This document shows positions 1 to 64,000 of a stretch of 64,000 nt of DNA, in pieces. Source of the stretch: Sutcliffiella sp. FSL R7-0096 (GTDB lineage: Bacteria > Bacillota > Bacilli > Bacillales > Bacillaceae_I); assembly GCF_038595065.1 (NCBI RefSeq), contig NZ_CP152003.1:1344001-1408000 (forward strand). Direction: 5' to 3'. The position numbers and the translations under genes are program-made. Under the pieces are notes generated by a model that had not been told where the DNA came from, made no database searches, and saw only the letters and a list, made by a program, of their open reading frames with translations. Positions within the stretch are counted from its first letter, which is position 1. Each line of letters opens with the position of its first letter.

Positions 1-185
1 AATGACGTGCTCTCCCATTCCTCTTTAGATGGAGAGTATAACAGTCCATTCACAATAGAAGGATTTCCTGTTAATTGAGCAGGTGAAAGGATGCAAGTCC
101 TGACGCCATTTTTTATCGCATGTTCCGCAATTCTCGTAAGGTAGGGGGTAGGTTGTGAAAACGAGAGGACACCAAGGGTTATCAT
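1..185 (-). CDS. YheC/YheD-family ATP-grasp protein, N-terminal part (runs off the window)
   Basis: Reading the minus strand from an ATG at 185 gives an open frame to the window edge, beginning MITLGVLSFSQPTPYLTRIA. This N-terminus looks like the YheC/YheD endospore coat-associated ATP-grasp family. The preceding gene ends at 187, one base away, so the two form a tight operon, as yheC and yheD do in B. subtilis. Only about 61 residues are visible and the ATP-grasp core lies outside. Family assignment rests mainly on context and this short N-terminus; which of the two B. subtilis genes it matches cannot be decided. Confidence 0.7.
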   Translation of the reverse strand, partial: MITLGVLSFSQPTPYLTRIAEHAIKNGVRTCILSPAQLTGNPSIVNGLLYSPSKEEWESTS

Positions 186-186
186 G

Positions 187-1569
187 TTATCTCTCCTTTA
201 AATGTTCATGAATAAGGTTTAGGCAATAGAGAATGACAGCTTTTGCAGAAGGTCGAATTGTCCTTGTGCTTTGGGGTTGATCCAAGTTTTTGGACGGTTT
301 TGTATTTACTTCAATAATCCAAGGGTGACCGGTTTTATCTATCGCGAGGTCAATGCCCAATTCCCCGAAGATGCCTTCAGAAACAGCCCCTATTTCCATC
401 GCGACTTCCAAGGCCAGTTCTTTCAGGTGCTTACGGATCTGGGGCATTTCCTTTGCATCAAATTGTGCGCTCAGTACATGGTTGACAGATAGCATCTCCC
501 CTCCCTGGGCAAGATTTGAAACGAATGAACCGCTTTTGGATGCCCTGGCGGTGGTGGAGGTGACCTGCCAACGATTATTTTCGGTACGATGGCACAGATA
601 ACGGAAATCCACCGGTCTTTCATCAAGATGTACCAGATTCAAGCCTTGCTGCAGGATGTATTGCCTTTTCTTGATATGGGGGGAAAGTCGCTTGTACAAA
701 TCATGGAAACTGCTGTATGTTTGAGATGCTTGTTGTTGAAGGGAAGAGTAATCCAATTTATAGCCTTCTGAAGTTTTACAAACTTTGAAGATTTGCTTTC
801 CCTGGTTGCCATTGATCGGTTTTAAAAACACCACAGAATACGTTTCCAGCCATGTTTCAAGACGCTTAGCAGAAAAGAGTGCCGTATCAGGCAGGTATGG
901 AAGCAAATGTTCCACTTCGGCAAGCTGCTCATGGACGGTCCATTTATTGAGAAAATGAGCATTGAAATAAGGGATGCTCCATTCTTGTAATTGGTCGGTA
1001 AATTCCCGGAACATTTCACTCTTCTCATTCGTACGTTTATGGAGTCGGTTATGAACGACCTGAGGAAATGGGAGCAGTGCTTTGTTCCACATGTTATTTT
1101 CCAGATAGAACCCTTCCATGCTTTTTTTGGATAGTTCTTTATGAAAGGTAAATACATAAAAGATGACTCCGATATCTTCTGAATAGTTTGCAAGCTCCAT
1201 ACAATAGTCTTCAATGGATTTAAGGTCGATCTGCTCATCTTCTTTTACGGATATTTCTGTAAGAAGGGCGATGACAGGGCCGATATGAAGCTTGTTAGAC
1301 TCAGCATCATAGGTGATAAGATACGTCCTTTCTTCTTCAAACAGAAGCAACGACTCCTGGATGGTTCTGTCCATTCTTACCAGGTTTCCTTCTATATTGA
1401 TGTTTACGATATTGCATGTAATTGTATTCCGACTGCATTGGACGGTACATATGGATATATCTTCCGGAAGCTTTAATCTTTTTGCCAAAGCTCCACTTAT
1501 TTGTATAATTGGTACAGGTGATTTTTTTTCAATTTCAATAGGAATTACCCTGACTGCTTGAAAGTTCAT
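187..1569 (-). CDS. YheC/YheD-family endospore coat-associated ATP-grasp protein
   Basis: This 460-residue protein has an N-terminal domain of about 190 residues and a C-terminal ATP-grasp-like half. In the latter, a block near 405-435 ends in EVNTKPSK, the acidic/Asn metal-binding strand typical of the fold. In B. subtilis the two family members are made in the mother cell and associate with the spore. Substrate and ligation product are unknown. The ATG at 1569 has GAGGG about 7 bases upstream. It is divergent from yheB and sits 1 base from the next family member. Its length is near B. subtilis YheD (453 aa), but its position is that of yheC, so no symbol is given. Confidence 0.85.
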   Translation of the reverse strand: MNFQAVRVIPIEIEKKSPVPIIQISGALAKRLKLPEDISICTVQCSRNTITCNIVNINIEGNLVRMDRTIQESLLLFEEERTYLITYDAESNKLHIGPVIALLTEISVKEDEQIDLKSIEDYCMELANYSEDIGVIFYVFTFHKELSKKSMEGFYLENNMWNKALLPFPQVVHNRLHKRTNEKSEMFREFTDQLQEWSIPYFNAHFLNKWTVHEQLAEVEHLLPYLPDTALFSAKRLETWLETYSVVFLKPINGNQGKQIFKVCKTSEGYKLDYSSLQQQASQTYSSFHDLYKRLSPHIKKRQYILQQGLNLVHLDERPVDFRYLCHRTENNRWQVTSTTARASKSGSFVSNLAQGGEMLSVNHVLSAQFDAKEMPQIRKHLKELALEVAMEIGAVSEGIFGELGIDLAIDKTGHPWIIEVNTKPSKNLDQPQSTRTIRPSAKAVILYCLNLIHEHLKER

Positions 1570-1687
1570 GTTTTTCCCTCATTTTTCGTCTAAGGTTAGG
1601 CAACAGTTGGAGAGACTTGGGGAATATCCCCACAATGTATAGTATTGAAACAAAGATAAATCGGTGATTGGAAAGAGGTTCTGATAG

Positions 1688-2821
1688 ATGGATATATTAT
1701 TAGTCATTGTGTTGATGGTGGGAATTGGTGCGTTAATAGGTGGCGTTACTAACTCCCTCGCAATTCGGATGCTATTCCGGCCATATAGTCCCATTTTTCT
1801 GTTCGGCAAGAGAGTACCATTTACTCCCGGATTGATTCCCAAAAGAAGATCAGAGCTTGCTGATCAACTTGGAAAGCTTGTCATGGAGCATCTCCTGACA
1901 GCTGAAAGCATGAAAAGAAGATTGGTGAACAGTTCGTTTCAGGAAAAGTCAGAAGAATGGATAAAGGAAGAGATCGACCGTTATCTTGAAAAAGGGATAA
2001 GCGTGCAGGAAGTATTGGCGAAATTCGGCATAGACAACGCCGAAACACTTTTCCAGGAGAATCTACACAAAATTGTTGAGAGCAAATACGAAGAGGTCAT
2101 GGAAGGGTTACGCACTAAACCCATTCAGCAAGTAGTGCCGGCAAATCTGATGCATTCGGTGGAACGTAATATTCCGGCAGTGTCAGAATTTATCCTGACG
2201 AAGGCTATCCATCATTTTGATAGTGTGGAAGGAAAGCGGCAGTTAACCAAGATGATCAATGACTTTATCGCGACCCGTGGAAAATTGGGAAGTGTCGTGC
2301 AGATGTTCATGGGCAACTATCCCCTTGTAGATAAGGTACAACCCGAGATCATCAAGTTCCTTAAGCATGATGGAACGAAAGATGTCCTAATAAGTGTTCT
2401 GTATAGGGAATGGAACAAACTGAAGCAGATGGAAGTTCAGGATCTGGAAAAGAAAATATCCAGGGAAGCAATCCTTTCCTCCCTCCATACAGTGGTCGAG
2501 CGCACGGTGGATGTACCAAAATGGATGAACAAAACGGTGAAGGAAGCGATCAAACCAATTTATCCATGGATGATGGAGAAATTAGTTCCAGCCGCTTTTT
2601 CCACAGGCAGCGAACTCTTGCTTGAGAAACTGGAAGAACTGCTCGTAAGATTGAAACTTGAGGAAGTGGTGAGAGATCAGGTGGAGTCCTTTTCCCTGCA
2701 GGAAGTCGAGGAAATGGTCCTCTCCGTATCCCGCCGAGAATTAAAATTAATAACGTACCTTGGTGCTCTATTGGGCGGACTGATAGGTTTCCTACAAGGA
2801 TTGCTCGTGCTTTTCCTTTAG
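1688..2821 (+). CDS. yheB: YheB, DUF445-family membrane protein
   Basis: A 377-residue DUF445 protein. A hydrophobic segment at about 1-25 runs into the family motif [14 protein letters not shown] long helical, charged middle region follows, and a C-terminal membrane segment lies at about 352-377. Both ends are therefore probably membrane-anchored with the middle outside the bilayer. The biochemical function of the family is not established. The ATG follows AGAGGT at good spacing. The B. subtilis neighbour yheA follows, here separated by a repeat element. Assignment rests on length, the GxxTNxxA motif and synteny. Confidence 0.88.
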
Positions 2822-2835
2822 GAGTAAGTAATCCC

Positions 2836-2966
2836 CCTGTAGATTGAAGTGCAAGGTGAGAGACTCCAGCGGGGGGAATAACGGTTGGTTGAGACCCCCA
2901 AGTGTTGTGAGGAGGCCTCAAGCACCATCCCGCGGAAAGCGAACACCTGGAATGGAAATCTACAGG
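2836..2966 (+). repeat. Family A dispersed repeat, copy 1 (131 bp, terminal inverted repeats)
   Basis: The stretch starts CCTGTAGATT and ends AATCTACAGG, a perfect 10-bp terminal inverted repeat. The interior shares with the other family A copies the blocks GAGACCCC, TGAGGAGGC-CTCAAG and CCGCGGAAAGCG. It fills most of the gap between yheB and yheA. The short open frames crossing it have no ribosome binding logic and are not genes. Confidence 0.8.
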
Positions 2967-2992
2967 CGGTTGTTTGAAATAACCCTTTTGGT

Positions 2993-3021
2993 TTGTATGG
3001 CAATGGCAGGTTTGTTATACT
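2993..3021 (+). promoter_or_regulatory. Probable sigma-A promoter of yheA
   Basis: TTGTAT at 2993-2998 and TATACT at 3016-3021 are separated by exactly 17 bases. They lie just outside family A repeat copy 1 and 52 bases before the yheA start. Start-site mapping is needed to confirm. Confidence 0.5.
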
Positions 3022-3072
3022 GGTCACTAGCACGCCTGGAAGATGGGCAAAAAAGGAAGGAATGACATACAA

Positions 3073-3432
3073 ATGGCAAACAATGTTTATGATGTAGCGT
3101 ACAACCTTGAAACAGCAGTAAAAGAAAGTGATGAATTCAAAAATTTACAATCTTTATATAGAGAGGTTTTTGCAGACGAGACGACTAAAAGAATGTTCGA
3201 AAACTTCCGCAACATTCAATTAGAGCTTCAACAAAAACAAATGAGCGGCCAAGAAATTACTCAAGAGGAAGTAGAGCAAGCTCAAAAGACAGTTGCAGTT
3301 GTGCAACAGAACGAAGCGATTGCGAAGCTTATGGAAGCAGAGCAACAAATGAGCATGATGGTAAGCGAACTAAACAAGATCATCATGAAGCCTCTTGAAG
3401 AATTATATAGCAATGTAGATTCTGCTAACTAA
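3073..3432 (+). CDS. yheA: YheA, YlbF/YmcA (Com_YlbF)-family protein
   Basis: This small, soluble, almost entirely helical protein (119 aa) starts MANNVYDVAYNLETAVKESD and has the 'ELQQKQMSGQEIT' turn of the YlbF/YmcA family. Relatives YlbF and YmcA form a complex that affects RNase Y and developmental decisions; YheA's own role is not established. The ATG at 3073 is chosen over an in-frame ATG at 3043 because AGGAAGG lies upstream of it and the length fits B. subtilis YheA (117 aa). It has its own promoter and a strong terminator, so it is probably monocistronic. Confidence 0.88.
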   Translation: MANNVYDVAYNLETAVKESDEFKNLQSLYREVFADETTKRMFENFRNIQLELQQKQMSGQEITQEEVEQAQKTVAVVQQNEAIAKLMEAEQQMSMMVSELNKIIMKPLEELYSNVDSAN

Positions 3433-3450
3433 TTGAATAGTAAAACGGTA

Positions 3451-3482
3451 GGAAAGCGCACTTTAAATAGTGCGTTTTTTTC
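3451..3482 (+). terminator. Terminator after yheA
   Basis: CGCACT, loop TTAAAT, AGTGCG is extended by G-T and A-T pairs and followed by a run of T. Confidence 0.85.
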
Positions 3483-3570
3483 TTGACCTCATACCCAAAT
3501 GTTCTATTTCCCCCAATTTCCTCATACTCATATCAATAAGTACAAACATCTTAGATAAGGAGGTCTCTCC

Positions 3571-4431
3571 ATGATATACCGCCTGCTCGCCATCAATATT
3601 GATGGAACGCTATTGAAATCGAATGGAAGATTGGCAAAGGAAACGAAAGAAGCGATAGAGTATGTGAAAAACAAGGGAGTCTACGTTACACTTGTGACCG
3701 GCCGTAGTTTTGCTTTTGCAAAGAAAGTGGCCAAATCATTGAAGCTTGATACATTTTTGGTGACACACGGTGGGGCATTTATTGCCACCAAGCTGGAGCA
3801 GCCTCTTCATGTGAAGCGTCTTTCGGAGGATAAAACCTTCAACCTGGTGCAGGTGCTCGAAAATTATGATTGTACGGTCCGGATTCTGCACGAACGTTAT
3901 TCAATTGGGAACAGACTTCGTGGAGCCAATAACTTAATGGCAAGAGCGGTGCTTGGTTCAAGTGACCCCTTGATCTATCCGATGCAGTTCGTCGAGTCCT
4001 TGGGTGATACGCTAATCGATAACCCGATTGCACCTCCGAAGATAGAAGTCTATTTTTCTGAACCAGAGGAGAGGGAAAGAGTATTGACTACCTTGAAATC
4101 TGCGTTTGAAGGAATAGAGATCCTTGTGCATGCTGACGGGAAGGTGGATATCCTGCCTGATGGTGGCACAAAAATGGATGGTTTACTCACCCTTGGCGAA
4201 GTGCTGAAAATCCCGCCACAGGAAATGGTTGTCATCGGGGATACAATGGAGGACCTGCCAATCATTGAGGTGGCTGGACTTGGGGTTGCAATGGGCAATG
4301 CCCCGAGAGAAGTAAAACAGGCTGCCGATTGGATCACCAGGACCAATGATGAAAACGGTGTAGCATATATGATCAAAGAACATTTCCGCAAACAGCAACG
4401 CATTGCGTTCTTAAATAAAATGAAAATATAG
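3571..4431 (+). CDS. yhaX: YhaX-like Cof-type HAD-family protein with Asn at the nucleophile position
   Basis: A 286-residue protein with the layout of Cof-type HAD phosphatases: motif I at about 8-15, a large C2-type cap, the conserved Lys near 201 and motif IV GDTMED at 223-228. Motif I reads N-I-D-G-T-L (N9, D11) where the family has DxDGT, so the Asp that normally forms the phospho-enzyme is replaced by Asn. Unless another residue substitutes, hydrolase activity should be weak or absent. GGAGG sits 7 bases before the ATG. Its place between yheA and hemZ matches yhaX, which is expressed in the mother cell in B. subtilis. Confidence 0.82.
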   Translation: MIYRLLAINIDGTLLKSNGRLAKETKEAIEYVKNKGVYVTLVTGRSFAFAKKVAKSLKLDTFLVTHGGAFIATKLEQPLHVKRLSEDKTFNLVQVLENYDCTVRILHERYSIGNRLRGANNLMARAVLGSSDPLIYPMQFVESLGDTLIDNPIAPPKIEVYFSEPEERERVLTTLKSAFEGIEILVHADGKVDILPDGGTKMDGLLTLGEVLKIPPQEMVVIGDTMEDLPIIEVAGLGVAMGNAPREVKQAADWITRTNDENGVAYMIKEHFRKQQRIAFLNKMKI

Positions 4432-4440
4432 AATGATAAT

Positions 4441-4478
4441 GGCAGACTCTGAAAATGGGGTTTGCCTTTATTTTTTTG
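4441..4478 (+). terminator. Terminator after yhaX
   Basis: GGCAGAC pairs with GTTTGCC (one G-T pair) and is followed by a T-rich tail with TTTTTTT. A short open frame starting inside it is not considered a gene. Confidence 0.65.
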
Positions 4479-4724
4479 ATTGTAAGGGTTACTACGGTAG
4501 TGAAGAAGGATTTCTATGAAACCCAGAATCAGGATGGTAGAGAAAACGGGACTCATAGAGGGCGTATGGAACCCAAGATCCGAATACATCCATACCATAT
4601 AACAGAAAACAGGAAGCATGGTTCTTTTCCAGTGGTATTATCTTGATATGCGGGCACTACATCCGTTACACTAGTGGAAGTGAAAATCTTGCTAGAAACA
4701 AAGCAAGTGTGAAAGGTGATTAAC

Positions 4725-6209
4725 TTGAAGATTGCTATTAAAGGATTACATGATGATAGATATCAGCGTCCGTTGTCATTGATTGCGGATTTATTTTTTG
4801 AGGAAACAGAAGTGGTGCTTGGGGAAGATACTTCCTCTGAGCTGGAAGTTTCCTTCACTGTCGAAGAAAACGGAGGTTCCGTTTTTGCAGTACATGGTGT
4901 ATTAGGGGGGGTATCCTGTTCCCACGAAAAAGATCTTGTCGATTCTGATGAGAAAGAGAGCTTTCGCCGTAAAAAACAAGCAGTGTCCTATGTTTATTTG
5001 ACCCTATTACAAGAGCATACGGGTATCATTCAGAAATGGGGGATCTTAACAGGAATCCGTCCAACGAAACTCCTCCACTCTAAGCTTCAGAAGGGGGAAC
5101 CTCAAGAAAAAGTCCACCAACAGCTGCGAGAAGACTATTTAATTACAGATGAAAAGATAGAGTTGATGCAGCAGATTGTGGATCGGCAGCTTGATGTAGT
5201 ACCGGATTTACATGATTTAGGGCAAGAGGTCAGCATTTACATCGGGATACCATTCTGTCCGACAAAATGTGCGTATTGCACATTCCCTGCCTATGCAATC
5301 AATGGAAAGCAGGGGAAAGTGGACTCCTTCCTTGGGGGGCTACATCATGAGATTGATGCTATCGGTGCCTGGTTGAAAGAAAAAGGCATTAAGATCACCA
5401 CTGTTTATTACGGCGGGGGTACCCCTACAAGTATCACGGCAGAAGAGATGGATATGCTTTATGAGCAGATGTATGCTTCGTTCCCAGACATGGAAAAGGT
5501 CCGTGAAGTGACAGTGGAAGCAGGACGTCCGGATACCATTACGCCGGAGAAGCTGGAAGTGTTGAAAAAATGGAATATTGATCGGATCAGTATCAATCCG
5601 CAGTCTTATACACAAGAAACATTGAAAGCGATTGGTCGCCATCATACCGTGGAGGAAACCATTGATAAATTCCACCTTGCACGTGAAATGGGAATGAATA
5701 ATATCAATATGGATTTGATCATTGGCCTGCCTGGTGAAGGGGTGGGAGAATTTGCCCACACACTGGAAGAGACGGAAAAGCTGATGCCCGAATCGTTGAC
5801 GGTCCATACATTATCCTTCAAACGAGCTTCTGAAATGACACAGAATAAAAATCGCTACAAGGTGGCAGACCGTTATGAAATCGGGAAGATGATGGATATG
5901 GCGACTGAGTGGACCACTAATCACAACTATGTACCATATTATCTATATCGCCAGAAAAATATCTTGGGCAATTTGGAGAATGTAGGATATGCATTGCCAG
6001 GCCAGGATAGCATCTATAACATCATGATCATGGAAGAGAAACAAACGATCATCGGACTGGGGTGTGGGGCATCAAGTAAGTTTGTTCACCCTGAAACAGG
6101 GAGGATAACTCGCTTTGCCAATCCGAAAGACCCTAAATCCTACAATGATGGCTTTGAACATTATACTGATGAAAAAATTCGGATATTGGAAGAGTTGTTC
6201 TCAAAATAA
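4725..6209 (+). CDS. hemZ: HemZ, oxygen-independent coproporphyrinogen III oxidase-like radical SAM protein
   Basis: A 494-residue radical SAM enzyme with the cluster-binding motif C178-x3-C182-x2-C185 (CPTKCAYC). A glycine-rich SAM-binding segment YYGGGTPTS and the HemN-type block SINPQSYTQETLKAIGR follow. B. subtilis HemZ is a coproporphyrinogen III dehydrogenase-like protein linked to anaerobic haem synthesis, about 501 aa. I start it at TTG 4725 because AAAGGTGAT lies just upstream and the protein then begins with the conserved KIAIKGLHDDRYQRPL; GTG 4716 would overlap that ribosome site. It is preceded by 245 bases without recognisable features and followed by its own terminator. Confidence 0.9.
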   Translation: MKIAIKGLHDDRYQRPLSLIADLFFEETEVVLGEDTSSELEVSFTVEENGGSVFAVHGVLGGVSCSHEKDLVDSDEKESFRRKKQAVSYVYLTLLQEHTGIIQKWGILTGIRPTKLLHSKLQKGEPQEKVHQQLREDYLITDEKIELMQQIVDRQLDVVPDLHDLGQEVSIYIGIPFCPTKCAYCTFPAYAINGKQGKVDSFLGGLHHEIDAIGAWLKEKGIKITTVYYGGGTPTSITAEEMDMLYEQMYASFPDMEKVREVTVEAGRPDTITPEKLEVLKKWNIDRISINPQSYTQETLKAIGRHHTVEETIDKFHLAREMGMNNINMDLIIGLPGEGVGEFAHTLEETEKLMPESLTVHTLSFKRASEMTQNKNRYKVADRYEIGKMMDMATEWTTNHNYVPYYLYRQKNILGNLENVGYALPGQDSIYNIMIMEEKQTIIGLGCGASSKFVHPETGRITRFANPKDPKSYNDGFEHYTDEKIRILEELFSK

Positions 6210-6227
6210 TAATATTAGTACAGATAG

Positions 6228-6251
6228 GTGGGGCGAGTCCCCACTTTTTTT
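6228..6251 (+). terminator. Terminator after hemZ
   Basis: GTGGGG, loop CGAGT, CCCCAC, then seven T. Confidence 0.85.
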
Positions 6252-6485
6252 GGCTCTGTTAAAGCATACTGTTGATTTTTGCTGCAGTAACCTAGCTGTT
6301 GATTGGAGCAATAGGCGAAGACTCCTCGGAAATGCTACCGCATTTTCTTCTTGCGAATGTATTGCTGCCGAAGCCTTCCTTGTCATGAGGGAGTTAGCGT
6401 TTTAGGGGAGACCCCGCAGGCAAGCCGAGGATGCTCCCCAAACGCCCCTAGGAAAGCGAAGCCTAGTGCGGATATCAACAAAGCC
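6252..6485 (+). repeat. Family A dispersed repeat, copy 2 (long form)
   Basis: The element begins GGCTCTGTTAA and ends TCAACAAAGCC, outer inverted repeats of the form GGCTYTGTTRA. An inner GCTGTTGATTGG starts near 6296. The interior has the family blocks GAGACCCCGCAGG, GCCGAGGATGCTCC and GGAAAGCGAAGCC. It occupies most of the gap between hemZ and the MaoC-like gene, directly after the hemZ terminator T-run. Confidence 0.7.
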
Positions 6486-6500
6486 ATTTTTTTAACTAAA

Positions 6501-6543
6501 TGAGTGAATAATCATTCATTTTTAAGCGTTTTCATATTATACT
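6501..6543 (+). promoter_or_regulatory. FadR-like operator and promoter for the MaoC-like/yhaR pair
   Basis: TGAGTGAATAATCATTCA at 6501-6518 differs at one position from the B. subtilis FadR palindrome TGAATGANTANTCATTCA. TATACT at 6538-6543 is a good -10 box; 17 bases upstream lies TTCATT, a weak -35 box inside the operator. FadR binding there would block transcription until long-chain acyl-CoA relieves it. The operator match is seen; the regulation is inferred. Confidence 0.75.
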
Positions 6544-6571
6544 AGTTATATATCAAAGAGGAGGTAATGGG

Positions 6572-6949
6572 ATGAAGGTTGAAACAGGAGAAGTACTGAC
6601 TTATTCCAGGACATTCACTGTGGAGGAAACCCTTCAATTTGGAGAGGTTTCAGGAGATCAAGGCAAGCATCATGTGGAAAAGGATGAGCATGGCCGTTTA
6701 ATGGTACATGGCCTATTGACTGCAAGTATTGGTACCAAAATAGGGGGAGACCTAAACTACATCGCAAGAGAAATGAACATGGAATTCCTCCGTCCCGTCT
6801 TTACTGGAGACACCATCACCTGTGAAGCCACCCTCACCAATGTCCAACAACAAGAAGGCTACAAACAAGTCAGCGTAACATCCATCTACACCAACCAAAA
6901 AGGCAAACAAGTCCTCCTAGGCAACAGTAAAGGTATAATTCGAGATTAA
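6572..6949 (+). CDS. MaoC-like / hot-dog-fold dehydratase domain protein
   Basis: A 125-residue protein with the single hot-dog-fold layout of MaoC-type (R)-specific enoyl-CoA hydratases. The blocks 'VSGDQGKHHVEKDEHGRLMVHGLLTAS' and 'RPVFTGDTITCEATLTNV' match the family pattern of an Asp/His active-site loop followed by the central helix; the His pair and Asp are present though spaced unusually. It probably hydrates or dehydrates an acyl-CoA. GAGGAGG precedes the ATG. It lies behind a FadR-like operator and ahead of yhaR, which supports a fatty-acid or branched-acid breakdown role. The precise substrate is unknown. Confidence 0.75.
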   Translation: MKVETGEVLTYSRTFTVEETLQFGEVSGDQGKHHVEKDEHGRLMVHGLLTASIGTKIGGDLNYIAREMNMEFLRPVFTGDTITCEATLTNVQQQEGYKQVSVTSIYTNQKGKQVLLGNSKGIIRD

Positions 6950-6959
6950 GAGCTAAACT

Positions 6960-6984
6960 CCTGTGAGGGTCTGACCCCTCACAG
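6960..6984 (+). other. Perfect hairpin containing the GGGTCWGACCC motif
   Basis: CTGTGAGGG and CCCTCACAG form a 9-bp perfect stem around TCTGAC. There is no T-run after it, so it is a poor terminator on either strand. The same core GGGTCWGACCC occurs at 27570-27580 before ecsA. Confidence 0.5.
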
Positions 6985-7043
6985 AACTTTAATATTTCTG
7001 AAAATTCAAACTAAAACTAGATAATATGAAAGGTTGTGTTGGT

Positions 7044-7814
7044 ATGGGTACGGTTAATGTGTTGAATCAGGGACCGGTTGTGGTGTTGGAGTTGAATAGG
7101 CCGGGGTCGTTGAATGCGATGAATGTAGAGATGCTTGAGGAACTGGAACGTGTACTGGAAGAGGTTTCAAACAATGATGCAAAAGTGTTGGTGGTGAAGG
7201 GCAGCGGAAATGCGTTCAGTGCCGGTGGGGATATCAAAATGATGCTTCAGGAAAATGTAGGGGGAGACTTCGACCAGGTGATGGATACGATCGGTTCCAT
7301 CGTCACCAAGCTTTATACCATGCCTAAAATCACCATCAGTGCTCTTCATGGTGCCGCTGCAGGGCTGGGGTTAAGCTTTGCTCTTGCAAGTGATTTTGTT
7401 GTTGCCCACAACTCCACTAAGCTTGCCATGAATTTTATCAAAATCGGATTAATTCCTGACGGTGGCGGTCACTTCTTCATGGAAAAGCGCCTTGGGGAGG
7501 CGAAGGCCAAACAAATGATTTGGGAAGGAAAGACAATCTCCGCTGAAGAAGCCCTACATTTAGGCATCGTGGACACTTTGGCAGGAGATCAAATGGAGGA
7601 GGTAATCTCCAAAAGAGTTGCTGCAATTCTCCATGCACCATTACAAGCAATGTTAGAAACAAAAACAATTTTCACCAAACAATCCCTGCCACGTCTACAG
7701 CAAATTCTGGAGTTAGAAAAGAATGCCCAGCGTAGGATGAGGCAATCACAAGACCATAAAGAAGGGATAAGGGCTTTCGTTGAAAAAAGAAAGCCTCAAT
7801 TCTCAGGAAAGTGA
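7044..7814 (+). CDS. yhaR: YhaR, enoyl-CoA hydratase/isomerase family protein
   Basis: A 256-residue crotonase-fold protein. The first oxyanion-hole segment reads NAFSAGGDIKMM. The second, HGAAAGLGLSFALASD, is followed by the catalytic-region loop IPDGGGHFFM, where typical hydratases carry a Glu-rich PxxGGT segment. Family members hydrate enoyl-CoA in beta-oxidation or isomerise related CoA esters. I place the start at ATG 7044, with AAAGG ten bases upstream; the upstream in-frame ATG at 7026 has no ribosome site. With the MaoC-like gene it forms a likely FadR-controlled pair, although a hairpin lies between them. Confidence 0.85.
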   Translation: MGTVNVLNQGPVVVLELNRPGSLNAMNVEMLEELERVLEEVSNNDAKVLVVKGSGNAFSAGGDIKMMLQENVGGDFDQVMDTIGSIVTKLYTMPKITISALHGAAAGLGLSFALASDFVVAHNSTKLAMNFIKIGLIPDGGGHFFMEKRLGEAKAKQMIWEGKTISAEEALHLGIVDTLAGDQMEEVISKRVAAILHAPLQAMLETKTIFTKQSLPRLQQILELEKNAQRRMRQSQDHKEGIRAFVEKRKPQFSGK

Positions 7815-7821
7815 CCTTTGA

Positions 7822-7857
7822 TAGCTGCACCCAATTTAGGGAGCAGCTTTTATTTTC
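7822..7857 (+). terminator. Terminator after yhaR
   Basis: AGCTGC-A-CCC pairs with GGG-A-GCAGCT around AATTTA, followed by TTTATTTT. Confidence 0.8.
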
Positions 7858-7985
7858 GCACCATCCAAGTGATTCTTAGGAAACCCCTAAGCCTTCAGTC
7901 GTATATTCACATACTGCTCCGGTACATTATGAAGTAATAGAGAATCCTCTATACTTAACACACAAGACAAAACGGAGTGGTTCTT

Positions 7986-8846
7986 ATGGTAATAACCGAA
8001 ACAAGCAAGGTCCCAATAAAAGTGTTGACACATATACTGTTAGCTAGCATATCCATCCTAATTCTAGTGAATTTTTTGCCAACATTGCTACCCATCTATA
8101 AGATTATTTTTTTAACAATAATCACTTTCCTAATACTTATTGATACTGGCCTCATTTTTAGCAAAAACCTATATTACTTCAAACTAACAAAATCATTCTA
8201 TTACGTCCTAACAGGATTAACCTTCCTCATGTTGGTTATCTATTACATTACAAAAATCATGGTGATAACGGAGGAGCAGGGTCTTGAGAGTATATTGACA
8301 GACTATGGCTCCATGGCCCAGCTTATCTTTTTTCTTGTGTGCCTGGCACAACCAATCATTTTACCGATTCCCGAGGCCGTGACCATTCCTGCCGGCAGTG
8401 TAGCCTTTGGGGCACTTAACGCTACCTTTCTAAGTTTTTCAGGCACTCTACTCGGAATCATTATCATGTTCTTTATAGCAAGATATGGTGGGATGGGTAT
8501 TGCTTCTAAACTAGTAAAGGATCATCATCTAAAAAGGTATCAACATTATGTGGGGAAAAACGAGACTGTCATTTTGGGTCTCTTATTCATTATTCCGATT
8601 CTACCAGACGAAATTATCTGTGTAGGGGCCGGAATCGGTGCGGTTTCTTTCAAGAGGTTTCTCCTGATTGCATCCATGACCAAGCTGTTCACATCCTTTG
8701 TGTTGGCATATTCGGTATCGTTGGCAAAAGTGCTGTCATTGTCCACCACCGAGCTGGTATTATATTGCTCGTTGGTTATGGGATTGCTTTTCTTTACTAC
8801 GATCGCTATCAGAAAACGATGGAACAAAAAAAGCTTGGAGACATAA
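7986..8846 (+). CDS. VTT-domain (TVP38/DedA-like) integral membrane protein
   Basis: A 286-residue polytopic protein with three to four N-terminal hydrophobic helices in the first 110 residues. Its C-terminal half resembles the VTT/SNARE-associated domain: a PIPEAVTIPAGSVAFGAL re-entrant segment, F-IARYGG, and ILPDEIICVGAGIGAVSFKRFL. Family members are implicated in lipid scrambling or membrane homeostasis. ATG 7986 is preceded by GGAGTGG at 5 bases. No counterpart is expected at this spot in B. subtilis, so it may be a lineage-specific insertion between yhaR and yhzD. Specific function unknown. Confidence 0.75.
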   Translation: MVITETSKVPIKVLTHILLASISILILVNFLPTLLPIYKIIFLTIITFLILIDTGLIFSKNLYYFKLTKSFYYVLTGLTFLMLVIYYITKIMVITEEQGLESILTDYGSMAQLIFFLVCLAQPIILPIPEAVTIPAGSVAFGALNATFLSFSGTLLGIIIMFFIARYGGMGIASKLVKDHHLKRYQHYVGKNETVILGLLFIIPILPDEIICVGAGIGAVSFKRFLLIASMTKLFTSFVLAYSVSLAKVLSLSTTELVLYCSLVMGLLFFTTIAIRKRWNKKSLET

Positions 8847-8864
8847 TAGTGCAGGTCTCCAAGC
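8832..8864 (-). terminator. Terminator of the minus-strand yhzD-like gene
   Basis: An 11-bp perfect stem (AGCTTGGAGAC with GTCTCCAAGCT) is followed on the minus strand by seven T. The stem overlaps the last codons of the convergent VTT gene. Confidence 0.85.
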
Positions 8865-8882
8865 TGTTGTGCATATTTATCA

Positions 8883-9068
8883 TTACCTATGAAAAAGAAC
8901 CAGTTTTCCGCTTGCGTTTGTGCAGCGGTGCGTAGTGTCCAAAAGGTTAAGCTCTTCCAATCTTTTTTCCCCTAGTACCTTTGCCTCTTTTTCTGAAGCA
9001 GCCTCGAAGCTTTCATCCAGAAGTGTCTCCCCGCTTTTGCTAAAGGCCGTTAACATATATTTTCCCAT
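8883..9068 (-). CDS. yhzD: YhzD-like small protein
   Basis: A 61-residue protein, MGKYMLTAFSKSGETLLDES..., ending CTNASGKLVLFHR, resembles the YhzD family of small Bacillus proteins of unknown function (also 61 aa in B. subtilis, by memory). No membrane segment or known catalytic motif is visible. GGAGGGG lies 6 bases before the ATG. It has its own terminator and is convergent with the VTT gene and divergent from yhaQ. Confidence 0.7.
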   Translation of the reverse strand: MGKYMLTAFSKSGETLLDESFEAASEKEAKVLGEKRLEELNLLDTTHRCTNASGKLVLFHR

Positions 9069-9246
9069 CTAAGTCCCCTCCATGTCTTCTGACTGAATAG
9101 CAATTCATTATTATCTTTATTCTACTAGAAGACTTTCAAATTGTAAAAGTGATAGTTACGATCCATGGAAAAAAGATTCGACTTTTATGAAACTATTCAC
9201 CTACTATAAACGTATAGGTAACAGATAGCATAGGAGGGATTACGAC

Positions 9247-10149
9247 ATGGCATTAAAGATAGAAGGTGTGACCAAGAGATTCGGCAAGCATGTGGCCGTC
9301 AATAATTTAACCTTGGAAATACCTGAGAGCGAGATGTTTGGTTTTCTAGGTGCGAATGGTGCCGGTAAGACAACCACATTCAGGATGGTTCTTGGGTTGC
9401 TGGAGCCGACGGAAGGCAATGTATCTTGGGCTGGCAAACCGATTACATATAGAGAGAGTCACCTGGTCGGATACTTACCTGAAGAAAGGGGGCTTTATCC
9501 GAAGCTGACCGTAAAGGACCAGATGATTTATTTGGGCCGATTGCGTGGAATGGAAAAAGCGGATATCCTCAAACAGCTCGACTATTGGTTGGAGCGATTC
9601 AAGGTGCCGGAATATTTGAACAAAAAAGTGGAAGAACTTTCAAAAGGGAATCAGCAGAAAATACAGTTTATCGCTTCAACTATCCATAATCCAAAGCTTT
9701 TGATATTGGATGAGCCTTTCAGCGGTTTAGATCCATTGAATGTAGAGTTGTTGAAAGAAGCGGTAGTGGACCTTAAGAAACAAGGAACGTCCATCGTGTT
9801 TTCCAGCCACCGGATGGAGCATGTGGAGGAGCTGTGTGAGCATCTGTGCATCATGCATCATGGTCAACCGGTGGTACATGGATCTTTGAGAGACATCAAG
9901 CGTTCATTTGGCAAGAAAAATGTCATCATTCATGCAGACTTTGATTTGGGTTTCCTTGCAAATGTGCCCGGTGTGACAAAAACAAAGCAGACAACAGAAG
10001 GAATGATCCTTCAGGTCGACGAGGAAGATGTTTCACAGACACTGCTTCAAGAGATTACGGGTAAAGGCTATATCAGGAAATTCATTTTGGAAGAGCCGTC
10101 CTTGAATGATATTTTCATAGAAAAGGTGGGTGCTTCTTATCATGAATAA
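9247..10149 (+). CDS. yhaQ: YhaQ, ABC transporter ATP-binding subunit (NatA-like)
   Basis: A 300-residue ABC ATPase: Walker A GANGAGKTT at about 35-43, signature LSKGNQQK, Walker B LLILDEPF, and a C-terminal extension of about 80 residues typical of NatA-like drug/Na+ exporter ATPases. It pairs with the YhaP permease, with which it overlaps by 8 bases. GGAGGG precedes the ATG. The transported substrate is unknown; in B. subtilis the pair resembles the NatAB Na+ extrusion system. Confidence 0.92.
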   Translation: MALKIEGVTKRFGKHVAVNNLTLEIPESEMFGFLGANGAGKTTTFRMVLGLLEPTEGNVSWAGKPITYRESHLVGYLPEERGLYPKLTVKDQMIYLGRLRGMEKADILKQLDYWLERFKVPEYLNKKVEELSKGNQQKIQFIASTIHNPKLLILDEPFSGLDPLNVELLKEAVVDLKKQGTSIVFSSHRMEHVEELCEHLCIMHHGQPVVHGSLRDIKRSFGKKNVIIHADFDLGFLANVPGVTKTKQTTEGMILQVDEEDVSQTLLQEITGKGYIRKFILEEPSLNDIFIEKVGASYHE

Positions 10150-11398
10150 GTTTTGGATCATTTTAATGCACACCTACATGAGCAAACTGAAATCTAAGTC
10201 ATTTATCATTTCCACATTGATAACTACCGTATTGATTATCGGCGTTACAAATATCCAATCTATTATTGATATTTTTGACAAAGAGGAGGAAAAAACGGTT
10301 GCTGTCTACGATGAGGAAAACACCATCGCCCCACTATTGAAACAGCAGCTTTCCACGACTCCAAACAGCAACCTGAAATTGAATATGGTAAGCAATGAAG
10401 AGGACGCGGAGACGAAGGTTACAGACGGTGAGTACGATGGGCTTCTTGTCCTCTCTACCGATCTAGATGGATTGCCTTCAGGGGTGTACAAAGCTGCCTC
10501 CATTACCGATTCACAAACGATGGTGCAAGTGGAAACTATGCTTCAACAAGTGAAAAATGAGCTGGCCACAAGCCAACTTGGTTTATCACAAGAACAAATT
10601 GCTCAATTATATACACCCATCTCCTTTGATGTAGTGGCACTGGAGGAATCAGCAAAGTCTGCCGAGGAGCTTAATCAGGCTCGTGGTTTGGTGTATGTTC
10701 TGCTATTTGTGATTTATTTTTCTGTCATTCTGTATGCTAGCATGATAGCAACGGAAGTGGCTGTAGAGAAATCTTCCCGTGTCATGGAAATACTTATTTC
10801 ATCAGCATCCCCGATTATGCATATGTTCGGAAAAATATTAGGAATTGCCTTGCTGAGCTTAACGCAGCTTGCGTTCTGGATCATCATCGGGTACTCCTCC
10901 CTGAGCCGCAATCTGGATGGAATGACGGAAGCAGGTGGAGTGTTCGAATTCTTTGGCGTCGGTGATCTGCCTGTAGCAACTTTTGTTTATGCGGTTGTAT
11001 TCTTCTTGTTAGGATATTTCCTGTATGCAACTTTTGCCGCTTTCCTTGGCTCGCTTGTCAGCAGAATTGAAGAGATTCAACAAATGATCATGCCGATGAC
11101 ATTATTGATCGTGGCAGGTTTCATGATATCCATGTTCGGTCTCGGAAATCCTGACAATTCCTTTATCCAGGTAACTTCATTCATTCCTTTCTTTGCACCA
11201 ATGATCATGTTCCTTCGAGTAGGGATGTTAAATGTTCCTCTTTGGGAGATCAGTCTATCCATTGGTCTTTTGATGGCGACGATTGTTCTATTGGCCATTT
11301 TTGGGGCTAAAGTATATCGCGGGGGCGTACTGATGTATGGGAAATCATCCTCGTTAAAAGATATCAAAAAGGCTTTGCAACTAACAAAAAATAGATAG
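10142..11398 (+). CDS. yhaP: YhaP, ABC-2 type exporter permease (NatB-like)
   Basis: A 418-residue ABC-2 permease: one N-terminal membrane helix (about 15-40), a long extracytoplasmic domain to about 185, then five or six helices in the C-terminal half. The segment EVAVEKSSRVMEILISSASP is the classic ABC-2 coupling region. ATG 10142 is used because AAAGGTGGG lies 11 bases upstream and B. subtilis YhaP is nearly the same length (419 aa). Its start overlaps the end of yhaQ, indicating translational coupling. Confidence 0.92.
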   Translation: MNKFWIILMHTYMSKLKSKSFIISTLITTVLIIGVTNIQSIIDIFDKEEEKTVAVYDEENTIAPLLKQQLSTTPNSNLKLNMVSNEEDAETKVTDGEYDGLLVLSTDLDGLPSGVYKAASITDSQTMVQVETMLQQVKNELATSQLGLSQEQIAQLYTPISFDVVALEESAKSAEELNQARGLVYVLLFVIYFSVILYASMIATEVAVEKSSRVMEILISSASPIMHMFGKILGIALLSLTQLAFWIIIGYSSLSRNLDGMTEAGGVFEFFGVGDLPVATFVYAVVFFLLGYFLYATFAAFLGSLVSRIEEIQQMIMPMTLLIVAGFMISMFGLGNPDNSFIQVTSFIPFFAPMIMFLRVGMLNVPLWEISLSIGLLMATIVLLAIFGAKVYRGGVLMYGKSSSLKDIKKALQLTKNR

Positions 11399-11402
11399 GT
11401 AG

Positions 11403-11450
11403 GAAAAAAGCATGTGGGACTGAGATGTAGAATCCCATATGCTTTTTTCT
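11403..11450 (+). terminator. Terminator after yhaP
   Basis: AAAAAAGCATGTGGGA pairs with TCCCATATGCTTTTTT (one mismatch) and ends in T-rich sequence; probably active on both strands. Confidence 0.85.
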
Positions 11451-11539
11451 TCTTTTATAAAACTAATCGAACCGAACGTGCATTCGTATTTCGTCCGTGG
11501 TAAAATAAGAGAAAGACTAAAAATAAGAGGTAAAATTAA

Positions 11540-12778
11540 ATGATGAAAAAAATTCGCTTTCTACATGCGGCAGATTTGCACTTGGATAGTCCATTCAAAG
11601 GGCTGACCCATCTTCCTCCTGAGATTTTCCATCAAATAAAAAATAGCACATTCCTGGCACTGACAAATCTCATTGATATGGCCATAAAAAAAGAAGTGGA
11701 CTTGCTTCTTTTGGCTGGGGATTTATTTGACCTGGAACAAAGAAGTCTGTTTGCACAAGCCAAGCTAAGAAAGGAATTTATACGGCTAAGGCAATCGGGG
11801 ATCCAAGTTTACATCATTCATGGAAACCATGACTACCTGACAGAAAGCCATCGCCTTTTTCGATATCCTGAAAACGTACATGTTTTCAATGAAACGGTTG
11901 ATTGCGAGCCTTTCATCAAAAATGGGGAGCATCTGGCCAACATCTATGGTTTCAGCTATAACAGAAGGCATATGACAGAAAGTATGACCAATCATTATAC
12001 AAAGTCGAATACGAGTGTCCCATTTCATATTGGTATGCTCCATGGAAATCTGTCCGGCAGGGAAGATCATGACCCATACGCACCATTCAGCGTCTCAGAA
12101 CTTCTGGAAAAGGAATTCGATTATTGGGCTCTTGGCCATATACATAAACGAGAAATTCTTCACTTAAATCCTCCCATCGTATATCCCGGCAATATCCAAG
12201 GAAGGCACAAAAAGGAGACAGGAGGAAAGGGCTGTTATATTGTGGAGCTGACCGACGGAGGGAAAGCAGAAATTCAATATGTTGAAACTTCTCCTATCGT
12301 TTGGGAGGAAGTGGAGATTTCCATCACAGGACTAAAGACACTAGATCAGCTAATGGATGTAACAAGAAAAGCATTGGATACCCATAAAGAAGCAGATAAA
12401 AGCAAATTGATTAGATTGATTTATAAAGACAGTGGAGATCTGCATCAATCCCTTCAAGATGAACACAAGCAGGAGGACCTGCAAATCCTACTAAATGAAG
12501 GGGAGGACACCAGAGAACCTTTCTTATACATATACTCCCTACAGGTTAGGACGACAGTTGCTTTCAACAAGGAAGGCTTAAAGGAAAAGACCTTCTATCG
12601 GGATTTTTATTCCATAGTAGAACAGATGGAAGATCAGGATGAGGTCTTATCCAGTTTATACCGACATTCAGGAGCAAGGCACTATCTTGAGCCGTTGGAT
12701 AAAGAAGAGAAGGACGCCATTCTGAAAGAAGCGGAGCAATGGCTTGTTACCAGATTCCTGGAAAGCGAGAAGAGGTGA
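11540..12778 (+). CDS. yhaO: YhaO, SbcD-like DNA repair exonuclease/phosphoesterase
   Basis: A 412-residue metallophosphoesterase with the calcineurin-like motifs in order: ADLHLD near 11-16, AGDLFD near 60, GNHDYL near 97, and GHIH in the middle third. Its C-terminal half is specific to YhaO proteins. By analogy to SbcD/Mre11 it is the nuclease half of a DNA-end processing complex whose ATPase half is YhaN, encoded next. RBS AAGAGG. Two adjacent ATG codons (11540 and 11543) are possible starts. The stop overlaps the ribosome site of yhaN. Confidence 0.92.
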   Translation: MMKKIRFLHAADLHLDSPFKGLTHLPPEIFHQIKNSTFLALTNLIDMAIKKEVDLLLLAGDLFDLEQRSLFAQAKLRKEFIRLRQSGIQVYIIHGNHDYLTESHRLFRYPENVHVFNETVDCEPFIKNGEHLANIYGFSYNRRHMTESMTNHYTKSNTSVPFHIGMLHGNLSGREDHDPYAPFSVSELLEKEFDYWALGHIHKREILHLNPPIVYPGNIQGRHKKETGGKGCYIVELTDGGKAEIQYVETSPIVWEEVEISITGLKTLDQLMDVTRKALDTHKEADKSKLIRLIYKDSGDLHQSLQDEHKQEDLQILLNEGEDTREPFLYIYSLQVRTTVAFNKEGLKEKTFYRDFYSIVEQMEDQDEVLSSLYRHSGARHYLEPLDKEEKDAILKEAEQWLVTRFLESEKR

Positions 12779-12783
12779 ATGGA

Positions 12784-15700
12784 TTGAAAATCAAAGCATT
12801 ACATATTTATGGATTTGGGAAGTTGGAGAATGTGCTGGTGGAAGACTTCTCTCCGGCCATTCAAGTGTTCTACGGAGAAAATGAAGCGGGAAAATCAACA
12901 ATCATGGCGTTTATCCATGCAGTCCTTTTTGGGTTTCCTGCTAAAAATCAGCAGGATTTACGATATCTTCCAAAAAAAGGACATAAATATGGCGGGAAAG
13001 TGATCATTGAGACAAAGGATATGCGTTCTATTACGATCGAGCGAGTTGCAGGTAGGTCTTCAGGGGATGTCACCGTTTTGGATGAACAGGGAAATCATTG
13101 TGATTTAGACGATATTCTGGGCGGATTGGATAAAACGATGTATAAGGGGATTTTCTCCTTTAATATAATGGATCTGCAAAATCTAAAACTGATCGATGCA
13201 GAACAGCTAGGAAGTTATCTTTTTTCATCAGGGTTGATAGGAAGTGACCAGCTTCACAAGCTCTCCAATCAGTTAAACAAAGAACAGGAGGACCGCTTCA
13301 AGCCCCAGGGAAGAAAACCTGAGATCAATAAGTTATTATTGAATAGACTAAAAGAAGAAGAAAAAACGGTGCAACTATGGAAGGCGAAGATGGAAGAATA
13401 TGAACAGCTCCAAACAGATGTAACACGTTTTGATGAGGATTTTAAAACACTCCTACGGAATAAAGAAGATATTACAAAGAAAATAAAATATACCGAGGCC
13501 ATGCTAGCCATCCAACCTTTAGCGAATAAAGCTGAATTGCTTCAAGATCAGATGGAAAAGTTGGGGAATGTTGATTCGATACCGGTGGATGGATTGGCCA
13601 GACTGGAAAAGCCACAAACAGAATTAGGTTTCTATCAGGCGAAATTAGAACAATTAACAAAAGATAGGAAGAGCAAAGAAAAAGAGCTGGCAGAACTACA
13701 TGTGAATTCACAGCTCTTGTATAAAGAAGAAGTACTAGAAAACTTGTTATCCAAACGTCCAAGCTATGAGCAGGCAAAAGGTCAGTTGGCGCTACTTTCT
13801 TCAGAGATAGAAGAATACGATTATCAGATTGGTAACTGGAAAAGGGATTTGGATTGGAGCGGATTTCAAGAGGCAACGATAGAAGAACTCCATACAAGCT
13901 TGGGTACCAAAGCGATGCTGAAGGAACTCATCAAACAAAATCACAAGCTCTCTATTCAAAAACAGCGACTGGATGATCAGTTCCAAGTTACAAAGGACGA
14001 ACTGGAAATGCAGGAGGAAAGGGTAGAAACCCTGGAGAAAGAGCTACTCCCAGCGGATGAAGTATTGCGGATGAAAAAATCTGTGGCAGAACAGGGGAAG
14101 AATAGTTTGTCAAAGGATATCGCTGTAACGGAACAGCTTGTCCATCAATTAGAAAGACAACTGAAAGGTCAAGAAAAAGTACAACGTGCCAAAAAGAAGA
14201 ACAACCAATATACTGCTATGGGAATTCTCTTTTTCGGCTTTGCAGGAGCAATAGCTTTATTTTTACAAAACCAGCTTTTCTTATCCCTATTGTTCTTTCT
14301 TGTCTTTGGCATCGTTTCATATGTAGCTGTCAGGAAAAATGCATCAGAAGAAGTATGGATAGGTTTAGAAAAAGAGAAAAAAGAATTAGAAAGCAAGCTG
14401 GAAAAGCTGCGGGCGAAGTTCTTTTCCTCCGGTACCTATGAAAAATTAGAGGAGTACCAGCAGGCTTTGGCAAAGGATGAACAAGTAAATCATCTTTTGC
14501 AAAAGGAAAGACTGTTACTTTCTCAAAGTGAACGGGCATACAATAAAATTATTCATCAGTACGAGGAATGGGAAAAGGAGAATTTCCAATTTGAAGAGAG
14601 TTGGCAGAAGTGGGCAGAATCCATTCGCCTTGCCCACATACCCTTCCCCTTTATGGAAGAAGCCTTTGAAAAGGTAACCCAGCTGAAAACTGCTATTTTA
14701 GAGAAGAAGGGATTAATAGAAAAAAGGAAGCATTATGAACTATTAATGGAGGATTTCACGAGTCAGCTTTTAGAATTGGTGAAAGAAATCGACTGGCAGG
14801 ATGAATATGCTTCGCCTGAAGAGGCTCTGAGTCAGTTAGGTAAGAAAATGGACGAACAGAAAAGTAAACAGCTAAAAGTAGAAAGAATTCAGGAAAGCAT
14901 TTCCTTATTAGAAGAGGAGTCTACTACATTAGAAGTTCATATAGAGGACGCACGCAATCAGATTCACCAGTTGTTTGAACAGGCTGGTGTGCAGGAAGAA
15001 GATGCCTTTCGGATGAAAAGCCACCAACGACTAGAAAAAAAGGAGCTTGAAAGAGATCTGTCATTGGTGCTCAGTCAATTGCAGCAAATGGAAAGCGCTT
15101 ATCAAGTCACACTTGAACAAAGTAAACCTTTGGACATCTGGAAAATGGATAAGGAAAGACTTGAACGGGAACTGGTTGACCTGAATGAAAACTACCAGCA
15201 CCTGCTTGAAAAAAGAACGGCTACCTATGAAACAATTCGGCAGTTAGAGGAAGGTGGTACCTATTCGGAGGCCGTCCAACAATTTGAGTTGTCCAAAAGC
15301 ACATTACAGCGTCATGCTCGCAAATGGGCGGTATATGCCACCGCTCAGCACCTTCTCACAAAAACCATGGACTTTTACAGGACTGTAAAGTTACCGAAAG
15401 TTTTAGATCACGCATCAGAACATTTCCGTTTCCTAACAGGAGGCAATTATGTAGGGGTCCATGACACCAAACTTGAGAGAAAAATTATAGTGGAACACAA
15501 GGACGGTACAATGTTTGAACCAAAAGAGTTAAGCCAGGCCACTGTTGAACAATTATATATATCCATCCGTTTTGCGGTAGCACAGGTGTGGAGTGAAGAG
15601 CAAACACTTCCATTCATGATGGATGACAGCTTTGTCAATTTTGATCAGAAACGGTCAGACCTGGCTATCCAATTGATGAACCGTTTGGCTGAACAGGGCA

Positions 15701-15822
15701 ATCAATTTATCTTTTTCACCTGTCATCAGCAGTTCAAGAAAAAGTTATCGGAAGGGGTAGCAAACTCGATATTTTCATTTAGCAGGAACAATATGGTCGG
15801 AACGGTTTCGTTCCGGGATTGA
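12784..15822 (+). CDS. yhaN: YhaN, SbcC/Rad50-like AAA+ ATPase
   Basis: A 1012-residue protein: N-terminal ATPase lobe with Walker A GENEAGKST at 31-39, then long coiled coils rich in E, K, Q and L. The coils are interrupted by two hydrophobic helices at about 477-517, and a C-terminal lobe carries QATVEQLYISIRFA (signature-like) and FMMDDSFVNFD (Walker B). The internal membrane helix pair is a feature of the YhaN type and absent from SbcC. The start is TTG 12784, with AGAGGTGA overlapping the yhaO stop, so the pair is translationally coupled. It is slightly longer than B. subtilis YhaN (about 960 aa). Confidence 0.92.
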   Translation: MKIKALHIYGFGKLENVLVEDFSPAIQVFYGENEAGKSTIMAFIHAVLFGFPAKNQQDLRYLPKKGHKYGGKVIIETKDMRSITIERVAGRSSGDVTVLDEQGNHCDLDDILGGLDKTMYKGIFSFNIMDLQNLKLIDAEQLGSYLFSSGLIGSDQLHKLSNQLNKEQEDRFKPQGRKPEINKLLLNRLKEEEKTVQLWKAKMEEYEQLQTDVTRFDEDFKTLLRNKEDITKKIKYTEAMLAIQPLANKAELLQDQMEKLGNVDSIPVDGLARLEKPQTELGFYQAKLEQLTKDRKSKEKELAELHVNSQLLYKEEVLENLLSKRPSYEQAKGQLALLSSEIEEYDYQIGNWKRDLDWSGFQEATIEELHTSLGTKAMLKELIKQNHKLSIQKQRLDDQFQVTKDELEMQEERVETLEKELLPADEVLRMKKSVAEQGKNSLSKDIAVTEQLVHQLERQLKGQEKVQRAKKKNNQYTAMGILFFGFAGAIALFLQNQLFLSLLFFLVFGIVSYVAVRKNASEEVWIGLEKEKKELESKLEKLRAKFFSSGTYEKLEEYQQALAKDEQVNHLLQKERLLLSQSERAYNKIIHQYEEWEKENFQFEESWQKWAESIRLAHIPFPFMEEAFEKVTQLKTAILEKKGLIEKRKHYELLMEDFTSQLLELVKEIDWQDEYASPEEALSQLGKKMDEQKSKQLKVERIQESISLLEEESTTLEVHIEDARNQIHQLFEQAGVQEEDAFRMKSHQRLEKKELERDLSLVLSQLQQMESAYQVTLEQSKPLDIWKMDKERLERELVDLNENYQHLLEKRTATYETIRQLEEGGTYSEAVQQFELSKSTLQRHARKWAVYATAQHLLTKTMDFYRTVKLPKVLDHASEHFRFLTGGNYVGVHDTKLERKIIVEHKDGTMFEPKELSQATVEQLYISIRFAVAQVWSEEQTLPFMMDDSFVNFDQKRSDLAIQLMNRLAEQGNQFIFFTCHQQFKKKLSEGVANSIFSFSRNNMVGTVSFRD

Positions 15823-15906
15823 ATTTGGCACCATCCATTGCCGAATGGAAGAAACAAGTGCTATGCTTAGAGAGGTATAGAGAAGCATGTTGAAAGGATA
15901 ACCAGA

Positions 15907-17121
15907 ATGAGTGAGAGTGTAAAAAATAATAAAGCGCCATTGATTCTATTAAGTTTTAATTTATTTATCGTCATGGTAGGCATTGGTTTGGTCATACCGA
16001 TTCTGCCTTTTTATATCGATAAATTCGGTGCGGATGCCCGGACGTTGGGATTGTTGGTAGCTGTTTTTGCGTTTATGCAATTCCTTTTCGCCCCTGTATG
16101 GGGAAGGCTTTCGGACAAAGTTGGCCGAAAGCCTCTTATCACCATCGGCCTGTTCGGATTTGCGATAGCAGAGTTCATCTTTGCGTTTGCGAACGGACTA
16201 TGGATGCTGTTCCTATCGAGAATCCTTGCAGGAATATTCGGTTCGGCTCTGATGCCGACCGCCATGGCCTACGTTTCAGATGTCACCTCTTCTGAAAAGA
16301 GGGGCCAGGGGATGGGAATAATGGGGGCAGCCATGGGACTTGGTATCGTTGTAGGACCAGGGATAGGAGGATGGCTAGCAGAATACGATCTGTCCTTGCC
16401 TTTTCTTGTGGCAGGGATTGCAGCGACTATCGCCGGGATCCTATCGGTGATAATTCTACCTGAATCCTACTCCAAAGAGAAACGCGAACGTGACGCTCAA
16501 TTATCAGCTGGAGAGAAGCGGGACAATCAATTTGTAGTTATGTATACGGCGCTAAAAAGTCCTGTCGGATTCTTGCTGATCTTGGTTTTTATCATGAGTT
16601 TTGGCTTGGCTAATTTTCAATCCATTTTTGGATATTATACGATGCAACGGTATGGCTATAACCCCAGTGAAGTAGGATTGATCATCTTGATTGTTGGACT
16701 GGTGGGTACCGTTGTACAAGGCGGATTGGTTGGTAGATTGACGAAGCGGTTTGGGGAAGAGAAAGTAGTGACGAGTGCTTTATTGATCAGTGCGATTGGG
16801 TTTGTGATGATGACACTTGCTACAGGCTTCAAAACGGTCCTATTAACTACTTGCCTTTTCTTTTTGGGGAACTCTTTATTAAGGCCATCATTGAATTCAT
16901 TCATCTCCAAACTGGCTGGAAGTAGACAAGGGCTTGTGATGGGACTCAATAACTCATTTCTCAGCCTTGGAAATGTAGCTGGTCCCATATTGGCCGGAAT
17001 TTTCTTTGAAATTAATATCCATATTCCTTATCTATTCGGAGCATGTATCATGCTTTTCGGGTTGATTGTGACAAAAATTTGGCTCGCAAGAAGAAAGGAA
17101 CAGATGGAGGCTACTTTATAA
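15907..17121 (+). CDS. MFS multidrug-type efflux transporter (DHA1 family)
   Basis: A 404-residue protein with 12 predicted membrane helices. Motif A between helices 2 and 3 reads GRLSDKVGRKPL, and the antiporter motif C in helix 5 reads MGAAMGLGIVVGPGIGG, so it is a drug/H+ antiporter of the NorA/Bmr/TetA type. The substrate cannot be read from sequence. AAAGGA precedes the ATG. It lies between yhaN and yhaM, where B. subtilis has no such gene, so it is an accessory insertion in an otherwise conserved block. Confidence 0.88.
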   Translation: MSESVKNNKAPLILLSFNLFIVMVGIGLVIPILPFYIDKFGADARTLGLLVAVFAFMQFLFAPVWGRLSDKVGRKPLITIGLFGFAIAEFIFAFANGLWMLFLSRILAGIFGSALMPTAMAYVSDVTSSEKRGQGMGIMGAAMGLGIVVGPGIGGWLAEYDLSLPFLVAGIAATIAGILSVIILPESYSKEKRERDAQLSAGEKRDNQFVVMYTALKSPVGFLLILVFIMSFGLANFQSIFGYYTMQRYGYNPSEVGLIILIVGLVGTVVQGGLVGRLTKRFGEEKVVTSALLISAIGFVMMTLATGFKTVLLTTCLFFLGNSLLRPSLNSFISKLAGSRQGLVMGLNNSFLSLGNVAGPILAGIFFEINIHIPYLFGACIMLFGLIVTKIWLARRKEQMEATL

Positions 17122-17167
17122 GTGACAGTCAACATAGCGATATCTATTATTTTGACAGGGGGAAGAA

Positions 17168-18115
17168 ATGATGAAGAAGGGAATTCTCCACTTTGAAGTG
17201 GGAGAACAAGTGGATATCCATCTACTAATTAAAACAGCGACAAAAGGGATTGCCAGCAATGGAAAACCATTTTTGACGTTGATATTCCAAGATAAGAGTG
17301 GCGAGATAGAAGCAAAGCTTTGGGACGCTTCTGCAGATGATGAAGGGTTATATACGCCCCAAAGTATTGTGAGGGTTCTTGGGGACATTCATCATTACCG
17401 GGGGCGTAATCAATTAAAGATTCGCAAAATAAAGCCTAAGGAAGATCATGAAAACGTCAGCGTCTCCGATCTTATTGAAACAGCTCCTGTAAGCCAGGAG
17501 CAAATGATGGATACAATCACACAGGCCATATTCGAAATGAAAAATCCCAATATCCAAAGAATAACAAGACATCTATTGAAGAAACATCAGCATGATTTCC
17601 TGCAATATCCGGCTGCAACAAAAAACCATCATGAGTTTGTCTCCGGGTTGGCCTACCATGTAGTTTCCATGTTGGACCTCGCCAAAGCGATAGCTGGATT
17701 ATATCCTTCCTTGGACAGGGACCTCCTTTACGCAGGAGTTATCCTACACGACTTAGGAAAGGTAACGGAACTATCCGGACCTGTTTCTACTAGCTATACC
17801 ATAGAGGGTAACCTGATAGGGCACATCTCCATCATGGTGAATGAAATCGGAAAAGCAGCGGACGAGCTTGGTATTGAAGGGGAAGAAGTGATGGTGCTTC
17901 AACATCTTGTACTGAGCCATCATGGTAAACTAGAATGGGGAAGTCCGAAACTTCCATTGATTAAAGAGGCGGAAATTCTCCATTATATTGATAATATAGA
18001 TGCAAAGATGAATATGCTAGACCGCGCATTGGAGCGGGTAAAGCCTGGAGAATACACAGAAAGAATCTTTGCTATGGATAACCGAAACTTCTATAAACCT
18101 AGTTTTCACAAATAA
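17168..18115 (+). CDS. yhaM: YhaM, 3'-5' exoribonuclease
   Basis: A 315-residue protein with an N-terminal OB-fold domain (about 1-100) and an HD domain containing [12 protein letters not shown] and VILHDLGKV, plus a second His cluster HLVLSHHGK. The HD residues bind the Mn2+/Co2+ needed for catalysis. YhaM degrades RNA and ssDNA from the 3' end and acts on mRNA 3' tails. The sequence is close to B. subtilis YhaM (314 aa) along its whole length, including the ending RNFYKP-FHK. GGGGGAAG precedes two adjacent ATG codons at 17168/17171. Confidence 0.95.
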
Positions 18116-18120
18116 GTACT

Positions 18121-18183
18121 AGCCTCCCATCCTCTATCATATGTATAGATTAGTAGCACATATGAAAGAGAGGGGGCTTTTTT
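18121..18183 (+). promoter_or_regulatory. Terminator-like hairpin whose 3' arm is the yhaL ribosome binding site
   Basis: AGCCTCC pairs with GGGGGCT, CTCT with AGAG, and CATATGT with ACATATG, giving a long three-part stem followed by T6. The 3' arm holds AGAGAGGGGG, the only ribosome site before yhaL, and the T-run ends at the yhaL ATG. It can act as the yhaM terminator and as a lid on yhaL translation. Confidence 0.65.
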
Positions 18184-18360
18184 ATGCCGTGGTGGATGCT
18201 ATTGGTTGTTATCGGGATATGTTTCAGTGCCTATATGACGTTAAGGTCTGCTAAAGAAGAAAAAGAAGTGGAGACTGCCATCATTGAAAAAGAAGGACAA
18301 GTATATATGGACAGGATTCAAGAGGAGAGAGAGAAGAAGCAGCAGGTTGTAAATGTGTAA
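18184..18360 (+). CDS. yhaL: YhaL, sporulation-associated small membrane protein
   Basis: A 58-residue protein starting MPWWMLLVVIGICFSAYMTL: one N-terminal membrane helix followed by a charged helical tail with IIEKEGQVYMDRIQEERE. That matches the Spore YhaL pattern (B. subtilis YhaL about 70 aa, made in the mother cell). Its place between yhaM and prsA matches B. subtilis. Its ribosome site lies in a terminator-like hairpin. Function is unknown beyond the sporulation link. Confidence 0.8.
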   Translation: MPWWMLLVVIGICFSAYMTLRSAKEEKEVETAIIEKEGQVYMDRIQEEREKKQQVVNV

Positions 18361-18365
18361 TAGAA

Positions 18366-18392
18366 AAAGGAAGCGGGGATGCCGCTTCCTTT
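18366..18392 (+). terminator. Terminator of yhaL, first copy of a 27-bp duplication
   Basis: AAAGGAAGCGG, loop GGATG, CCGCTTCCTTT form a perfect 11-bp stem. The identical 27 bases occur again at 18602-18628, and the repeat element lies exactly between the two. Confidence 0.85.
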
Positions 18393-18601
18393 CAGACTGT
18401 TGACCAACTATAAACTAGTTAGGTTATCTGTTGGAAGAGTTGATCTTCGTTGCAGGAGCTTCGCTTTCCGCGGGCAGTCCGGAAGCCTCCTCGGGCTACG
18501 CCCTGCGGGGTCTTCCATGTCCTTTCCTCCGCAGGAGTCTTCGCTCCTTCCACTGCGATCAACTAGAGAATTTCATTATTTTTAGCTTTGTCTACACACT
18601 G
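18393..18601 (-). repeat. Family A dispersed repeat, copy 3, between duplicated terminators
   Basis: This 209-bp element has imperfect inverted ends (CAGACTGTTGACCAA and, read inward from the right, CAGTGTGTAGACAAA). The interior has GCTTCGCTTTCCGCGGGC, GCCTCCTCGGGC and GCGGGGTCTTCC. It is nearly the reverse of the copy at 60161-60363. Short open frames crossing it are repeat shadows. Confidence 0.85.
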
Positions 18602-18628
18602 AAAGGAAGCGGGGATGCCGCTTCCTTT
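18602..18628 (-). terminator. Terminator of prsA, second copy of the 27-bp duplication
   Basis: Identical over 27 bases to 18366-18392. It serves the convergent prsA gene and is T-rich on both sides. Confidence 0.85.
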
Positions 18629-18677
18629 TTACTAATTTATTGTACATGTTAATTTCTGTTTAATAAAAATTGGTCGC

Positions 18678-19559
18678 TTATTCTTTTTCTTGGTCCTGAT
18701 TTTCTTCTTGTTCGAATGTGTTCTTAAGGGATTCGTCTTTTATTTGGACATTGGCAGCATCCAATTCTTTTTGAAGTGCAGCGTCCGCATTTTCTTGTTG
18801 CACTTTAGCTTGGAGTACTTCCTGTTCCACTTGTTCCCTGATTTCATCCAATGGAGGTTTTTCTTTTTTATCGGTCACCATGATGATGTGATAGCCGAAC
18901 ATACTTTCAACCGGCTCACTGATTTCATTGATTTCAAGGTTATAAGCCGCTTCTTCAAATTCTGTTAACATATCTCCAGAACCAAACCATTCAAGGTCCC
19001 CGCCATTTTGGGCAGATGCCGGATCTGTGGAATGTTCTGTTGCAAGCTCTGCAAAGTCTGCACCCTCGTCCAGTTTATTCTTGATTTCCTTGGCTGTTTC
19101 TTCGTCCTCCACAAGAATGTGGCTTGCACGCAACTCAGGTTTCATCTCATCATAATGTTTTTGTATGTCTTCCTCTGTGACTTCCACATTTTCCATTGCT
19201 GCCTTTTCCTGAAGCATGGAGAGGCGCAAGGTTTGTGTCAATTGTGCTTCATTTTTAAAGCCGCTCTGGGCCATGGCCATATCGAATTCCGGTCCAAGTT
19301 GCATTTTCAGCTCATCCAACCGCTCCTGTACTTCTTCATCTGTTACCTCGTAATTTTCACTAAGCACTTTTTCATATACTAGTTCACGAAGAACCTCTTC
19401 TCCGAATCGTTCTTTCATCGCGTCATAAAGCTCTGCCTGCGTGATGTTCCATTCGGAGGCTTCAGCAATCACCTTTGAATTGTCAGTAGCGTCATTGTTA
19501 CATGCAGATAATGCGAAGAGTGAAGCGGTGGCACTAACAGCAATCATCCATTTTTTCAT
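18678..19559 (-). CDS. prsA: PrsA, membrane-anchored foldase (peptidyl-prolyl isomerase)
   Basis: A 293-residue lipoprotein. A signal peptide with lipobox LSAC puts the lipid-modified Cys at 20. An N-terminal chaperone domain follows, then a parvulin-type rotamase domain at about 138-228 (LRASHILV, STDPASAQNGGDLEWFG, FGYHIIMV) and a charged C-terminal tail. PrsA folds secreted proteins outside the membrane and is essential in B. subtilis. Start ATG 19559 has GGGAG 8 bases upstream; an upstream in-frame ATG at 19574 would spoil the signal peptide. ScoC, encoded nearby, represses secreted protease genes in B. subtilis. Confidence 0.95.
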   Translation of the reverse strand: MKKWMIAVSATASLFALSACNNDATDNSKVIAEASEWNITQAELYDAMKERFGEEVLRELVYEKVLSENYEVTDEEVQERLDELKMQLGPEFDMAMAQSGFKNEAQLTQTLRLSMLQEKAAMENVEVTEEDIQKHYDEMKPELRASHILVEDEETAKEIKNKLDEGADFAELATEHSTDPASAQNGGDLEWFGSGDMLTEFEEAAYNLEINEISEPVESMFGYHIIMVTDKKEKPPLDEIREQVEQEVLQAKVQQENADAALQKELDAANVQIKDESLKNTFEQEENQDQEKE

Positions 19560-19866
19560 ATAGTCAACTCCCATATGTAATAAAGCATTTCATTCCATTC
19601 CATACTATAGCATAATCTCCTAATTTAATGAAATAATCTTCACTTTCCACCAAAGTCCCATATGCTTTTTTATAAAAAAATGGGTTAACGTCCATTCCAA
19701 ATCTAATACCCATACATACTATAAATGGAATCATGAAATAAACCAACACACACTTGTTGTCCCAGGATTTCATGTAAAAAGCCTTAGAGGCAGGATAAAC
19801 GCCTATGCCTCCTAAGAAATTGTTGCATAAGATATCGTAACAACTCACAAAGGAGGTGTTAGTGAG
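19560..19866. other. Divergent intergenic region between prsA and the YjcZ-type genes
   Basis: About 300 bases with no gene I can support. A minus-strand frame across it lacks a ribosome site. CATAAGATA at 19826-19834 fits a sigma-K -10 box, but no AC-type -35 is at the right distance. AAAGGAGGTG at the right end is the ribosome site of the next gene. Confidence 0.4.
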
Positions 19867-19953
19867 ATGGGTAATGCGTATGCAGGTGGCTTCGCGTTAA
19901 TCGTAGTATTGTTTATCTTGTTGGTAATCGTAGGTGCAGCTTGGTTGTACTAA
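19867..19953 (+). CDS. YjcZ-family 28-aa sporulation-type hydrophobic protein, copy 1
   Basis: This 28-residue protein starts MGNAYAGGFALIV, continues with one membrane helix and ends IVGAAWLY. The GGFALIVVLFILLVIVG core is the signature of the tiny YjcZ/YhzE-type proteins found in Bacillus spores. The ribosome site AAAGGAGGTG is nearly perfect. It is followed 30 bases later by a close paralogue, so the pair is likely one transcript. Function of the family is unknown. Confidence 0.88.
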   Translation: MGNAYAGGFALIVVLFILLVIVGAAWLY

Positions 19954-19983
19954 AAACACTTTCTTTAAAAAGGAGGAACTAAA

Positions 19984-20070
19984 ATGTCAGGTGGACATTC
20001 CGGCGGATTTGCGTTAATCGTAGTATTATTCATTCTGTTAGTAATCGTAGGTGCAGCTTGGTTATACTAA
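19984..20070 (+). CDS. YjcZ-family 28-aa sporulation-type hydrophobic protein, copy 2
   Basis: A 28-residue protein starting MSGGHSGGFALIV. Its last 22 residues are identical to those of the preceding gene; only the N-terminal six differ. The ribosome site is AAAAGGAGGA. It is probably a tandem duplication of copy 1, in one operon ending at the terminators after 20080. Confidence 0.88.
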   Translation: MSGGHSGGFALIVVLFILLVIVGAAWLY

Positions 20071-20080
20071 GCTAAAACCT

Positions 20081-20106
20081 TGGAGACGGGAATAGCCCCG
20101 TTTCTA
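20081..20106 (+). terminator. Hairpin after the YjcZ-type pair
   Basis: GAGACGGG pairs with CCCGTTTC around AATAGC. It lacks a T-run and lies just before a stronger terminator. Confidence 0.5.
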
Positions 20107-20111
20107 AAGAA

Positions 20112-20177
20112 AAACACCTTCCATCTAAGATGGAAGGTGTTTTTTGTTCCATCTAAGATGGAAGGTGTTTTTTGTTC
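20112..20177 (+). terminator. Bidirectional terminator with a tandem partial duplication
   Basis: AACACCTTCCATC, loop TAA, GATGGAAGGTGTT is a perfect 13-bp stem followed by T. The 28-base unit beginning TTCCATCTAAG at 20119 is repeated exactly at 20147-20174. The flanking T and A runs allow use by the YjcZ pair and by the convergent membrane-protein gene. Confidence 0.85.
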
Positions 20178-20180
20178 GTT

Positions 20181-20375
20181 TTATCGTTGGGAACTAAGCA
20201 AAATATCTACATAAGAAGAAATTAATAGAATGGTAATTAGAACATTTATGGTTCGGAAAACTTTCGGCTGACGATCCTCCGGGATTTCTTTCTGAACGCA
20301 TAAAGCATTCGTTAATTTGTTTATGTAGAAGAGTATGAATATAGCCACCAAAACGAATAAGAATGCGATAGCCAT
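20181..20375 (-). CDS. Small membrane protein of unknown function
   Basis: 64 residues: an N-terminal hydrophobic helix (MAIAFLFVLVAIFILFYI), a short polar loop with one Cys and the segment KEIPEDRQPKVFRT, then a second helix (INVLITILLISSYVDILL). CAAAGGAGGG just before the ATG supports translation. I do not recognise the family. It is alone on the minus strand, convergent with the YjcZ-type pair. Confidence 0.6.
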   Translation of the reverse strand: MAIAFLFVLVAIFILFYINKLTNALCVQKEIPEDRQPKVFRTINVLITILLISSYVDILLSSQR

Positions 20376-20529
20376 AAAATCCCTCCTTTGCGGCTTGCTT
20401 GCTTTTAAACTATTATACGAAATTAATACTTATGCCTTCTACCTTATCAAAGTTTGTAAAAAAAAGATACCTTGACACTCTAAAACTTTTACAAAAAAAT
20501 GAAATAACATCCATTGATTAAGTGTGATC

Positions 20530-21084
20530 TTAGGACGCTATTTCATTCTCGTTAACTATTAAAATATCATACCCGTTTTCCAGTTCTTCGATTTGGCATT
20601 TATTTGGTGCACGTTGTATCAGTTTGATATAAAGAAAATCTGGAATACTCAACCCGATATTTACTGCCGCAAGCATGGAGAAATAATGATAGTAGCTTGG
20701 AAAAATGTGGGCAAGTAAGATGCACGCAGTCGTAATGATGGCAAATGGAGCCATTAGAACAGCGTAGGATTGAATTTTTGTAAAAGGTTTTTTAGTTTTT
20801 ATTTTCATATAAGGCATATAGCACTTTAGTTTCCATCTGAGTTTTACTTGGTTTCTGGTCGCAATTAGCGGAAGTACATGACATAACTTGTGCATGGTGA
20901 ACATGCCTGCAAGCCCAAGGATGAACCATCCAAAATTGGCTGAGGAAACAGTACTGTCATGATAAATAAGGCTAAAAGATAAAAATAACACAATAAACGA
21001 AAGTAAAGTGATGATAAACGATACAAGTGTAATGCGATGGAGTCCATATTGTCTTGATATATCAATGGATTTCCAACAGTTCAT
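20530..21084 (-). CDS. DUF3267-like membrane protein (YhaJ position)
   Basis: 184 residues with four hydrophobic segments (about 22-42, 50-66, 108-130 and 134-150). The motif MHKLCHVLPL after the second segment looks like the H-E-x-x-H zinc motif of DUF3267 putative membrane metallopeptidases but has Lys where Glu is required, so peptidase activity is doubtful. AGGTGAT lies 7 bases before the ATG. In B. subtilis this spot holds yhaJ, possibly its counterpart. Function unknown. Confidence 0.6.
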   Translation of the reverse strand: MNCWKSIDISRQYGLHRITLVSFIITLLSFIVLFLSFSLIYHDSTVSSANFGWFILGLAGMFTMHKLCHVLPLIATRNQVKLRWKLKCYMPYMKIKTKKPFTKIQSYAVLMAPFAIITTACILLAHIFPSYYHYFSMLAAVNIGLSIPDFLYIKLIQRAPNKCQIEELENGYDILIVNENEIAS

Positions 21085-21293
21085 AGTTGAATCACCTACC
21101 GTAATTGCTAGTCGTAATCAAAATTACTAAATTAATGTAAGCTTTTTAAATGAAAAAATCAATAGGTGAATGTAATTTATTTTTCAACAAAGTCATCTAA
21201 ATATTGGTAAGTGGATTAATTTGATGTAAAATATATAAAAAAGCGAAGGTGGCTGCCTACCATTGTTCAAAGAATAAATGGATTTAGCGAGGA

Positions 21294-21632
21294 ATGAGTA
21301 AATTGGAAGAAAGACTTGCAACATTGGAATACTACATGGAGCTATTGATGAAACAGATGGATCTTACACGTTTTCCATGGGATGGTTTAATTATCCGTGT
21401 AAGGCTTACCAGAAGGGAGGTAGAATTCATATACAATACATGTGAAACATTGAGCATGGAGATGGAAAAACAAAAAGCGGAAGGTTTTGTGACTTTCTCT
21501 CCGCTTCTTATACAATTCAGGGAAGCCTTGCCATCTAGTCTACCATGGGAAGAGACTATTCATGCTTTGAGATCGCAAGGGCTATACACTTCATTAATGG
21601 ATGAATTTCACAAGCTGATCAAGAAGAAGTAA
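21294..21632 (+). CDS. yhaI: YhaI, DUF1878-family protein
   Basis: A 112-residue soluble helical protein beginning [19 protein letters not shown], matching B. subtilis YhaI (about 113 aa, DUF1878) in length and neighbourhood. Function unknown. The ATG at 21294 sits almost on its GAGGA; an in-frame TTG three codons later (21303) has better spacing and may be the true start. Its last 14 bases overlap the convergent end of scoC. Confidence 0.8.
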
Positions 21633-22218
21633 CGCTTTCATTTTTTTCTATAAGTGTTTCTTCTTTTTTAGAAAGCTTTCCATCAACCTCTACAAAGTCC
21701 TCCTCAATGTTGTTAAAGGACCTTTCAAAAATCTGCATGAAATCCTCCCCGTACACATTACGTATCACACACATGATATCCAACAGTTCCGGAAACTTTC
21801 CGTATAAGTCATGCATAGGCAATGCACCACTGAATACCGAATTTTTGCTAGGATCATAGCTTTCCATCAAATCCAGAAGTATTTGCTCACCTTTTTCAGT
21901 AAGTTCGATATACGTATTGCGTTTATCGTTCTCTTTCTTGGAGAAGCGAAGCAATTCTCTTTCCTCTAATTTCTTGGAGAAGTTAAATGCAGTAGAGACA
22001 TGCATTACTCCAAACTTGGCAATCTCTGAAATACTTGCACCTTTCAAATGATAGGCAATCCATAGAATGTGGTGCTCATTAATATTTAAGTCATAAGGCT
22101 TGATCCATTGCTGCCAATCCTTTTCGATTGTTTTCCAAAGAGCTTTGCTAAGCTGTGCAACACGCTGGCTGAATAGCATGGCTTCTTTTAATGAATACTG
22201 TCCATTCTGTGTATTCAC
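21619..22218 (-). CDS. scoC: ScoC (Hpr), MarR-family transition-state regulator
   Basis: A 199-residue MarR-type regulator. A winged helix-turn-helix lies at about 45-115 ([28 protein letters not shown], then the basic wing [14 protein letters not shown]), followed by an acidic C-terminal tail. In B. subtilis ScoC represses aprE, nprE, oligopeptide permease genes and sinIR during the transition to stationary phase. The start is GTG with AGGTGAG upstream. It overlaps yhaI tail to tail and precedes yhaH on the same strand, as in B. subtilis. Confidence 0.93.
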
Positions 22219-22312
22219 AAACTCACCTACTTTTTTCTAATATATTACTATCTATTATGACAATAAAATAAAAATTAATAAAGGTCAAAATTTACAAAAA
22301 ATTAAAATTTTT

Positions 22313-22678
22313 TTATTTTGTCGTGTTTTTTGCTAATTCTTTTTCAAGATTTTCCAATTCCTTTTCCACATTTGCAATGTTTTGTTGAATGGACTCTTGA
22401 TGTGATTTTATGGAATTTTGCCATAGATCAACGGATACTTGAATTTCTTCGGCAATGTTTCCAACCGTTGCTTTGCCCTCCTCAAGCGCTTGTGCTACTT
22501 GATCCTTAACCTGAATAGCTTCGTTTTTCAATTCATCCAGTGTTGCTTGGACATTGCGTGCGGCATCCTTAACTTGTTCTCTTCTAACTGCACCGGAAAC
22601 GGGAGTTGTCAATAATGTGGAAATGCCGGCAATAGCTCCTCCTATTAAAACGCCATAGATGAATGATTTCCCATTCAT
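22313..22678 (-). CDS. yhaH: YhaH, YtxH-like membrane-anchored protein
   Basis: A 121-residue protein: an N-terminal glycine-rich membrane helix (FIYGVLIGGAIAGISTLLTTPVSG) followed by a long amphipathic/coiled-coil helix rich in E, K, Q and A. This is the YtxH-type layout; B. subtilis YhaH is 118 aa. Start ATG 22678 has GAGGTGAT immediately upstream; an ATG three codons earlier has no ribosome site. Probably a membrane-attached coiled-coil protein of unknown function. Confidence 0.85.
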   Translation of the reverse strand: MNGKSFIYGVLIGGAIAGISTLLTTPVSGAVRREQVKDAARNVQATLDELKNEAIQVKDQVAQALEEGKATVGNIAEEIQVSVDLWQNSIKSHQESIQQNIANVEKELENLEKELAKNTTK

Positions 22679-22993
22679 AGTAATCACCTCGAATTTAAAA
22701 TTATGTAAGTATAGTTCAATACCCTAAGATTATTATATAATTCAACATTTCTAAAAAAAATCCTCTTTTTTCGGACTTTTTTCATGGAGTTTGTTTCGAC
22801 AAGGGCAAATTAAATGGAACCTTGCAAGGTCATATACTTATATTATTACCAAAGCCCTTTTAAAGGATGCCAATGAACTCCAGCAACTTAATTGTGAACA
22901 GATATGATAGGTCTTGATGGGCTAGGAAAGGTAACTTGTTTCATAAGAGCAGACTGCTCCGCATACTTATGAAAGAAAAGGGGGCGGGCAAAA
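22679..22993. other. Intergenic region between yhaH and a small membrane-protein gene, with a nested hairpin
   Basis: About 315 bases. TTTCATAAG near 22938 pairs with CTTATGAAA ending near 22973. Inside this 9-bp stem sits GAGCA-GAC-TGCTC, a second small hairpin. The structure ends about 20 bases before the TTG start of the next gene. The rest is AT-rich promoter-type sequence for yhaH with no gene. Confidence 0.45.
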
Positions 22994-23185
22994 TTGGCAG
23001 GCATAACATTCGGGTTATTCACCCTAAGCATTTTGCTTCTTTTTGGAGGGGGAAACTACTATCTTGCATCGCAAAGAGGAGGGGCATATCCACCTAGACG
23101 AGTATTGCAGCAAAAAGCCCTGGCCATCAGTGGTGCGGGAGGGCTCATTCTCTTGTTGGCAGTACTTGCAACCTGGATTGCTTAA
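22994..23185 (+). CDS. Small two-helix membrane protein of unknown function
   Basis: 63 residues beginning at TTG with AAAGGGGGCGGG upstream. Two hydrophobic helices (about 4-26 and 43-62) flank a basic loop SQRGGAYPPRRVLQQK. I do not recognise the family. It has a clean 16-bp terminator and a structured leader, which support it as a real gene. The start codon and short length keep confidence moderate. Confidence 0.6.
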   Translation: MAGITFGLFTLSILLLFGGGNYYLASQRGGAYPPRRVLQQKALAISGAGGLILLLAVLATWIA

Positions 23186-23210
23186 AGGCAATTGATAGAT
23201 GATAGGAAAA

Positions 23211-23250
23211 CAAAAAAGAGGGAAACTCCTTAGATGGAGTTTTCCTCTTT
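23211..23250 (+). terminator. Bidirectional terminator after the small membrane protein
   Basis: AAAAGAGGGAAACTCC pairs with GGAGTTTTCCTCTTTT (one G-T pair) around TTAGAT, a 16-bp stem with A and T runs on both sides. Confidence 0.88.
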
Positions 23251-23257
23251 TCATGAG

Positions 23258-23439
23258 GCTCTTTTCTCAAAGATTGTTGCTATTCTCTAATAAAAAGTCG
23301 GCAATTGGACTTTTTATTAATTAGAAATCTTAAAAAATGCAGTAATAAATTTAGTACTGCTGGGAAAAGAGCACGACAGTAACGAAAATAACGATGTTTT
23401 TATTAAATACGTAAAAGCAACAAAGTTTACGAAAAAAGC
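23258..23439 (+). repeat. Family B MITE-like repeat, copy 1 (182 bp, full)
   Basis: It begins GCTCTTTTCTCAAAG and ends in the imperfect inverted copy ...AACAAAGTTTACGAAAAAAGC. The interior carries the hairpin AAAAAGTC-GGCAATTG-GACTTTTT and GGAAAAGAGCACGACAG. It ends 6 bases short of the trpP stop codon. Confidence 0.85.
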
Positions 23440-23445
23440 CTTTCA

Positions 23446-23970
23446 TTATGTTGCTGGAACTAAGTTGGAGCGTCTTGCAATGCCTGTTACTATTGGATAG
23501 AGAATAATCATGACTACTACATTCATTGCAACAGCAGGAAGTACAGCTGTCAGCATGAAAAATACAAATGTTCCCTCGCCTGGCAAACCTACAAGTGTCA
23601 GGGCGGATAATAAGAATATCGCTCCTGAAATGAGGGTGCCGATTGCGGTTAAAAGTCCTGCTTTAACTAGTGGTTTGTTGACCTTTTTCACTGCAAGAAG
23701 CAGGAAGAAAAACAGGAATGCGGTAATCGGTTTGTCAATGATATTTGGGATTTGCCCTCCTGGAAAAGTGGTGGTAAGTGCGGAAATCATTCCGGTCACC
23801 ATTCCAATAAGTAATACATTCTTCTTTTCTGGAAATAACATAATTCCGAGAAACATCATCGTTAAAGCCAAATCAGGCTTCATACCAAGTATAAAACCAG
23901 GTACCACTGTGTGCAATACAGCACCGATTCCAACCAGTAAAGCTAGTGACACTAAAGTCTTCGTTTTCAT
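23446..23970 (-). CDS. trpP: TrpP, probable tryptophan transporter
   Basis: A 174-residue integral membrane protein with about five to six helices, resembling the S-component-like TrpP family (B. subtilis TrpP 172 aa): GIGAVLHTVVPGFILGMKPDLALTM, then FPGGQIPNIIDKP. It imports tryptophan. The upstream RNA has a TRAP-type array of NAG triplets covering the ribosome site, matching the known TRAP control of trpP in B. subtilis. It follows serC on the same strand. A family B repeat abuts its 3' end. Confidence 0.9.
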   Translation of the reverse strand: MKTKTLVSLALLVGIGAVLHTVVPGFILGMKPDLALTMMFLGIMLFPEKKNVLLIGMVTGMISALTTTFPGGQIPNIIDKPITAFLFFFLLLAVKKVNKPLVKAGLLTAIGTLISGAIFLLSALTLVGLPGEGTFVFFMLTAVLPAVAMNVVVMIILYPIVTGIARRSNLVPAT

Positions 23971-23972
23971 TT

Positions 23973-24003
23973 CTCATCTCTCCTCGACTAATCTTGTCTT
24001 CTT
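23973..24003 (-). promoter_or_regulatory. TRAP-binding-type NAG triplet array over the trpP ribosome binding site
   Basis: On the minus strand, going from 24003 toward the start codon, the triplets are AAG, AAG, AAG, TAG, GAG, GAG, GAG. The first two are adjacent; all later ones are separated by exactly 2 bases. The GAG triplets form the ribosome site GAGGAGAG. Further AAG and TAG triplets lie in the first codons of trpP. Confidence 0.82.
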
Positions 24004-24096
24004 TTATAACCCCATTAGTACACTTGTTGTCTAATGCGAATTATTAGGTACTAGTATAGTAAATATTACACCTCTTGAAAAGGGTAAAGCTTGCCA

Positions 24097-25179
24097 TTAA
24101 CTATATTTGGTACGGAAACCATTCATGAATTCTGCCAATGCCTCACATGATTCTAGTGGGACGGCATTATAAATGGACGCTCGACAGCCACCAACCATAC
24201 GATGTCCTCCGAGTCCGACAAAGCCTTGCTCTTTAACCTCTGCCAGAAAGGATGCTGTAAGTTCTTCTGTTGAGAGGTTAAAGGTGACATTCATGTGGGA
24301 TCTTGCTTCTTTCTTCGCATGGCCGATAAAGAAGCCGTTGCTTTCATCAATTGCTCCATATAGAAGTTCGGCTTTCTTTTGATTGTTCTTTTCTATTTCC
24401 TCCACACCACCCTGTTCGGCAACCCATTCCAATACAAGTGACAACATATAGATGGAAAAAGTGGGAGGAGTGTTATAAAGGGACCTGTTCTTGGCGAAAG
24501 TCTGATAATTCAACATGGTCGGGATGTTATCTGGACAACGCTCCAGTAATTCCTTCTTGATCATAACCACTGTCACACCTGAAGGACCGAGGTTTTTCTG
24601 GGCGCCAGCATAAATGAGGGAGAAATCTCTCACATTGATCGGCCTGCTCAGGATATCACTCGACATATCCGCAATCAATGGTACATCCGTTGATATGGTA
24701 GGGAAACTCCGCCACTGGGTACCGAAAATGGTATTATTACTTGTGATATGTAAGTAGGCCGGATTCTCAGATAGCTTCATGTGAGCAGGAACATCCGTAT
24801 ATCCGGTTTCTTTTGCGGAAGAGGCTATATGTGTCTCCCCGAGTTTCTGAGCTTCCTTCAAGGCTTTTTCAGACCAGGAGCCGGTTAGACTATAATTCCC
24901 CTTTTTTCCCATGGGAAGAAAATTCATGGGGATAGCAGAAAACTGGAGACTCGCGCCACCTTGCATGAAGAGGACCTCGTAGTCTTCAGGGATATGCAAT
25001 AGTTCTTTTAATAGGGTTGTTGCTTTATTGTGAACCTTTTCGTACTCCTTGCTTCGATGACTTAATTCCATCACGGACATGCCAGTAGTTTCAAAATCTA
25101 CTAACTCCTGTTGAGCTCGCTTTAGTACTTCCTTTGGCAGTGCAGCAGGTCCTGCATTAAAGTTATAGACACGCTTCAT
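24097..25179 (-). CDS. serC: SerC, phosphoserine aminotransferase
   Basis: A 360-residue class V aminotransferase: N-terminus VYNFNAGPAALP, PLP-lysine region YAGAQKNLGPSGVTVV (the Lys of AQKN forms the Schiff base), and C-terminal GGHRMVGGCRASIYNAVP. It converts 3-phosphohydroxypyruvate and glutamate to phosphoserine and 2-oxoglutarate in serine synthesis. The length is standard. AGGAGGG precedes the ATG. No terminator is visible before trpP, so the two are probably co-transcribed in part; serine is also the last co-substrate of tryptophan synthesis. Confidence 0.95.
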   Translation of the reverse strand: MKRVYNFNAGPAALPKEVLKRAQQELVDFETTGMSVMELSHRSKEYEKVHNKATTLLKELLHIPEDYEVLFMQGGASLQFSAIPMNFLPMGKKGNYSLTGSWSEKALKEAQKLGETHIASSAKETGYTDVPAHMKLSENPAYLHITSNNTIFGTQWRSFPTISTDVPLIADMSSDILSRPINVRDFSLIYAGAQKNLGPSGVTVVMIKKELLERCPDNIPTMLNYQTFAKNRSLYNTPPTFSIYMLSLVLEWVAEQGGVEEIEKNNQKKAELLYGAIDESNGFFIGHAKKEARSHMNVTFNLSTEELTASFLAEVKEQGFVGLGGHRMVGGCRASIYNAVPLESCEALAEFMNGFRTKYS

Positions 25180-25280
25180 CCTATTACCCTCCTAAAGTTT
25201 TCTGAAAATATTAATATATATCCTATCATGGATTGTGTTAGAATACATGAAAGATTTAGAAAAAAGTTAGGAGTTTTAAC

Positions 25281-26159
25281 ATGTATCGTGATCAAAAGCC
25301 TTTTGATGTAAGTCCATATGACCACCCGGATATTTATCCTGGCCCAAGACCTGCCACTTCTTTTTTGTATTGGAATGGAAAAGCCCATCGATTGGAGGCA
25401 GAAAAAGGTCTCCCTGTCGAGCAGCATTCCATCTACTTTTCCAATATGGATCATGTATTGGGAAGTCTTGCTTTTCAGAGTGCAGATGTAAAAAAGGTGG
25501 AAGAGCTCTTACTAAAAGAAGGGTTGTCGTCTAAGGTTCCCGTAGTTGCTTATGGGTCGAATGTTTGCCTGGCACAGCTTCAATATAAATTTGGACTTCG
25601 ACCGGAGGAAGATGACTTTATGCTTTGTCTGAAGGGGAAGGTGCTGGATTCCGATATCGTATATGCCCCATTTTTGGCTCCATATGGTTCATTGCCTGCA
25701 GTCATTGCCCCTGTAAAAGGTGCCGAGTCAGAGGTGTGGTTGACATTCATCGAAAAGAAGCAGTTGGAGCTGATCAACTCAACCGAAATAGATTATGAAC
25801 TGAGGGAGCACTCCGGCAAGAAAGTGTATTTGAATACCGGAGAGGTTTTTGAACGGGTCTATGCCTATTATAAGCCTCAAGCGCTGTTGTGGGAGGGGAA
25901 AATGTGCAGGTTTGCGGATATCCCTGGGAACAGCCCCCTTCCATCCGTTTGGCAGAGTGATATGTTGAACGAGCTGAAAGTAGCTGTGGAACATAAAGGA
26001 ACGCGCGAGGAATTTATCCACTTATTAAGGTGGGACAGAAGATACAGAGATTATGTGGAGGGTTACTTGGAGTCTGAATGCACCTACACGTTTAATCACC
26101 CAGACTGGGAAAAGGTGGAAAATGTTGTTTCTGTGGGGGAGATGAAAAGATCATTTTGA
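25281..26159 (+). CDS. Uncharacterised protein with gamma-glutamylcyclotransferase (GGCT)-like core
   Basis: 292 residues. After an N-terminal region of about 95 residues, the middle reads VVAYGSN, then SLPAVIAPVKGAESEVWLTFIEKKQLELINSTEIDYEL and VYAYYKP. This order (YGSN loop, V-x-G-x-E-V strand, catalytic-type Glu before Y, terminal Y-x-Y strand) is that of GGCT/AIG2-fold proteins, which cyclise gamma-glutamyl groups. The assignment is by eye and the long extensions on both sides are unusual. TTAGGAG precedes the ATG. It sits between serC and hit, where B. subtilis has no such gene, and shares a bidirectional terminator with hit. Confidence 0.65.
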   Translation: MYRDQKPFDVSPYDHPDIYPGPRPATSFLYWNGKAHRLEAEKGLPVEQHSIYFSNMDHVLGSLAFQSADVKKVEELLLKEGLSSKVPVVAYGSNVCLAQLQYKFGLRPEEDDFMLCLKGKVLDSDIVYAPFLAPYGSLPAVIAPVKGAESEVWLTFIEKKQLELINSTEIDYELREHSGKKVYLNTGEVFERVYAYYKPQALLWEGKMCRFADIPGNSPLPSVWQSDMLNELKVAVEHKGTREEFIHLLRWDRRYRDYVEGYLESECTYTFNHPDWEKVENVVSVGEMKRSF

Positions 26160-26195
26160 GGTGAGTAGCAACCAATATATGGGTCTTCTTAAGGG

Positions 26196-26232
26196 AAATG
26201 ACGTGGGAGAGTTGCTCCCACGTCATTTTTTC
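26196..26232. terminator. Bidirectional terminator between the GGCT-like gene and hit
   Basis: AAATGACGTGGGAG, loop AGTTG, CTCCCACGTCATTT: a perfect 14-bp stem with T or A runs on both sides. Confidence 0.92.
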
Positions 26233-26658
26233 TTATTGTATGCCTTCTTTAATCTGGGCAGATATTTCTTGCAGATCCTGAGGTGTATAGTCACTTTGGT
26301 TTGATTTCCACACTGCTCCAAAGCCGTCGCCCTTGCCGTAGCGTGGCAGTATGTGGAGATGATAATGGAAAACAGACTGCCCGGCAGCTTCTCCATTGTT
26401 ATTCAACAGGTTCAACCCGATTGGTTGGAACTTTTCTTTAATGGAATTGGCTATTTTTGGTACCACTTTAAAAAGGTTTTCGGCTATTTCTGGTGTCAGC
26501 TCATAGATGTTTTCTTTATGTACTTTAGGGATTACCAGCGTATGACCTTTTGTTACCTGGCTGATGTCAAGAAAAGCGAGGACATGCTCGTCTTCATAAA
26601 CCTTTGCGGCCGGAATATCACCATTAATTATTTTACAGAAAATACAATCACTCATCAT
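26233..26658 (-). CDS. hit: Hit, HIT-family nucleotide hydrolase
   Basis: A 141-residue HIT protein with the N-terminal zinc-type pair CIFCKI, the nucleotide-binding loop LAFLDISQVTKGHTLVIPK and the histidine triad HYHLHILP. It hydrolyses purine nucleoside phosphoramidates or related AMP conjugates. GAGGTGAT precedes two consecutive ATG codons (26658 and 26655); either may be used. The gene points away from ecsA across a 1-kb gene-free stretch, keeping the B. subtilis arrangement. Confidence 0.93.
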   Translation of the reverse strand: MMSDCIFCKIINGDIPAAKVYEDEHVLAFLDISQVTKGHTLVIPKVHKENIYELTPEIAENLFKVVPKIANSIKEKFQPIGLNLLNNNGEAAGQSVFHYHLHILPRYGKGDGFGAVWKSNQSDYTPQDLQEISAQIKEGIQ

Positions 26659-26687
26659 GGATCACCTCGGTAATTTGTTTTATCTAA

Positions 26688-26766
26688 GCAGGAAAAGAGC
26701 ACGACAGCACGGAAAATAACGGTTGTTTACAAATGCGAAAAAGCAACAAAGTATGCCAAAACAGCC
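26688..26766 (+). repeat. Family B MITE-like repeat, copy 2 (right half only)
   Basis: Contains GGAAAAGAGCACGACAG, ATAACGGTTGTTTAC and AGCAACAAAGTATG, ending AAAACAGC/C, matching the right halves of the full copies. The left end is missing. Confidence 0.8.
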
Positions 26767-26788
26767 TTTATCTATTTTACCATGTTTT

Positions 26789-27310
26789 GGACATGGATCC
26801 TAATAATGTCCTAAGGCAAATTAAACAAGCAAGAGCCGGAGCTCCTGCTTGCGAAGAAAGGGAAGAGAGGCAACAAGCTTCTCTATCTAAATAAGGAGAA
26901 GCCTACAAACAACATTTTAGCTTTCAAATAACTGTGTTTGATGAACACCTCATTTGATATTAAAAATGTGTCTAGTGGTCAGCTTTCCTGTTCAAGACAA
27001 CCATCCCCTTGTTACTGAGTTTTACAACTTTAGTAACGTGGCTATCGACTTAAGGTCTCTTTAACGAACACCTCTTTTTCAAAATGAATCAATCACAGGT
27101 TTCGACTTTAGAATAAAGTGTCGCCCGTAAGCACCTCATTTCTTCATCAATCGGAGTTACGTTATAGATGATCGTGTGGTTGCAGTCGGTTAAGTCCCGC
27201 AACGACAATAGAAATGTGTAACTTTATCGAGATCAAAGCAAAACTGTCTTTGACAGTCACCTCATCTACAAAGAAGTCAACTAAAGGCTTGTATAAGAGC
27301 CCCTCATTCC
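26789..27310. ncRNA. Candidate structured RNA locus: hairpin array with repeated CACCTCAT
   Basis: No open frame of note crosses this ~520-bp stretch between hit and ecsA. Hairpins follow one another: 26789-26811, 26826-26851 (10 of 11 pairs, CGGA loop), 26877-26902, 26934-26948, 26969-26999, 27011-27037, 27103-27123, 27155-27223 (with inner GTTGC/GCAAC) and 27243-27257 (perfect ACTGTC-TTT-GACAGT). The motif CACCTC(ATT) or CCCCTCATT occurs five times (26946, 27069, 27132, 27258, 27300), four of them overlapping or directly following a hairpin arm. As plus-strand RNA this motif could pair with GAGGUG ribosome sites. Strand, ends and promoter are not clear. I do not recognise a known RNA family. 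Confidence 0.4.
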
Positions 27311-27368
27311 CCTTCCTTACATATCATGCGCACTTTCGTTTAAATTATGTTATGGTAAAATTTAATTA

Positions 27369-27510
27369 GGCTCTTTTCTTGAAGATTGATGCGATTTGCT
27401 AGTAAAAATTCGGCAATTGGATTTTTTGCTGTTTACATACTTGAAAAATTTGCAAGAAGTATTTATTAGAAAGCAAGCAAAAGAGCACGTCGTATCGAAG
27501 ATAACGTACA
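27369..27510 (+). repeat. Family B MITE-like repeat, copy 3 (diverged, right end missing)
   Basis: Starts GGCTCTTTTCTTGAAGATTG and contains AAAATTCGGCAATTGGATTTTTT and AAAGAGCACGTCGTAT, then fades near 27510. With copy 2 it brackets the hairpin array. Confidence 0.75.
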
Positions 27511-27569
27511 ATAAAATTAATTTTGAGGTTATATTTCATATAGGTTACAGGGGGATTAAATTTTGAAAG

Positions 27570-27580
27570 GGGGTCAGACC
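27570..27580 (+). other. GGGTCAGACCC motif upstream of ecsA
   Basis: GGGTCAGACCC with flanking G and T lies about 75 bases before ecsA. The same core is found in the hairpin at 6960-6984. Confidence 0.35.
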
Positions 27581-27654
27581 CTTGAAGGAATTTCTCCCTC
27601 CATGTAGTACCTATACCTTATACATAAAATGGCTGGCAGAAAGGGTAGGTTGAT

Positions 27655-28395
27655 GTGAGTTTATTGGAGATTAGTGGGTTGACTGGTGGGTATACGAATC
27701 AGGCGGTGTTGAAGGATATTTCGTTTGAGGTGAAGCGAAATGAGCTGGTCGGATTGATTGGGCTTAATGGTGCCGGGAAGAGTACGACGATCAAGCATGT
27801 AATTGGTACGATGGAACCGAAGAAGGGATCCATCAAAATCGATGGCATTTCCATTCAAGAGGATACGACCAAATATCGCTCGACTTTCACTTTTATTCCG
27901 GAAACGCCGATTTTATATGATGAGCTGACATTATATGAACATCTTGAATTAACGGCGATGGCATATGGTCTATCAAAGGAGACTTTTGAAGAACGCCTTC
28001 ATCCATTATTGAAGGAATTCCGCATGGAAAAACGCCTAAAGTGGTTTCCGGCACACTTCTCTAAGGGAATGAAGCAGAAGGTGATGATTCTTGCAGCTTT
28101 CTTGATTGAACCGAAGTTATATATTGTGGACGAGCCATTTGTAGGCTTAGATCCACTTGCTATCCATTCCCTTTTAGAAATCATGGATAAAGCGAAAAAG
28201 AGTGGGGCCGGGATCCTCATGTCCACGCATATCCTCGCAACTGCGGAGAAGTACTGCGATTCCTTCGTAATACTGCATGAGGGTGAAGTCCGGGCAAAAG
28301 GAACGCTTCAAGAGCTTAGACAGCAGTTCCAAATGCCGATGGCTTCCTTAGATGATCTCTATATCCAGTTGACAAAGGAAGAGAGCAATGTTTAA
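27655..28395 (+). CDS. ecsA: EcsA, ABC transporter ATP-binding protein
   Basis: A 246-residue ABC ATPase with Walker A GLNGAGKST at 36-44, signature-region HFSKGMKQKV and Walker B LYIVDEPFVGLD. In B. subtilis EcsA-EcsB is needed for competence, secretion and intramembrane cleavage by RasP. Start is GTG 27655 preceded by AGGGTAGGTTGAT. It is the first gene of ecsABC and overlaps ecsB by 8 bases. Confidence 0.94.
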   Translation: MSLLEISGLTGGYTNQAVLKDISFEVKRNELVGLIGLNGAGKSTTIKHVIGTMEPKKGSIKIDGISIQEDTTKYRSTFTFIPETPILYDELTLYEHLELTAMAYGLSKETFEERLHPLLKEFRMEKRLKWFPAHFSKGMKQKVMILAAFLIEPKLYIVDEPFVGLDPLAIHSLLEIMDKAKKSGAGILMSTHILATAEKYCDSFVILHEGEVRAKGTLQELRQQFQMPMASLDDLYIQLTKEESNV

Positions 28396-29605
28396 TGTCG
28401 ATCAGCTCTGGAAGTCCAGATTCAGTCAATATGTAAAGGATACTCGCAGATATTTACGTTATATGTTCAACGATCATCTCGTCATCGTGATGATTTTTCT
28501 ACTAAGCGGCCTCGCCCTAGCCTATCAGAACTGGCTGGAGATTGTCCCGCCTGATTTTCCCTATGCATTGCTAATGGGTGCGGTACTTGCCTTATTGATG
28601 ACCAGAGGTAGCATACATACATTTTTAAAGGACCCGGACCTAGTCTTTTTGCTTCCTTTGGAAGAAAAATTAAAGCCTTATATAAAGAAATCATTTCTTT
28701 ATTCCATCGTGTTAGAAAGTTATTTCCTTTTATTGGTTTTTGGTGTTTCCGTGCCTTTATTCTTCACATTGACAAATGCTACATTCCAAACACTTTTGGC
28801 CATTCTTCTATTATTGCTTGGGATGAAATCCTGGAACCTGTGGATGACGTGGCTTGTTAATTTCTATACGGATAGAAAAGTGAGGCTGACGGACTGGTGG
28901 ATCAGACTTGCGCTAAATTTCGGTCTACTGTATCTTGTTTTTTCTGAAGCAAGCCTACTTTTCATCGGAGTAATTATTGGAGTGATGGTGCTGCTCCTTG
29001 TATATTTCCAAAAAGCCTCCCAAAAGATGAATTGGAAATGGGACCTCCTGATTGAAAATGAAACGAAAAGAATGCAGTTGTTTTATCGAGTGGCAAACCT
29101 GTTCGTGGATGTGCCGGGCTTGAAAGAAAAAGTCAAAAGGAGAAGATGGCTGGACTTTATCCTGTCTTTCACACCGTACGCAAAGGAGAAGTCCTTTCAC
29201 TACCTGTACTTACGAACTTTCCTTCGTTCAGGTGACTATTTCGGATTATATCTTCGCCTGTTGATTATCGGTGTTGTCCTTCTTCTTACACTTCCTGTGG
29301 GCTATGCAACCTATCTGGTTCCAGTGCTTGTTCTATATCTGACCGGATTTCAGCTTATCCCAATGTGGAGACATCATTATAACAAACTGTGGCTTTCTAT
29401 CTATCCGCTCAAAGAAGAACACCGGGTACATGCTTTTACCAAAATGATAACTTTGATACTCATCTCTCAAGTGATAATCTTAGCAATACTGTTGGCTTTC
29501 ATGGCAACGTGGCTGGAAACGGCGATTGTACTTGGTGGGGGGATTGCCTTTTCATACTTATATGTACAAGGGGTTGTCAAACGAAAAATTGCATCTCTTA
29601 AATAA
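28388..29605 (+). CDS. ecsB: EcsB, ABC transporter permease
   Basis: A 405-residue polytopic membrane protein with clustered helices at about 35-80, 100-150 and 175-210, a cytoplasmic stretch with KEKVKRRRW near 240-255, and further helices in the last 120 residues. It is the membrane partner of EcsA. The start overlaps the ecsA stop (AAGGAAGAG upstream), so translation is coupled. The length equals the usual EcsB (about 408 aa). A terminator follows. Confidence 0.92.
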   Translation: MFNVDQLWKSRFSQYVKDTRRYLRYMFNDHLVIVMIFLLSGLALAYQNWLEIVPPDFPYALLMGAVLALLMTRGSIHTFLKDPDLVFLLPLEEKLKPYIKKSFLYSIVLESYFLLLVFGVSVPLFFTLTNATFQTLLAILLLLLGMKSWNLWMTWLVNFYTDRKVRLTDWWIRLALNFGLLYLVFSEASLLFIGVIIGVMVLLLVYFQKASQKMNWKWDLLIENETKRMQLFYRVANLFVDVPGLKEKVKRRRWLDFILSFTPYAKEKSFHYLYLRTFLRSGDYFGLYLRLLIIGVVLLLTLPVGYATYLVPVLVLYLTGFQLIPMWRHHYNKLWLSIYPLKEEHRVHAFTKMITLILISQVIILAILLAFMATWLETAIVLGGGIAFSYLYVQGVVKRKIASLK

Positions 29606-29611
29606 GGGAGG

Positions 29612-29640
29612 AACACTCAAATGTTTTTGGGTGTTTTTCT
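29612..29640 (+). terminator. Terminator after ecsB
   Basis: AACACTC pairs with GGGTGTT (one G-T pair), followed by TTTTTCTTATTTT. It separates ecsC partly from ecsAB. Confidence 0.7.
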
Positions 29641-29703
29641 TATTTTGAATCATATGCTCTATTTACACGTATATAAGGCAAAACGATACAAGGAGTGTTT
29701 CCA

Positions 29704-30426
29704 TTGTACGAACAGAAAGTAATCGAAGAGGTAAGAAAGTGGAAAATGCAGGTGGCCAAAAAATCTACGATGTTCCAGCGTTTTTCCAAGGGTGCGCAAA
29801 ATAAAGTGAATACCTTGATTCCAGATAAAGTTCATGCAGTCATGACGGAGAGTATCAAGAAAATGGTGCAGGGGACGCTTGTAGGAAGCAATATGACAAC
29901 TAAATTGAATGAGGGGCATATCGTCATGAGCCTTGAAGAAAAAGAAAGATGGATTCAGGAAAAAATAAACGTGTATAAACGTACTGCGGCAGTTGAAGGT
30001 GCGGGAACGGGAGCAGGGGGGATTTTGCTCGGATTGGCGGACTTTCCGCTGCTTCTTTCCATCAAAATGAAATTTCTATTTGAAGTGGCAGCCATATATG
30101 GATACGACACAAAAAATTATGAGGAGAGAGTGTTCGTGTTATATATTTTTCAGTTGGCCTTCTCCAGCGATGCCAGACGTAAAGAGGTACTGAGGTATAT
30201 AGAGAATTGGGAGGAGCACAAAGAGGAAGCAAAAGAGCTTGATTGGAGGGTGTTCCAACAGGAGTATCGCGACCATATCGATTTGATCAAAATGTTGCAA
30301 ATGGTCCCTGGTCTGGGAGCAATTGTTGGAGCATATGCAAACTATAATTTTCTTGACCAATTGGGGACAACCGCAAAAAACTGTTACCGTTTGAGAATGT
30401 TCCATGAAAGAGGATTAGACATATAA
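29704..30426 (+). CDS. ecsC: EcsC-family protein
   Basis: A 240-residue EcsC-domain protein (B. subtilis about 236 aa). The central segment VEGAGTGAGGILLGLADFPLLLSIKMKFLFEVAAIYGYD is the family hallmark, and LQMVPGLGAIVGAYANYNFLDQL lies near the C-terminus. Its function is unknown; it is dispensable for the ecsAB phenotype in B. subtilis. TTG 29704 is used as the start because AAGGAG is 8 bases upstream; the in-frame GTG at 29695 overlaps that site. Confidence 0.88.
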   Translation: MYEQKVIEEVRKWKMQVAKKSTMFQRFSKGAQNKVNTLIPDKVHAVMTESIKKMVQGTLVGSNMTTKLNEGHIVMSLEEKERWIQEKINVYKRTAAVEGAGTGAGGILLGLADFPLLLSIKMKFLFEVAAIYGYDTKNYEERVFVLYIFQLAFSSDARRKEVLRYIENWEEHKEEAKELDWRVFQQEYRDHIDLIKMLQMVPGLGAIVGAYANYNFLDQLGTTAKNCYRLRMFHERGLDI

Positions 30427-30467
30427 AAAGCACCGGTCTCCTTTTATAGGAGGCCGGTGCTTTGTTC
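30427..30467 (+). terminator. Terminator between ecsC and yhaA
   Basis: AAAGCACCGG-T-CTCC pairs with GGAG-G-CCGGTGCTTT around TTTTATA. It serves both convergent genes. Confidence 0.88.
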
Positions 30468-30476
30468 AGAAACCAA

Positions 30477-31685
30477 TTATGATTGGTGAGAGGGAACAAG
30501 CTTTTCCTGCTCATGCTGGTGATACAGAACCGTTGCCGCACCCAACGTTTTAGCGGCAACCAACAATGCCTTCTCATGGATATCAAACTTGGGATGATGG
30601 TGTGGGTAGGCCACTTCCACGCCTTCCGGTTTAGCGCCGGTAAAGAAGAAAGTCCCTTTGACATGTCTCAGGTAATAGGCAAAATCTTCTCCTCCCATAT
30701 GTGGCGAAGTCTCCTCTACAGCCTTCACCTCATTCACAGAGGATGCAACGTTCACAACAAAGTCTGTTTCGTCCTTATGATTGACGACAGCAGGATAACC
30801 TCTGTCATACTTATATTCATATGTCGAACCATTAAGCGAGCATGTGGAGGAAGCAACAACATCTATTTCTGCTTCGATCTGGTCACGCACATCATCATTG
30901 AATGTACGAACCGTTCCTTCTAGGTAAGCAGAGTCCGCGATAACATTGAAGGCATTCTCTGCTTTGAAAGTACCGACTGAAATGACTGCAGGATCAACTG
31001 GACTCACTCGTCTGCTGACAATTTGTTGCAGGTTAAGAACAAGTTGAGAAGCTGTTACAACCGCATCTTTTGTTTTATGCGGTTGGGCACCATGTCCACC
31101 AGATCCTTGCACCTTGATGGAAAAACGGTCGGCAGCAGCCATTACCGGTCCCACTCGGTACTGAATGGTTCCAAGGTCCACACCTGCCCATAGGTGCGTC
31201 CCAAAGATAACATCCACCCCTTCAAGGCATCCATCATTGATCATCGCGATCGCTCCGCCTGGTGCATATTCCTCCGCATGTTGGTGGATAAAGACGACAT
31301 TTCCTTCCAAATCTTCTTTCAATTCATTCAAACATTTTGCAAGGACTAGTAATGTTGCTGTGTGGCCATCATGTCCGCAAGCGTGCATGACCCCGGGAAC
31401 TTTTGATTTATATTCTACATCTTTTTCGTCTTGAATTGGTAGGGCATCAAAATCTGCTCGCAGTGCAACGGTTTTACCGGGGCGTGCTCCCATAATTTTA
31501 GCTACCACACCATTGCCGCCGACATTTGACTGGTAGGCAATACCCAATTTTTTATAAAAGTCTGCTATGTAGGCTGCAGTATGGAATTCTTTAAAAGAAA
31601 CCTCAGGGAATTGGTGTAAATAACGTCTAATCTCTACCATTTCATCAAAACGATTTTCTAACAGTTGATTCAGTTTATTTAACAT
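30477..31685 (-). CDS. yhaA: YhaA, M20D-family amidohydrolase
   Basis: A 402-residue zinc amidohydrolase of the hippurate hydrolase/N-acetyl-amino-acid deacylase type: metal motif MHACGHDGHTA, acidic HQHAEEYAPGG, and the C-terminal HMGGEDFAYYL with the terminal metal ligand. It probably removes an acyl group from an amino acid or a related amide; substrate unknown. GGGGAG lies 8 bases before the ATG. The position after ecsC matches B. subtilis yhaA. Confidence 0.9.
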   Translation of the reverse strand: MLNKLNQLLENRFDEMVEIRRYLHQFPEVSFKEFHTAAYIADFYKKLGIAYQSNVGGNGVVAKIMGARPGKTVALRADFDALPIQDEKDVEYKSKVPGVMHACGHDGHTATLLVLAKCLNELKEDLEGNVVFIHQHAEEYAPGGAIAMINDGCLEGVDVIFGTHLWAGVDLGTIQYRVGPVMAAADRFSIKVQGSGGHGAQPHKTKDAVVTASQLVLNLQQIVSRRVSPVDPAVISVGTFKAENAFNVIADSAYLEGTVRTFNDDVRDQIEAEIDVVASSTCSLNGSTYEYKYDRGYPAVVNHKDETDFVVNVASSVNEVKAVEETSPHMGGEDFAYYLRHVKGTFFFTGAKPEGVEVAYPHHHPKFDIHEKALLVAAKTLGAATVLYHQHEQEKLVPSHQS

Positions 31686-31817
31686 ATAGCGCTCCCCATT
31701 TCGAAGATTTGTATTTAATATAGTATTCTATATGACTCTGTTAAAAAAGAATAGTCATAACTTTCATAAATTTAGTAAAATAAAAGGGGCATGATTGAAC
31801 AAGGGGAGATGATTGGT

Positions 31818-32495
31818 ATGCAAGCGGAATATGGGCAGGAGTTGAGCAGTAAAAAAAGTAATAAGAAATGGAGAAGACTTACATTATTTGCTATTTGTGG
31901 AGCGTTTTTTATTTGGTCATTCCAACAAATTATTTGGCAAAATACGATAGGATTTGATGAAGTGATACGCAATGCGGTAAATGCTCTGGACGTCGAGCTG
32001 TTAGTTAGTTTTTTTCAGCTATTTACGATGCTTGGTGATAAAACCGGTGTGATCATCATCATGTTATTATCTATAGGACTTATTTGGTGGATAAAAAGGG
32101 ATTATGCAGCAATGGGCGTGATCGTCGGAGGAGTCATTATTGTCAATGAGCTCAATAAGTGGTTGAAAGATTATACTGGGCGCGAAAGGCCGATGACGGG
32201 ACCTGGCGCGGAAAGCCTTAGTTTCCCTAGTGGACACGCGATGGTGGGGCTTTTCTTTTATGGGTTATTACTTTATTTTGCGTTAGCCTATACAGAGGAA
32301 AGCAAAAAAAAGTTGGTGATCGCTATTTTTGGAACGATGTTTATCATATTACTTGGAATAAGTAGAATCTTTTTAAACTACCATTATCCTTCCGATGTTT
32401 TTGCAGGATACGCTGCTGGATATATTTGTTTGATCCTCGGGTTACTGGTGTACGAAGGGATTCAGAATAAAGTGATGAAGAGAAAATCGATGTAG
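31818..32495 (+). CDS. PAP2-superfamily membrane phosphatase
   Basis: A 225-residue lipid phosphatase with all three PAP2 motifs: K-x6-RP (KDYTGRERP), PSGH (SFPSGHAM) and SR-x5-H-x3-D (SRIFLNYHYPSD). Five to six helices are predicted, the first after a basic N-terminus KKSNKKWRR. Likely substrates are undecaprenyl pyrophosphate or phosphatidate/phosphatidylglycerol phosphate. ATG 31818 is chosen because AAGGGGAG is 9 bases upstream; an earlier ATG at 31791 sits on its own purine run. It lies among cell-envelope genes (liaFSR, pbpF), consistent with lipid-carrier recycling. Confidence 0.85.
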   Translation: MQAEYGQELSSKKSNKKWRRLTLFAICGAFFIWSFQQIIWQNTIGFDEVIRNAVNALDVELLVSFFQLFTMLGDKTGVIIIMLLSIGLIWWIKRDYAAMGVIVGGVIIVNELNKWLKDYTGRERPMTGPGAESLSFPSGHAMVGLFFYGLLLYFALAYTEESKKKLVIAIFGTMFIILLGISRIFLNYHYPSDVFAGYAAGYICLILGLLVYEGIQNKVMKRKSM

Positions 32496-32536
32496 CCGCA
32501 GCTCATCGCTTTTTTTATAAGGCAAGTAAAAAATTT

Positions 32537-32579
32537 GTTGATTTGCGTTCCATGCGCTTCGCTTTCCACTTCAATCAAC
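32537..32579. repeat. Family A repeat, deletion derivative (43 bp)
   Basis: GTTGATT and AATCAAC bracket GCGCTTCGCTTTCC, the end blocks of family A elements without the middle. Confidence 0.5.
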
Positions 32580-32670
32580 TAGGTGGCTACATTCATCGTA
32601 AGAAGAACGTAAAAGCTTTCTACGTAAAGAGACTGAAATAGTCTTTAACCTTACTTACTTTGTTAATCTA

Positions 32671-32797
32671 GCTGTGGATTGGAGTAATGGTGGAGACACA
32701 TACGGGGGAGAAGCGACAATCTTGTGACCCCGCAAGCGTTGTGAGGAGGCTCAAGGTCGCCCCGTGGAAAGCGAAGCCATTTGCGGAAATCAACAGC
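32671..32797 (+). repeat. Family A dispersed repeat, copy 4 (127 bp)
   Basis: Ends GCTGTGGATT and AATCAACAGC are inverted repeats with one mismatch. The interior has GTGACCCCGCAAGCG, TGAGGAGGCTCAAGG and GGAAAGCGAAGCC. With the 43-bp derivative it fills the gap before liaF. Confidence 0.8.
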
Positions 32798-32888
32798 GGT
32801 GCTAAATAGATTTCCTCATAAACCAAGTAATTTCCGCCTCCAGACGGACAAAGAAAGTGACCGGGGATAGGGGCTTTCCTTCATGGAA

Positions 32889-32910
32889 ATTAGTAAACTA
32901 ATTGTATAAT
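32889..32910 (+). promoter_or_regulatory. Perfect palindrome and -10 box before liaF
   Basis: ATTAGTAAACTAAT (32889-32902) is a perfect 6-bp inverted repeat with a 2-base centre. It ends 2 bases before TATAAT at 32905-32910. No good -35 box lies 17 bases upstream, which fits an activator-dependent promoter. Confidence 0.55.
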
Positions 32911-32967
32911 GGAGGAATAACCCTAATAGTGTCAAATAATAGAAGAAGGGAGGCTACAGGAAATAAG

Positions 32968-33765
32968 ATGAAGACATTTAATCAAAAAGTAATTGCCATA
33001 ATCTTTGTTTTTATAGGAATCATGCTGTTGCTTGTCAATATAGGTGTCATTTCCTTGGAAATAAAAGAGTATTTTGTCACATACTATCCAGTCCTCATCG
33101 TCCTCTATGGGTTTAAACTCCTGGTGGACACCATTTTTTATCATATACGTGCTCTCTTCCTAAGTGTATTTCTAATAGCCTTTGGTGGTTTGCTGTTATT
33201 GGATAGGGCAGGATATCTAGTATTTGAATTTCATATGTTCTGGAAACTTTGGCCGTTATTGATCATTTACTTAGGTGTGAGGCTTTTTGTAAACAAGCGT
33301 CCTGTAAGAGTCTCATTCACTAAAGGGGATACTGATTTTGATGATTTATTCGACTCGGCAGAGGAAAGAGTGGAACATCAAGAAACAAAAACAGCCGGTA
33401 CAAAGAAAGTGATAACCATTGGTGATATGAAAATGAACAAACAGAACTGGGCAGTGGAGCCATTGACTGTCTGGAATGTGGTGGGGGATTACTATTTCGA
33501 TTTCAGTAAGGCCTATATACCCGATAAGGAAACAAACATTCAAATCAAAGGCGTGGTTGCTGATTTGAAAATGCTCATTCCAGAGGACCTGCCAATTAAA
33601 GTGGCAGCAAAGGTGAAAGTAGGTCAATTAAACATCTTTGGTAATACGTCTGAAGGAAAGGGGAACAAACTTTTTTATGAATCCCCCAACTATGGAGAAG
33701 CAACCAGAAAACTCAACATCGTGCTAGATATGAAAATAGGAGATGTTCGAATTGATCGGGTCTGA
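32968..33765 (+). CDS. liaF: LiaF-like (VraT-type) cell-envelope stress membrane protein
   Basis: 265 residues: four N-terminal hydrophobic helices within about 1-115, a charged linker, then a C-terminal soluble domain of the 'cell wall-active antibiotics response' type (WNVVGDYYFDFSKAYIPDKETNIQIKGVVADLKMLIPEDLPIKV). LiaF keeps the LiaS kinase off until cell-wall damage occurs. ATG 32968 is preceded by GGGAGG and AGG; GTG 32929 would add 13 residues but is poorly spaced. It overlaps liaS by 14 bases. No liaI or liaH lies upstream. Confidence 0.87.
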   Translation: MKTFNQKVIAIIFVFIGIMLLLVNIGVISLEIKEYFVTYYPVLIVLYGFKLLVDTIFYHIRALFLSVFLIAFGGLLLLDRAGYLVFEFHMFWKLWPLLIIYLGVRLFVNKRPVRVSFTKGDTDFDDLFDSAEERVEHQETKTAGTKKVITIGDMKMNKQNWAVEPLTVWNVVGDYYFDFSKAYIPDKETNIQIKGVVADLKMLIPEDLPIKVAAKVKVGQLNIFGNTSEGKGNKLFYESPNYGEATRKLNIVLDMKIGDVRIDRV

Positions 33766-34819
33766 TAAAGGGAAAAAAATTGAAAGCTTGAGATTTTGGT
33801 ACATCCGTTCCTTTATTGTCGTGTCGGTTGTTTCAGCCTTTCTTTTCTTCATTTTCCTACAAAGTGTATTGCTTTTTTATCCTCAAGGCCGGGTAATCAA
33901 TGTCCAATGGAGTATGTTGATGACCGTTGCCGCTTTTATCATTATGGCAGTAACAAGCCTTTATTTTGGATATAAGCAAAGCGGTTATATGAAAAAACGT
34001 GTGGAGGATATATCCACCTTCATTGCCACTCTTGGGAGAGGGAAGTTTTCAGAAAGAATAGCTGTCGAACAGACGGATGAGCTGGGAAGGTTAACGGAAG
34101 ATATCAACCAGTTGGCCAATAAAATACAGAATCAAGTGAAATCATTGCAAAAGCTTGCCGAAGAAAAAAATGAGCTCGCGATTAAAGCCCACAATGCTGC
34201 TACGATTGAAGAGCGTCAGCGATTGGCCCGGGAGTTGCATGATTCAGTAAGTCAGCAGCTTTTTGCACTTAGCATCATGTCTTCAGCTGCAATCAGGATG
34301 TTTGATGCTTACCCGGAAGAGGCGAGAAAGCAATTAACGGATATTGCCTCCATTGCTGCACAGGCTCAAGGAGAAATGAGAGCGCTGCTTCTCCATTTGA
34401 GACCAATATCTTTGACAAATGATACGTTATGTGTTGGAATCCATAAATTGCTAGAAGAACTGGAGGAACGTACACCCATCACTTTCCAAAAGGATATACA
34501 AGAAATAAATGTGCTCTCCAATGCAACCGAAGACCATTTATTCCGAATCATCCAGGAAGCCATATCCAATATCCTCCGGCATGCAGATGCAACAATTGTC
34601 AAATTGGACATGCATCAAAAAGGAAACCAGTATGTATACATATTTATTAGTGATAATGGAAAAGGCTTTGAAATCAATCAACATAAGCAGGCTTCTTATG
34701 GACTCCATACCATGAGAGAACGATGCGAAGAAATAGGGGGACAGTTCAGTATTCGCTCCAAAAAAGGGGAAGGGACGCATATTGAAATCCATATTCCGAT
34801 TAGAGGGGAGGAGAATTAA
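33752..34819 (+). CDS. liaS: LiaS-like sensor histidine kinase
   Basis: A 355-residue kinase: two membrane helices (about 15-40 and 55-75), a HAMP-like linker, a HisKA_3 box RLARELHDSVSQQL with phospho-accepting His163, and an HATPase domain (NILRHADAT, ISDNGKGF, YGLHTMRERCEEIGG). This is the LiaS/VraS class, which responds to cell-wall antibiotics. The start is probably TTG 33752, with AGGAG 9 bases upstream; ATG 33743 directly abuts that site. The stop codon touches the liaR start. Confidence 0.88.
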   Translation: MIGSDKGKKIESLRFWYIRSFIVVSVVSAFLFFIFLQSVLLFYPQGRVINVQWSMLMTVAAFIIMAVTSLYFGYKQSGYMKKRVEDISTFIATLGRGKFSERIAVEQTDELGRLTEDINQLANKIQNQVKSLQKLAEEKNELAIKAHNAATIEERQRLARELHDSVSQQLFALSIMSSAAIRMFDAYPEEARKQLTDIASIAAQAQGEMRALLLHLRPISLTNDTLCVGIHKLLEELEERTPITFQKDIQEINVLSNATEDHLFRIIQEAISNILRHADATIVKLDMHQKGNQYVYIFISDNGKGFEINQHKQASYGLHTMRERCEEIGGQFSIRSKKGEGTHIEIHIPIRGEEN

Positions 34820-35464
34820 ATGGATCGAATAAAAGTCGCGGTGGTGGATGACCATGATATGGTACGAAAAGGCCTATTGGCATATCTAATTACAGAGCCT
34901 ACCATAGAGATCGTTGGGGAAGGTTCGAGCGGACAGGCAGCGATAGAGTTGGCAAGAAAGGAAAGGCCGGATGTAATATTGATGGATCTCCTTATGGATA
35001 ATGGAACGGGTATTGAAGCGACACGTGAAATCGTCAAATTTCTTCCTGAATGTAAAATAATCATCATTACGAGCTACTTTGATGATGAACAAGTATTTCC
35101 TGCCATTGAAGCTGGAGCATATAGTTATCTTTTAAAAACCGCAAGAGCCGAAGATATTATCAAGGCAATCGAGAAGGCTATGCAAAACGAGCCTGTCATA
35201 GAGCCGAAAGTTGCAAGCAAAATGATGAACCGGTTCCGTACCCCGTCTAAGCTTCCACATGATGATTTGACGGAAAGGGAGCTTGAGGTACTGATGTGTC
35301 TTGGAGATGGTCTGACCAATCAGGAAATAAGTGACGAGCTTTTTATCGGGGTGAAGACCGTGAAAACGCATGTGAGCAATATTTTGAGCAAGTTGCAGGT
35401 GGCAGATCGGACACAGGCAGCGATTTATGCAAACAGGCATGGTGTACTCCGTGAGAAAAAATAG
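34820..35464 (+). CDS. liaR: LiaR-like response regulator
   Basis: A 214-residue NarL-type regulator: receiver domain with D10/D11 acidic pair, phospho-acceptor D56 in VILMDLL and the conserved Lys in YLLKT. A LuxR-type helix-turn-helix follows (LTERELEVLMCLGDGLTNQEISDELFIGVKTVKTHVSNILSKL). It is the partner of the preceding kinase; the ATG follows the liaS stop directly, with GGGGAGGAGA inside the liaS end. Its targets may include its own operon. Confidence 0.9.
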   Translation: MDRIKVAVVDDHDMVRKGLLAYLITEPTIEIVGEGSSGQAAIELARKERPDVILMDLLMDNGTGIEATREIVKFLPECKIIIITSYFDDEQVFPAIEAGAYSYLLKTARAEDIIKAIEKAMQNEPVIEPKVASKMMNRFRTPSKLPHDDLTERELEVLMCLGDGLTNQEISDELFIGVKTVKTHVSNILSKLQVADRTQAAIYANRHGVLREKK

Positions 35465-35545
35465 CTAGGCCTCTACGCTGTTGAAGAGCTTCACTTTCGT
35501 GCAAGCGGACTAATTATGAAAATCTCATTCTAATTCTACATGAAC

Positions 35546-35577
35546 TGCCCCGCTCACTTGGGAGAGCGGGGCAGTTT
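35546..35577. terminator. Bidirectional terminator between liaR and hmoB
   Basis: ACTGCCCCGCTC, loop ACTTGG-GA, GAGCGGGGCAGT: a 12-bp GC-rich stem with TTTG/TTTT on the right. A degenerate fragment of family A repeat (CTTCACTTTCGTGCAAGCGG) lies just upstream near 35490. Confidence 0.88.
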
Positions 35578-35583
35578 GTTTTA

Positions 35584-36099
35584 TCAATCTTCTTCCGGCA
35601 TTTCTGCATAATAGGTGGTTACATAGGAAGGACGGGGAAAGACCTGTTGCTTCTGGTCGACCCCTTCAGAGGTTCCACGTTTCTCGTGGGCTTTATCATA
35701 AGCTTTTGACTCCTGCCATTGTTTGAAATATTTCACATCTTCCCACAATGTTAAAATGACATAGGTATCCGAGTCGGTTGGGCGCAATACACGGATTGCT
35801 GCAAAGCCTGGCTCTTTATCAATGAGGCCTGCACGTTGGCTGAAGCGGTATTCAAACACTGGTCGGCCTTCATCTGTAACGGGGATATTATTGAGAACGG
35901 CAAATTTTCCGTTAGCCAAATTGCCATTCGAGTCAAGGACTTCATAGTTTTTGCCTGAGTTGAAGCTGGACTGTTCGTGTGTTTCATGCATCAATACAGC
36001 ATTGTCCTCCCCAAACATCAGCAAGGATTCACCATTTCCTAGTTTGTTTTTCAAATCCTTTAAGTAATCGGTTGTGCCGAACGTCATATAAAAATTCAT
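35584..36099 (-). CDS. hmoB: HmoB (YhgC), haem-degrading monooxygenase
   Basis: A 171-residue protein with a variable N-terminal half and a C-terminal antibiotic-biosynthesis-monooxygenase (ABM) ferredoxin-like domain: AAIRVLRPTDSDTYVILTLWEDVKYFKQWQESKAY. This matches B. subtilis HmoB (about 166 aa), which oxidatively opens haem to release iron. AAAGGAGTGG precedes the ATG. It is near hemE-hemH-hemY, so making and breaking haem are encoded close together, as in B. subtilis. Confidence 0.88.
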   Translation of the reverse strand: MNFYMTFGTTDYLKDLKNKLGNGESLLMFGEDNAVLMHETHEQSSFNSGKNYEVLDSNGNLANGKFAVLNNIPVTDEGRPVFEYRFSQRAGLIDKEPGFAAIRVLRPTDSDTYVILTLWEDVKYFKQWQESKAYDKAHEKRGTSEGVDQKQQVFPRPSYVTTYYAEMPEED

Positions 36100-36259
36100 T
36101 CTGAACCACTCCTTTATGTTTAATTAGTGCCATATAATTACAAAATAAGGGAAACCCGAGAAAAAATATGTAGAATAAGGTAGAATATAGGATGCGCTAA
36201 CCTTTGAAACTATCCTTACTTACTAATTATTCCCGTATACTAGGAGGAGGTAAACCACT

Positions 36260-38458
36260 TTGGAAAGATTTAAAGGAAAAAAACTATCAATTAAGAAGTT
36301 ACATACCATCAAAACAATCTTGCCTAAAAAATACTTCCTTATCCCTTTTATTTTTGCCAGTATTGTAGCTGTCGGTCTGGTCGGGTATATCTTCATTATT
36401 TTCTTAGGGGATTATGTGATAGATGAAAAAAAGTTGATCATGGACTCCACTACCACGATGGTTGATGAAAACGGTAATGAAATAGCATCTCTTTTCTTTG
36501 AAAATAGGGAAATTGTCGAAATTAATAAAATTCCAAAGCATGTCCAACAAGCATTTGTTGCAGTGGAGGACAACCGCTTTTATGAACACCGGGGAATTGA
36601 TGTACGGGCAATCGGAAGGGCGGTTTATCGCGATATTCTTGCAAGAAGCAAGGCTGAGGGCGGAAGTACTCTAACCCAGCAGTTAGCAAAAAATATTTTT
36701 TTGACAAATGAAAAATCCTGGCTTCGAAAAACAAAAGAGGCTGTCATCGCTATCAATCTTGAGCGGAGATACACCAAAAACGAAATTTTGGAAATGTATT
36801 TGAACCAGATTTATTTCGGCCACGGTGCCTATGGGGTCCAAGCGGCGTCCCAGGTATATTTTAATAAAAACGTAGAAGACCTGACAGTTGAGCAGGGGGC
36901 CTTATTGGCAGCTCTTCCGAAAGCGCCCAATGCTTTTTCCCCTATAAATTATCCAGAAGAGGCGAAAAGTAGACGGGACCTTGTCTTGCATCTTATGGAA
37001 AGTCAAGGATACTTGGAAGCGGAAGAAGCAGTTGGGTTCATGGGGAGAACGTTAGGTTTGGAAATTGTTGAATCTCCGGAAAAACAGGCATATTTAACGT
37101 ATATCGACATGGTCACAGAAGAGGCGGAAGATAAATATGGTCTCACTCCGGAAGAGCTGCATAGAGGCGGGTATAAGATTACGGTTCCTATGAACGTAGC
37201 TGCTCAGGATGCTGCGCACCAACTCTTTCAGGAAGATCAATATTTTCCTGGGACCAATGATAATGTCGAAGGTGCTTTTGTTATGATGAATCAGCACAAT
37301 GGCGGAGTCATGGCTGTTATCGGCGGAAGGAATTATGTAACAAAAGGCATAAATAGAGTCAAAATTAAAAGGCAGCCTGGGTCTACATTCAAGCCATTAG
37401 CGGTCTATGCACCAGCACTTGAGGAAGGAAAGTATGAGCCATACAGCCTTTTAAAAGATGAATTGCTATCGTATGAGGATGGTCAGGAAGTTTATAAGCC
37501 AAGAAACTATCACCATCAATATAAAAAGGAAGTAACGATGTATGAAGCAATAAGAGATTCTTTAAATGCACCTGCTGTTTGGGCATTAAATGAATTAGGT
37601 GTAAAAAAGAGTAAGAGTTATCTTGATAAGTTAGAACTCTCCATTCCTGATAATGGATTGGCCATTGCCCTTGGAGGTCTTACGGATGGGGTTACCCCAT
37701 TGGAACTTACTAAGGCATATAGATCATTTGGCAATAATGGAAAAATAATTGAGCCTTACTTCATTGAAGAAATCAAGACAAGAAAAGGCGAAGTGATTGT
37801 CAAAGCGAAAAAAGAAGAAAAAGAAGTCTTCAGTCCCCAGACAGCTTGGAACATGACCAGAATGCTAGAAGGTGTGGTGCAGGAAGGTTCCGCACAGGCA
37901 GGTAATATTAATGGGGAATTGGCCGGTAAGACAGGCACTACCAACTATCCCGGGATAGACGGGGCCATTAAGGATACATGGTTCGTGGGATACACACAAG
38001 ATGTGATTGGGACAGTTTGGATGGGATATGATTCGACAACGCCAGAACAACATTTAACGGCAGGAGGAGCCTATCCTACAAGGTTGCTGAAAGATATCCT
38101 ACAAGATGCTGGTTTAGATAACGGAGCATTCTCGGTTCCTGTCGGTGTATCAGATTTGGAGGACCCAATAATCTTACCTGAGAATACCAAATTAAACGGG
38201 TCGATGACATTCCACCCTTTAAGTTTATTCACTGTCAACCTAGAATGGACACAAGCAAGCGATGATCGGATCGTGTACCGTATTTATTCGGTTTCAGGCG
38301 ACAAGGAAACCTTGGTCAATGAAATCTCAGGGGATAATCGATACTCCATTAAAAATGTAAATGTTTTTCAAGTCCCATCGTACTATGTGGTTCCTTACAA
38401 TACACAAACAAAAAAAGAGGGACAACCTTCCAAACCATTAAAACCTAACTTTAGATAA
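36260..38458 (+). CDS. pbpF: PbpF-like class A penicillin-binding protein (bifunctional)
   Basis: 732 residues: short basic cytoplasmic tail, one membrane helix (about 35-57) and a GT51 glycosyltransferase domain with catalytic E103 in VEDNRFYEHRGID, plus GGSTLTQQLAKN. A transpeptidase domain follows with S375-x2-K378 (PGSTFKP), SLN in RDSLNAPAVWALN and K557-T-G-T. A C-terminal fibronectin-like tail closes it. It polymerises and cross-links peptidoglycan outside the membrane. B. subtilis PbpF (PBP2c, about 714 aa) acts in spore wall synthesis. The start is TTG with GGAGGAGG upstream. A family B repeat begins 2 bases after the stop. Confidence 0.92.
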   Translation: MERFKGKKLSIKKLHTIKTILPKKYFLIPFIFASIVAVGLVGYIFIIFLGDYVIDEKKLIMDSTTTMVDENGNEIASLFFENREIVEINKIPKHVQQAFVAVEDNRFYEHRGIDVRAIGRAVYRDILARSKAEGGSTLTQQLAKNIFLTNEKSWLRKTKEAVIAINLERRYTKNEILEMYLNQIYFGHGAYGVQAASQVYFNKNVEDLTVEQGALLAALPKAPNAFSPINYPEEAKSRRDLVLHLMESQGYLEAEEAVGFMGRTLGLEIVESPEKQAYLTYIDMVTEEAEDKYGLTPEELHRGGYKITVPMNVAAQDAAHQLFQEDQYFPGTNDNVEGAFVMMNQHNGGVMAVIGGRNYVTKGINRVKIKRQPGSTFKPLAVYAPALEEGKYEPYSLLKDELLSYEDGQEVYKPRNYHHQYKKEVTMYEAIRDSLNAPAVWALNELGVKKSKSYLDKLELSIPDNGLAIALGGLTDGVTPLELTKAYRSFGNNGKIIEPYFIEEIKTRKGEVIVKAKKEEKEVFSPQTAWNMTRMLEGVVQEGSAQAGNINGELAGKTGTTNYPGIDGAIKDTWFVGYTQDVIGTVWMGYDSTTPEQHLTAGGAYPTRLLKDILQDAGLDNGAFSVPVGVSDLEDPIILPENTKLNGSMTFHPLSLFTVNLEWTQASDDRIVYRIYSVSGDKETLVNEISGDNRYSIKNVNVFQVPSYYVVPYNTQTKKEGQPSKPLKPNFR

Positions 38459-38459
38459 A

Positions 38460-38641
38460 GCTCTTTTCTCAAAGATTGTTGCTATCCACTAGTAAAAAGT
38501 CGGCAATTGGACTTTTTACAGTTTACCTACTCTAAATAATGCATGTAGTATTTTTAGTACAGCAAGGAAAAGAGCACGACTGTATGGAATATAACGGTTA
38601 ATTTAAACATAAGGAAAGGCAACAAAGTTTACGAATACAGC
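38460..38641 (+). repeat. Family B MITE-like repeat, copy 4 (182 bp, full)
   Basis: GCTCTTTTCTCAAAGATTG at the left and its imperfect inverted copy at the right, with the AAAAAGTC/GACTTTTT hairpin inside. It starts immediately after the pbpF stop codon and fills the gap to the next gene. Confidence 0.88.
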
Positions 38642-38698
38642 TTTTAGATAAAAAGAGAAATATATTTGGGAAACGAACTGTTAGAGGAGAAGCAGGAG

Positions 38699-40342
38699 AT
38701 GAAATATACACTAGGAAAGATGTATACTCGCTTTCACGCGAGTATCAGGGAAGTCTGGCTAAATGAGAAACGGATGAACAGGGAACAAGTTCATATCATT
38801 CATCAAAAAAATAAACTGATGCTGGTTGTTTTCACTACACTTTTATTCCTGGATATACTGACAAATATCTTTATTTTCCCTGAAATTTTACCAGCCATCA
38901 TCATTACGGCTGGTCTGGGGTGGATAGTGGTTGGCTATTTTGTCTTGCATCCAAAGCTTGCCAAATTAGGGATGTACGTGACTGTATGTGCATCCTTCAT
39001 CCCATTCTGGGTGGTGGCCTATCTCGACAAAGATGTCATCAACTTTTACTTTCTATCGATGCCTTTGATTATGTCGTCTTTATACAATCGAATTTTGCCC
39101 ATTATAATATCCAGTTTCATCACTTGTATCACCTTATCATTTTTTTATATTGACTATAGCAATATCGTATTTTCCAACCATTTAAAAGTAGATGTAATCT
39201 ATTTCATTTTATTTTCTATCTTTGTGACAATCTTTCTCCTGTTCTCGAGCAGGTTGACAGGGAGTCTTCTGTTAAGGGCGGAAGAAAAGGAAAAAAGGAC
39301 GTCTTTGGAGCTTCTGTCTACAAAAGAATACCTGGAAGCCTACTTCAATAATACAACCGATGCTATTGGGGTGTATGACCTGCAAGGGACCATATTAAAG
39401 GCCAATGGATCTTTTGAGAAAATGCTCGAGGTGGAGGCAAAGGATATAGTAGGAAACAAGACAAGCTTTCTATCCTTTACATCCGGGAACTCATTGCGGG
39501 TTTTCCTGGCAAAATTAATGAATCAAAAGCAGTTGTCCTTTGAATTATTGACCTCCACGAATAGTGGTGCTCCTATTGATGTAAGCATTACCGTTACCCC
39601 TGTGAAAAATAGTGATGGAGATATACTGGCACTTGTCTTCCTTATGAAAGATATCACAGATAAGAAACGGACAGAGGAAGCGCTTATGCAGTCAGAAAAG
39701 TTATCCGTCATCGGTGAACTCGCAGCTGGTGTGGCACACGAAATCAGAAATCCTGTTACCGTGTTGAAGGGCTTCGTACATCTGCTATCGCAGGAAAATA
39801 GGAAAAAAGAATTCTATACGATCATGGACAAGGAGCTTGAGCGCATCAATCAGATCACCAATGAATTCATGGCTTTAGCCAAACCACAGGCTGTCCACTT
39901 CAAAAAACAAGATTTGAAAGAGCTTATCCAAGAGGTATGCTTGTTTCTTGAAAGCGAGGCATTTATCCATCAGGTGGTAATCGAAGTGGAGCATCCAGAC
40001 GAATACATATGGTTGAATTGTGAACCAAATCAATTGAAGCAGGTATTAATCAATACGATAAAAAATGGGATGGAAGCAATGCCCAATGGCGGGAAGATCA
40101 CGATACAGACAAAAGTAATGGAAGGGTTTGTCCACCTATCGATCATGGACGAGGGGACAGGGATTCCAGAAGAGGTAATAAATAAAGTGGGACAGCCTTT
40201 CTTCACCACCAAAGAGCAGGGTACCGGTCTTGGATTGATGGTTTCCATGAAAATCATTGAAAACCATGGTGGGCAATTAACCATTCATAGTCAAGCGAAC
40301 AAAGGATCTACCGTGGAAATCCTTCTGCCACAATCCAAGTAG
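38699..40342 (+). CDS. PAS-domain sensor histidine kinase of the sporulation-kinase type
   Basis: 547 residues: about six membrane helices in the first 190, a PAS domain at about 215-330, a HisKA domain with His347 in AAGVAHEIRNPVTVLKGFV, and an HATPase domain (NGMEAMPNGG, DEGTGIP, TTKEQGTGLGL). The H-box and the multi-helix sensor resemble KinB/KinD/KinE-type kinases that feed the sporulation phosphorelay; no response regulator is adjacent. ATG 38699 has AGAGGAGA 8 bases upstream; a TTG at 38666 has no ribosome site. It replaces B. subtilis genes absent here between pbpF and hemE. Confidence 0.85.
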   Translation: MKYTLGKMYTRFHASIREVWLNEKRMNREQVHIIHQKNKLMLVVFTTLLFLDILTNIFIFPEILPAIIITAGLGWIVVGYFVLHPKLAKLGMYVTVCASFIPFWVVAYLDKDVINFYFLSMPLIMSSLYNRILPIIISSFITCITLSFFYIDYSNIVFSNHLKVDVIYFILFSIFVTIFLLFSSRLTGSLLLRAEEKEKRTSLELLSTKEYLEAYFNNTTDAIGVYDLQGTILKANGSFEKMLEVEAKDIVGNKTSFLSFTSGNSLRVFLAKLMNQKQLSFELLTSTNSGAPIDVSITVTPVKNSDGDILALVFLMKDITDKKRTEEALMQSEKLSVIGELAAGVAHEIRNPVTVLKGFVHLLSQENRKKEFYTIMDKELERINQITNEFMALAKPQAVHFKKQDLKELIQEVCLFLESEAFIHQVVIEVEHPDEYIWLNCEPNQLKQVLINTIKNGMEAMPNGGKITIQTKVMEGFVHLSIMDEGTGIPEEVINKVGQPFFTTKEQGTGLGLMVSMKIIENHGGQLTIHSQANKGSTVEILLPQSK

Positions 40343-40474
40343 CCGAATAATCGTCTATTTTATGAACAATAAGCGCTGCTTCTATACTTTCCTAGCATTT
40401 ATGGGTATAGTGTAACATGACAGAAGTGTAACGTAATAAAAGCAGAAAAAAGTCAGATGGAAGGGGTCATCATT

Positions 40475-41515
40475 GTGAATCAATCAAAGTTTAATGATAC
40501 ATTTTTAAGAGCATGTAGAGGGGAGAAAACGGAGCATGTCCCGTTATGGTATATGAGACAAGCCGGCCGTTCACAACCAGAATATAGAAAAATAAAGGAA
40601 AAGTATTCTTTATTTGAGATCACGCATCAGCCGGAGCTTTGTGCATATGTGACAAAGTTGCCTGTAGATCAGTACAACGTGGATGCAGCCATTTTATATA
40701 AGGACATCATGAGTCCCCTTCCTGCCATTGGTGTGGACGTGGAAATCAAATCAGGAATCGGTCCTGTCATTGACAACCCGATTCGTTCCATGCATGACGT
40801 TGAAAAGCTTGGAGAAATCAATCCGGAAGAGGATGTTCCATATGTATTGGATACAATCAAACTATTAACAAAAGAACAGCTTGATGTTCCGTTGATCGGT
40901 TTTGCAGGTGCACCGTTTACGCTTGCATCCTACATGATTGAAGGCGGTCCTTCCAAAAACTATAATAAAACGAAAGCATTCATGTATGCAGAACCAAAGG
41001 CATGGTTTGCATTGATGGATAAGCTTGCAGATATGACGATTACCTATGTTCGCTCCCAAATCCATGCAGGAGCCAAAGCAATTCAGATCTTTGACAGCTG
41101 GGTTGGAGCATTGAATGTAGAAGACTATCGCTATTTCATCAAACCGGTAATGAACCGCATTTTCTCTTCGTTAAAAGAAGAAAATGTGCCATTGATCATG
41201 TTTGGCGTTGGAGCAAGCCACTTAGCCAACGAATGGCACGACCTTCCACTGGATGTTGTCGGTCTTGACTGGCGCTTACCGATTGCAGAAGCAAGAGAGC
41301 GCGGGATCACGAAATCGGTTCAAGGTAACCTGGACCCTGCTATTCTTTTAGCACCATGGGAAGTAATCGAAGCGAAAGCAAAAGCAATCTTAGACCAAGG
41401 AATGCAACAGCCAGGCTATATCTTCAACCTGGGCCACGGTGTATTCCCACAAGTCAACCCAGACACACTAAAACGTTTAGCAACATTCGTACATGACTAT
41501 TCTTCTAATAAATAA
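40475..41515 (+). CDS. hemE: HemE, uroporphyrinogen III decarboxylase
   Basis: A 346-residue enzyme close to B. subtilis HemE along its length: substrate-binding [44 protein letters not shown] and [10 protein letters not shown]. It removes four acetate carboxyls from uroporphyrinogen III to give coproporphyrinogen III. The start is GTG 40475, with GGAAGGGG at 8 bases; an upstream ATG at 40457 lies within the ribosome site region. It is the first of hemE-hemH-hemY, with a repeat element inserted before hemH. Confidence 0.95.
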
Positions 41516-41540
41516 ATAATATGTAAGTTTATCTGATTCC

Positions 41541-41667
41541 CCTGTAGATTGTAGTGCAGGGTGGTCAACTCCTTCGAGAGGTAGCGGTAGTCTTGAGACC
41601 CCTGAAGCGTTGCGAGGAGGCTCAAGACCCGCCCCGCGGACGACCATCCGGAACAGAAATCTACAGG
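41541..41667 (+). repeat. Family A dispersed repeat, copy 5 (127 bp) inside the hemEHY operon
   Basis: CCTGTAGATT and AATCTACAGG are perfect 10-bp inverted ends, identical to those of copy 1. The interior has TTGAGACCCCTGAAGCG and GCGAGGAGGCTCAAG. It lies between hemE and hemH. Confidence 0.85.
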
Positions 41668-41717
41668 TGTTCACGAGACATTCTCCAATAATACAGATAA
41701 GAAAAGAGGTAAACTTT

Positions 41718-42659
41718 ATGTCTAAAAAAACAATGGGACTTTTGGTAATGGCATACGGTACACCATATAAAGAAGAAGACCTGGAGCGCTACTACACACA
41801 CATCCGACACGGCAGAAAGCCATCAGATGAAATGTTGCAAGACTTGCGTGACCGTTATAACGCGATCGGTGGAATCTCCCCACTTGCACGCATCACGGAA
41901 GAACAGGCAAACGCACTTGGTGCACACTTAAACAACATTCAAGATGATATCGAATTCAAAGTCTATCTTGGATTAAAGCATATCGAACCATTTGTTGAAG
42001 ATGCTGTCCAACAGATGAAAGACGACGGGATAGAAGAGGCAGTAAGCATCGTACTTGCACCTCACTTCTCAACATTCAGTGTGAAGTCCTATAATGGCCG
42101 TGCGCAGGAAGAGGCCGAAAAAATCGGAGGACCTTCCATTGTGTCTGTTGAAAGCTGGTATGACGAGCCGAAGTTCATACAGTATTGGGTGGACCGTGTG
42201 AAGGCCACATTCGCTTCCATGAATGAAGAAGAACGTGCAAAGGCAGTACTGATCGTATCAGCGCACAGCCTACCGGAAAAAATAACTCAAATGGGTGATC
42301 CATATCCGGACCAACTACAAGAAACCGCAGACCTGATTGCTAAGGGTGCCGGAGTGAAAAATTATGAAATCGCATGGCAAAGTGAAGGGAATACACCAGA
42401 TCCTTGGTTGGGACCGGATGTACAGGACATCACCCGTGATCTTCATAAGGACAAAGGATACACATCCTTCGTATACACTCCAGTAGGGTTCGTTTCGGAC
42501 CATTTAGAAGTTTTATATGATAATGATTATGAGTGTAAGATAGTAACGGACGAGATCGGTGCCAAGTACTACCGTCCAGAAATGCCAAATACTCAACCTG
42601 AATTTATCGATGCAATGGCTACCGTTGTATTGGAAGAATTAAAAAAAGTATCTCAGTAA
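41718..42659 (+). CDS. hemH: HemH/CpfC, coproporphyrin III ferrochelatase
   Basis: A 313-residue ferrochelatase (B. subtilis 310 aa): N-terminal [26 protein letters not shown], metal-site His in SAHSLPEKI, and WLGPDVQD with the acidic EVLYDND. In Gram-positives it inserts Fe2+ into coproporphyrin III. ATG 41718 is preceded by AAGAGG; longer in-frame extensions run into the repeat element. Only 25 bases separate it from hemY. Confidence 0.94.
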
Positions 42660-42684
42660 ATCTAGAAAAGAAGGCGATGAAACC

Positions 42685-44115
42685 ATGAATGAGGAGAAAA
42701 GAAGGGTTGTCATCATCGGTGGAGGCATTACTGGTCTTTCTGCCGCCTATTATCTTCAAAAGGAAATGAAAGAGAAAAACCTTGATATAGAGATTACCCT
42801 GATTGAGGCAAGCAACCGGCTTGGAGGAAAGATCCAAACCGTACGACGAGAGGGCTTTACCATCGAACGCGGCCCTGATAGCTTCCTTGCACGTAAGCTA
42901 AGTGCCGGTAAACTGATAAAAGAAGTGGGACTGGAAGATCAGCTTGTGCACAATTCAACAGGCCAGGCATACATCCTTCTTAAAGGGCAGCTTCACCCGA
43001 TGCCAGAGGGGGCTGTGATGGGGATTCCGACGAAACTGTCCCCATTCGTGACAACAGGTCTATTTTCTCCGATGGGAAAAATGCGTGCAGCAGCTGACCT
43101 GATTCTTCCTGCTTCCAACAATGGAGGAGAAGACCAATCACTTGGTTCCTTTTTCAGAAGAAGGCTTGGGGATGAAGTGGTGGAAAATCTGATTGAGCCA
43201 TTGTTATCCGGGATCTATGCTGGTGACATTGATAAGCTAAGCTTACAGGCCACCTTCCCACAATTTCAGCAGGTGGAAGAGAAATACCGTAGCATAATTT
43301 TGGGGATGAAACAGACAACCCCAAAACAAAAGCCTGCACCTGCTCAAAAGAAAAAGGGAATGTTCCAGACGCTTCGAGGCGGTCTTCAAACGCTTGTGGA
43401 TGCTTTGGAGGAGAAGTTGGACCAAGTGAACATTTTGAAAGCAGTAAAAGTAGATAGCTTGGAGAAAAATGGCGATGGATACCGACTTTCCTTAAGCAAT
43501 GGCACTACCCTTGATTGTGAAAATGTCATTGTTTCAACTCCTCATCATGCTACTGCAAACATGATTCATGGTGCAGGCTACCTGGCTCCCCTTCAGCAGA
43601 TGTCATCCACTTCTGTTGCTACCATTGCTATGGCGTTTGACGAATCAGCACTCAAACAGGACATTGATGGAACAGGTTTCGTTGTATCAAGAAACAACGA
43701 TTATACAATCACAGCGTGTACCTGGACCCATAAGAAATGGCCGCATACAACACCAAAAGGAAAAGTGATCCTTCGTTGTTATGTTGGTAGAGTGGGAGAA
43801 GAAGCAATTGTCGATCAGAGTGACGAGGAAATACAGAAAGTGGTACTCGATGATCTCAACAAAATCATGGAGGTCGGTGCAGATCCGGAATTCACGATTG
43901 TTACTCGATGGAGAGAAGCAATGCCGCAATATGCTGTTGGTCATAAAAAGATGCTTCATGAGATGAACGAACGACTGGCACAAGACATGCCTGGGGTTTA
44001 CCTGGCAGGAAGTTCTTTTGAAGGCGTAGGGTTGCCTGACTGCATCGATTCCGGTGAAGCTGCTGTTAAAGCTGTAATAGATAGTTTCCATAAAAAACCT
44101 TCCCTTCAGGTTTAA
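42685..44115 (+). CDS. hemY: HemY/CgoX, coproporphyrinogen III oxidase
   Basis: A 476-residue FAD enzyme with the dinucleotide-binding motif GGGITG at 12-17, ERGPDSF, and the C-terminal FAD segment GVYLAGSSFEGVGLPDCIDSGEAA. It oxidises coproporphyrinogen III to coproporphyrin III, the step before ferrochelatase in the Gram-positive pathway. It is closely similar to B. subtilis HemY over its length. GAAGGCGAT lies upstream of the ATG. It is the last gene of the haem operon and has a strong terminator. Confidence 0.94.
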   Translation: MNEEKRRVVIIGGGITGLSAAYYLQKEMKEKNLDIEITLIEASNRLGGKIQTVRREGFTIERGPDSFLARKLSAGKLIKEVGLEDQLVHNSTGQAYILLKGQLHPMPEGAVMGIPTKLSPFVTTGLFSPMGKMRAAADLILPASNNGGEDQSLGSFFRRRLGDEVVENLIEPLLSGIYAGDIDKLSLQATFPQFQQVEEKYRSIILGMKQTTPKQKPAPAQKKKGMFQTLRGGLQTLVDALEEKLDQVNILKAVKVDSLEKNGDGYRLSLSNGTTLDCENVIVSTPHHATANMIHGAGYLAPLQQMSSTSVATIAMAFDESALKQDIDGTGFVVSRNNDYTITACTWTHKKWPHTTPKGKVILRCYVGRVGEEAIVDQSDEEIQKVVLDDLNKIMEVGADPEFTIVTRWREAMPQYAVGHKKMLHEMNERLAQDMPGVYLAGSSFEGVGLPDCIDSGEAAVKAVIDSFHKKPSLQV

Positions 44116-44116
44116 T

Positions 44117-44160
44117 AAAAAGGTTCAGTCGCTACCAACATGTGACTGAACCTTTTTTTT
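44117..44160 (+). terminator. Terminator after hemY
   Basis: AAAAAGGTTCAGTC pairs perfectly with GACTGAACCTTTTT around a 13-base loop, then more T. Confidence 0.93.
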
Positions 44161-44161
44161 C

Positions 44162-44223
44162 TTGCATTCTGAAAGGATAGGAATTATAATGAAAACCAGA
44201 TGACCGAATCTATCATTTGGTCA
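44162..44223 (+). promoter_or_regulatory. Sigma-A promoter with overlapping inverted-repeat operator for yhgD-yhgE
   Basis: TTGCAT at 44162-44167, exactly 17 bases, TATAAT at 44185-44190. An inverted repeat, TGACCGAA (44201-44208) and TTTGGTCA (44216-44223), lies from about +5 onward. Its site just downstream of the promoter is that of an autorepressor operator, presumably for YhgD. TGACCAAG and TAGTCA recur before yhgE near 44838-44862. Confidence 0.75.
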
Positions 44224-44245
44224 GCCTGGAGGAAGGAGAAATCAA

Positions 44246-44812
44246 ATGGATCGTAAACAGAGCATCCTGGATGCGGCGTTAAAATCGTTCTCCATGTTTG
44301 GATATAAAGCTACAACTATGGATCAGGTCGCAAGGATTGCCAATGTTGGCAAAGGAACCATCTATACCTTTTATTCGAATAAAGAAGAACTATTCAGTGA
44401 GATTGTAGCAGGTATATTAAAAGAGATGCAGGAAGTGGCAGACCGTTCTATCAACCCTGAACAATCCTTTTTTGAAAATGCTCACAGGGCCCTTATCAGC
44501 TTGCTTGATTTCCGTAATGAACATCAATTAACCGTCAAATTAATTCAGGAAAAAAAAGAGCTCGGAACCCGTGTAGTCAATCAGGAACTTAACAAGCTGG
44601 AGCAAATGATCATTACCTTTATCAAAGAAAGAATCGAGAAGGCCATTGACAAAGGGGAAATAAGAGAATGTGACCCGGAAGTAACAGCCTTTTTGATGCT
44701 AAAGCTTTATGTAGCACTGGTGGTGGACTGGGAAGAACATCATACTCCTTTATCAAAAGAGGAAATAGCGAATCTTTTTGAATTATATTTTATTAAAGGA
44801 TTGTCAACGTGA
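44246..44812 (+). CDS. yhgD: YhgD, TetR-family regulator
   Basis: A 188-residue TetR-type repressor: N-terminal helix-turn-helix ATTMDQVARIANVGKGTIYTFYSNKEELF at about 22-50 and a helical ligand domain. GGAGGAAGGAG precedes the ATG. It lies upstream of yhgE and behind a promoter with a symmetrical site, so it probably controls itself and yhgE. The ligand is unknown. B. subtilis YhgD is about the same length. Confidence 0.9.
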   Translation: MDRKQSILDAALKSFSMFGYKATTMDQVARIANVGKGTIYTFYSNKEELFSEIVAGILKEMQEVADRSINPEQSFFENAHRALISLLDFRNEHQLTVKLIQEKKELGTRVVNQELNKLEQMIITFIKERIEKAIDKGEIRECDPEVTAFLMLKLYVALVVDWEEHHTPLSKEEIANLFELYFIKGLST

Positions 44813-44885
44813 TGATCCTTACAATTTTATCAAAAAATGACCAAGTGACAAAAATAGTCATAAAGTAATATGGAGGCAATAATCA

Positions 44886-47099
44886 ATGAAAAGTGTAATG
44901 TATGAGTGGAAGCAACTGCTCACAAATAAAAAGATATTGATTCCGGTGATAGCCGTACTTTTGATTCCACTGCTATATAGTGGAATGTTTCTATGGGCTT
45001 TCTGGGATCCATACGAGAAGCTAGATGAACTTCCGGTAGCGGTGGTCAATATGGATGAAGGCGCCAATTATGAAGGAGAACCATTGACGATAGGGAAAGA
45101 CCTTCTGGATAATTTGAAAAAAAATGATGGCTTTAAATGGGAGTTTGTGTCAAAGGAGCAAGCTTATCAAGGATTGGACAAACAACATTATTATATGGTG
45201 ATTGAAATTCCACAGGATTTTTCAAACCGGGCGACAACTTTATTAGATGAGAACCCATCTGCTTTGGAAATGAAATTCGTCCCAAATGAGAGCTACAATT
45301 TCCTATCAGCCCAAATTGGATCAACAGCAGTAGAGAAAATAAAGGAAGAAGTAGCTAAAGAGCTCACAAGTACTTATGCAGAAGCCATGTTTGATAACTT
45401 GGAAAAGATGGCAGATGGTTATAAACAGGCAGCAGAGGGTACAAGCGAACTAAACAATGGCGTCCATGAATTACAAGATGGTTCTGTTGCTTTGAAAAAA
45501 GGATTGGAACAAGCGGCAGAAAAATCGATTGTCTTCCAAAATGGAGTTGGGAAGGTTTATGGTGGGGTAAAAGATGTCCATAGAGGAAATCAGGAGCTTT
45601 CAAAAGGTTTGGGTCAATTGCTTGAAGGTCAAAACAAATTATCCTCAGCATCTGAGCAACTCCAAGCAGGAGCAGGAAGCCTTAACGATGGTTTAGCAAA
45701 AAGCAATGATGGTATGGCGCAGTTGCAACAAGCTCAACAAGAACTCACCAATGGAGCGGGAAGCTTGGCAGATGGTGCTGCAAAATTAAACGCGGGGACC
45801 TCAAAACTTGAAGAGGGGGCTTCAATAGCGCATGAAAAGGCAGAGCAATTGAATCAAGGAATGATTCAATTGAAAAAATCACTTGAACCAATGATAGAGC
45901 AGGCAAGCGAAGAACAGAAAGCACAAATAAATGCTTCTTTTGAGCAGTTGATTAATGGCAGTGATGAATTCTCGAAAGGCTTGATGGCTCTTGAACAAGG
46001 TGCTTTAGAATTAAATGCTGGCACCTCCTCTTTAGAGCAAAATGGCAGAAAACTTGCAGAAGGCAATAAAAACTTTCAGTCAGGTATGGCAGAATTGGCA
46101 AATGGAACGAAACAACTTTCAGAAGGCTCTTCAGAATTACTTAAGGGTCAAATGGAATTCAACCAAGGACTAACACAGTTTGGTGAAAAATTAGGAGACG
46201 CAAATGAGGGCAGCAAAAAGCTAGCAGAAGGGTCCGGTCAGCTCTTAGCTGGTATGGAACAGTTAGACGGGGGATCCAAACAATTTCAACAAGGTACAAA
46301 AGAGCTTGCAGAAGGTTCAAATAAAATCTCCTCCGGACTGTCTGAAGTCGGTAAAGGAACAGAAGAACTAGAGGGTAAATTAAAAGATGCATCGGAAAAA
46401 ACTGGTTCCATAAAAGGGACAGACAAAACCTACAACATGATTTCTGAGCCAGTAAAGGTTAAGTCAGAAGTGGAAAATGGAGTTCCTAATTATGGAACCG
46501 GGTTTGCACCTTACTTTTTATCATTAGGCTTGTTTGTTGGAGCATTATTACTATCCATCGTGTATCCGATGCGCGATCCAGCTGGTGCTCCTCGCTCAGG
46601 GACTGCTTGGTTCGCAGGTAAAGTGGCAGTTCTCGCAGCCGTAGGGATATTGCAAGCCTTACTAGCTGATGCCGTGTTGATTTATGGATTAGGAGTAGAA
46701 GTGAAAAGTTTACCTTTATTTCTCTTATTTAGCATTGTCACTTCCTTCACCTTTATTGCACTGGTTCAATTTCTTGTAACAACACTTGGAGATCCAGGAC
46801 GCTTTGTCGCCATCCTTATTTTAATACTCCAGTTGACAACAAGTGCGGGAACTTTCCCGTTAGAACTTATTCCAGATGCATTACAGCCGTTCAACCTGCT
46901 TTTACCGATGACGTATTCGGTGTCTGGTTTTAAAGCGGTCATATCAAGCGGTGATATAGGGTTCATGTGGGAAAACGTCTGGATACTAAGCGGATTTATG
47001 ATGGTGATGCTTGCCGGAACTTGGGCATATTTTGTGTACAAGTTTAAAAAATATTACAATAGTACGAGCCCGATAGAACAATCACCTTCACAAGGTTAG
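44886..47099 (+). CDS. yhgE: YhgE/Pip-family membrane protein
   Basis: 737 residues: an N-terminal membrane helix (about 17-40), a long outside region with many approximate 7-to-21-residue repeats of the type L-x-x-G-x-x-x-L-x-x-G (about 175-500), and a C-terminal block of five to six helices. This is the layout of YhgE and of the lactococcal phage infection protein Pip. The repeats probably form an extended coiled rod. Function in Bacillus is unknown; some relatives take part in type VII secretion or envelope processes. GGAGG precedes the ATG, and yhgD lies upstream. Confidence 0.9.
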   Translation: MKSVMYEWKQLLTNKKILIPVIAVLLIPLLYSGMFLWAFWDPYEKLDELPVAVVNMDEGANYEGEPLTIGKDLLDNLKKNDGFKWEFVSKEQAYQGLDKQHYYMVIEIPQDFSNRATTLLDENPSALEMKFVPNESYNFLSAQIGSTAVEKIKEEVAKELTSTYAEAMFDNLEKMADGYKQAAEGTSELNNGVHELQDGSVALKKGLEQAAEKSIVFQNGVGKVYGGVKDVHRGNQELSKGLGQLLEGQNKLSSASEQLQAGAGSLNDGLAKSNDGMAQLQQAQQELTNGAGSLADGAAKLNAGTSKLEEGASIAHEKAEQLNQGMIQLKKSLEPMIEQASEEQKAQINASFEQLINGSDEFSKGLMALEQGALELNAGTSSLEQNGRKLAEGNKNFQSGMAELANGTKQLSEGSSELLKGQMEFNQGLTQFGEKLGDANEGSKKLAEGSGQLLAGMEQLDGGSKQFQQGTKELAEGSNKISSGLSEVGKGTEELEGKLKDASEKTGSIKGTDKTYNMISEPVKVKSEVENGVPNYGTGFAPYFLSLGLFVGALLLSIVYPMRDPAGAPRSGTAWFAGKVAVLAAVGILQALLADAVLIYGLGVEVKSLPLFLLFSIVTSFTFIALVQFLVTTLGDPGRFVAILILILQLTTSAGTFPLELIPDALQPFNLLLPMTYSVSGFKAVISSGDIGFMWENVWILSGFMMVMLAGTWAYFVYKFKKYYNSTSPIEQSPSQG

Positions 47100-47111
47100 A
47101 TGTAACGGAGG

Positions 47112-47145
47112 GAGTCCACCATATTGCTGGTGGGCTCTTTTTTTC
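47112..47145 (+). terminator. Terminator after yhgE
   Basis: GAGTCCACCA pairs with TGGTGGGCTC (one G-T pair) around TATTGC, then seven T. Confidence 0.9.
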
Positions 47146-47185
47146 GTAGGAAACGGCCAATTTAGATGCTAATGTAAAATTTTTA

Positions 47186-47236
47186 TTGAAAACACTTACA
47201 TTTCCTTTTATACTAGTAGTTATGAAAACGATTTCA
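47186..47236 (+). promoter_or_regulatory. Promoter and LacI-type operator of the following regulator gene
   Basis: TTGAAA at 47186-47191, a 17-base spacer, TATACT at 47209-47214. TGAAAACGATTTCA at 47223-47236 is a LacI-family palindrome with the central CG typical of the family. It covers the expected start site, so the downstream regulator probably represses itself. Confidence 0.75.
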
Positions 47237-47280
47237 ATCATTCTACTAACCTAACAATTTCAGCTAAGGTGGCGAGACTC

Positions 47281-48291
47281 GTGGCAACAATAGAAGATGT
47301 AGCAAAACTGGCAGGGTTATCGAGGACCACTGTTTCCCGTGTCATAAATAACCACCCGTATGTGTCGGAAAAGAAACGTGTACTTGTATCAAATGCAATG
47401 AGTGAACTAGGATATGTTCCAAATTCTTCAGCAAGAAGTCTAAGAAGTCAGAAAACCTCTATGATTGCTTTACTGATTCCACGTGTCATGAACCCGTTTT
47501 TCAGTGAACTGATTGAACGGATGGAAATGGCGGCAGCTGAAAATGGATACCAACTGATCATCTGTCAGACGAAGTATTCCAAGAAAAAGGAACTGGACTA
47601 TTTGAACTTGTTGAAAACCAGACAGGTAGACGGAATTATCCTTTCTTCCATACAGAATGACTGGAATGTAATAGAACCGTTTTTAGAATATGGCCCAATC
47701 GTTTTGTGCAATGAGTTTGAAGAAGAAGCAGAAGTACCATCTGTCAGGCTTGATCAGACGTATGGCGGATACATATCCACCAAGCATTTACTGGAGCTTG
47801 GCCATCGTAGAATTGCTTATTGTACTGGTGGCTACAAAAGTAATGTAGCCAAATGTAGAGAGGCAGGCTTTAAAAAAGCGCTGGCAGAATTCAAGGTGGA
47901 ATACCAAGAGGAGTTTTCCTTTCGAGATGCTTTTACCATTGATGATGGAAGAAGGGTTTTTCAAGAAATTTTGGAGCTGGGGGAGAAACCTAGTGCCATT
48001 TTCACCGGTGGCGATGAAGTAGCGGCCGGCATCATTTCAGAGGCTAAACGCTCTGGCTGGAAGATTCCAGAAGATCTTGCGGTGGTAGGATTTGATAATC
48101 AAGCGATTACGGAACTAGTCGAACCGACCATCACTACGGTTTATCAACCGATTGATGAGATGGCGCGCAAAGCATTCCAGATCATGATGGAAAAGGTCCG
48201 CTCCAAACGTTATCGCCACAAGGAAATCTATGAATATGATCTCGAGCTCATTGTTCGGGAATCAACGGTCAAACAAGGGGTTTACGTATAG
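47281..48291 (+). CDS. LacI-family transcriptional regulator
   Basis: A 336-residue regulator: N-terminal LacI helix-turn-helix (TIEDVAKLAGLSRTTVSRVINNHPYVS), hinge helix NSSARSLRS, and a periplasmic-binding-like effector domain ending in the usual ...YDLELIVRESTV. The regulated pathway is not evident; no sugar genes are adjacent. GTG 47281 is used because AAGGTGG precedes it at good spacing; GTG 47269 overlaps that site. A LacI-type operator lies in its own promoter. Confidence 0.88.
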   Translation: MATIEDVAKLAGLSRTTVSRVINNHPYVSEKKRVLVSNAMSELGYVPNSSARSLRSQKTSMIALLIPRVMNPFFSELIERMEMAAAENGYQLIICQTKYSKKKELDYLNLLKTRQVDGIILSSIQNDWNVIEPFLEYGPIVLCNEFEEEAEVPSVRLDQTYGGYISTKHLLELGHRRIAYCTGGYKSNVAKCREAGFKKALAEFKVEYQEEFSFRDAFTIDDGRRVFQEILELGEKPSAIFTGGDEVAAGIISEAKRSGWKIPEDLAVVGFDNQAITELVEPTITTVYQPIDEMARKAFQIMMEKVRSKRYRHKEIYEYDLELIVRESTVKQGVYV

Positions 48292-48301
48292 AATAAGAAG
48301 A

Positions 48302-48332
48302 AGGGCACTTATGGGGATGAGTGCTCTTTTTG
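48302..48332 (+). terminator. Terminator after the LacI-family gene
   Basis: AGGGCACT pairs with AGTGCTCT (one G-T pair) and is followed by TTTTTG. The family B repeat starts 5 bases later. Confidence 0.8.
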
Positions 48333-48336
48333 TTAA

Positions 48337-48516
48337 GCTCTTTTCTCAAGATTGTTGATGCTCACTAGTAAAAAGTCGGCAATTGGACTTTTTACAGCAT
48401 AGAAACTTTAAAAAGGCATGAAAGTCTTTTTGTATAGTCAGGAAAAGTGCACGACAGCAAGGAATATACCGGTTTGTTTATAAATGCGAAAAAGCAACAA
48501 AGTATGCGAAAACAGC
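48337..48516 (+). repeat. Family B MITE-like repeat, copy 5 (180 bp, full)
   Basis: GCTCTTTTCTC at the left; right end ...AGCAACAAAGTATGCGAAAACAGC as its imperfect inverted copy. The AAAAAGTC/GACTTTTT hairpin is inside. Confidence 0.88.
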
Positions 48517-48534
48517 ATTCTGTTATTCGCGATA

Positions 48535-48668
48535 AAGTTTGACGTTCCATTTCGCTGCAGGCACTCGCTTTCCGCGGGGCGGTGCTTGAGCCTCCTCACA
48601 ACGCTTCAGGGGTCTCAAGTCTACCGCTACCTCCCGCCGGAGTCGAGTGCCTTCCGCTCCAATCCACT
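48535..48668 (-). repeat. Family A dispersed repeat, copy 6
   Basis: Reverse orientation: GCACTCGCTTTCCGCGGGGC, TTGAGCCTCCTCACAACGC, AGGGGTCTCAAG and CGAGTGCC. GGCACTCG and CGAGTGCC are inverted near its ends. Together with family B copy 5 it makes the gap between the LacI gene and yhfH. Short open frames here are shadows. Confidence 0.75.
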
Positions 48669-48738
48669 CTCCATTTCCAAACAAAAAACCAGGGAACCCG
48701 CTATGAATCTAGCAAACTCCCTGGCTTTAATATACCAT

Positions 48739-48873
48739 TTATTTTAATTGACTGGACATACACTCATCACAATGGTTGCCGTAACACTCGTGTTGCTCAT
48801 CCATTGTTTTTTTGCATTCTACGCATTTTTTAGGTGGTAAGGTTTTGAAAAATTCTGTACTTTTAATCAACAT
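48739..48873 (-). CDS. yhfH: YhfH, small zinc-ribbon-like protein
   Basis: A 44-residue protein MLIKSTEFFKTLPPKKCVEC..., with C17-x2-C20, C30, and C35-x2-C38 and two His, a likely small zinc knuckle. It matches B. subtilis YhfH (about 46 aa), including EFF-LPPKKC and EQHECYG. Function unknown. GGAGGGTGAT precedes the ATG. Upstream on the minus strand TTGACA and TACAAT (18-base spacer) make a promoter, back to back with yhfI, as in B. subtilis. Confidence 0.87.
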   Translation of the reverse strand: MLIKSTEFFKTLPPKKCVECKKTMDEQHECYGNHCDECMSSQLK

Positions 48874-49026
48874 GTTATCACCCTCCGTTTTCTTATTTGT
48901 TGCTATTGTATTATAACAGAATTTGTCTTGTCAACATCTGTTTTAAAACAACTAATCGAAATAGGAAAATGGGCAGGGATATGGTAGACTTGATTTTGGA
49001 AACTAAAAGAAGGGTGATGTAGTGCC

Positions 49027-49770
49027 ATGAAGCTCACTGTGGTAGGGTTTTGGGGAGGATATCCAGCTGTTAATAGTGCGACATCTGGGTATTTGGTCGA
49101 GCATGAAGGTTTTAAATTATTGATTGATTGTGGAAGTGGTGTATTAGCACAGCTTCAGAATTACATAGAGGTAACAGAGCTTGATGCCGTTATTTTATCA
49201 CATTACCATCATGATCATGTTGCGGACATTGGGCCATTGCAATTTGCTAGGCTGATTTCGTTTTATATGGGTAAATCAGTGACGCAGCTTCCTATCTACG
49301 GACATCAGGAGGACATGCAAGGGTTTTCTACACTTGATCATAAAGAATATACAAAAGGAATGGCATATGATCCCTCTAAACAGTTAGAGGTTGGGCCATT
49401 CAAAATAGAATTCCTGAAAACAACACATCCTGTACCGTGTTATGCCATGAAGGTATCCACAGATGAAGGTTCGTTTGTGTACACGGCAGATACAAGCTAT
49501 CAGGAATCATTCATCCCTTTTACCAAAGGGACAGACTTATTAATTTGTGAGTGTAACCTGTACGCGCACCAAGATGGCAAGGCTGCAGGCCATATGAACA
49601 GCCATGATGCGGCAAAGGTTGCTCAAGGTGCAGATGTTCCTCAACTATTGCTCACACATCTACCGCATTTTGGAGAGGTGGAGCAGTTGGTCGAAGAGGC
49701 AGCAAGCATTTATAAAGGAAAAATCGGTTTGGCACATAAAGGATTTAGTTGGGAGAGTAGGAAGAAATGA
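49027..49770 (+). CDS. yhfI: YhfI, MBL-fold metallo-hydrolase
   Basis: A 247-residue metallo-beta-lactamase-fold protein of the ribonuclease Z/phosphodiesterase type: SHYHHDHVAD at 58-67 (H59, H61, D63, H64), then TTHPVPCYAM, YTADTSY with the bridging Asp, and HLPHF. B. subtilis YhfI is about 244 aa; its substrate is unknown. AGGGTGATG precedes the ATG. It overlaps lplJ by up to 4 bases. Confidence 0.9.
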   Translation: MKLTVVGFWGGYPAVNSATSGYLVEHEGFKLLIDCGSGVLAQLQNYIEVTELDAVILSHYHHDHVADIGPLQFARLISFYMGKSVTQLPIYGHQEDMQGFSTLDHKEYTKGMAYDPSKQLEVGPFKIEFLKTTHPVPCYAMKVSTDEGSFVYTADTSYQESFIPFTKGTDLLICECNLYAHQDGKAAGHMNSHDAAKVAQGADVPQLLLTHLPHFGEVEQLVEEAASIYKGKIGLAHKGFSWESRKK

Positions 49771-50756
49771 TGCTTTTTATAGATAATAACGGAATTACGG
49801 ATCCAAGAATCAACTTGGCGATAGAAGAATATGCCCTTAAAAATCTTGATATTGAAGATACTTATTTGCTTTTTTACATCAATGAGCCTTCCATCATCAT
49901 TGGGAAGAACCAGAACAGTGTAGAAGAAATCAACACAAAGTATGTCGAGGACAATGGCATACATGTGGTACGCAGATTATCTGGTGGTGGAGCGGTCTAT
50001 CATGATCATGGAAATCTGAATTTCAGTTTCATCACAAAAGATGACGGAGAGAGCTTCCATAACTTCAAAAAGTTCACTGCCCCTGTAGTAGAAGCGTTAA
50101 AAAGTCTTGGAGTTGAAGCTGAAATGAGCGGGCGTAATGATATCCTTGCCGAAGGTCGCAAGATTTCCGGAAACGCTCAATTTTCTACAAGGGGCCGCAT
50201 GTTCAGTCACGGTACTTTGTTGTTTGATTCTGAGATTGAACATGTCGTTTCCGCGTTGAATGTGAAGAAGGATAAAATAGAGTCCAAAGGGATTAAATCA
50301 ATTCGCAGCCGTGTGGCAAATATAAAAGAATTCCTAAACGAAGACATTTCCATTGAACAGTTCCGTCAGCTTTTATTGGAGGCAATCTTTAAGTCTAAAG
50401 ATATCCCTAAGTACGAACTAACAGAAGAGGATTGGAAGAACATTCACGAGCTCTCCATGGAACGTTACCAAAACTGGGATTGGAATTACGGAAAGTCACC
50501 GAAGTTCAACCTTCAGCATTCTCATCGCTTTCCAGTGGGTCAGATTGATGTGCGCCTGGACGTAACAAAAGGAAAAATAGAAAACTGCAAGATTTATGGA
50601 GATTTCTTTGGTGTTGGAGATGTGTCAGAAGTGGAAAACCTTTTATCAGGTGTGAAGTATGAGAAAGCAGGAATTTCACAGGCTCTAGAGGGAATAGATG
50701 TAAAACATTATTTTGGAAATATTACCAGAGATGAATTAATTGATTTGATATATTAA
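49770..50756 (+). CDS. lplJ: LplJ, lipoate-protein ligase
   Basis: A 328-residue LplA-type ligase: RRLSGGGAVYHD (lipoyl-AMP binding), GRNDI, RKISGNAQF, HGTLLFD and a C-terminal accessory domain ending NITRDELIDLIY. It activates free lipoate with ATP and attaches it to 2-oxoacid dehydrogenases and GcvH. It is very close to B. subtilis LplJ. Two ATG codons (49767, 49770) are possible; the second gives the conserved MLFIDN start. The yhfI stop overlaps it, so expression is coupled. Confidence 0.95.
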   Translation: MLFIDNNGITDPRINLAIEEYALKNLDIEDTYLLFYINEPSIIIGKNQNSVEEINTKYVEDNGIHVVRRLSGGGAVYHDHGNLNFSFITKDDGESFHNFKKFTAPVVEALKSLGVEAEMSGRNDILAEGRKISGNAQFSTRGRMFSHGTLLFDSEIEHVVSALNVKKDKIESKGIKSIRSRVANIKEFLNEDISIEQFRQLLLEAIFKSKDIPKYELTEEDWKNIHELSMERYQNWDWNYGKSPKFNLQHSHRFPVGQIDVRLDVTKGKIENCKIYGDFFGVGDVSEVENLLSGVKYEKAGISQALEGIDVKHYFGNITRDELIDLIY

Positions 50757-50766
50757 TTTAGTGTGA

Positions 50767-50796
50767 AAAGAGTAGGGGTTTCCCTCTCTTTTTTTA
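50767..50796 (+). terminator. Terminator after lplJ
   Basis: AAGAG-T-AGGG pairs with CCCT-CTCTT around GTTT, then T7. Confidence 0.8.
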
Positions 50797-50843
50797 TATT
50801 GAAATATTTTATCTGAAAATTTTAATTTTATCGACATAATTTA

Positions 50844-50907
50844 ATGACAGATATCTAGCAATCTACTATAATGGATAATGGGAGATTTATGAATGGTCAT
50901 TCATTCA
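50844..50907 (+). promoter_or_regulatory. Sigma-A promoter and FadR-like operator of lcfB
   Basis: ATGACA at 50844-50849, 17 bases, TATAAT at 50867-50872. TGAATGGTCATTCATTCA at 50890-50907 fits the FadR palindrome TGAATGANTANTCATTCA with two mismatches and lies just downstream of the start site, a classic roadblock position. Confidence 0.78.
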
Positions 50908-50932
50908 ATTTAAGCGAAGGGGAGATGAACAC

Positions 50933-52483
50933 TTGAATATTTCATCGCAATTGGCATTAACCGCAAAAACAAATCTAACGAAAGAAGCGTATATTTTTGA
51001 AGGGGAATCAAAGACATATGCAGAGTTAAACGCAGCCATCAATGCTTTTGCAACAGGGCTTGAGGGTATGGGCATTAAACAAGGAGATCATATTGGACTG
51101 GTTGTCGGAAACTCGCCATATTTTGTTATTGGTCTTTACGGTGCAGCTCGTCTTGGTGCTACTGTTATTCCAATCAATCCAATTTACACCCCAGATGAAC
51201 TGTCTTACATCCTTAGAGATGGAGATGTGAAAGCCATCATCACCTTAGATCTTCTTGTACCACTTTTTGAAAGGCTTCATTGTCACCTGCCTTTGACCGA
51301 GCATTACATCATTTGCGAGACACCTGATGGAAAAGAAAAAACGAAAGACTTTCCACTTGAACAGCTATCGGTTTATACTAAAATGAAATCGTTTACATCC
51401 ATAATGGCTTCTGGAAGCTTTACATATGAAGGTCCGGAACTGAAAGATGAAGATGTGGCCGTTATTCTTTATACTTCTGGGACTACAGGTAAGCCAAAAG
51501 GGGCAATGCTGACGCATAAGAACTTGTATCGCAATGCCAAGGATTCCGCAGACTTTTTGAAAATGAACGAAACGGACAAGATTGTTGCAACTCTGCCAAT
51601 GTTCCATGTATTCTGCTTGACAGTCGCATTGAATGCACCATTGATGAATGGCGCGACGGTCATCATTGTTCCAAGATTCAGCCCACAGGTTATTTTTGAT
51701 GTGGTAAAAGAATATGAGGCAACTGTTTTTGCTGGAGTTCCGACCATGTACAATTTCCTATTGCAATCACCAGGGGATGTGGACGATTTAAAATCGTTAA
51801 GACTTTGCATTTCTGGTGGGGCTTCGATGCCTGTTGCTTTGTTGAAAAATTTCGAAAAGAAATACAATGTTATTATCTCAGAAGGGTACGGTTTGTCCGA
51901 GGCATCTCCTGTAACATGTTTTAACCCGTTAGATAAGCCTCGAAAAGCTGGATCGATTGGGACGACCATTGTAAATGTTGAAAATAAAGTCGTGAATGAA
52001 CTTGGGGAAGAAGTGGCACCAGGAGAAGTTGGGGAACTTGTTGTCCGAGGACCGAATGTCATGTCCGGTTATTATAAAATGCCAGAAGAAACCTCTGCTG
52101 CAATCAGAGACGGTTGGCTGTATACGGGAGATCTAGCCAAGATGGACGAAGAAGGCTACTTCTACATCGTGGATCGGAAAAAAGATATGATTATCGTAGG
52201 TGGCTACAATGTTTATCCGCGCGAAGTGGAAGAGGTATTGTATAGTCATGAAAATGTGGTGGAAGTGGCAGTTGTCGGGGTGCCTGACCCTCAGTTCGGT
52301 GAAGCGATAAAGTGTTTTGTCGTAACAAATGCTCAAGTTTCTGAATCAGATTTACTTGGCTATTGTGCAGAACGTTTAGCAAAATATAAGGTACCATCTT
52401 CCATTGAGTTTTTAGAAGAGCTTCCAAAGAACACAACTGGGAAGATTCTAAGAAGAGCATTAAAAGAAAAGCTAGGTGTATAA
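50933..52483 (+). CDS. lcfB: LcfB-like long-chain fatty-acid-CoA ligase
   Basis: A 516-residue acyl-adenylate-forming enzyme: P-loop LYTSGTTGKPKGAM, EGYGLSEASPV, GWLYTGDLAKMDEEGYFYIVDRKKDMI and the C-terminal catalytic Lys in PKNTTGKILRR. It activates fatty acids to acyl-CoA for beta-oxidation. B. subtilis lcfB (yhfL) is in the same place and is a FadR target, agreeing with the operator here. The start is TTG with AGGGGAGAT upstream. The next gene, an enoyl-CoA hydratase, is 80 bases on. Confidence 0.92.
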   Translation: MNISSQLALTAKTNLTKEAYIFEGESKTYAELNAAINAFATGLEGMGIKQGDHIGLVVGNSPYFVIGLYGAARLGATVIPINPIYTPDELSYILRDGDVKAIITLDLLVPLFERLHCHLPLTEHYIICETPDGKEKTKDFPLEQLSVYTKMKSFTSIMASGSFTYEGPELKDEDVAVILYTSGTTGKPKGAMLTHKNLYRNAKDSADFLKMNETDKIVATLPMFHVFCLTVALNAPLMNGATVIIVPRFSPQVIFDVVKEYEATVFAGVPTMYNFLLQSPGDVDDLKSLRLCISGGASMPVALLKNFEKKYNVIISEGYGLSEASPVTCFNPLDKPRKAGSIGTTIVNVENKVVNELGEEVAPGEVGELVVRGPNVMSGYYKMPEETSAAIRDGWLYTGDLAKMDEEGYFYIVDRKKDMIIVGGYNVYPREVEEVLYSHENVVEVAVVGVPDPQFGEAIKCFVVTNAQVSESDLLGYCAERLAKYKVPSSIEFLEELPKNTTGKILRRALKEKLGV

Positions 52484-52563
52484 AGGATTTTTGCTCTCTG
52501 TAGAGAATGTATAAAATAGCGAAATTTGTAACCGCTAACAATCTTGGAGGGAGAAGGACAGAT

Positions 52564-53343
52564 TTGAGTTATATTGTAGTAGAGGTAAAAGACCATGTAG
52601 CAACCGTAACGCTCAATCGCCCTGATGCGATGAACGCGTTTAATTATGATATGTTAGTAGAATTGGGATATGTAACAGAGGAACTCCGCACAAATGCGGA
52701 CGTGCGTGTCGTAGTGATAACGGCAGCAGGGGAAAAGGCATTCAGTGTTGGAGCGGACCTCAAGGAAAGAAGGGGTCTTACTGAGCAGCAAGTAAGGCGT
52801 AATGTCTACAAAATTGGAGATGTGTTCAACCGCATTGCCGACTTGCCGCAGCCGACAATCGCAGCCATTAATGGATATGCATTTGGTGGCGGGATGGAGC
52901 TCCTTCTTGCTTGTGATTTCCGTGTGACGGGCAAGGATGTCAAGATGGGACTGACAGAAACAAGCTTGGCTATTATTCCAGGTGCTGGTGGCACCCAGCG
53001 TCTGCCACGCATTATAGGAGAAGCGAAGGCGATGGAGCTTATCTTGACTGCTCGCCGTTTTTCTGGGGAAGAGGCTTATAGTTTTGGCTTGATTACAAGA
53101 TTAGTGGATGAAGCCTCAAATGCGCTTGATGGAGCTATGGAGCTTGCACAGGAAATGTTGAAGAATGGACCGGTTGCTGTGCAGCAGGCAAAGTTTGCTA
53201 TTCGCCAGGGAATGGGAGTGGATATGCAGACAGGCTTGCAAATGGAGCGAAAAGCATATGAAGTGATCATCCCGACGGAAGATCGCGTAGAGGCACTTGT
53301 TGCGTTTGGTGAAAAGCGGGCTCCTGAGTTTAAGGGGAAATAA
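52564..53343 (+). CDS. Enoyl-CoA hydratase (crotonase family)
   Basis: A 259-residue crotonase: NRPDAMNAFN, oxyanion-hole segments AFSVGADLKER and INGYAFGGGMELLLACDFR, and the catalytic Glu regions LTETSLAIIPGAGGTQRLPR. Both catalytic Glu positions are present, so it is likely an active 2-enoyl-CoA hydratase in beta-oxidation. The start is TTG 52564, with GGAGGGAGAAGG upstream, giving the normal family length. It probably shares the lcfB transcript and FadR control. Confidence 0.88.
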   Translation: MSYIVVEVKDHVATVTLNRPDAMNAFNYDMLVELGYVTEELRTNADVRVVVITAAGEKAFSVGADLKERRGLTEQQVRRNVYKIGDVFNRIADLPQPTIAAINGYAFGGGMELLLACDFRVTGKDVKMGLTETSLAIIPGAGGTQRLPRIIGEAKAMELILTARRFSGEEAYSFGLITRLVDEASNALDGAMELAQEMLKNGPVAVQQAKFAIRQGMGVDMQTGLQMERKAYEVIIPTEDRVEALVAFGEKRAPEFKGK

Positions 53344-53353
53344 TTTTTTTGTG

Positions 53354-53388
53354 TGACTCTCTCTTCTTTAGGAAGGGGGAGTTTTTTT
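53354..53388 (+). terminator. Terminator after the enoyl-CoA hydratase gene
   Basis: ACTCTCTCTTC pairs with GAAGGGGGAGT (G-T pairs tolerated) around TTTAG, then seven T. Confidence 0.75.
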
Positions 53389-53546
53389 GTAGAACGCGAA
53401 AAGTGAAAAGGGGGAGAAATCTGCGATTCATAGCAAGGCTACGACCATGTAAATGATCCAAGTAGTACATTTTCCAGACCCATTTCACACTCGTAGAACA
53501 TAAAGTATCTCGAATTTCGAATTACCCTTTACATATCGAGTAAACT

Positions 53547-53582
53547 ACTAGTATATTTATAAATAATTCAATTTACTAGTAT
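53547..53582 (+). promoter_or_regulatory. Direct repeat of ACTAGTATA before azlC
   Basis: ACTAGTATA occurs twice in the 40 bases before azlC, about 27 bases apart start to start, with AT-rich sequence between. It may be part of the promoter or a regulator site. Otherwise the 250 bases before azlC show no leader structure I can identify. Confidence 0.35.
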
Positions 53583-53596
53583 AGGAGAAATGCACA

Positions 53597-54322
53597 GTGG
53601 CAACAACCATCGCAGCTAGAAAAACCTCTTCTTTTCGAAACGGGTTGCAAGCTGGAGTCAGCATCGCAATCGGCTACATACCAATCGCCATTACGTTCGG
53701 ACTTTTGGCAAAATCTGCGGGCTTAACGCTCTCTGAGACTGTGCTGATGAGCTTGCTCGTATTTGCCGGAGCTGCACAATATATGTCTCTTAATATGATT
53801 GTGCTTGGATCGGGAGTATTTGAAATCGTCATGACCACTTTTATTCTGAACATCCGTCACTTCTTGATGAGCGCTTCCTTGAATGAGAAGGTGGAAGAAA
53901 AGAGCCTTTGGAAAAAATCACTATTCTCTTTTGGGATAACAGATGAAACGTTTTCCGTCGCCGCAACCAAAGAGGGATCCATCCAAACAGGATATATGTT
54001 CGGGGTCATCCTGATCGCCTATTCTAGTTGGGTGGTCAGCTCCGGAATAGGTCATGTAATTGGAAGCAGTCTGCCTGCATCCCTTCAGGAAAGTATGGCT
54101 GTTGCACTTTATGCCATGTTTGTTGGTTTATTGATGCCTTCTTTGAAAAAGCACCGGAAAGTGGTTGTTCTCGCTGGGAGTGCAGCTATCCTAAATTCGG
54201 TATTTTCCCTTGTAGTGGGTATTGCAGCAGGATGGTCTATCGTACTTGCAACCATCACAAGTGCTGTTGGGATTGAGGTTTTATTTAACAAATGGTCGAA
54301 GGAGGAGAATAGAAATGAATAG
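53597..54322 (+). CDS. azlC: AzlC-family branched-chain amino acid exporter, large subunit
   Basis: A 241-residue membrane protein of the AzlC/YgaZ family: N-terminal GLQAGVSIAIGYIPIAITFGLLAKSAGL, then SLLVFAGAAQYMSLNMI and NIRHFLMSASL, the family hallmarks. With AzlD it exports branched-chain amino acids or analogues. The start is GTG with TAGGAG upstream. It overlaps azlD by 8 bases. Confidence 0.9.
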   Translation: MATTIAARKTSSFRNGLQAGVSIAIGYIPIAITFGLLAKSAGLTLSETVLMSLLVFAGAAQYMSLNMIVLGSGVFEIVMTTFILNIRHFLMSASLNEKVEEKSLWKKSLFSFGITDETFSVAATKEGSIQTGYMFGVILIAYSSWVVSSGIGHVIGSSLPASLQESMAVALYAMFVGLLMPSLKKHRKVVVLAGSAAILNSVFSLVVGIAAGWSIVLATITSAVGIEVLFNKWSKEENRNE

Positions 54323-54623
54323 CACCATTCTCATCATGATTGTCGGTATGGCTGTTGTTACCTATGTTCCAAGGCTCATTCCTTTTGTCATGTTCCAAGG
54401 CAAGGAACTGCCGCCCTTCGTACAGGCCGTATTAAAAAACGTACCTTATGCAACACTGGGGGCACTTATTGTACCAGGGATTTTCCTTATCAATGAAGAT
54501 ATCATGTTTGGAGTTATCGGCGCAGTCGTGGCATTTATTGTCGCTTATCTAGGGGCAAACGTTATTCTGGTTGTCATTAGTTCTATAGCCGCCCTTAGTG
54601 TATATTCCTGGCTGGTTGGCTAG
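54315..54623 (+). CDS. azlD: AzlD-family branched-chain amino acid exporter, small subunit
   Basis: A 102-residue protein with three to four membrane helices, starting MNSTILIMIVGMAVVTYVPRLIPFV and containing LKNVPYATLGALIVPGI, typical of AzlD/YgaH. It is the partner of AzlC. ATG 54315 lies within the azlC end with AAGGAGGAG upstream, so the two are translationally coupled. Confidence 0.88.
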   Translation: MNSTILIMIVGMAVVTYVPRLIPFVMFQGKELPPFVQAVLKNVPYATLGALIVPGIFLINEDIMFGVIGAVVAFIVAYLGANVILVVISSIAALSVYSWLVG

Positions 54624-54633
54624 AATTAAAGTG

Positions 54634-54669
54634 AGTAGGCTTTTATTTCCAAGGCCTGCTTATTTTTTT
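54634..54669 (+). terminator. Terminator after azlD
   Basis: AGTAGGC pairs with GCCTGCT (one G-T pair), followed by TATTTTTTTT. Confidence 0.75.
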
Positions 54670-54722
54670 TAACTGTTGCATAGAATATAACAAGGTTACT
54701 TAGGACGAGGAGGTGCGAAAAA

Positions 54723-55982
54723 GTGAAGAAAATAGTGCCTATTATGTTGTTAGGTTATTTTCTCTATGCTTTAGCGGTGACGTTTTACATATGGGTGGGT
54801 GCAGATACTTCGCTTCCGGCTGAACTAGTCGGAACAAAAGCGGATCCCAATACTTTTCTCAGTGACAAGGAGTTGATATTGGCTGATGAGTATTCCAAGA
54901 TACGCAATACCATCTACTTCCTGACGCTTCCTGTGGAATGGATTTTCTATTTCCTTCTCCTTGTTTTAGGTGGGGCAAGGACCATTCAAACATGGGCAGA
55001 GAGAATAACTAGCTATAAAACGCTGCAGACAGGTATTTATCTTTTTTGGCTGACCCTATTTAGCACGGTCATTCACTTTCCATTAAGCTACCTTCGTTAT
55101 TCTCTATCTAGAGATTATGGTATCACTGTTCAATCCTATTCAGGATGGATGCGTGACCAGGTTGTCGGTTTCTGGGAAGGCCTCTTCATCATGTGGATAG
55201 TGGTCCTGGTCCTTTATATACTCATCCGTAAATTCCAGAAGTGGTGGTGGGCGATTGCCTGGGGTTGTTTTATTCCGTTCGTATTTTTCATGATGTATAT
55301 CCAACCGGTTGTCATTGACCCACTTTATAATGATTTCACCGAACTGCAAGATAAGGTGTTAGAAGAAAAAATCTTGGACCTGGCGGCTGTTTCGGATATT
55401 CCGGCAGACCGGGTGTATGAAGTGAATATGGCCCAGAAAACAAACAGCATCAATGCCTACGTTACCGGGATTGGAGGAAACTCCCGTATCGTACTGTGGG
55501 ATACGCTCCTTACTCGTCTTCAGGATGAGGAGATTCTGTTCATCATGGCACATGAAATGGGACACTATGTGATGAATCATATTGTAATCGGAATTAGTGG
55601 GTACATCGTATTTTCATTCTTCGCTTTTTATCTGATTCATTGGTTGGCAAATAAGGTTATAGACAGATATGGGCGGAGGTTGAAGGTCTACAGCTTAAGC
55701 CAACTTGCTTCGCTTCCGTTATTATTATTGCTGGTGTCACTGCTTCTTTTTCTAGCAAGCCCAATAACGAATGCAGTATCGCGCCATCAGGAACACAAAG
55801 CAGACGTCTATGCCATAGAGCTGACTGGGGAACCAGAGCCGGCCATTGTAGCTTTCCAGGAAATCACGAGATCAAGTTTAAGTGAAGTTAACCCTCCAGC
55901 TTTAGTGAAATTTTTTCGATATACACATCCACCAATGGTTGATAGGATCGCCTATTTGGAACGGTATGTTAATGAGGAGTGA
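54723..55982 (+). CDS. yhfN: YhfN-like M48 (Ste24) membrane metalloprotease
   Basis: A 419-residue integral membrane protease: N-terminal helices, zinc motif HEMGHY with a third ligand region RHQEHKADVYAIEL, and the CAAX-protease N-terminal domain. Ste24-type enzymes cleave membrane-associated proteins or peptides. B. subtilis YhfN is about 426 aa and lies just before aprE; aprE is not present after it here. The start is GTG with GAGGAGGTG upstream. A terminator follows directly. Confidence 0.88.
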   Translation: MKKIVPIMLLGYFLYALAVTFYIWVGADTSLPAELVGTKADPNTFLSDKELILADEYSKIRNTIYFLTLPVEWIFYFLLLVLGGARTIQTWAERITSYKTLQTGIYLFWLTLFSTVIHFPLSYLRYSLSRDYGITVQSYSGWMRDQVVGFWEGLFIMWIVVLVLYILIRKFQKWWWAIAWGCFIPFVFFMMYIQPVVIDPLYNDFTELQDKVLEEKILDLAAVSDIPADRVYEVNMAQKTNSINAYVTGIGGNSRIVLWDTLLTRLQDEEILFIMAHEMGHYVMNHIVIGISGYIVFSFFAFYLIHWLANKVIDRYGRRLKVYSLSQLASLPLLLLLVSLLLFLASPITNAVSRHQEHKADVYAIELTGEPEPAIVAFQEITRSSLSEVNPPALVKFFRYTHPPMVDRIAYLERYVNEE

Positions 55983-56015
55983 GCAGCGTGAAAGAGTGCG
56001 TTGCTTGCTTTTTTT
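55982..56015 (+). terminator. Terminator after yhfN
   Basis: AGCAGCG pairs with CGTTGCT (one G-T pair), then TGCTTTTTTT. It overlaps the last base of the gene. Confidence 0.75.
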
Positions 56016-56148
56016 ATGGTGCATTTTCCAATGTCGAAAAATATTTCCAAACAAATTTTAAAAAAAGGGTTTTTATCCTGAACACTCTGTTATATAATAC
56101 AATACAAATATACTAACTGTTTCATAACAAGAAAGGAGCAAGTATATC

Positions 56149-57744
56149 GTGAATACTGGTACAACAGGCATTAACGTAACAGGTGAAACTAAAAGTGGCT
56201 ATGAAACTGTACTAACACAGGGGGCCCTATCCTTCCTTGAGAAGCTGCACCACTCATTCAATGGTCGCCGAAAAGAATTACTAGCAGCGAGGAAAGAAAG
56301 GCAATTAAGAATCGACCAGGGAGAAAGGTTAAACTTTCTGGAGAGCACGAAAGCTGTTCGTACAGGTGACTGGCAAGTAAATGAAATCCCAGCAGACCTT
56401 CAAGACAGAAGAGTGGAAATAACGGGACCGGTTGACCGCAAGATGATCATTCATGCACTCAACTCCGGAGCAAAGGTGTTTATGGCAGATTTTGAGGATG
56501 CCTCTTCCCCAACTTGGAACAACATGATAGAAGGGCAAATTAACCTACGGGATGCCAACCAACGGAAAATAGACTTCACGGCTCCAAATGGAAAGGAATA
56601 TAAACTGAACAATGAAATCGCAACACTCCTTGTAAGACCAAGAGGATGGCATCTGGACGAAAAGCATATTGAAATAAACAATCAGCCAGTTTCAGGAAGC
56701 CTTTTTGATTTTGGACTATATTTTTTCCATAATGCCAAAGTGCTCCTTGAAAATGGAAGCGCTCCATATTTCTACCTTCCGAAGCTTGAAAGTCATCAAG
56801 AGGCAAGACTGTGGAATGATGTGTTTGTTTTCGCACAAAAGGAGCTGGGAATCGAACGAGGGACGATTAAAGCGACCGTTTTAATTGAAACAATTACGGC
56901 AGCATTTGAAATGGAAGAAATATTGTATGAGCTGAAGGAGCATGCAGCAGGGCTCAATTGTGGAAGATGGGATTATATTTTCAGCTTTATCAAGAAGTTC
57001 AGAAACGATCCATCCTTCCTTTTACCGGATAGAAGTCAAGTCACGATGGCAGTACCATTCATGAGAGCCTACACACAATTGGTGATACAGACTTGCCATA
57101 AGCGTGGCGCCTTTGCAATCGGCGGCATGGCTGCACAAATACCTGTAAAAAATGACGAAGAAGCTAACAAGCAAGCATTTGCGAAAGTTAGGGAAGATAA
57201 GCTTCGGGAAGTGAAAGATGGACATGATGGAACGTGGGTGGCCCATCCGGCATTGGTTCCCGTAGCACTTGAAGTATTCAATGAGCATATGGATGGGCAG
57301 AATCAGGTTCATCGAAAAAGGGAGGATGTCATTGCTGACCCACTAGTACTTGTGCAAATTCCAGAAGGCACGATAACGGAAGAGGGTTTGCGCAAAAACA
57401 TTCATGTCGGGGTGGAGTATATTGCCGCATGGTTGAATGGAAATGGTGCTGTACCAATCTTTCACCTAATGGAGGACGCGGCAACAGCGGAAATATCACG
57501 ATCCCAAGTATGGCAATGGATAAGACATCCTCAAGCAGCACTAGAAGACGGGACACAAATCACCTTAGAGTTGATCAAACAATTGGTTCAGGAAGAAAAG
57601 AGGGCCATTCTTGATAAAGTTGGCCCAACACGCTACTCACAGGGTAAATTAGATCAGGCTGCAACACTATTCGAAAACCTGATCAAAGATGATGAATTTG
57701 CCGAATTTTTGACACTTGCGGCTTACAATTTATTGGAAGATTAA
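56149..57744 (+). CDS. aceB: AceB, malate synthase A
   Basis: A 531-residue malate synthase: [32 protein letters not shown], the catalytic region [35 protein letters not shown], and the C-terminal catalytic region near [20 protein letters not shown] (Asp general base). It joins glyoxylate and acetyl-CoA to malate. The start is GTG with AAAGGAG upstream; TATAAT near 56091 is a likely -10 box. It is the first gene of aceB-aceA. B. subtilis 168 lacks this pathway. Confidence 0.95.
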
Positions 57745-57774
57745 TAGATACCTAAACAAAGGGAGGATTTAGTA

Positions 57775-59064
57775 ATGAAAAGAGAAGAAAGAATTGCACA
57801 GTTAGAAGAAAGCTGGGAATTAGATCAACGCTGGAATGGGATTGAAAGACCCTATTCAGCAGATGAGGTGCTCCGTCTACGAGGTTCCATTGATATTGAA
57901 CACACATTGGCGAAAAGAGGGGCACAGAAACTTTGGGATCTCCTTCATACACAAGACTATGTGCATGCGCTTGGAGCTCTAACAGGAAATCAGGCCATCC
58001 AGCAGGTAAAAGCGGGACTGAAAGCCATCTATTTGAGCGGTTGGCAAGTAGCTGCAGATGCCAATCTTTCCGGCCATATGTATCCGGACCAAAGTCTTTA
58101 TCCTGCAAACAGTGTGCCTCATGTGGTTAAACGTATCAATCAAGCCTTGCAGCGTGCAGATCAAATCCAATACTTAGAAGGTAGTGAAGAAGTGGATTAT
58201 TTTGCACCAATCGTTGCGGACGCAGAAGCAGGATTCGGTGGTCAGTTGAATGTGTTCGAATTGATGAAGGGGATGATCGAGTCCGGTGCTTCCGGAGTTC
58301 ACTTTGAGGATCAATTATCTTCCGAGAAAAAGTGCGGCCACCTTGGAGGGAAAGTATTATTGCCTACACAAACTGCAGTGAAAAATCTGATCTCAGCACG
58401 TTTGGCAGCAGACGTAATGGGTGTGCCGACTATCCTCATTGCCAGAACGGATGCGGATGCAGCGGATCTTATCACAAGTGATATAGATGAGAACGATCAT
58501 GCTTTCTTGACTGGTGAGAGAACTGCAGAAGGATTTTATCGCACAAAAGCGGGCATTGATCAGGCAATAGCACGTGGTCTTGCTTATGCTCCATATGCCG
58601 ATCTAATCTGGTGTGAAACATCCGAACCGAACCTTGAGCAGGCAAGAGCCTTTGCTGAAGCCATACATGAAAAGTTCCCAGGTAAACTGTTGGCATATAA
58701 CTGTTCACCGTCCTTTAACTGGAAAGCGAAATTGGATGATGCCACTATTGAAACGTTCCAGCAGCAGATTGCCGAGTTCGGATATAAATTCCAGTTTGTT
58801 ACGTTAGCAGGATTCCATGCATTGAATCACGGCATGTTTGAACTGGCAAGAGGATACCGTGACCGTGGCATGGGAGCATATTCAGAGCTTCAACAGGCAG
58901 AGTTTGATAGTGAGCAGTATGGCTATACAGCAACCCGTCATCAGCGTGAAGTGGGTACAGGATATTTTGATGAAGTGGCAAAGCTTGTTTCCGGTGGTAC
59001 ATCCTCCACAACTGCATTAAGTGGTTCAACAGAAGAAGCCCAGTTTTATCAAGGGAAAAAATAA
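57775..59064 (+). CDS. aceA: AceA, isocitrate lyase
   Basis: A 429-residue isocitrate lyase with the catalytic loop [23 protein letters not shown] (Mg2+ site), [12 protein letters not shown], and [10 protein letters not shown]. It splits isocitrate to glyoxylate and succinate, letting the cell grow on fatty acids or acetate. AAAGGGAGG precedes the ATG, 30 bases after aceB. Together with lcfB, the hydratases and yhaR, this gives a route from fatty acids to C4 acids. Confidence 0.96.
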
Positions 59065-59083
59065 AGTCAATATTCAAAAAGAA

Positions 59084-59120
59084 AAAGAGAAGAGCCAACT
59101 GTGCTCTTCTCTTTATTTTG
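59084..59120 (+). terminator. Terminator between aceA and the IDEAL gene
   Basis: AAAGAGAAGAGC pairs with GCTCTTCTCTTT around CAACTGT: a 12-bp stem with A and T runs on both sides, usable by both genes. Confidence 0.9.
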
Positions 59121-59133
59121 GCGTTTTAACTCT

Positions 59134-59379
59134 CTAAGCGGGAACGCCCCAATCATTCAGGAATTTTTTATATCTGGCGGAAAGTAAGTGGAACAGGGAA
59201 GGGTCATTGGCATCAAGGGCACAGTCAATTTTCTCTTGCAGAAGGTTTTTGTGGTAGTGGAACAAAGACTCATCAATAATCATCTGAACATAAACATTCA
59301 TCATATAGGCTTCAACGGACACTTTCTTGTTCATCTTCTTCGATTTCATCAATTCCGTATAAGACTTCTCATTCTTCAT
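59134..59379 (-). CDS. yhzC: IDEAL-domain small protein (YhzC-like)
   Basis: An 81-residue protein with a charged N-terminus and a C-terminal IDEAL domain of about 40 residues: QMIIDESLFHYHKNLLQEKIDCALDANDPSLFHLLSARYKKFL. IDEAL domains occur at the ends of several Bacillus regulatory proteins and are thought to bind partner proteins. In B. subtilis yhzC (77 aa) is next to comK, as here, where the two genes diverge. GAGGTGAGGA precedes the ATG. Confidence 0.82.
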   Translation of the reverse strand: MKNEKSYTELMKSKKMNKKVSVEAYMMNVYVQMIIDESLFHYHKNLLQEKIDCALDANDPSLFHLLSARYKKFLNDWGVPA

Positions 59380-59437
59380 GAGTTCCTCACCTCGAGCCTT
59401 TTTAATAGTATATTGAGGAACGTCATAAAAATCAACA

Positions 59438-59470
59438 AGTTTTTAAAATATTTAAAATATTTTAAAAACC
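59438..59470 (+). promoter_or_regulatory. A/T-tract cluster upstream of comK
   Basis: Alternating runs of A4-A5 and T3-T5 at helical-turn spacing lie about 100 bases before comK. ComK binds pairs of AT-boxes (AAAA-N5-TTTT) and activates its own gene in B. subtilis. The match to the exact box is loose, so this is tentative. Confidence 0.45.
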
Positions 59471-59569
59471 TTTACATAACATGTGTTTTCTGGGAAAATA
59501 TACATAAATAGACAAAATAATAAGTCTTTTGTCATGTTCTGACAAGGGGTTTGGATGGAAAGGGTGAAT

Positions 59570-60133
59570 ATGATGAAGAATAACGTCGATATATCGGTGG
59601 ATTACGAAATTAATGGATTTACAATGGCAATCATTCCTGTTGAAATGGAGGGGAACCTGTATTCAAAGGTACTTGAAGAGGATGCGGAGATCTATGTAGC
59701 ATTGCCCCCAATAAAAATTATGGAAGACAGCTGCAACTTCTACGGATCTAGCTTTGAAGGAAGAAAACAAGGCACTAAGGGCATCTCCGGCTATACACAC
59801 AAACCCCCAATCGTCGTTGATCCGATGAATGACATTTTCTTTTTCCCCACTGCATCACCTACAAACGAAAACTGCATCTGGATTTCACTACACTACGCTT
59901 ATGAATATAAAAAAACTCCTGTAGCGACCACTAAAGTCACGTTTCCGAATAATACCATAGTGGAATTTCCCATTTCCAAAACCTCTTATGAGGCCCAAGT
60001 TCATCGTACTTCCCTTTTTCGGGCAAAGCTCCAACAAAGAGTTAACAGAAAACGGAATAATGTAAACCGCAGCCTTGTCGCGACACCCGGTATGATGTAT
60101 CGATTGAGAGGTAATAAAGATCTGCAATGCTGA
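59570..60133 (+). CDS. comK: ComK, competence transcription factor
   Basis: About 187 residues. The hallmark core SCNFYGSSFEGRKQGT, SHKPPI-type YTHKPPIVVDP and IFFFPTASPTNENCIWISLHY aligns by eye with B. subtilis ComK (192 aa). ComK is the master activator of DNA-uptake genes and activates its own promoter. Possible starts are ATG 59555 (AAGGGG upstream), 59570 and 59573 (AAAGGGTGA upstream). The C-terminal MecA-binding stretch differs from the B. subtilis FMLYP segment. It diverges from the IDEAL gene. Confidence 0.9.
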   Translation: MMKNNVDISVDYEINGFTMAIIPVEMEGNLYSKVLEEDAEIYVALPPIKIMEDSCNFYGSSFEGRKQGTKGISGYTHKPPIVVDPMNDIFFFPTASPTNENCIWISLHYAYEYKKTPVATTKVTFPNNTIVEFPISKTSYEAQVHRTSLFRAKLQQRVNRKRNNVNRSLVATPGMMYRLRGNKDLQC

Positions 60134-60160
60134 AACATTTCCAACCTTTTTAAAGTGTGT

Positions 60161-60363
60161 CCGTGTGTAGACAAAGCAAAATTCATAGCAGCTTTCAAGT
60201 TGATTGTAGTGGAAGGCGCGTAGTCTCCCGCGGTAGGAAGGGGAAGGGAAGACCCCGCAGGGCCGTAGCCCGAGGAGGCTTCCGGACCGCCCTGTGGATA
60301 AGCGAAGCGCCTGAAACGAAGATCAATAAGTAAATGCAAATCTAAAGGGTTTGCAACAGTCTG
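60161..60363 (+). repeat. Family A dispersed repeat, copy 7 (203 bp)
   Basis: Starts CCGTGTGTAGACAAAGC and ends CAACAGTCTG, the same ends as copy 3 in reverse order. The interior has GAAGACCCCGCAGGGC, GTAGCCCGAGGAGGCTTCC and GATAAGCGAAGCGCC. It lies between comK and a terminator hairpin. CCTTTTTAAAG-like sequence lies outside both ends (60144-60155 and 60369-60380). Confidence 0.85.
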
Positions 60364-60400
60364 TTACGCCTTTTTAAAAGAAAGGCGTATTTTTCTTGAA
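60364..60400 (+). terminator. Terminator downstream of comK
   Basis: TACGCCTTT pairs with AAAGGCGTA around TTAAAAG, then TTTTTC. It lies just outside family A copy 7. Confidence 0.8.
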
Positions 60401-60466
60401 GAATTATGCATATCCTCCCCTTTTTGAATAACGCTAAGGAAAAAGGATAGAGGAGCAATGCATTTT

Positions 60467-61189
60467 ATGGAACTTTTCATGGACTTAGTTAAGGTGCTTT
60501 TTCGTATCGTTACCATTCTGCCATTAATGCTGATCGTAACCCTATTCATGGGGAAACGTTCTATTGGTGAACTTCCTGTCTTTGATTTTCTTGTCATTTT
60601 GACACTCGGGTCGGTAGTCGGAGCCGACATCGCTGATCCTAACGTCCATCACCTGCCTACTGTGGGTGCCATTATTGCGATTGCCCTTTTACAAAAGTTG
60701 ATTGCATGGTGGAAAATAAAGAACCATAAAGTGGGGCGGCTACTTTCCTTTGAACCGACCCTTGTCATCTATGAAGGGCAATTCCATATCAAGAATATGC
60801 GCAAGATCAGTTACTCTATTGATAATATCCTCCAGATGTTAAGGGAAAAGGATGTTTTTCGAGTGGCTGATGTTCATTTCGCATTGATTGAAGCGAACGG
60901 GGAACTATCTGTGAAATTAAAACCGGAAAAAGAACTAGTGAATAGGGAAGATCTACAATCGGCTCAGCTGAAATCCTCGATTGAATATACCGTCATCATG
61001 GATGGGAGAATACAGGAACAAGCATTGGAGCATTTAGGTTTGGATGAAACCTGGTTGAGGGAGGAGCTACTAAAAGGAGACATAGTAAATATTCAAGATG
61101 TCTTCTATGCGGCAATCAATGAAGAGAACAGATTGAATATTACCATGAGAACCCCAGGCTATACAAAAAATATACCGATTTTTCACTAA
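60467..61189 (+). CDS. DUF421-family membrane protein, copy 1
   Basis: 240 residues: three N-terminal membrane helices, the first two joined by MGKRSIGELPVFDFLVILTLGSVVGADIADP, then a cytoplasmic domain with GRLLSFEPTLVIYEGQF and LIEANGELSVKLKPE. This is the DUF421 (YetF/YdfR/YcaP) layout; members are linked to spore germination or stress in Bacilli, but biochemical function is unknown. ATG 60467 is chosen because it aligns with the start of the paralogue; AGGAG is 11 bases upstream. An ATG at 60458 is too close to it. Confidence 0.85.
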   Translation: MELFMDLVKVLFRIVTILPLMLIVTLFMGKRSIGELPVFDFLVILTLGSVVGADIADPNVHHLPTVGAIIAIALLQKLIAWWKIKNHKVGRLLSFEPTLVIYEGQFHIKNMRKISYSIDNILQMLREKDVFRVADVHFALIEANGELSVKLKPEKELVNREDLQSAQLKSSIEYTVIMDGRIQEQALEHLGLDETWLREELLKGDIVNIQDVFYAAINEENRLNITMRTPGYTKNIPIFH

Positions 61190-61212
61190 AGCAAATAGAA
61201 AGGGAGACAAAA

Positions 61213-61935
61213 GTGGAACTATTAATGGATTTTATAAAGGTACTGGGTAGAATCATTACTATCCTACCGCTCATGTTGATAATTACTTTATATATGGGAA
61301 AGCGATCGATTGGAGAACTTCCCGTTTTTGATTTTATTGTCATTATTACGCTTGGAGCTGTGGTAGGGGCTGATATTGCAGACCCCAGCATCCATCATCT
61401 CCCTACTGCAGGTGCCGTTATCACTATAGCTCTACTACAGAAGTTAATAGCGTGGGCAAAGATAAAAAACCATCGGGTAGGCAGACTGTTAACCTTTGAG
61501 CCAACACTGGTCATTTATGAAGGGCAGTTTCATGTAAAGAACTTGCAACAGATTAGCTATTCGATAGACAATATTCTTCAAATGCTAAGAGAAAAAGATG
61601 TGTTTAAGGTGGAGGATGTCTATTTTGCCCTAATCGAGGCGAACGGAAATCTCTCTGTTAAGTTGAAGCCTGAAAAAGAGGCAGCAAAGGTGGAAGATGT
61701 TCGCCCTGCAAGATACGTAAACTCAATAGAATTCCCTGTCATAATGGACGGACGTATCTATAAGGAAACTTTAGCATACAAAGGATTAGATGAATCATGG
61801 CTTCGTGAGGAACTGCTAAAACAGCATATAGCTACTGTGGAGAATGTTTTTTACGCGTCAATAAACGAAAATAATCATTTGCATGTGTCTTTGCGCACTC
61901 CTGCATCAAACCCGACGATCCCTATTTTTCATTAG
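61213..61935 (+). CDS. DUF421-family membrane protein, copy 2
   Basis: 240 residues, a close paralogue of the preceding gene over the whole length (MGKRSIGELPVFDF, GRLLTFEPTLVIYEGQFHVKN, LREKDVFKVEDVYFALIEANG, ending IPIFH). The start is GTG with GGGAG upstream, 23 bases after copy 1, so the two form an operon. Homologues can assemble as homo- or hetero-oligomers; a heteromer is possible here. The 3' end overlaps the convergent yhjD-like gene by 14 bases. Confidence 0.87.
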   Translation: MELLMDFIKVLGRIITILPLMLIITLYMGKRSIGELPVFDFIVIITLGAVVGADIADPSIHHLPTAGAVITIALLQKLIAWAKIKNHRVGRLLTFEPTLVIYEGQFHVKNLQQISYSIDNILQMLREKDVFKVEDVYFALIEANGNLSVKLKPEKEAAKVEDVRPARYVNSIEFPVIMDGRIYKETLAYKGLDESWLREELLKQHIATVENVFYASINENNHLHVSLRTPASNPTIPIFH

Positions 61936-62299
61936 TGGAGTTATCTTCTGCTTTCAAAATATATTGCATTAAAAGCTCATTTACTCTATTCCTGATTCGA
62001 GGGTTGAAGTAGTTGTGATGTTCTTCATAACCATTGAATAGAAAAGCATACATAGTAAACGATTCATCCTGCTTCAATTTGTGGAGCTTCATCTGCTGTT
62101 TTTTCATGTCCATTTTTATTTGTTTAAGTTGAAGCTGGATTTTTCGCATGACATGGTCTATCAGCGTCAGGTAGGGTTCTTTTAATTTGATGCTGCTATC
62201 TTTGATAATCGCTGTATCCCTTTCCAGAACAATAAGTAGCAAAGGAAGATAAATAGCCTGTTCAAACAGGTTTATTTGTTCTTTTGATAATCTGGTCAT
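61922..62299 (-). CDS. yhjD: YhjD-like helical protein
   Basis: A 125-residue soluble protein, mostly helical: N-terminal AIYLPLLLIVLERDTAII, a basic coiled-coil-like middle (QLQLKQIKMDMKKQQMKLHKLKQ), then the conserved-looking GYEEHHNYFNPRIRNRVNELL. It resembles B. subtilis YhjD in length and in the HNYFNPRIRN block, and the locus fits (shortly after comK). Function unknown. GGAGGAAG precedes the ATG. Confidence 0.65.
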   Translation of the reverse strand: MTRLSKEQINLFEQAIYLPLLLIVLERDTAIIKDSSIKLKEPYLTLIDHVMRKIQLQLKQIKMDMKKQQMKLHKLKQDESFTMYAFLFNGYEEHHNYFNPRIRNRVNELLMQYILKAEDNSTNEK

Positions 62300-62482
62300 C
62301 TAATCTTCCTCCTAAACACTAAGAACGTTTGTTCGTATTTATTTTATACCAAGAATCTAAAATTATGCAAGCTACTTTTTAAACTCGTAAAAAAAAACGG
62401 GTTTTTTATCTTTTTTAAAGGGGAATTATTTCATTTGTCGAAATAAGTAGAATGGAGAATTTTACATAAGGGAGAGATTAGA

Positions 62483-64000
62483 ATGGCAAAAAGAAAAATA
62501 GAGTCAACCGATCTGTTTCGTTTAACATCTTTAACCGATCCACAGTGGGATAAACATTCCCGTAAGTATGCATTTGTTCAAACAACGATACATGAAGAAG
62601 ATAATGAATATCGCTCCACCATTTACGTAGGCGATTTGGAGGGAAATGCAGTACCTTTTACAGCTGGTAAGGGACGAGCGACTAGTCCGAGATGGTCTCC
62701 TGATGGCAGCAAGCTCGCTTTTGTTTCCAACCGGAACGAGAAAAGCCAGATTTATGTGATGCCCGTGAACGGCGGGGAAGCAGAGCAGGTTACCTTCTGT
62801 AAGAATGGTGCAAGAGGGCCGGTCTGGTCACCATGCGGAACAAAAATTCTATTCAGTACTTCTGTGGAAGGTACGGAAGATCTGCATGCAACAAGCGATA
62901 AAAAAGAGGAAAAGAAAAAACCGGAACCGCTTGTAGTGGAAAAAATGCGCTATAAATCGGATGCAAAAGGGTTTCTCGATAAGAAAAACGACCACCTTGC
63001 TTTATTGGATCTGAAAACAAAAGAAGTAAGCCTTCTTACGGAAGGAGATAGGGATTACGGCAGTCCTGCCTGGTCACCGGATGGAACAAAAATTACTTTT
63101 GTGGCAAATCTTGAAGAGAATCCGGATGTTTCCTTGGTCTCTGATGTTTATGTGATGGATCTTGAAACAAAACAGAAAAAAAAGATTACCCATAGCAACG
63201 GTTTCTTTTCCACTATCTCTTTCTCCCCAGATGGACAGTATCTTGGTTTCCTGGGACATGAAAAAGAATTCCAAAGTGCCACGTTGACACGTGTATGGGT
63301 AACACAACTTGCAACAGGTGAAACGCACTGTCTAACAGAGAACCTCGATGTGGAGGTCGGGGACGTGGCGATTGGCGATTTCCATTCGGGAAATGTGAAT
63401 CCTGGTCTTATGTGGGCGGAGGATAGTGAAGGTTTTTATTTTCTGATGAGTGACCAGGGGGGAACAGGTATCTACTTCGGTTCCTTGGATGGATCGATGT
63501 ATCCAATCCACCTTCCTGATGAGCATGTATATGCGGTGAGTATGCTGACTGACACGCATGAGGCGATTGTAGGTGTAAGTAACTCAACTGACCCAGGGGA
63601 ACTTTACCATCTTGATTTCAGATCACAATCAAGGAAGCAGCTGACAAATGTCAATGAAGCTTGGAAAGATGAAGTTGAGTTAAGTGTGGCAGAACCTATC
63701 CGCTACAAAGCACCTGATGGTTGGGATCTGCATGGGTGGATCATGAAACCTGCAGGATTTGAAGCGGGCAAAAAATACCCAACGATTCTTGAAGTGCATG
63801 GCGGTCCTCATGCCATGTATGCCAATACGTATTTCCATGAGTTCCAAACCTTGACGGCACAAGGGTTTGTCGTGTTATTCACTAACCCGCGTGGAAGTCA
63901 TGGCTATGGCCAGGAGTTTGTTGACGCCGTGCGCGGTGATTACGGAGGGAAAGATTATCTTGATGTGATGGCTGCGATGGATTATGCGCTTGACACATTC
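62483..64000 (+). CDS. S9-family prolyl oligopeptidase/acylaminoacyl peptidase, N-terminal part (runs off the window)
   Basis: The frame is open from ATG 62483 (GGGAGAGATT upstream) for 506 codons to the window end. The N-terminal part has beta-propeller repeats of the TolB/WD40-like PD40 type: SPRWSPDGSKLAFVSNR, GPVWSPCGTKILF, SPAWSPDGTKITFV and FSPDGQYLGFLG. The start of the alpha/beta-hydrolase domain follows (VHGGPHAMYANTYFHEFQ, LFTNPRGSHGYGQEF). The catalytic GxSxGG and later Asp/His lie beyond 64000. It is like B. subtilis YuxL in layout. Confidence 0.92.
   Translation, partial: MAKRKIESTDLFRLTSLTDPQWDKHSRKYAFVQTTIHEEDNEYRSTIYVGDLEGNAVPFTAGKGRATSPRWSPDGSKLAFVSNRNEKSQIYVMPVNGGEAEQVTFCKNGARGPVWSPCGTKILFSTSVEGTEDLHATSDKKEEKKKPEPLVVEKMRYKSDAKGFLDKKNDHLALLDLKTKEVSLLTEGDRDYGSPAWSPDGTKITFVANLEENPDVSLVSDVYVMDLETKQKKKITHSNGFFSTISFSPDGQYLGFLGHEKEFQSATLTRVWVTQLATGETHCLTENLDVEVGDVAIGDFHSGNVNPGLMWAEDSEGFYFLMSDQGGTGIYFGSLDGSMYPIHLPDEHVYAVSMLTDTHEAIVGVSNSTDPGELYHLDFRSQSRKQLTNVNEAWKDEVELSVAEPIRYKAPDGWDLHGWIMKPAGFEAGKKYPTILEVHGGPHAMYANTYFHEFQTLTAQGFVVLFTNPRGSHGYGQEFVDAVRGDYGGKDYLDVMAAMDYALDTF

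Follow-up and report, generated by a model that had tools for sequence, protein, structure and literature searches.

The stretch between hit and ecsA in Sutcliffiella sp. FSL R7-0096 is a real, conserved gene for a large folded RNA, read from the minus strand (Table 1). Its position, promoter type and terminator agree with those of Bvs196 (S357/ncr1670) and, as far as sequence comparison can tell, it is almost certainly a long ortholog of that RNA. It looks to be made in the developing spore. The shorter form is already known, so the RNA that the original prediction had called undescribed is in fact Bvs196/S357/ncr1670; the new elements are the modular make-up from two repeated motifs, A and B, the range of the RNA and its relocation. 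An RNA of the forespore whose deletion phenotype has been published thus proves far more widespread and modular than its description, and it lacks an Rfam family. The window is the whole stretch of DNA analysed, 64,000 nucleotides, and coordinates refer to it.

Description of the gene

The region predicted to be free of genes (about 520 bp, 26789-27310) is overlapped by short open reading frames only, of 53 amino acids at most. Indels in the family alignment of the RNA stretch are often not multiples of three, and the stretch is probably non-coding. Downstream of ecsA lie EcsB and EcsC. The five predicted motif sites were all found, the CACCTC type at 26946, 27069, 27132 and 27258 and CCCCTCATT at 27300, with start-to-start spacings of 123, 63, 126 and 42, and so were the hairpin ACTGTC-TTT-GACAGT and a G+C-rich hairpin at 26826-26851. 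Within the window alone the motif is unremarkable as a 12-mer with two mismatches (12 matches against 7.5 expected; 7 of 100 shuffles as high).

The strand is indicated by several signals. The RNAalifold consensus fold has an energy of -83.8 kcal/mol on the minus strand against -42.6 on the plus strand, and constant G-U pairs exist in the minus reading only, being C-A in the plus reading. Two terminator-like sites were found, both on the minus strand; the stronger one (around 26825-26852) marks where the conserved block ends, and relatives preserve it. A plus-strand RNA, which had been proposed to offer CACCUC against ribosome binding sites, was rejected on the fold energy and the constant G-U pairs, and promoter and terminator also speak for the minus strand. 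The second option of the original prediction, a structured RNA ending at the minus-strand terminator, agrees with the fold, the promoter, the terminator and the G-U pairs.

No sigma-70-type promoter was found in 26500-27700. We take the sigmaF/sigmaG consensus to be GYATA/GMATR at -35, with CATNMTA at -10 for sigmaG. The strict form, (GMATR or GYATA)-N16-19-CATNMTA, was identified in 56 of 118 distinct hit-ecsA gaps, compared with 0/118 on the other strand and 2/590 shuffles. With a loose -35, the form to which the window's own promoter belongs, the figures were 82/118, 5/118 and 21/590; CATNMTA alone occurred in 110/118 gaps, against 38/118 on the reverse strand and 189/590 shuffles. The promoter is described here as sigmaF/sigmaG-like. 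The gaps came from two sets (29 + 100 = 129, of which 118 distinct ones were used); as these still include species that are nearly identical, the counts do not represent independent events.

In another part of the window, at 20119-20177, a 28-bp unit (TTCCATCTAAGATGGAAGGTGTTTTTTG) is present in 2.1 identical tandem copies; it looks like a duplicated terminator.

Table 1. Features of the hit-ecsA region, in window coordinates.
Feature	Position	Strand	Remarks
hit (hinT), HIT-domain protein	26233..26658	-	Pfam
Candidate extended -10 of hit, ATGGTAAAAT	26774-26783		
Whole RNA gene, predicted transcript ~499 nt	26818..27316	-	ends deduced from the promoter, P1 and the terminator
Hairpin of the intrinsic terminator; the T-rich tail reaches 26818	~26825-26852	-	terminator scan; family alignment
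Closing helix P1, 3' strand, before terminator	26856..26870	-	
Motif A copy 3 (AATGAGGTGTTCATCAAACAC) and hairpin	26934..26954	-	helices 9, 10
Motif B (AAGGGGATGGTTGTCTTGAAC)	26990..27010	-	
Inner helix (GUUACU/AGUAAC), located from motif A copy 2 toward motif B	27011..27037	-	helix 7
Motif A copy 2 (AAAGAGGTG)	27055..27077	-	
Motif A variant (AATGAGGTGCTTACGGGCGAC)	27120..27140	-	helices 4-6
Hairpin element specific to the lineage, UCGUUGCGGGACUUAACC; complements 16S rRNA exactly over 18 nt, starting at position 1099 of the extracted 16S	27188..27205	-	
Motif A copy 1 (ATGAGGTGACTGTCAAAGACAGT) and hairpin	27243..27266	-	helix 2; also scores as weak terminator-like site
Closing helix P1, 5' strand	27302..27316	-	overlapped by degenerate motif copy AATGAGGGGC at 27300-27309
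-10 element CATGATA	27322..27328	-	sequence; matches CATNMTA
-35 element ACATA, 17 nt before -10	27346..27350	-	sequence; loose match to GYATA/GMATR
Candidate extended -10 of ecsA, TATGGTAAAAT	27351-27361		
ecsA, ABC transporter ATPase	27655..28395	+	Pfam

Structure of the transcript

The RNA is structured and has a covarying closing helix, P1. The P1 stems differ widely among loci, and their pairing score was 21.3 against 17.1 (SD 0.28) in 30 permutations where the 3' strands were swapped between loci; 103 of 126 loci were scored, the others being 18 with no terminator found by the scan, three with no 5' end and two with no motif. Among the 18 family sequences, 95.8% of the cells of a 68-pair structure pair, and 10 pairs (24 cells) are changed on both sides. 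Each pairing or covariation measure of this structure lay above all 500 shuffles, in a test that ignores relatedness and whose sliding control flatters the result because the structure comes from the same alignment. RNAs were delimited in 84 of the 118 gaps, 47 of them diverse, and 45 and 25 were used; the mean folding z-score was -5.8, with 25 of 25 diverse RNAs below -1.

The inner helix between A and B scored 11.9, compared with 10.7 (SD 0.15) in exchanged loci, for 151 pairs from 91 loci with related species kept. RNAalifold gave no pairs on 50 divergent ABA stretches, and the second profile model was for this reason sequence-only. Pairing between B and the strand that follows A was also tried: three neighbouring pairs were compatible in 128, 132 and 111 of 144 cases and the score was 11.8 against 11.5 permuted (SD 0.1). 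Two other registers had a higher z, and the pairing is not claimed.

Repeated elements

Motif A is AAUGAGGUGUUURUYAAAGAC, the predicted motif as read on the RNA, and motif B is AAGGGGAUGGU-NNNN-UUGAAC. In the 118 distinct gaps A has 391 copies, with one on the opposite strand, and B has 177, with none there. One A copy per gap was selected for in 100 of the 129 gaps, which were fetched via one A-type motif; the remainder of the copies were not. The commonest order is ABABA (37/118 gaps), followed by AAA (14). Of 154 AB pairs standing next to each other, 120 have B 60-69 nt after A, the spacing being about 62 nt, and in the window the copies at 26946, 27001-27010, 27069, 27132 and 27258 follow each other by a step of about 63 or its double. 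Copy 2 of motif A is spelled AATGAGGTG in 16 of the 17 other family genomes and is AATGTGGTG-like in one. In some Rossellomorea-like loci the first copy resembles, in our reading, an A/B hybrid, which suggests that A and B may both derive from one unit. A second RNA locus was not evident in the window's genome, where the motif with up to two mismatches gave 57 matches compared with 41 in the control.

The UGAGGUG core of A is predicted to be paired (unpaired probability 0.13-0.29, against a mean of 0.34 over the RNAs). Motif A as a whole is near the average (0.32), its AAAG part being more open. A UCAUU able to pair with the core stands upstream of 38% of 363 copies, compared with 8% in shuffles. 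A small hairpin inside A was considered as a conserved feature and rejected, the mutual information being weak; the regular expression of this test fixes part of the motif, so invariance at those positions is circular. Given this weak mutual information, motif A looks mainly sequence-constrained.

The window's family also has the hairpin complementary to 16S rRNA. Its core, GGACUUAACC, is invariant in 18/18 family genomes. The exact 18-nt complement was identified in 6 of the 118 gaps, including the window's; several other family members carry a C-to-U change that keeps G-U pairing, and one (G017/L026) has a true mismatch to 16S. In the other 112 gaps the longest exact run is 8-13 nt, like the reverse strand and shuffles. 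A general 16S antisense role was rejected, complementarity outside the family being at background.

Distribution among genomes

The RNA is present in all 18 family genomes. The stretch was identified in 15/15 genomes of the same genus, with 78-97% identity, and in both family genomes of other genera, with 71% and 75% identity (the latter over 150 bases only). In the 18-genome alignment most of 26780-27360 is conserved about as well as the hit gene or better, and the flanks, 26680-26760 and 27380-27520, are hardly shared among relatives. The original prediction had placed the stretch between two truncated repeats. The repeat at 27370-27530 is real and belongs to a dispersed family, of which the genome has at least 40 matches counting this one, the others with 75-83% identity; it is hardly shared by relatives, being absent from that place in them. 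The mobile or decayed origin suggested on account of these repeats does not fit the conservation in 18/18 family genomes.

A covariance search was the first of the checks proposed, and the model of the core from the window matched 74 of 199 genomes of the order at E <=0.1; neighbours were checked in 30 of the 74, and weak matches may be due to chance. The 30 loci, 23 of them outside the genus, were adjacent to ecsA in 30 cases and to hit in 29, synteny not being part of the query; in the locus without hit (L074) the contig ends there. A scan of named records gave at least 120 loci: 100 with both neighbours, 10 with hit only, six with ecsA only and four with neither in the fetched DNA. Names are given for 80 of these and, among the matches listed, comprise Bacillus (including members of the B. 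subtilis and B. licheniformis groups), Priestia, Neobacillus, Cytobacillus, Metabacillus, Rossellomorea, Peribacillus, Litchfieldia and others. Single loci came from records titled Pseudomonas and Paenibacillus, which may be mislabelled.

The second profile matched 46 of 299 genomes of the class at E <=0.01, 23 of these being among the 27 order genomes in the matches listed. Of 21 order loci that were read, 17 lie between hit and ecsA. Outside the order, nine of 23 matches were read: G217 and G219 have the RNA between hit and ecsA, and the seven found elsewhere are probably chance matches. The sigG gene was present in 27/27 order genomes among those listed, which gives no contrast between presence and absence of the RNA. 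Of the four order genomes with no profile match, all with sigG, G029 has one motif A in the gap, and G108 has a divergent locus that keeps the promoter, P1 and the terminator but in which motif A is not clear. In G074 and G051 the hit-ecsA gap is short, with neither motif nor match, which indicates that not every spore former has the RNA.

Some loci have additional elements. Between the RNA terminator and hit, L025 (G016) carries a long array of GATTGAAACA-like repeats and L055 and L056 an array of repeats of about 60 nt (AACCCTTTTTAGAACACTTTCCTC...). In L066 and L067 an insert of several hundred bp lies between ecsA and the RNA promoter, and both promoter and RNA are spared.

Four of the 21 order loci (G124, G095, G056 and G055) adjoin a gene whose product resembles the small spore protein SspO, and are divergent from that gene. 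In all four genomes the hit-ecsA gap measures 144-194 bp and contains no motif; conversely, no motif was found within 3.1 kb around sspO in six of six tested genomes with the RNA at hit-ecsA. This comparison of loci shows the RNA to be a gene in its own right rather than a cis element belonging to hit or ecsA, since it stands beside an sspO-like gene where the usual gap is nearly emptied. L078 (apparently the same locus as that of G124) and L113 are also of the sspO type. The sspO-linked loci L205, L212, L213, L216, L078 and L113 have a shorter RNA whose motifs are of this same type; a CATCATA promoter element is present in L113, and L205/L078 has two tandem copies. In L115 and L181 RNA copies were identified with no hit or ecsA in the fetched 8 kb.

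Comparison with known RNAs

The Rfam scan, also among the proposed checks, gave no match in the window at the gathering threshold (Rfam 15). The best weak match over 26650-27660 had E 0.36, and two weak matches at a permissive E-value were taken as chance. In 17 related loci only BsrG and 6S were matched, both outside the RNA; the BsrG match, at L213:1829-2098, is near the sspO-type RNA.

PMC9147052 describes Bvs196 as a 294-nt, forespore-specific RNA of B. velezensis, located between hinT and ecsA and expressed under sigmaF and mainly sigmaG. Deletion spores had reduced heat and UV resistance and raised formaldehyde resistance, the RNA bound spo0A and sspN-tlp mRNA in vitro, and conservation was reported in 253 Bacillus genomes by BLASTn (PMC9147052). 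The B. subtilis homolog is named S357 in the introduction and S547 in the discussion of that paper. A passage of PMC4410918 equates S357 with ncr1670, and ncr1670, located at hinT-ecsA, is tabulated among Hfq-associated RNAs with a ratio of 2.77 (PMC3574147). The words motif, Rfam and GAGG are absent from the main text on Bvs196 (PMC9147052), and a search of the text of open-access papers yielded nothing on the A/B repeats, on the longer form or on the form linked to sspO.

The RNA described here shares with Bvs196 the hinT (hit)-ecsA position, a promoter of the sigmaF/sigmaG type, its own terminator toward hit and a conserved, structured nature. Sequence homology shows in motif A, of which B. 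inaquosorum, B. tequilensis, B. mojavensis and B. nakamurai each have three copies in the gap; these relatives represent B. velezensis and B. subtilis 168 in the comparison. Three Bacillus loci with three motif A copies, L136, L211 and L080, served as stand-ins for B. velezensis, L136 and L211 having the same sequence. B. nakamurai is close to B. velezensis. In the three stand-in loci, two of them identical, a 294-nt RNA begun 4 or 7 nt after the -10 would end in the 3' arm of the terminator or just past it. The length differs, 294 nt for Bvs196 against about 499 nt here; this makes it a length variant and is compatible with homology. The short form of the stand-in loci lacks motif B, the ABABA order and the 16S-complementary hairpin, whereas the window's RNA has motif B and the hairpin; in the B. 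subtilis-group gaps that were read only A was found.

Other RNAs are less similar. CsfG, a conserved forespore RNA under sigmaF and sigmaG (PMC9147052), lies between ylbG and ylbH and has CU-rich conserved stretches (PMC3574147); here the neighbours are hit and ecsA and the conserved A/B motifs are purine-rich, so the RNA is not assigned to CsfG. OLE, GOLLD and ROOL are also large and strongly folded, but the window has no match to an Rfam family. RNAs of the CsrB/RsmZ type carry many copies of one short motif, and CsrA sites are GGA in hairpin loops. The RNA shares the many copies of a short motif, but A has no GGA (B has one) and the core of A is predicted to be paired, which sets it apart from that type.

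Possible roles

As the long form of the forespore Bvs196 RNA, the transcript would start at its own sigmaF/sigmaG-type promoter, run toward hit and end at its own terminator. It would fold into several similar domains in which the sequence-conserved A/B elements may serve as repeated binding sites, most likely for a putative forespore RNA-binding protein. In this way the RNA could serve spore maturation as an RNP scaffold or as an RNA that collects protein, broadly resembling the CsrB-type multi-site RNAs but with a different motif. Repeated protein sites are suggested by an element under sequence constraint that recurs between variable stems, with regular spacing, in a tightly folded closed RNA. 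The identity with Bvs196 and such a scaffold with repeated protein-binding domains, taken together, have about an even chance of being correct. The repeats of motif A could instead be building blocks of a tertiary structure. A wider proposal is more tentative, and we consider it somewhat doubtful as a whole: a wide class of forespore RNAs in Bacilli, with Bvs196 as one example, built by duplication of a 62-nt A/B unit (usually two AB domains and a last A), mobile as a whole gene (at hit-ecsA in most genomes, beside sspO in others, and usually with one locus per genome among the matches seen), carrying a putative spore RNA-binding protein or forming a spore RNP, to which the Sutcliffiella family would have added a 16S-pairing hairpin. 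The repeated motifs show which nucleotides to mutate and, by the stand-in mapping, differ from the published target regions.

The strongest alternative, although rather unlikely, is the one proposed for Bvs196, an antisense sRNA that acts in trans on spore mRNAs (spo0A, sspN-tlp) by pairing. In PMC9147052, microscale thermophoresis showed binding to both mRNAs, lost on site mutation and partly regained, and the deletion strain had changed mRNA levels and spore resistance. In the three stand-in loci, however, the tested target regions (nt 74-131 and 109-124) map between A copies 1 and 2, where they touch none of the conserved motifs, and the published target part is not obviously alignable in other genera. 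With the target regions so placed, pairing with mRNA alone cannot explain the deep conservation of A and B. Also against it, spo0A had rank 120 in one predictor.

The RNA might also be a decoy that holds small ribosomal subunits in the forespore, binding 30S through A (GAGGUG) and B, near-complements of the 16S 3' end, and through the 18-nt complement. The anti-SD duplex energies in 12-nt windows, -9.5 for A and -8.9 for B compared with -2.0 kcal/mol for all windows (5th percentile -9.5), are in line with it, as is the invariant core of the family's hairpin. We regard this decoy as improbable: mimicry of ribosome binding sites is disfavoured by the predicted pairing of the UGAGGUG core and by a conserved anti-SD mismatch in A (U instead of G), and 16S complementarity is at background outside the family.

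A leader or antiterminator of hit or ecsA would account for the usual place of the RNA, but this is very improbable, the RNA having its own promoter and a terminator that precedes the hit promoter candidate, and standing beside an sspO-like gene in four genomes. Least credible of all is a plus-strand RNA or a decayed mobile repeat, which the flanking repeat family would favour and which the conservation, the covariation, the strand signals and the position of that family outside the conserved block contradict.

Finally, the neighbouring genes ecsA and ecsB are among the sporulation-defective entries in the table of a B. subtilis screen (PMC4703394), according to which the gene adjoining the RNA matters for sporulation too.
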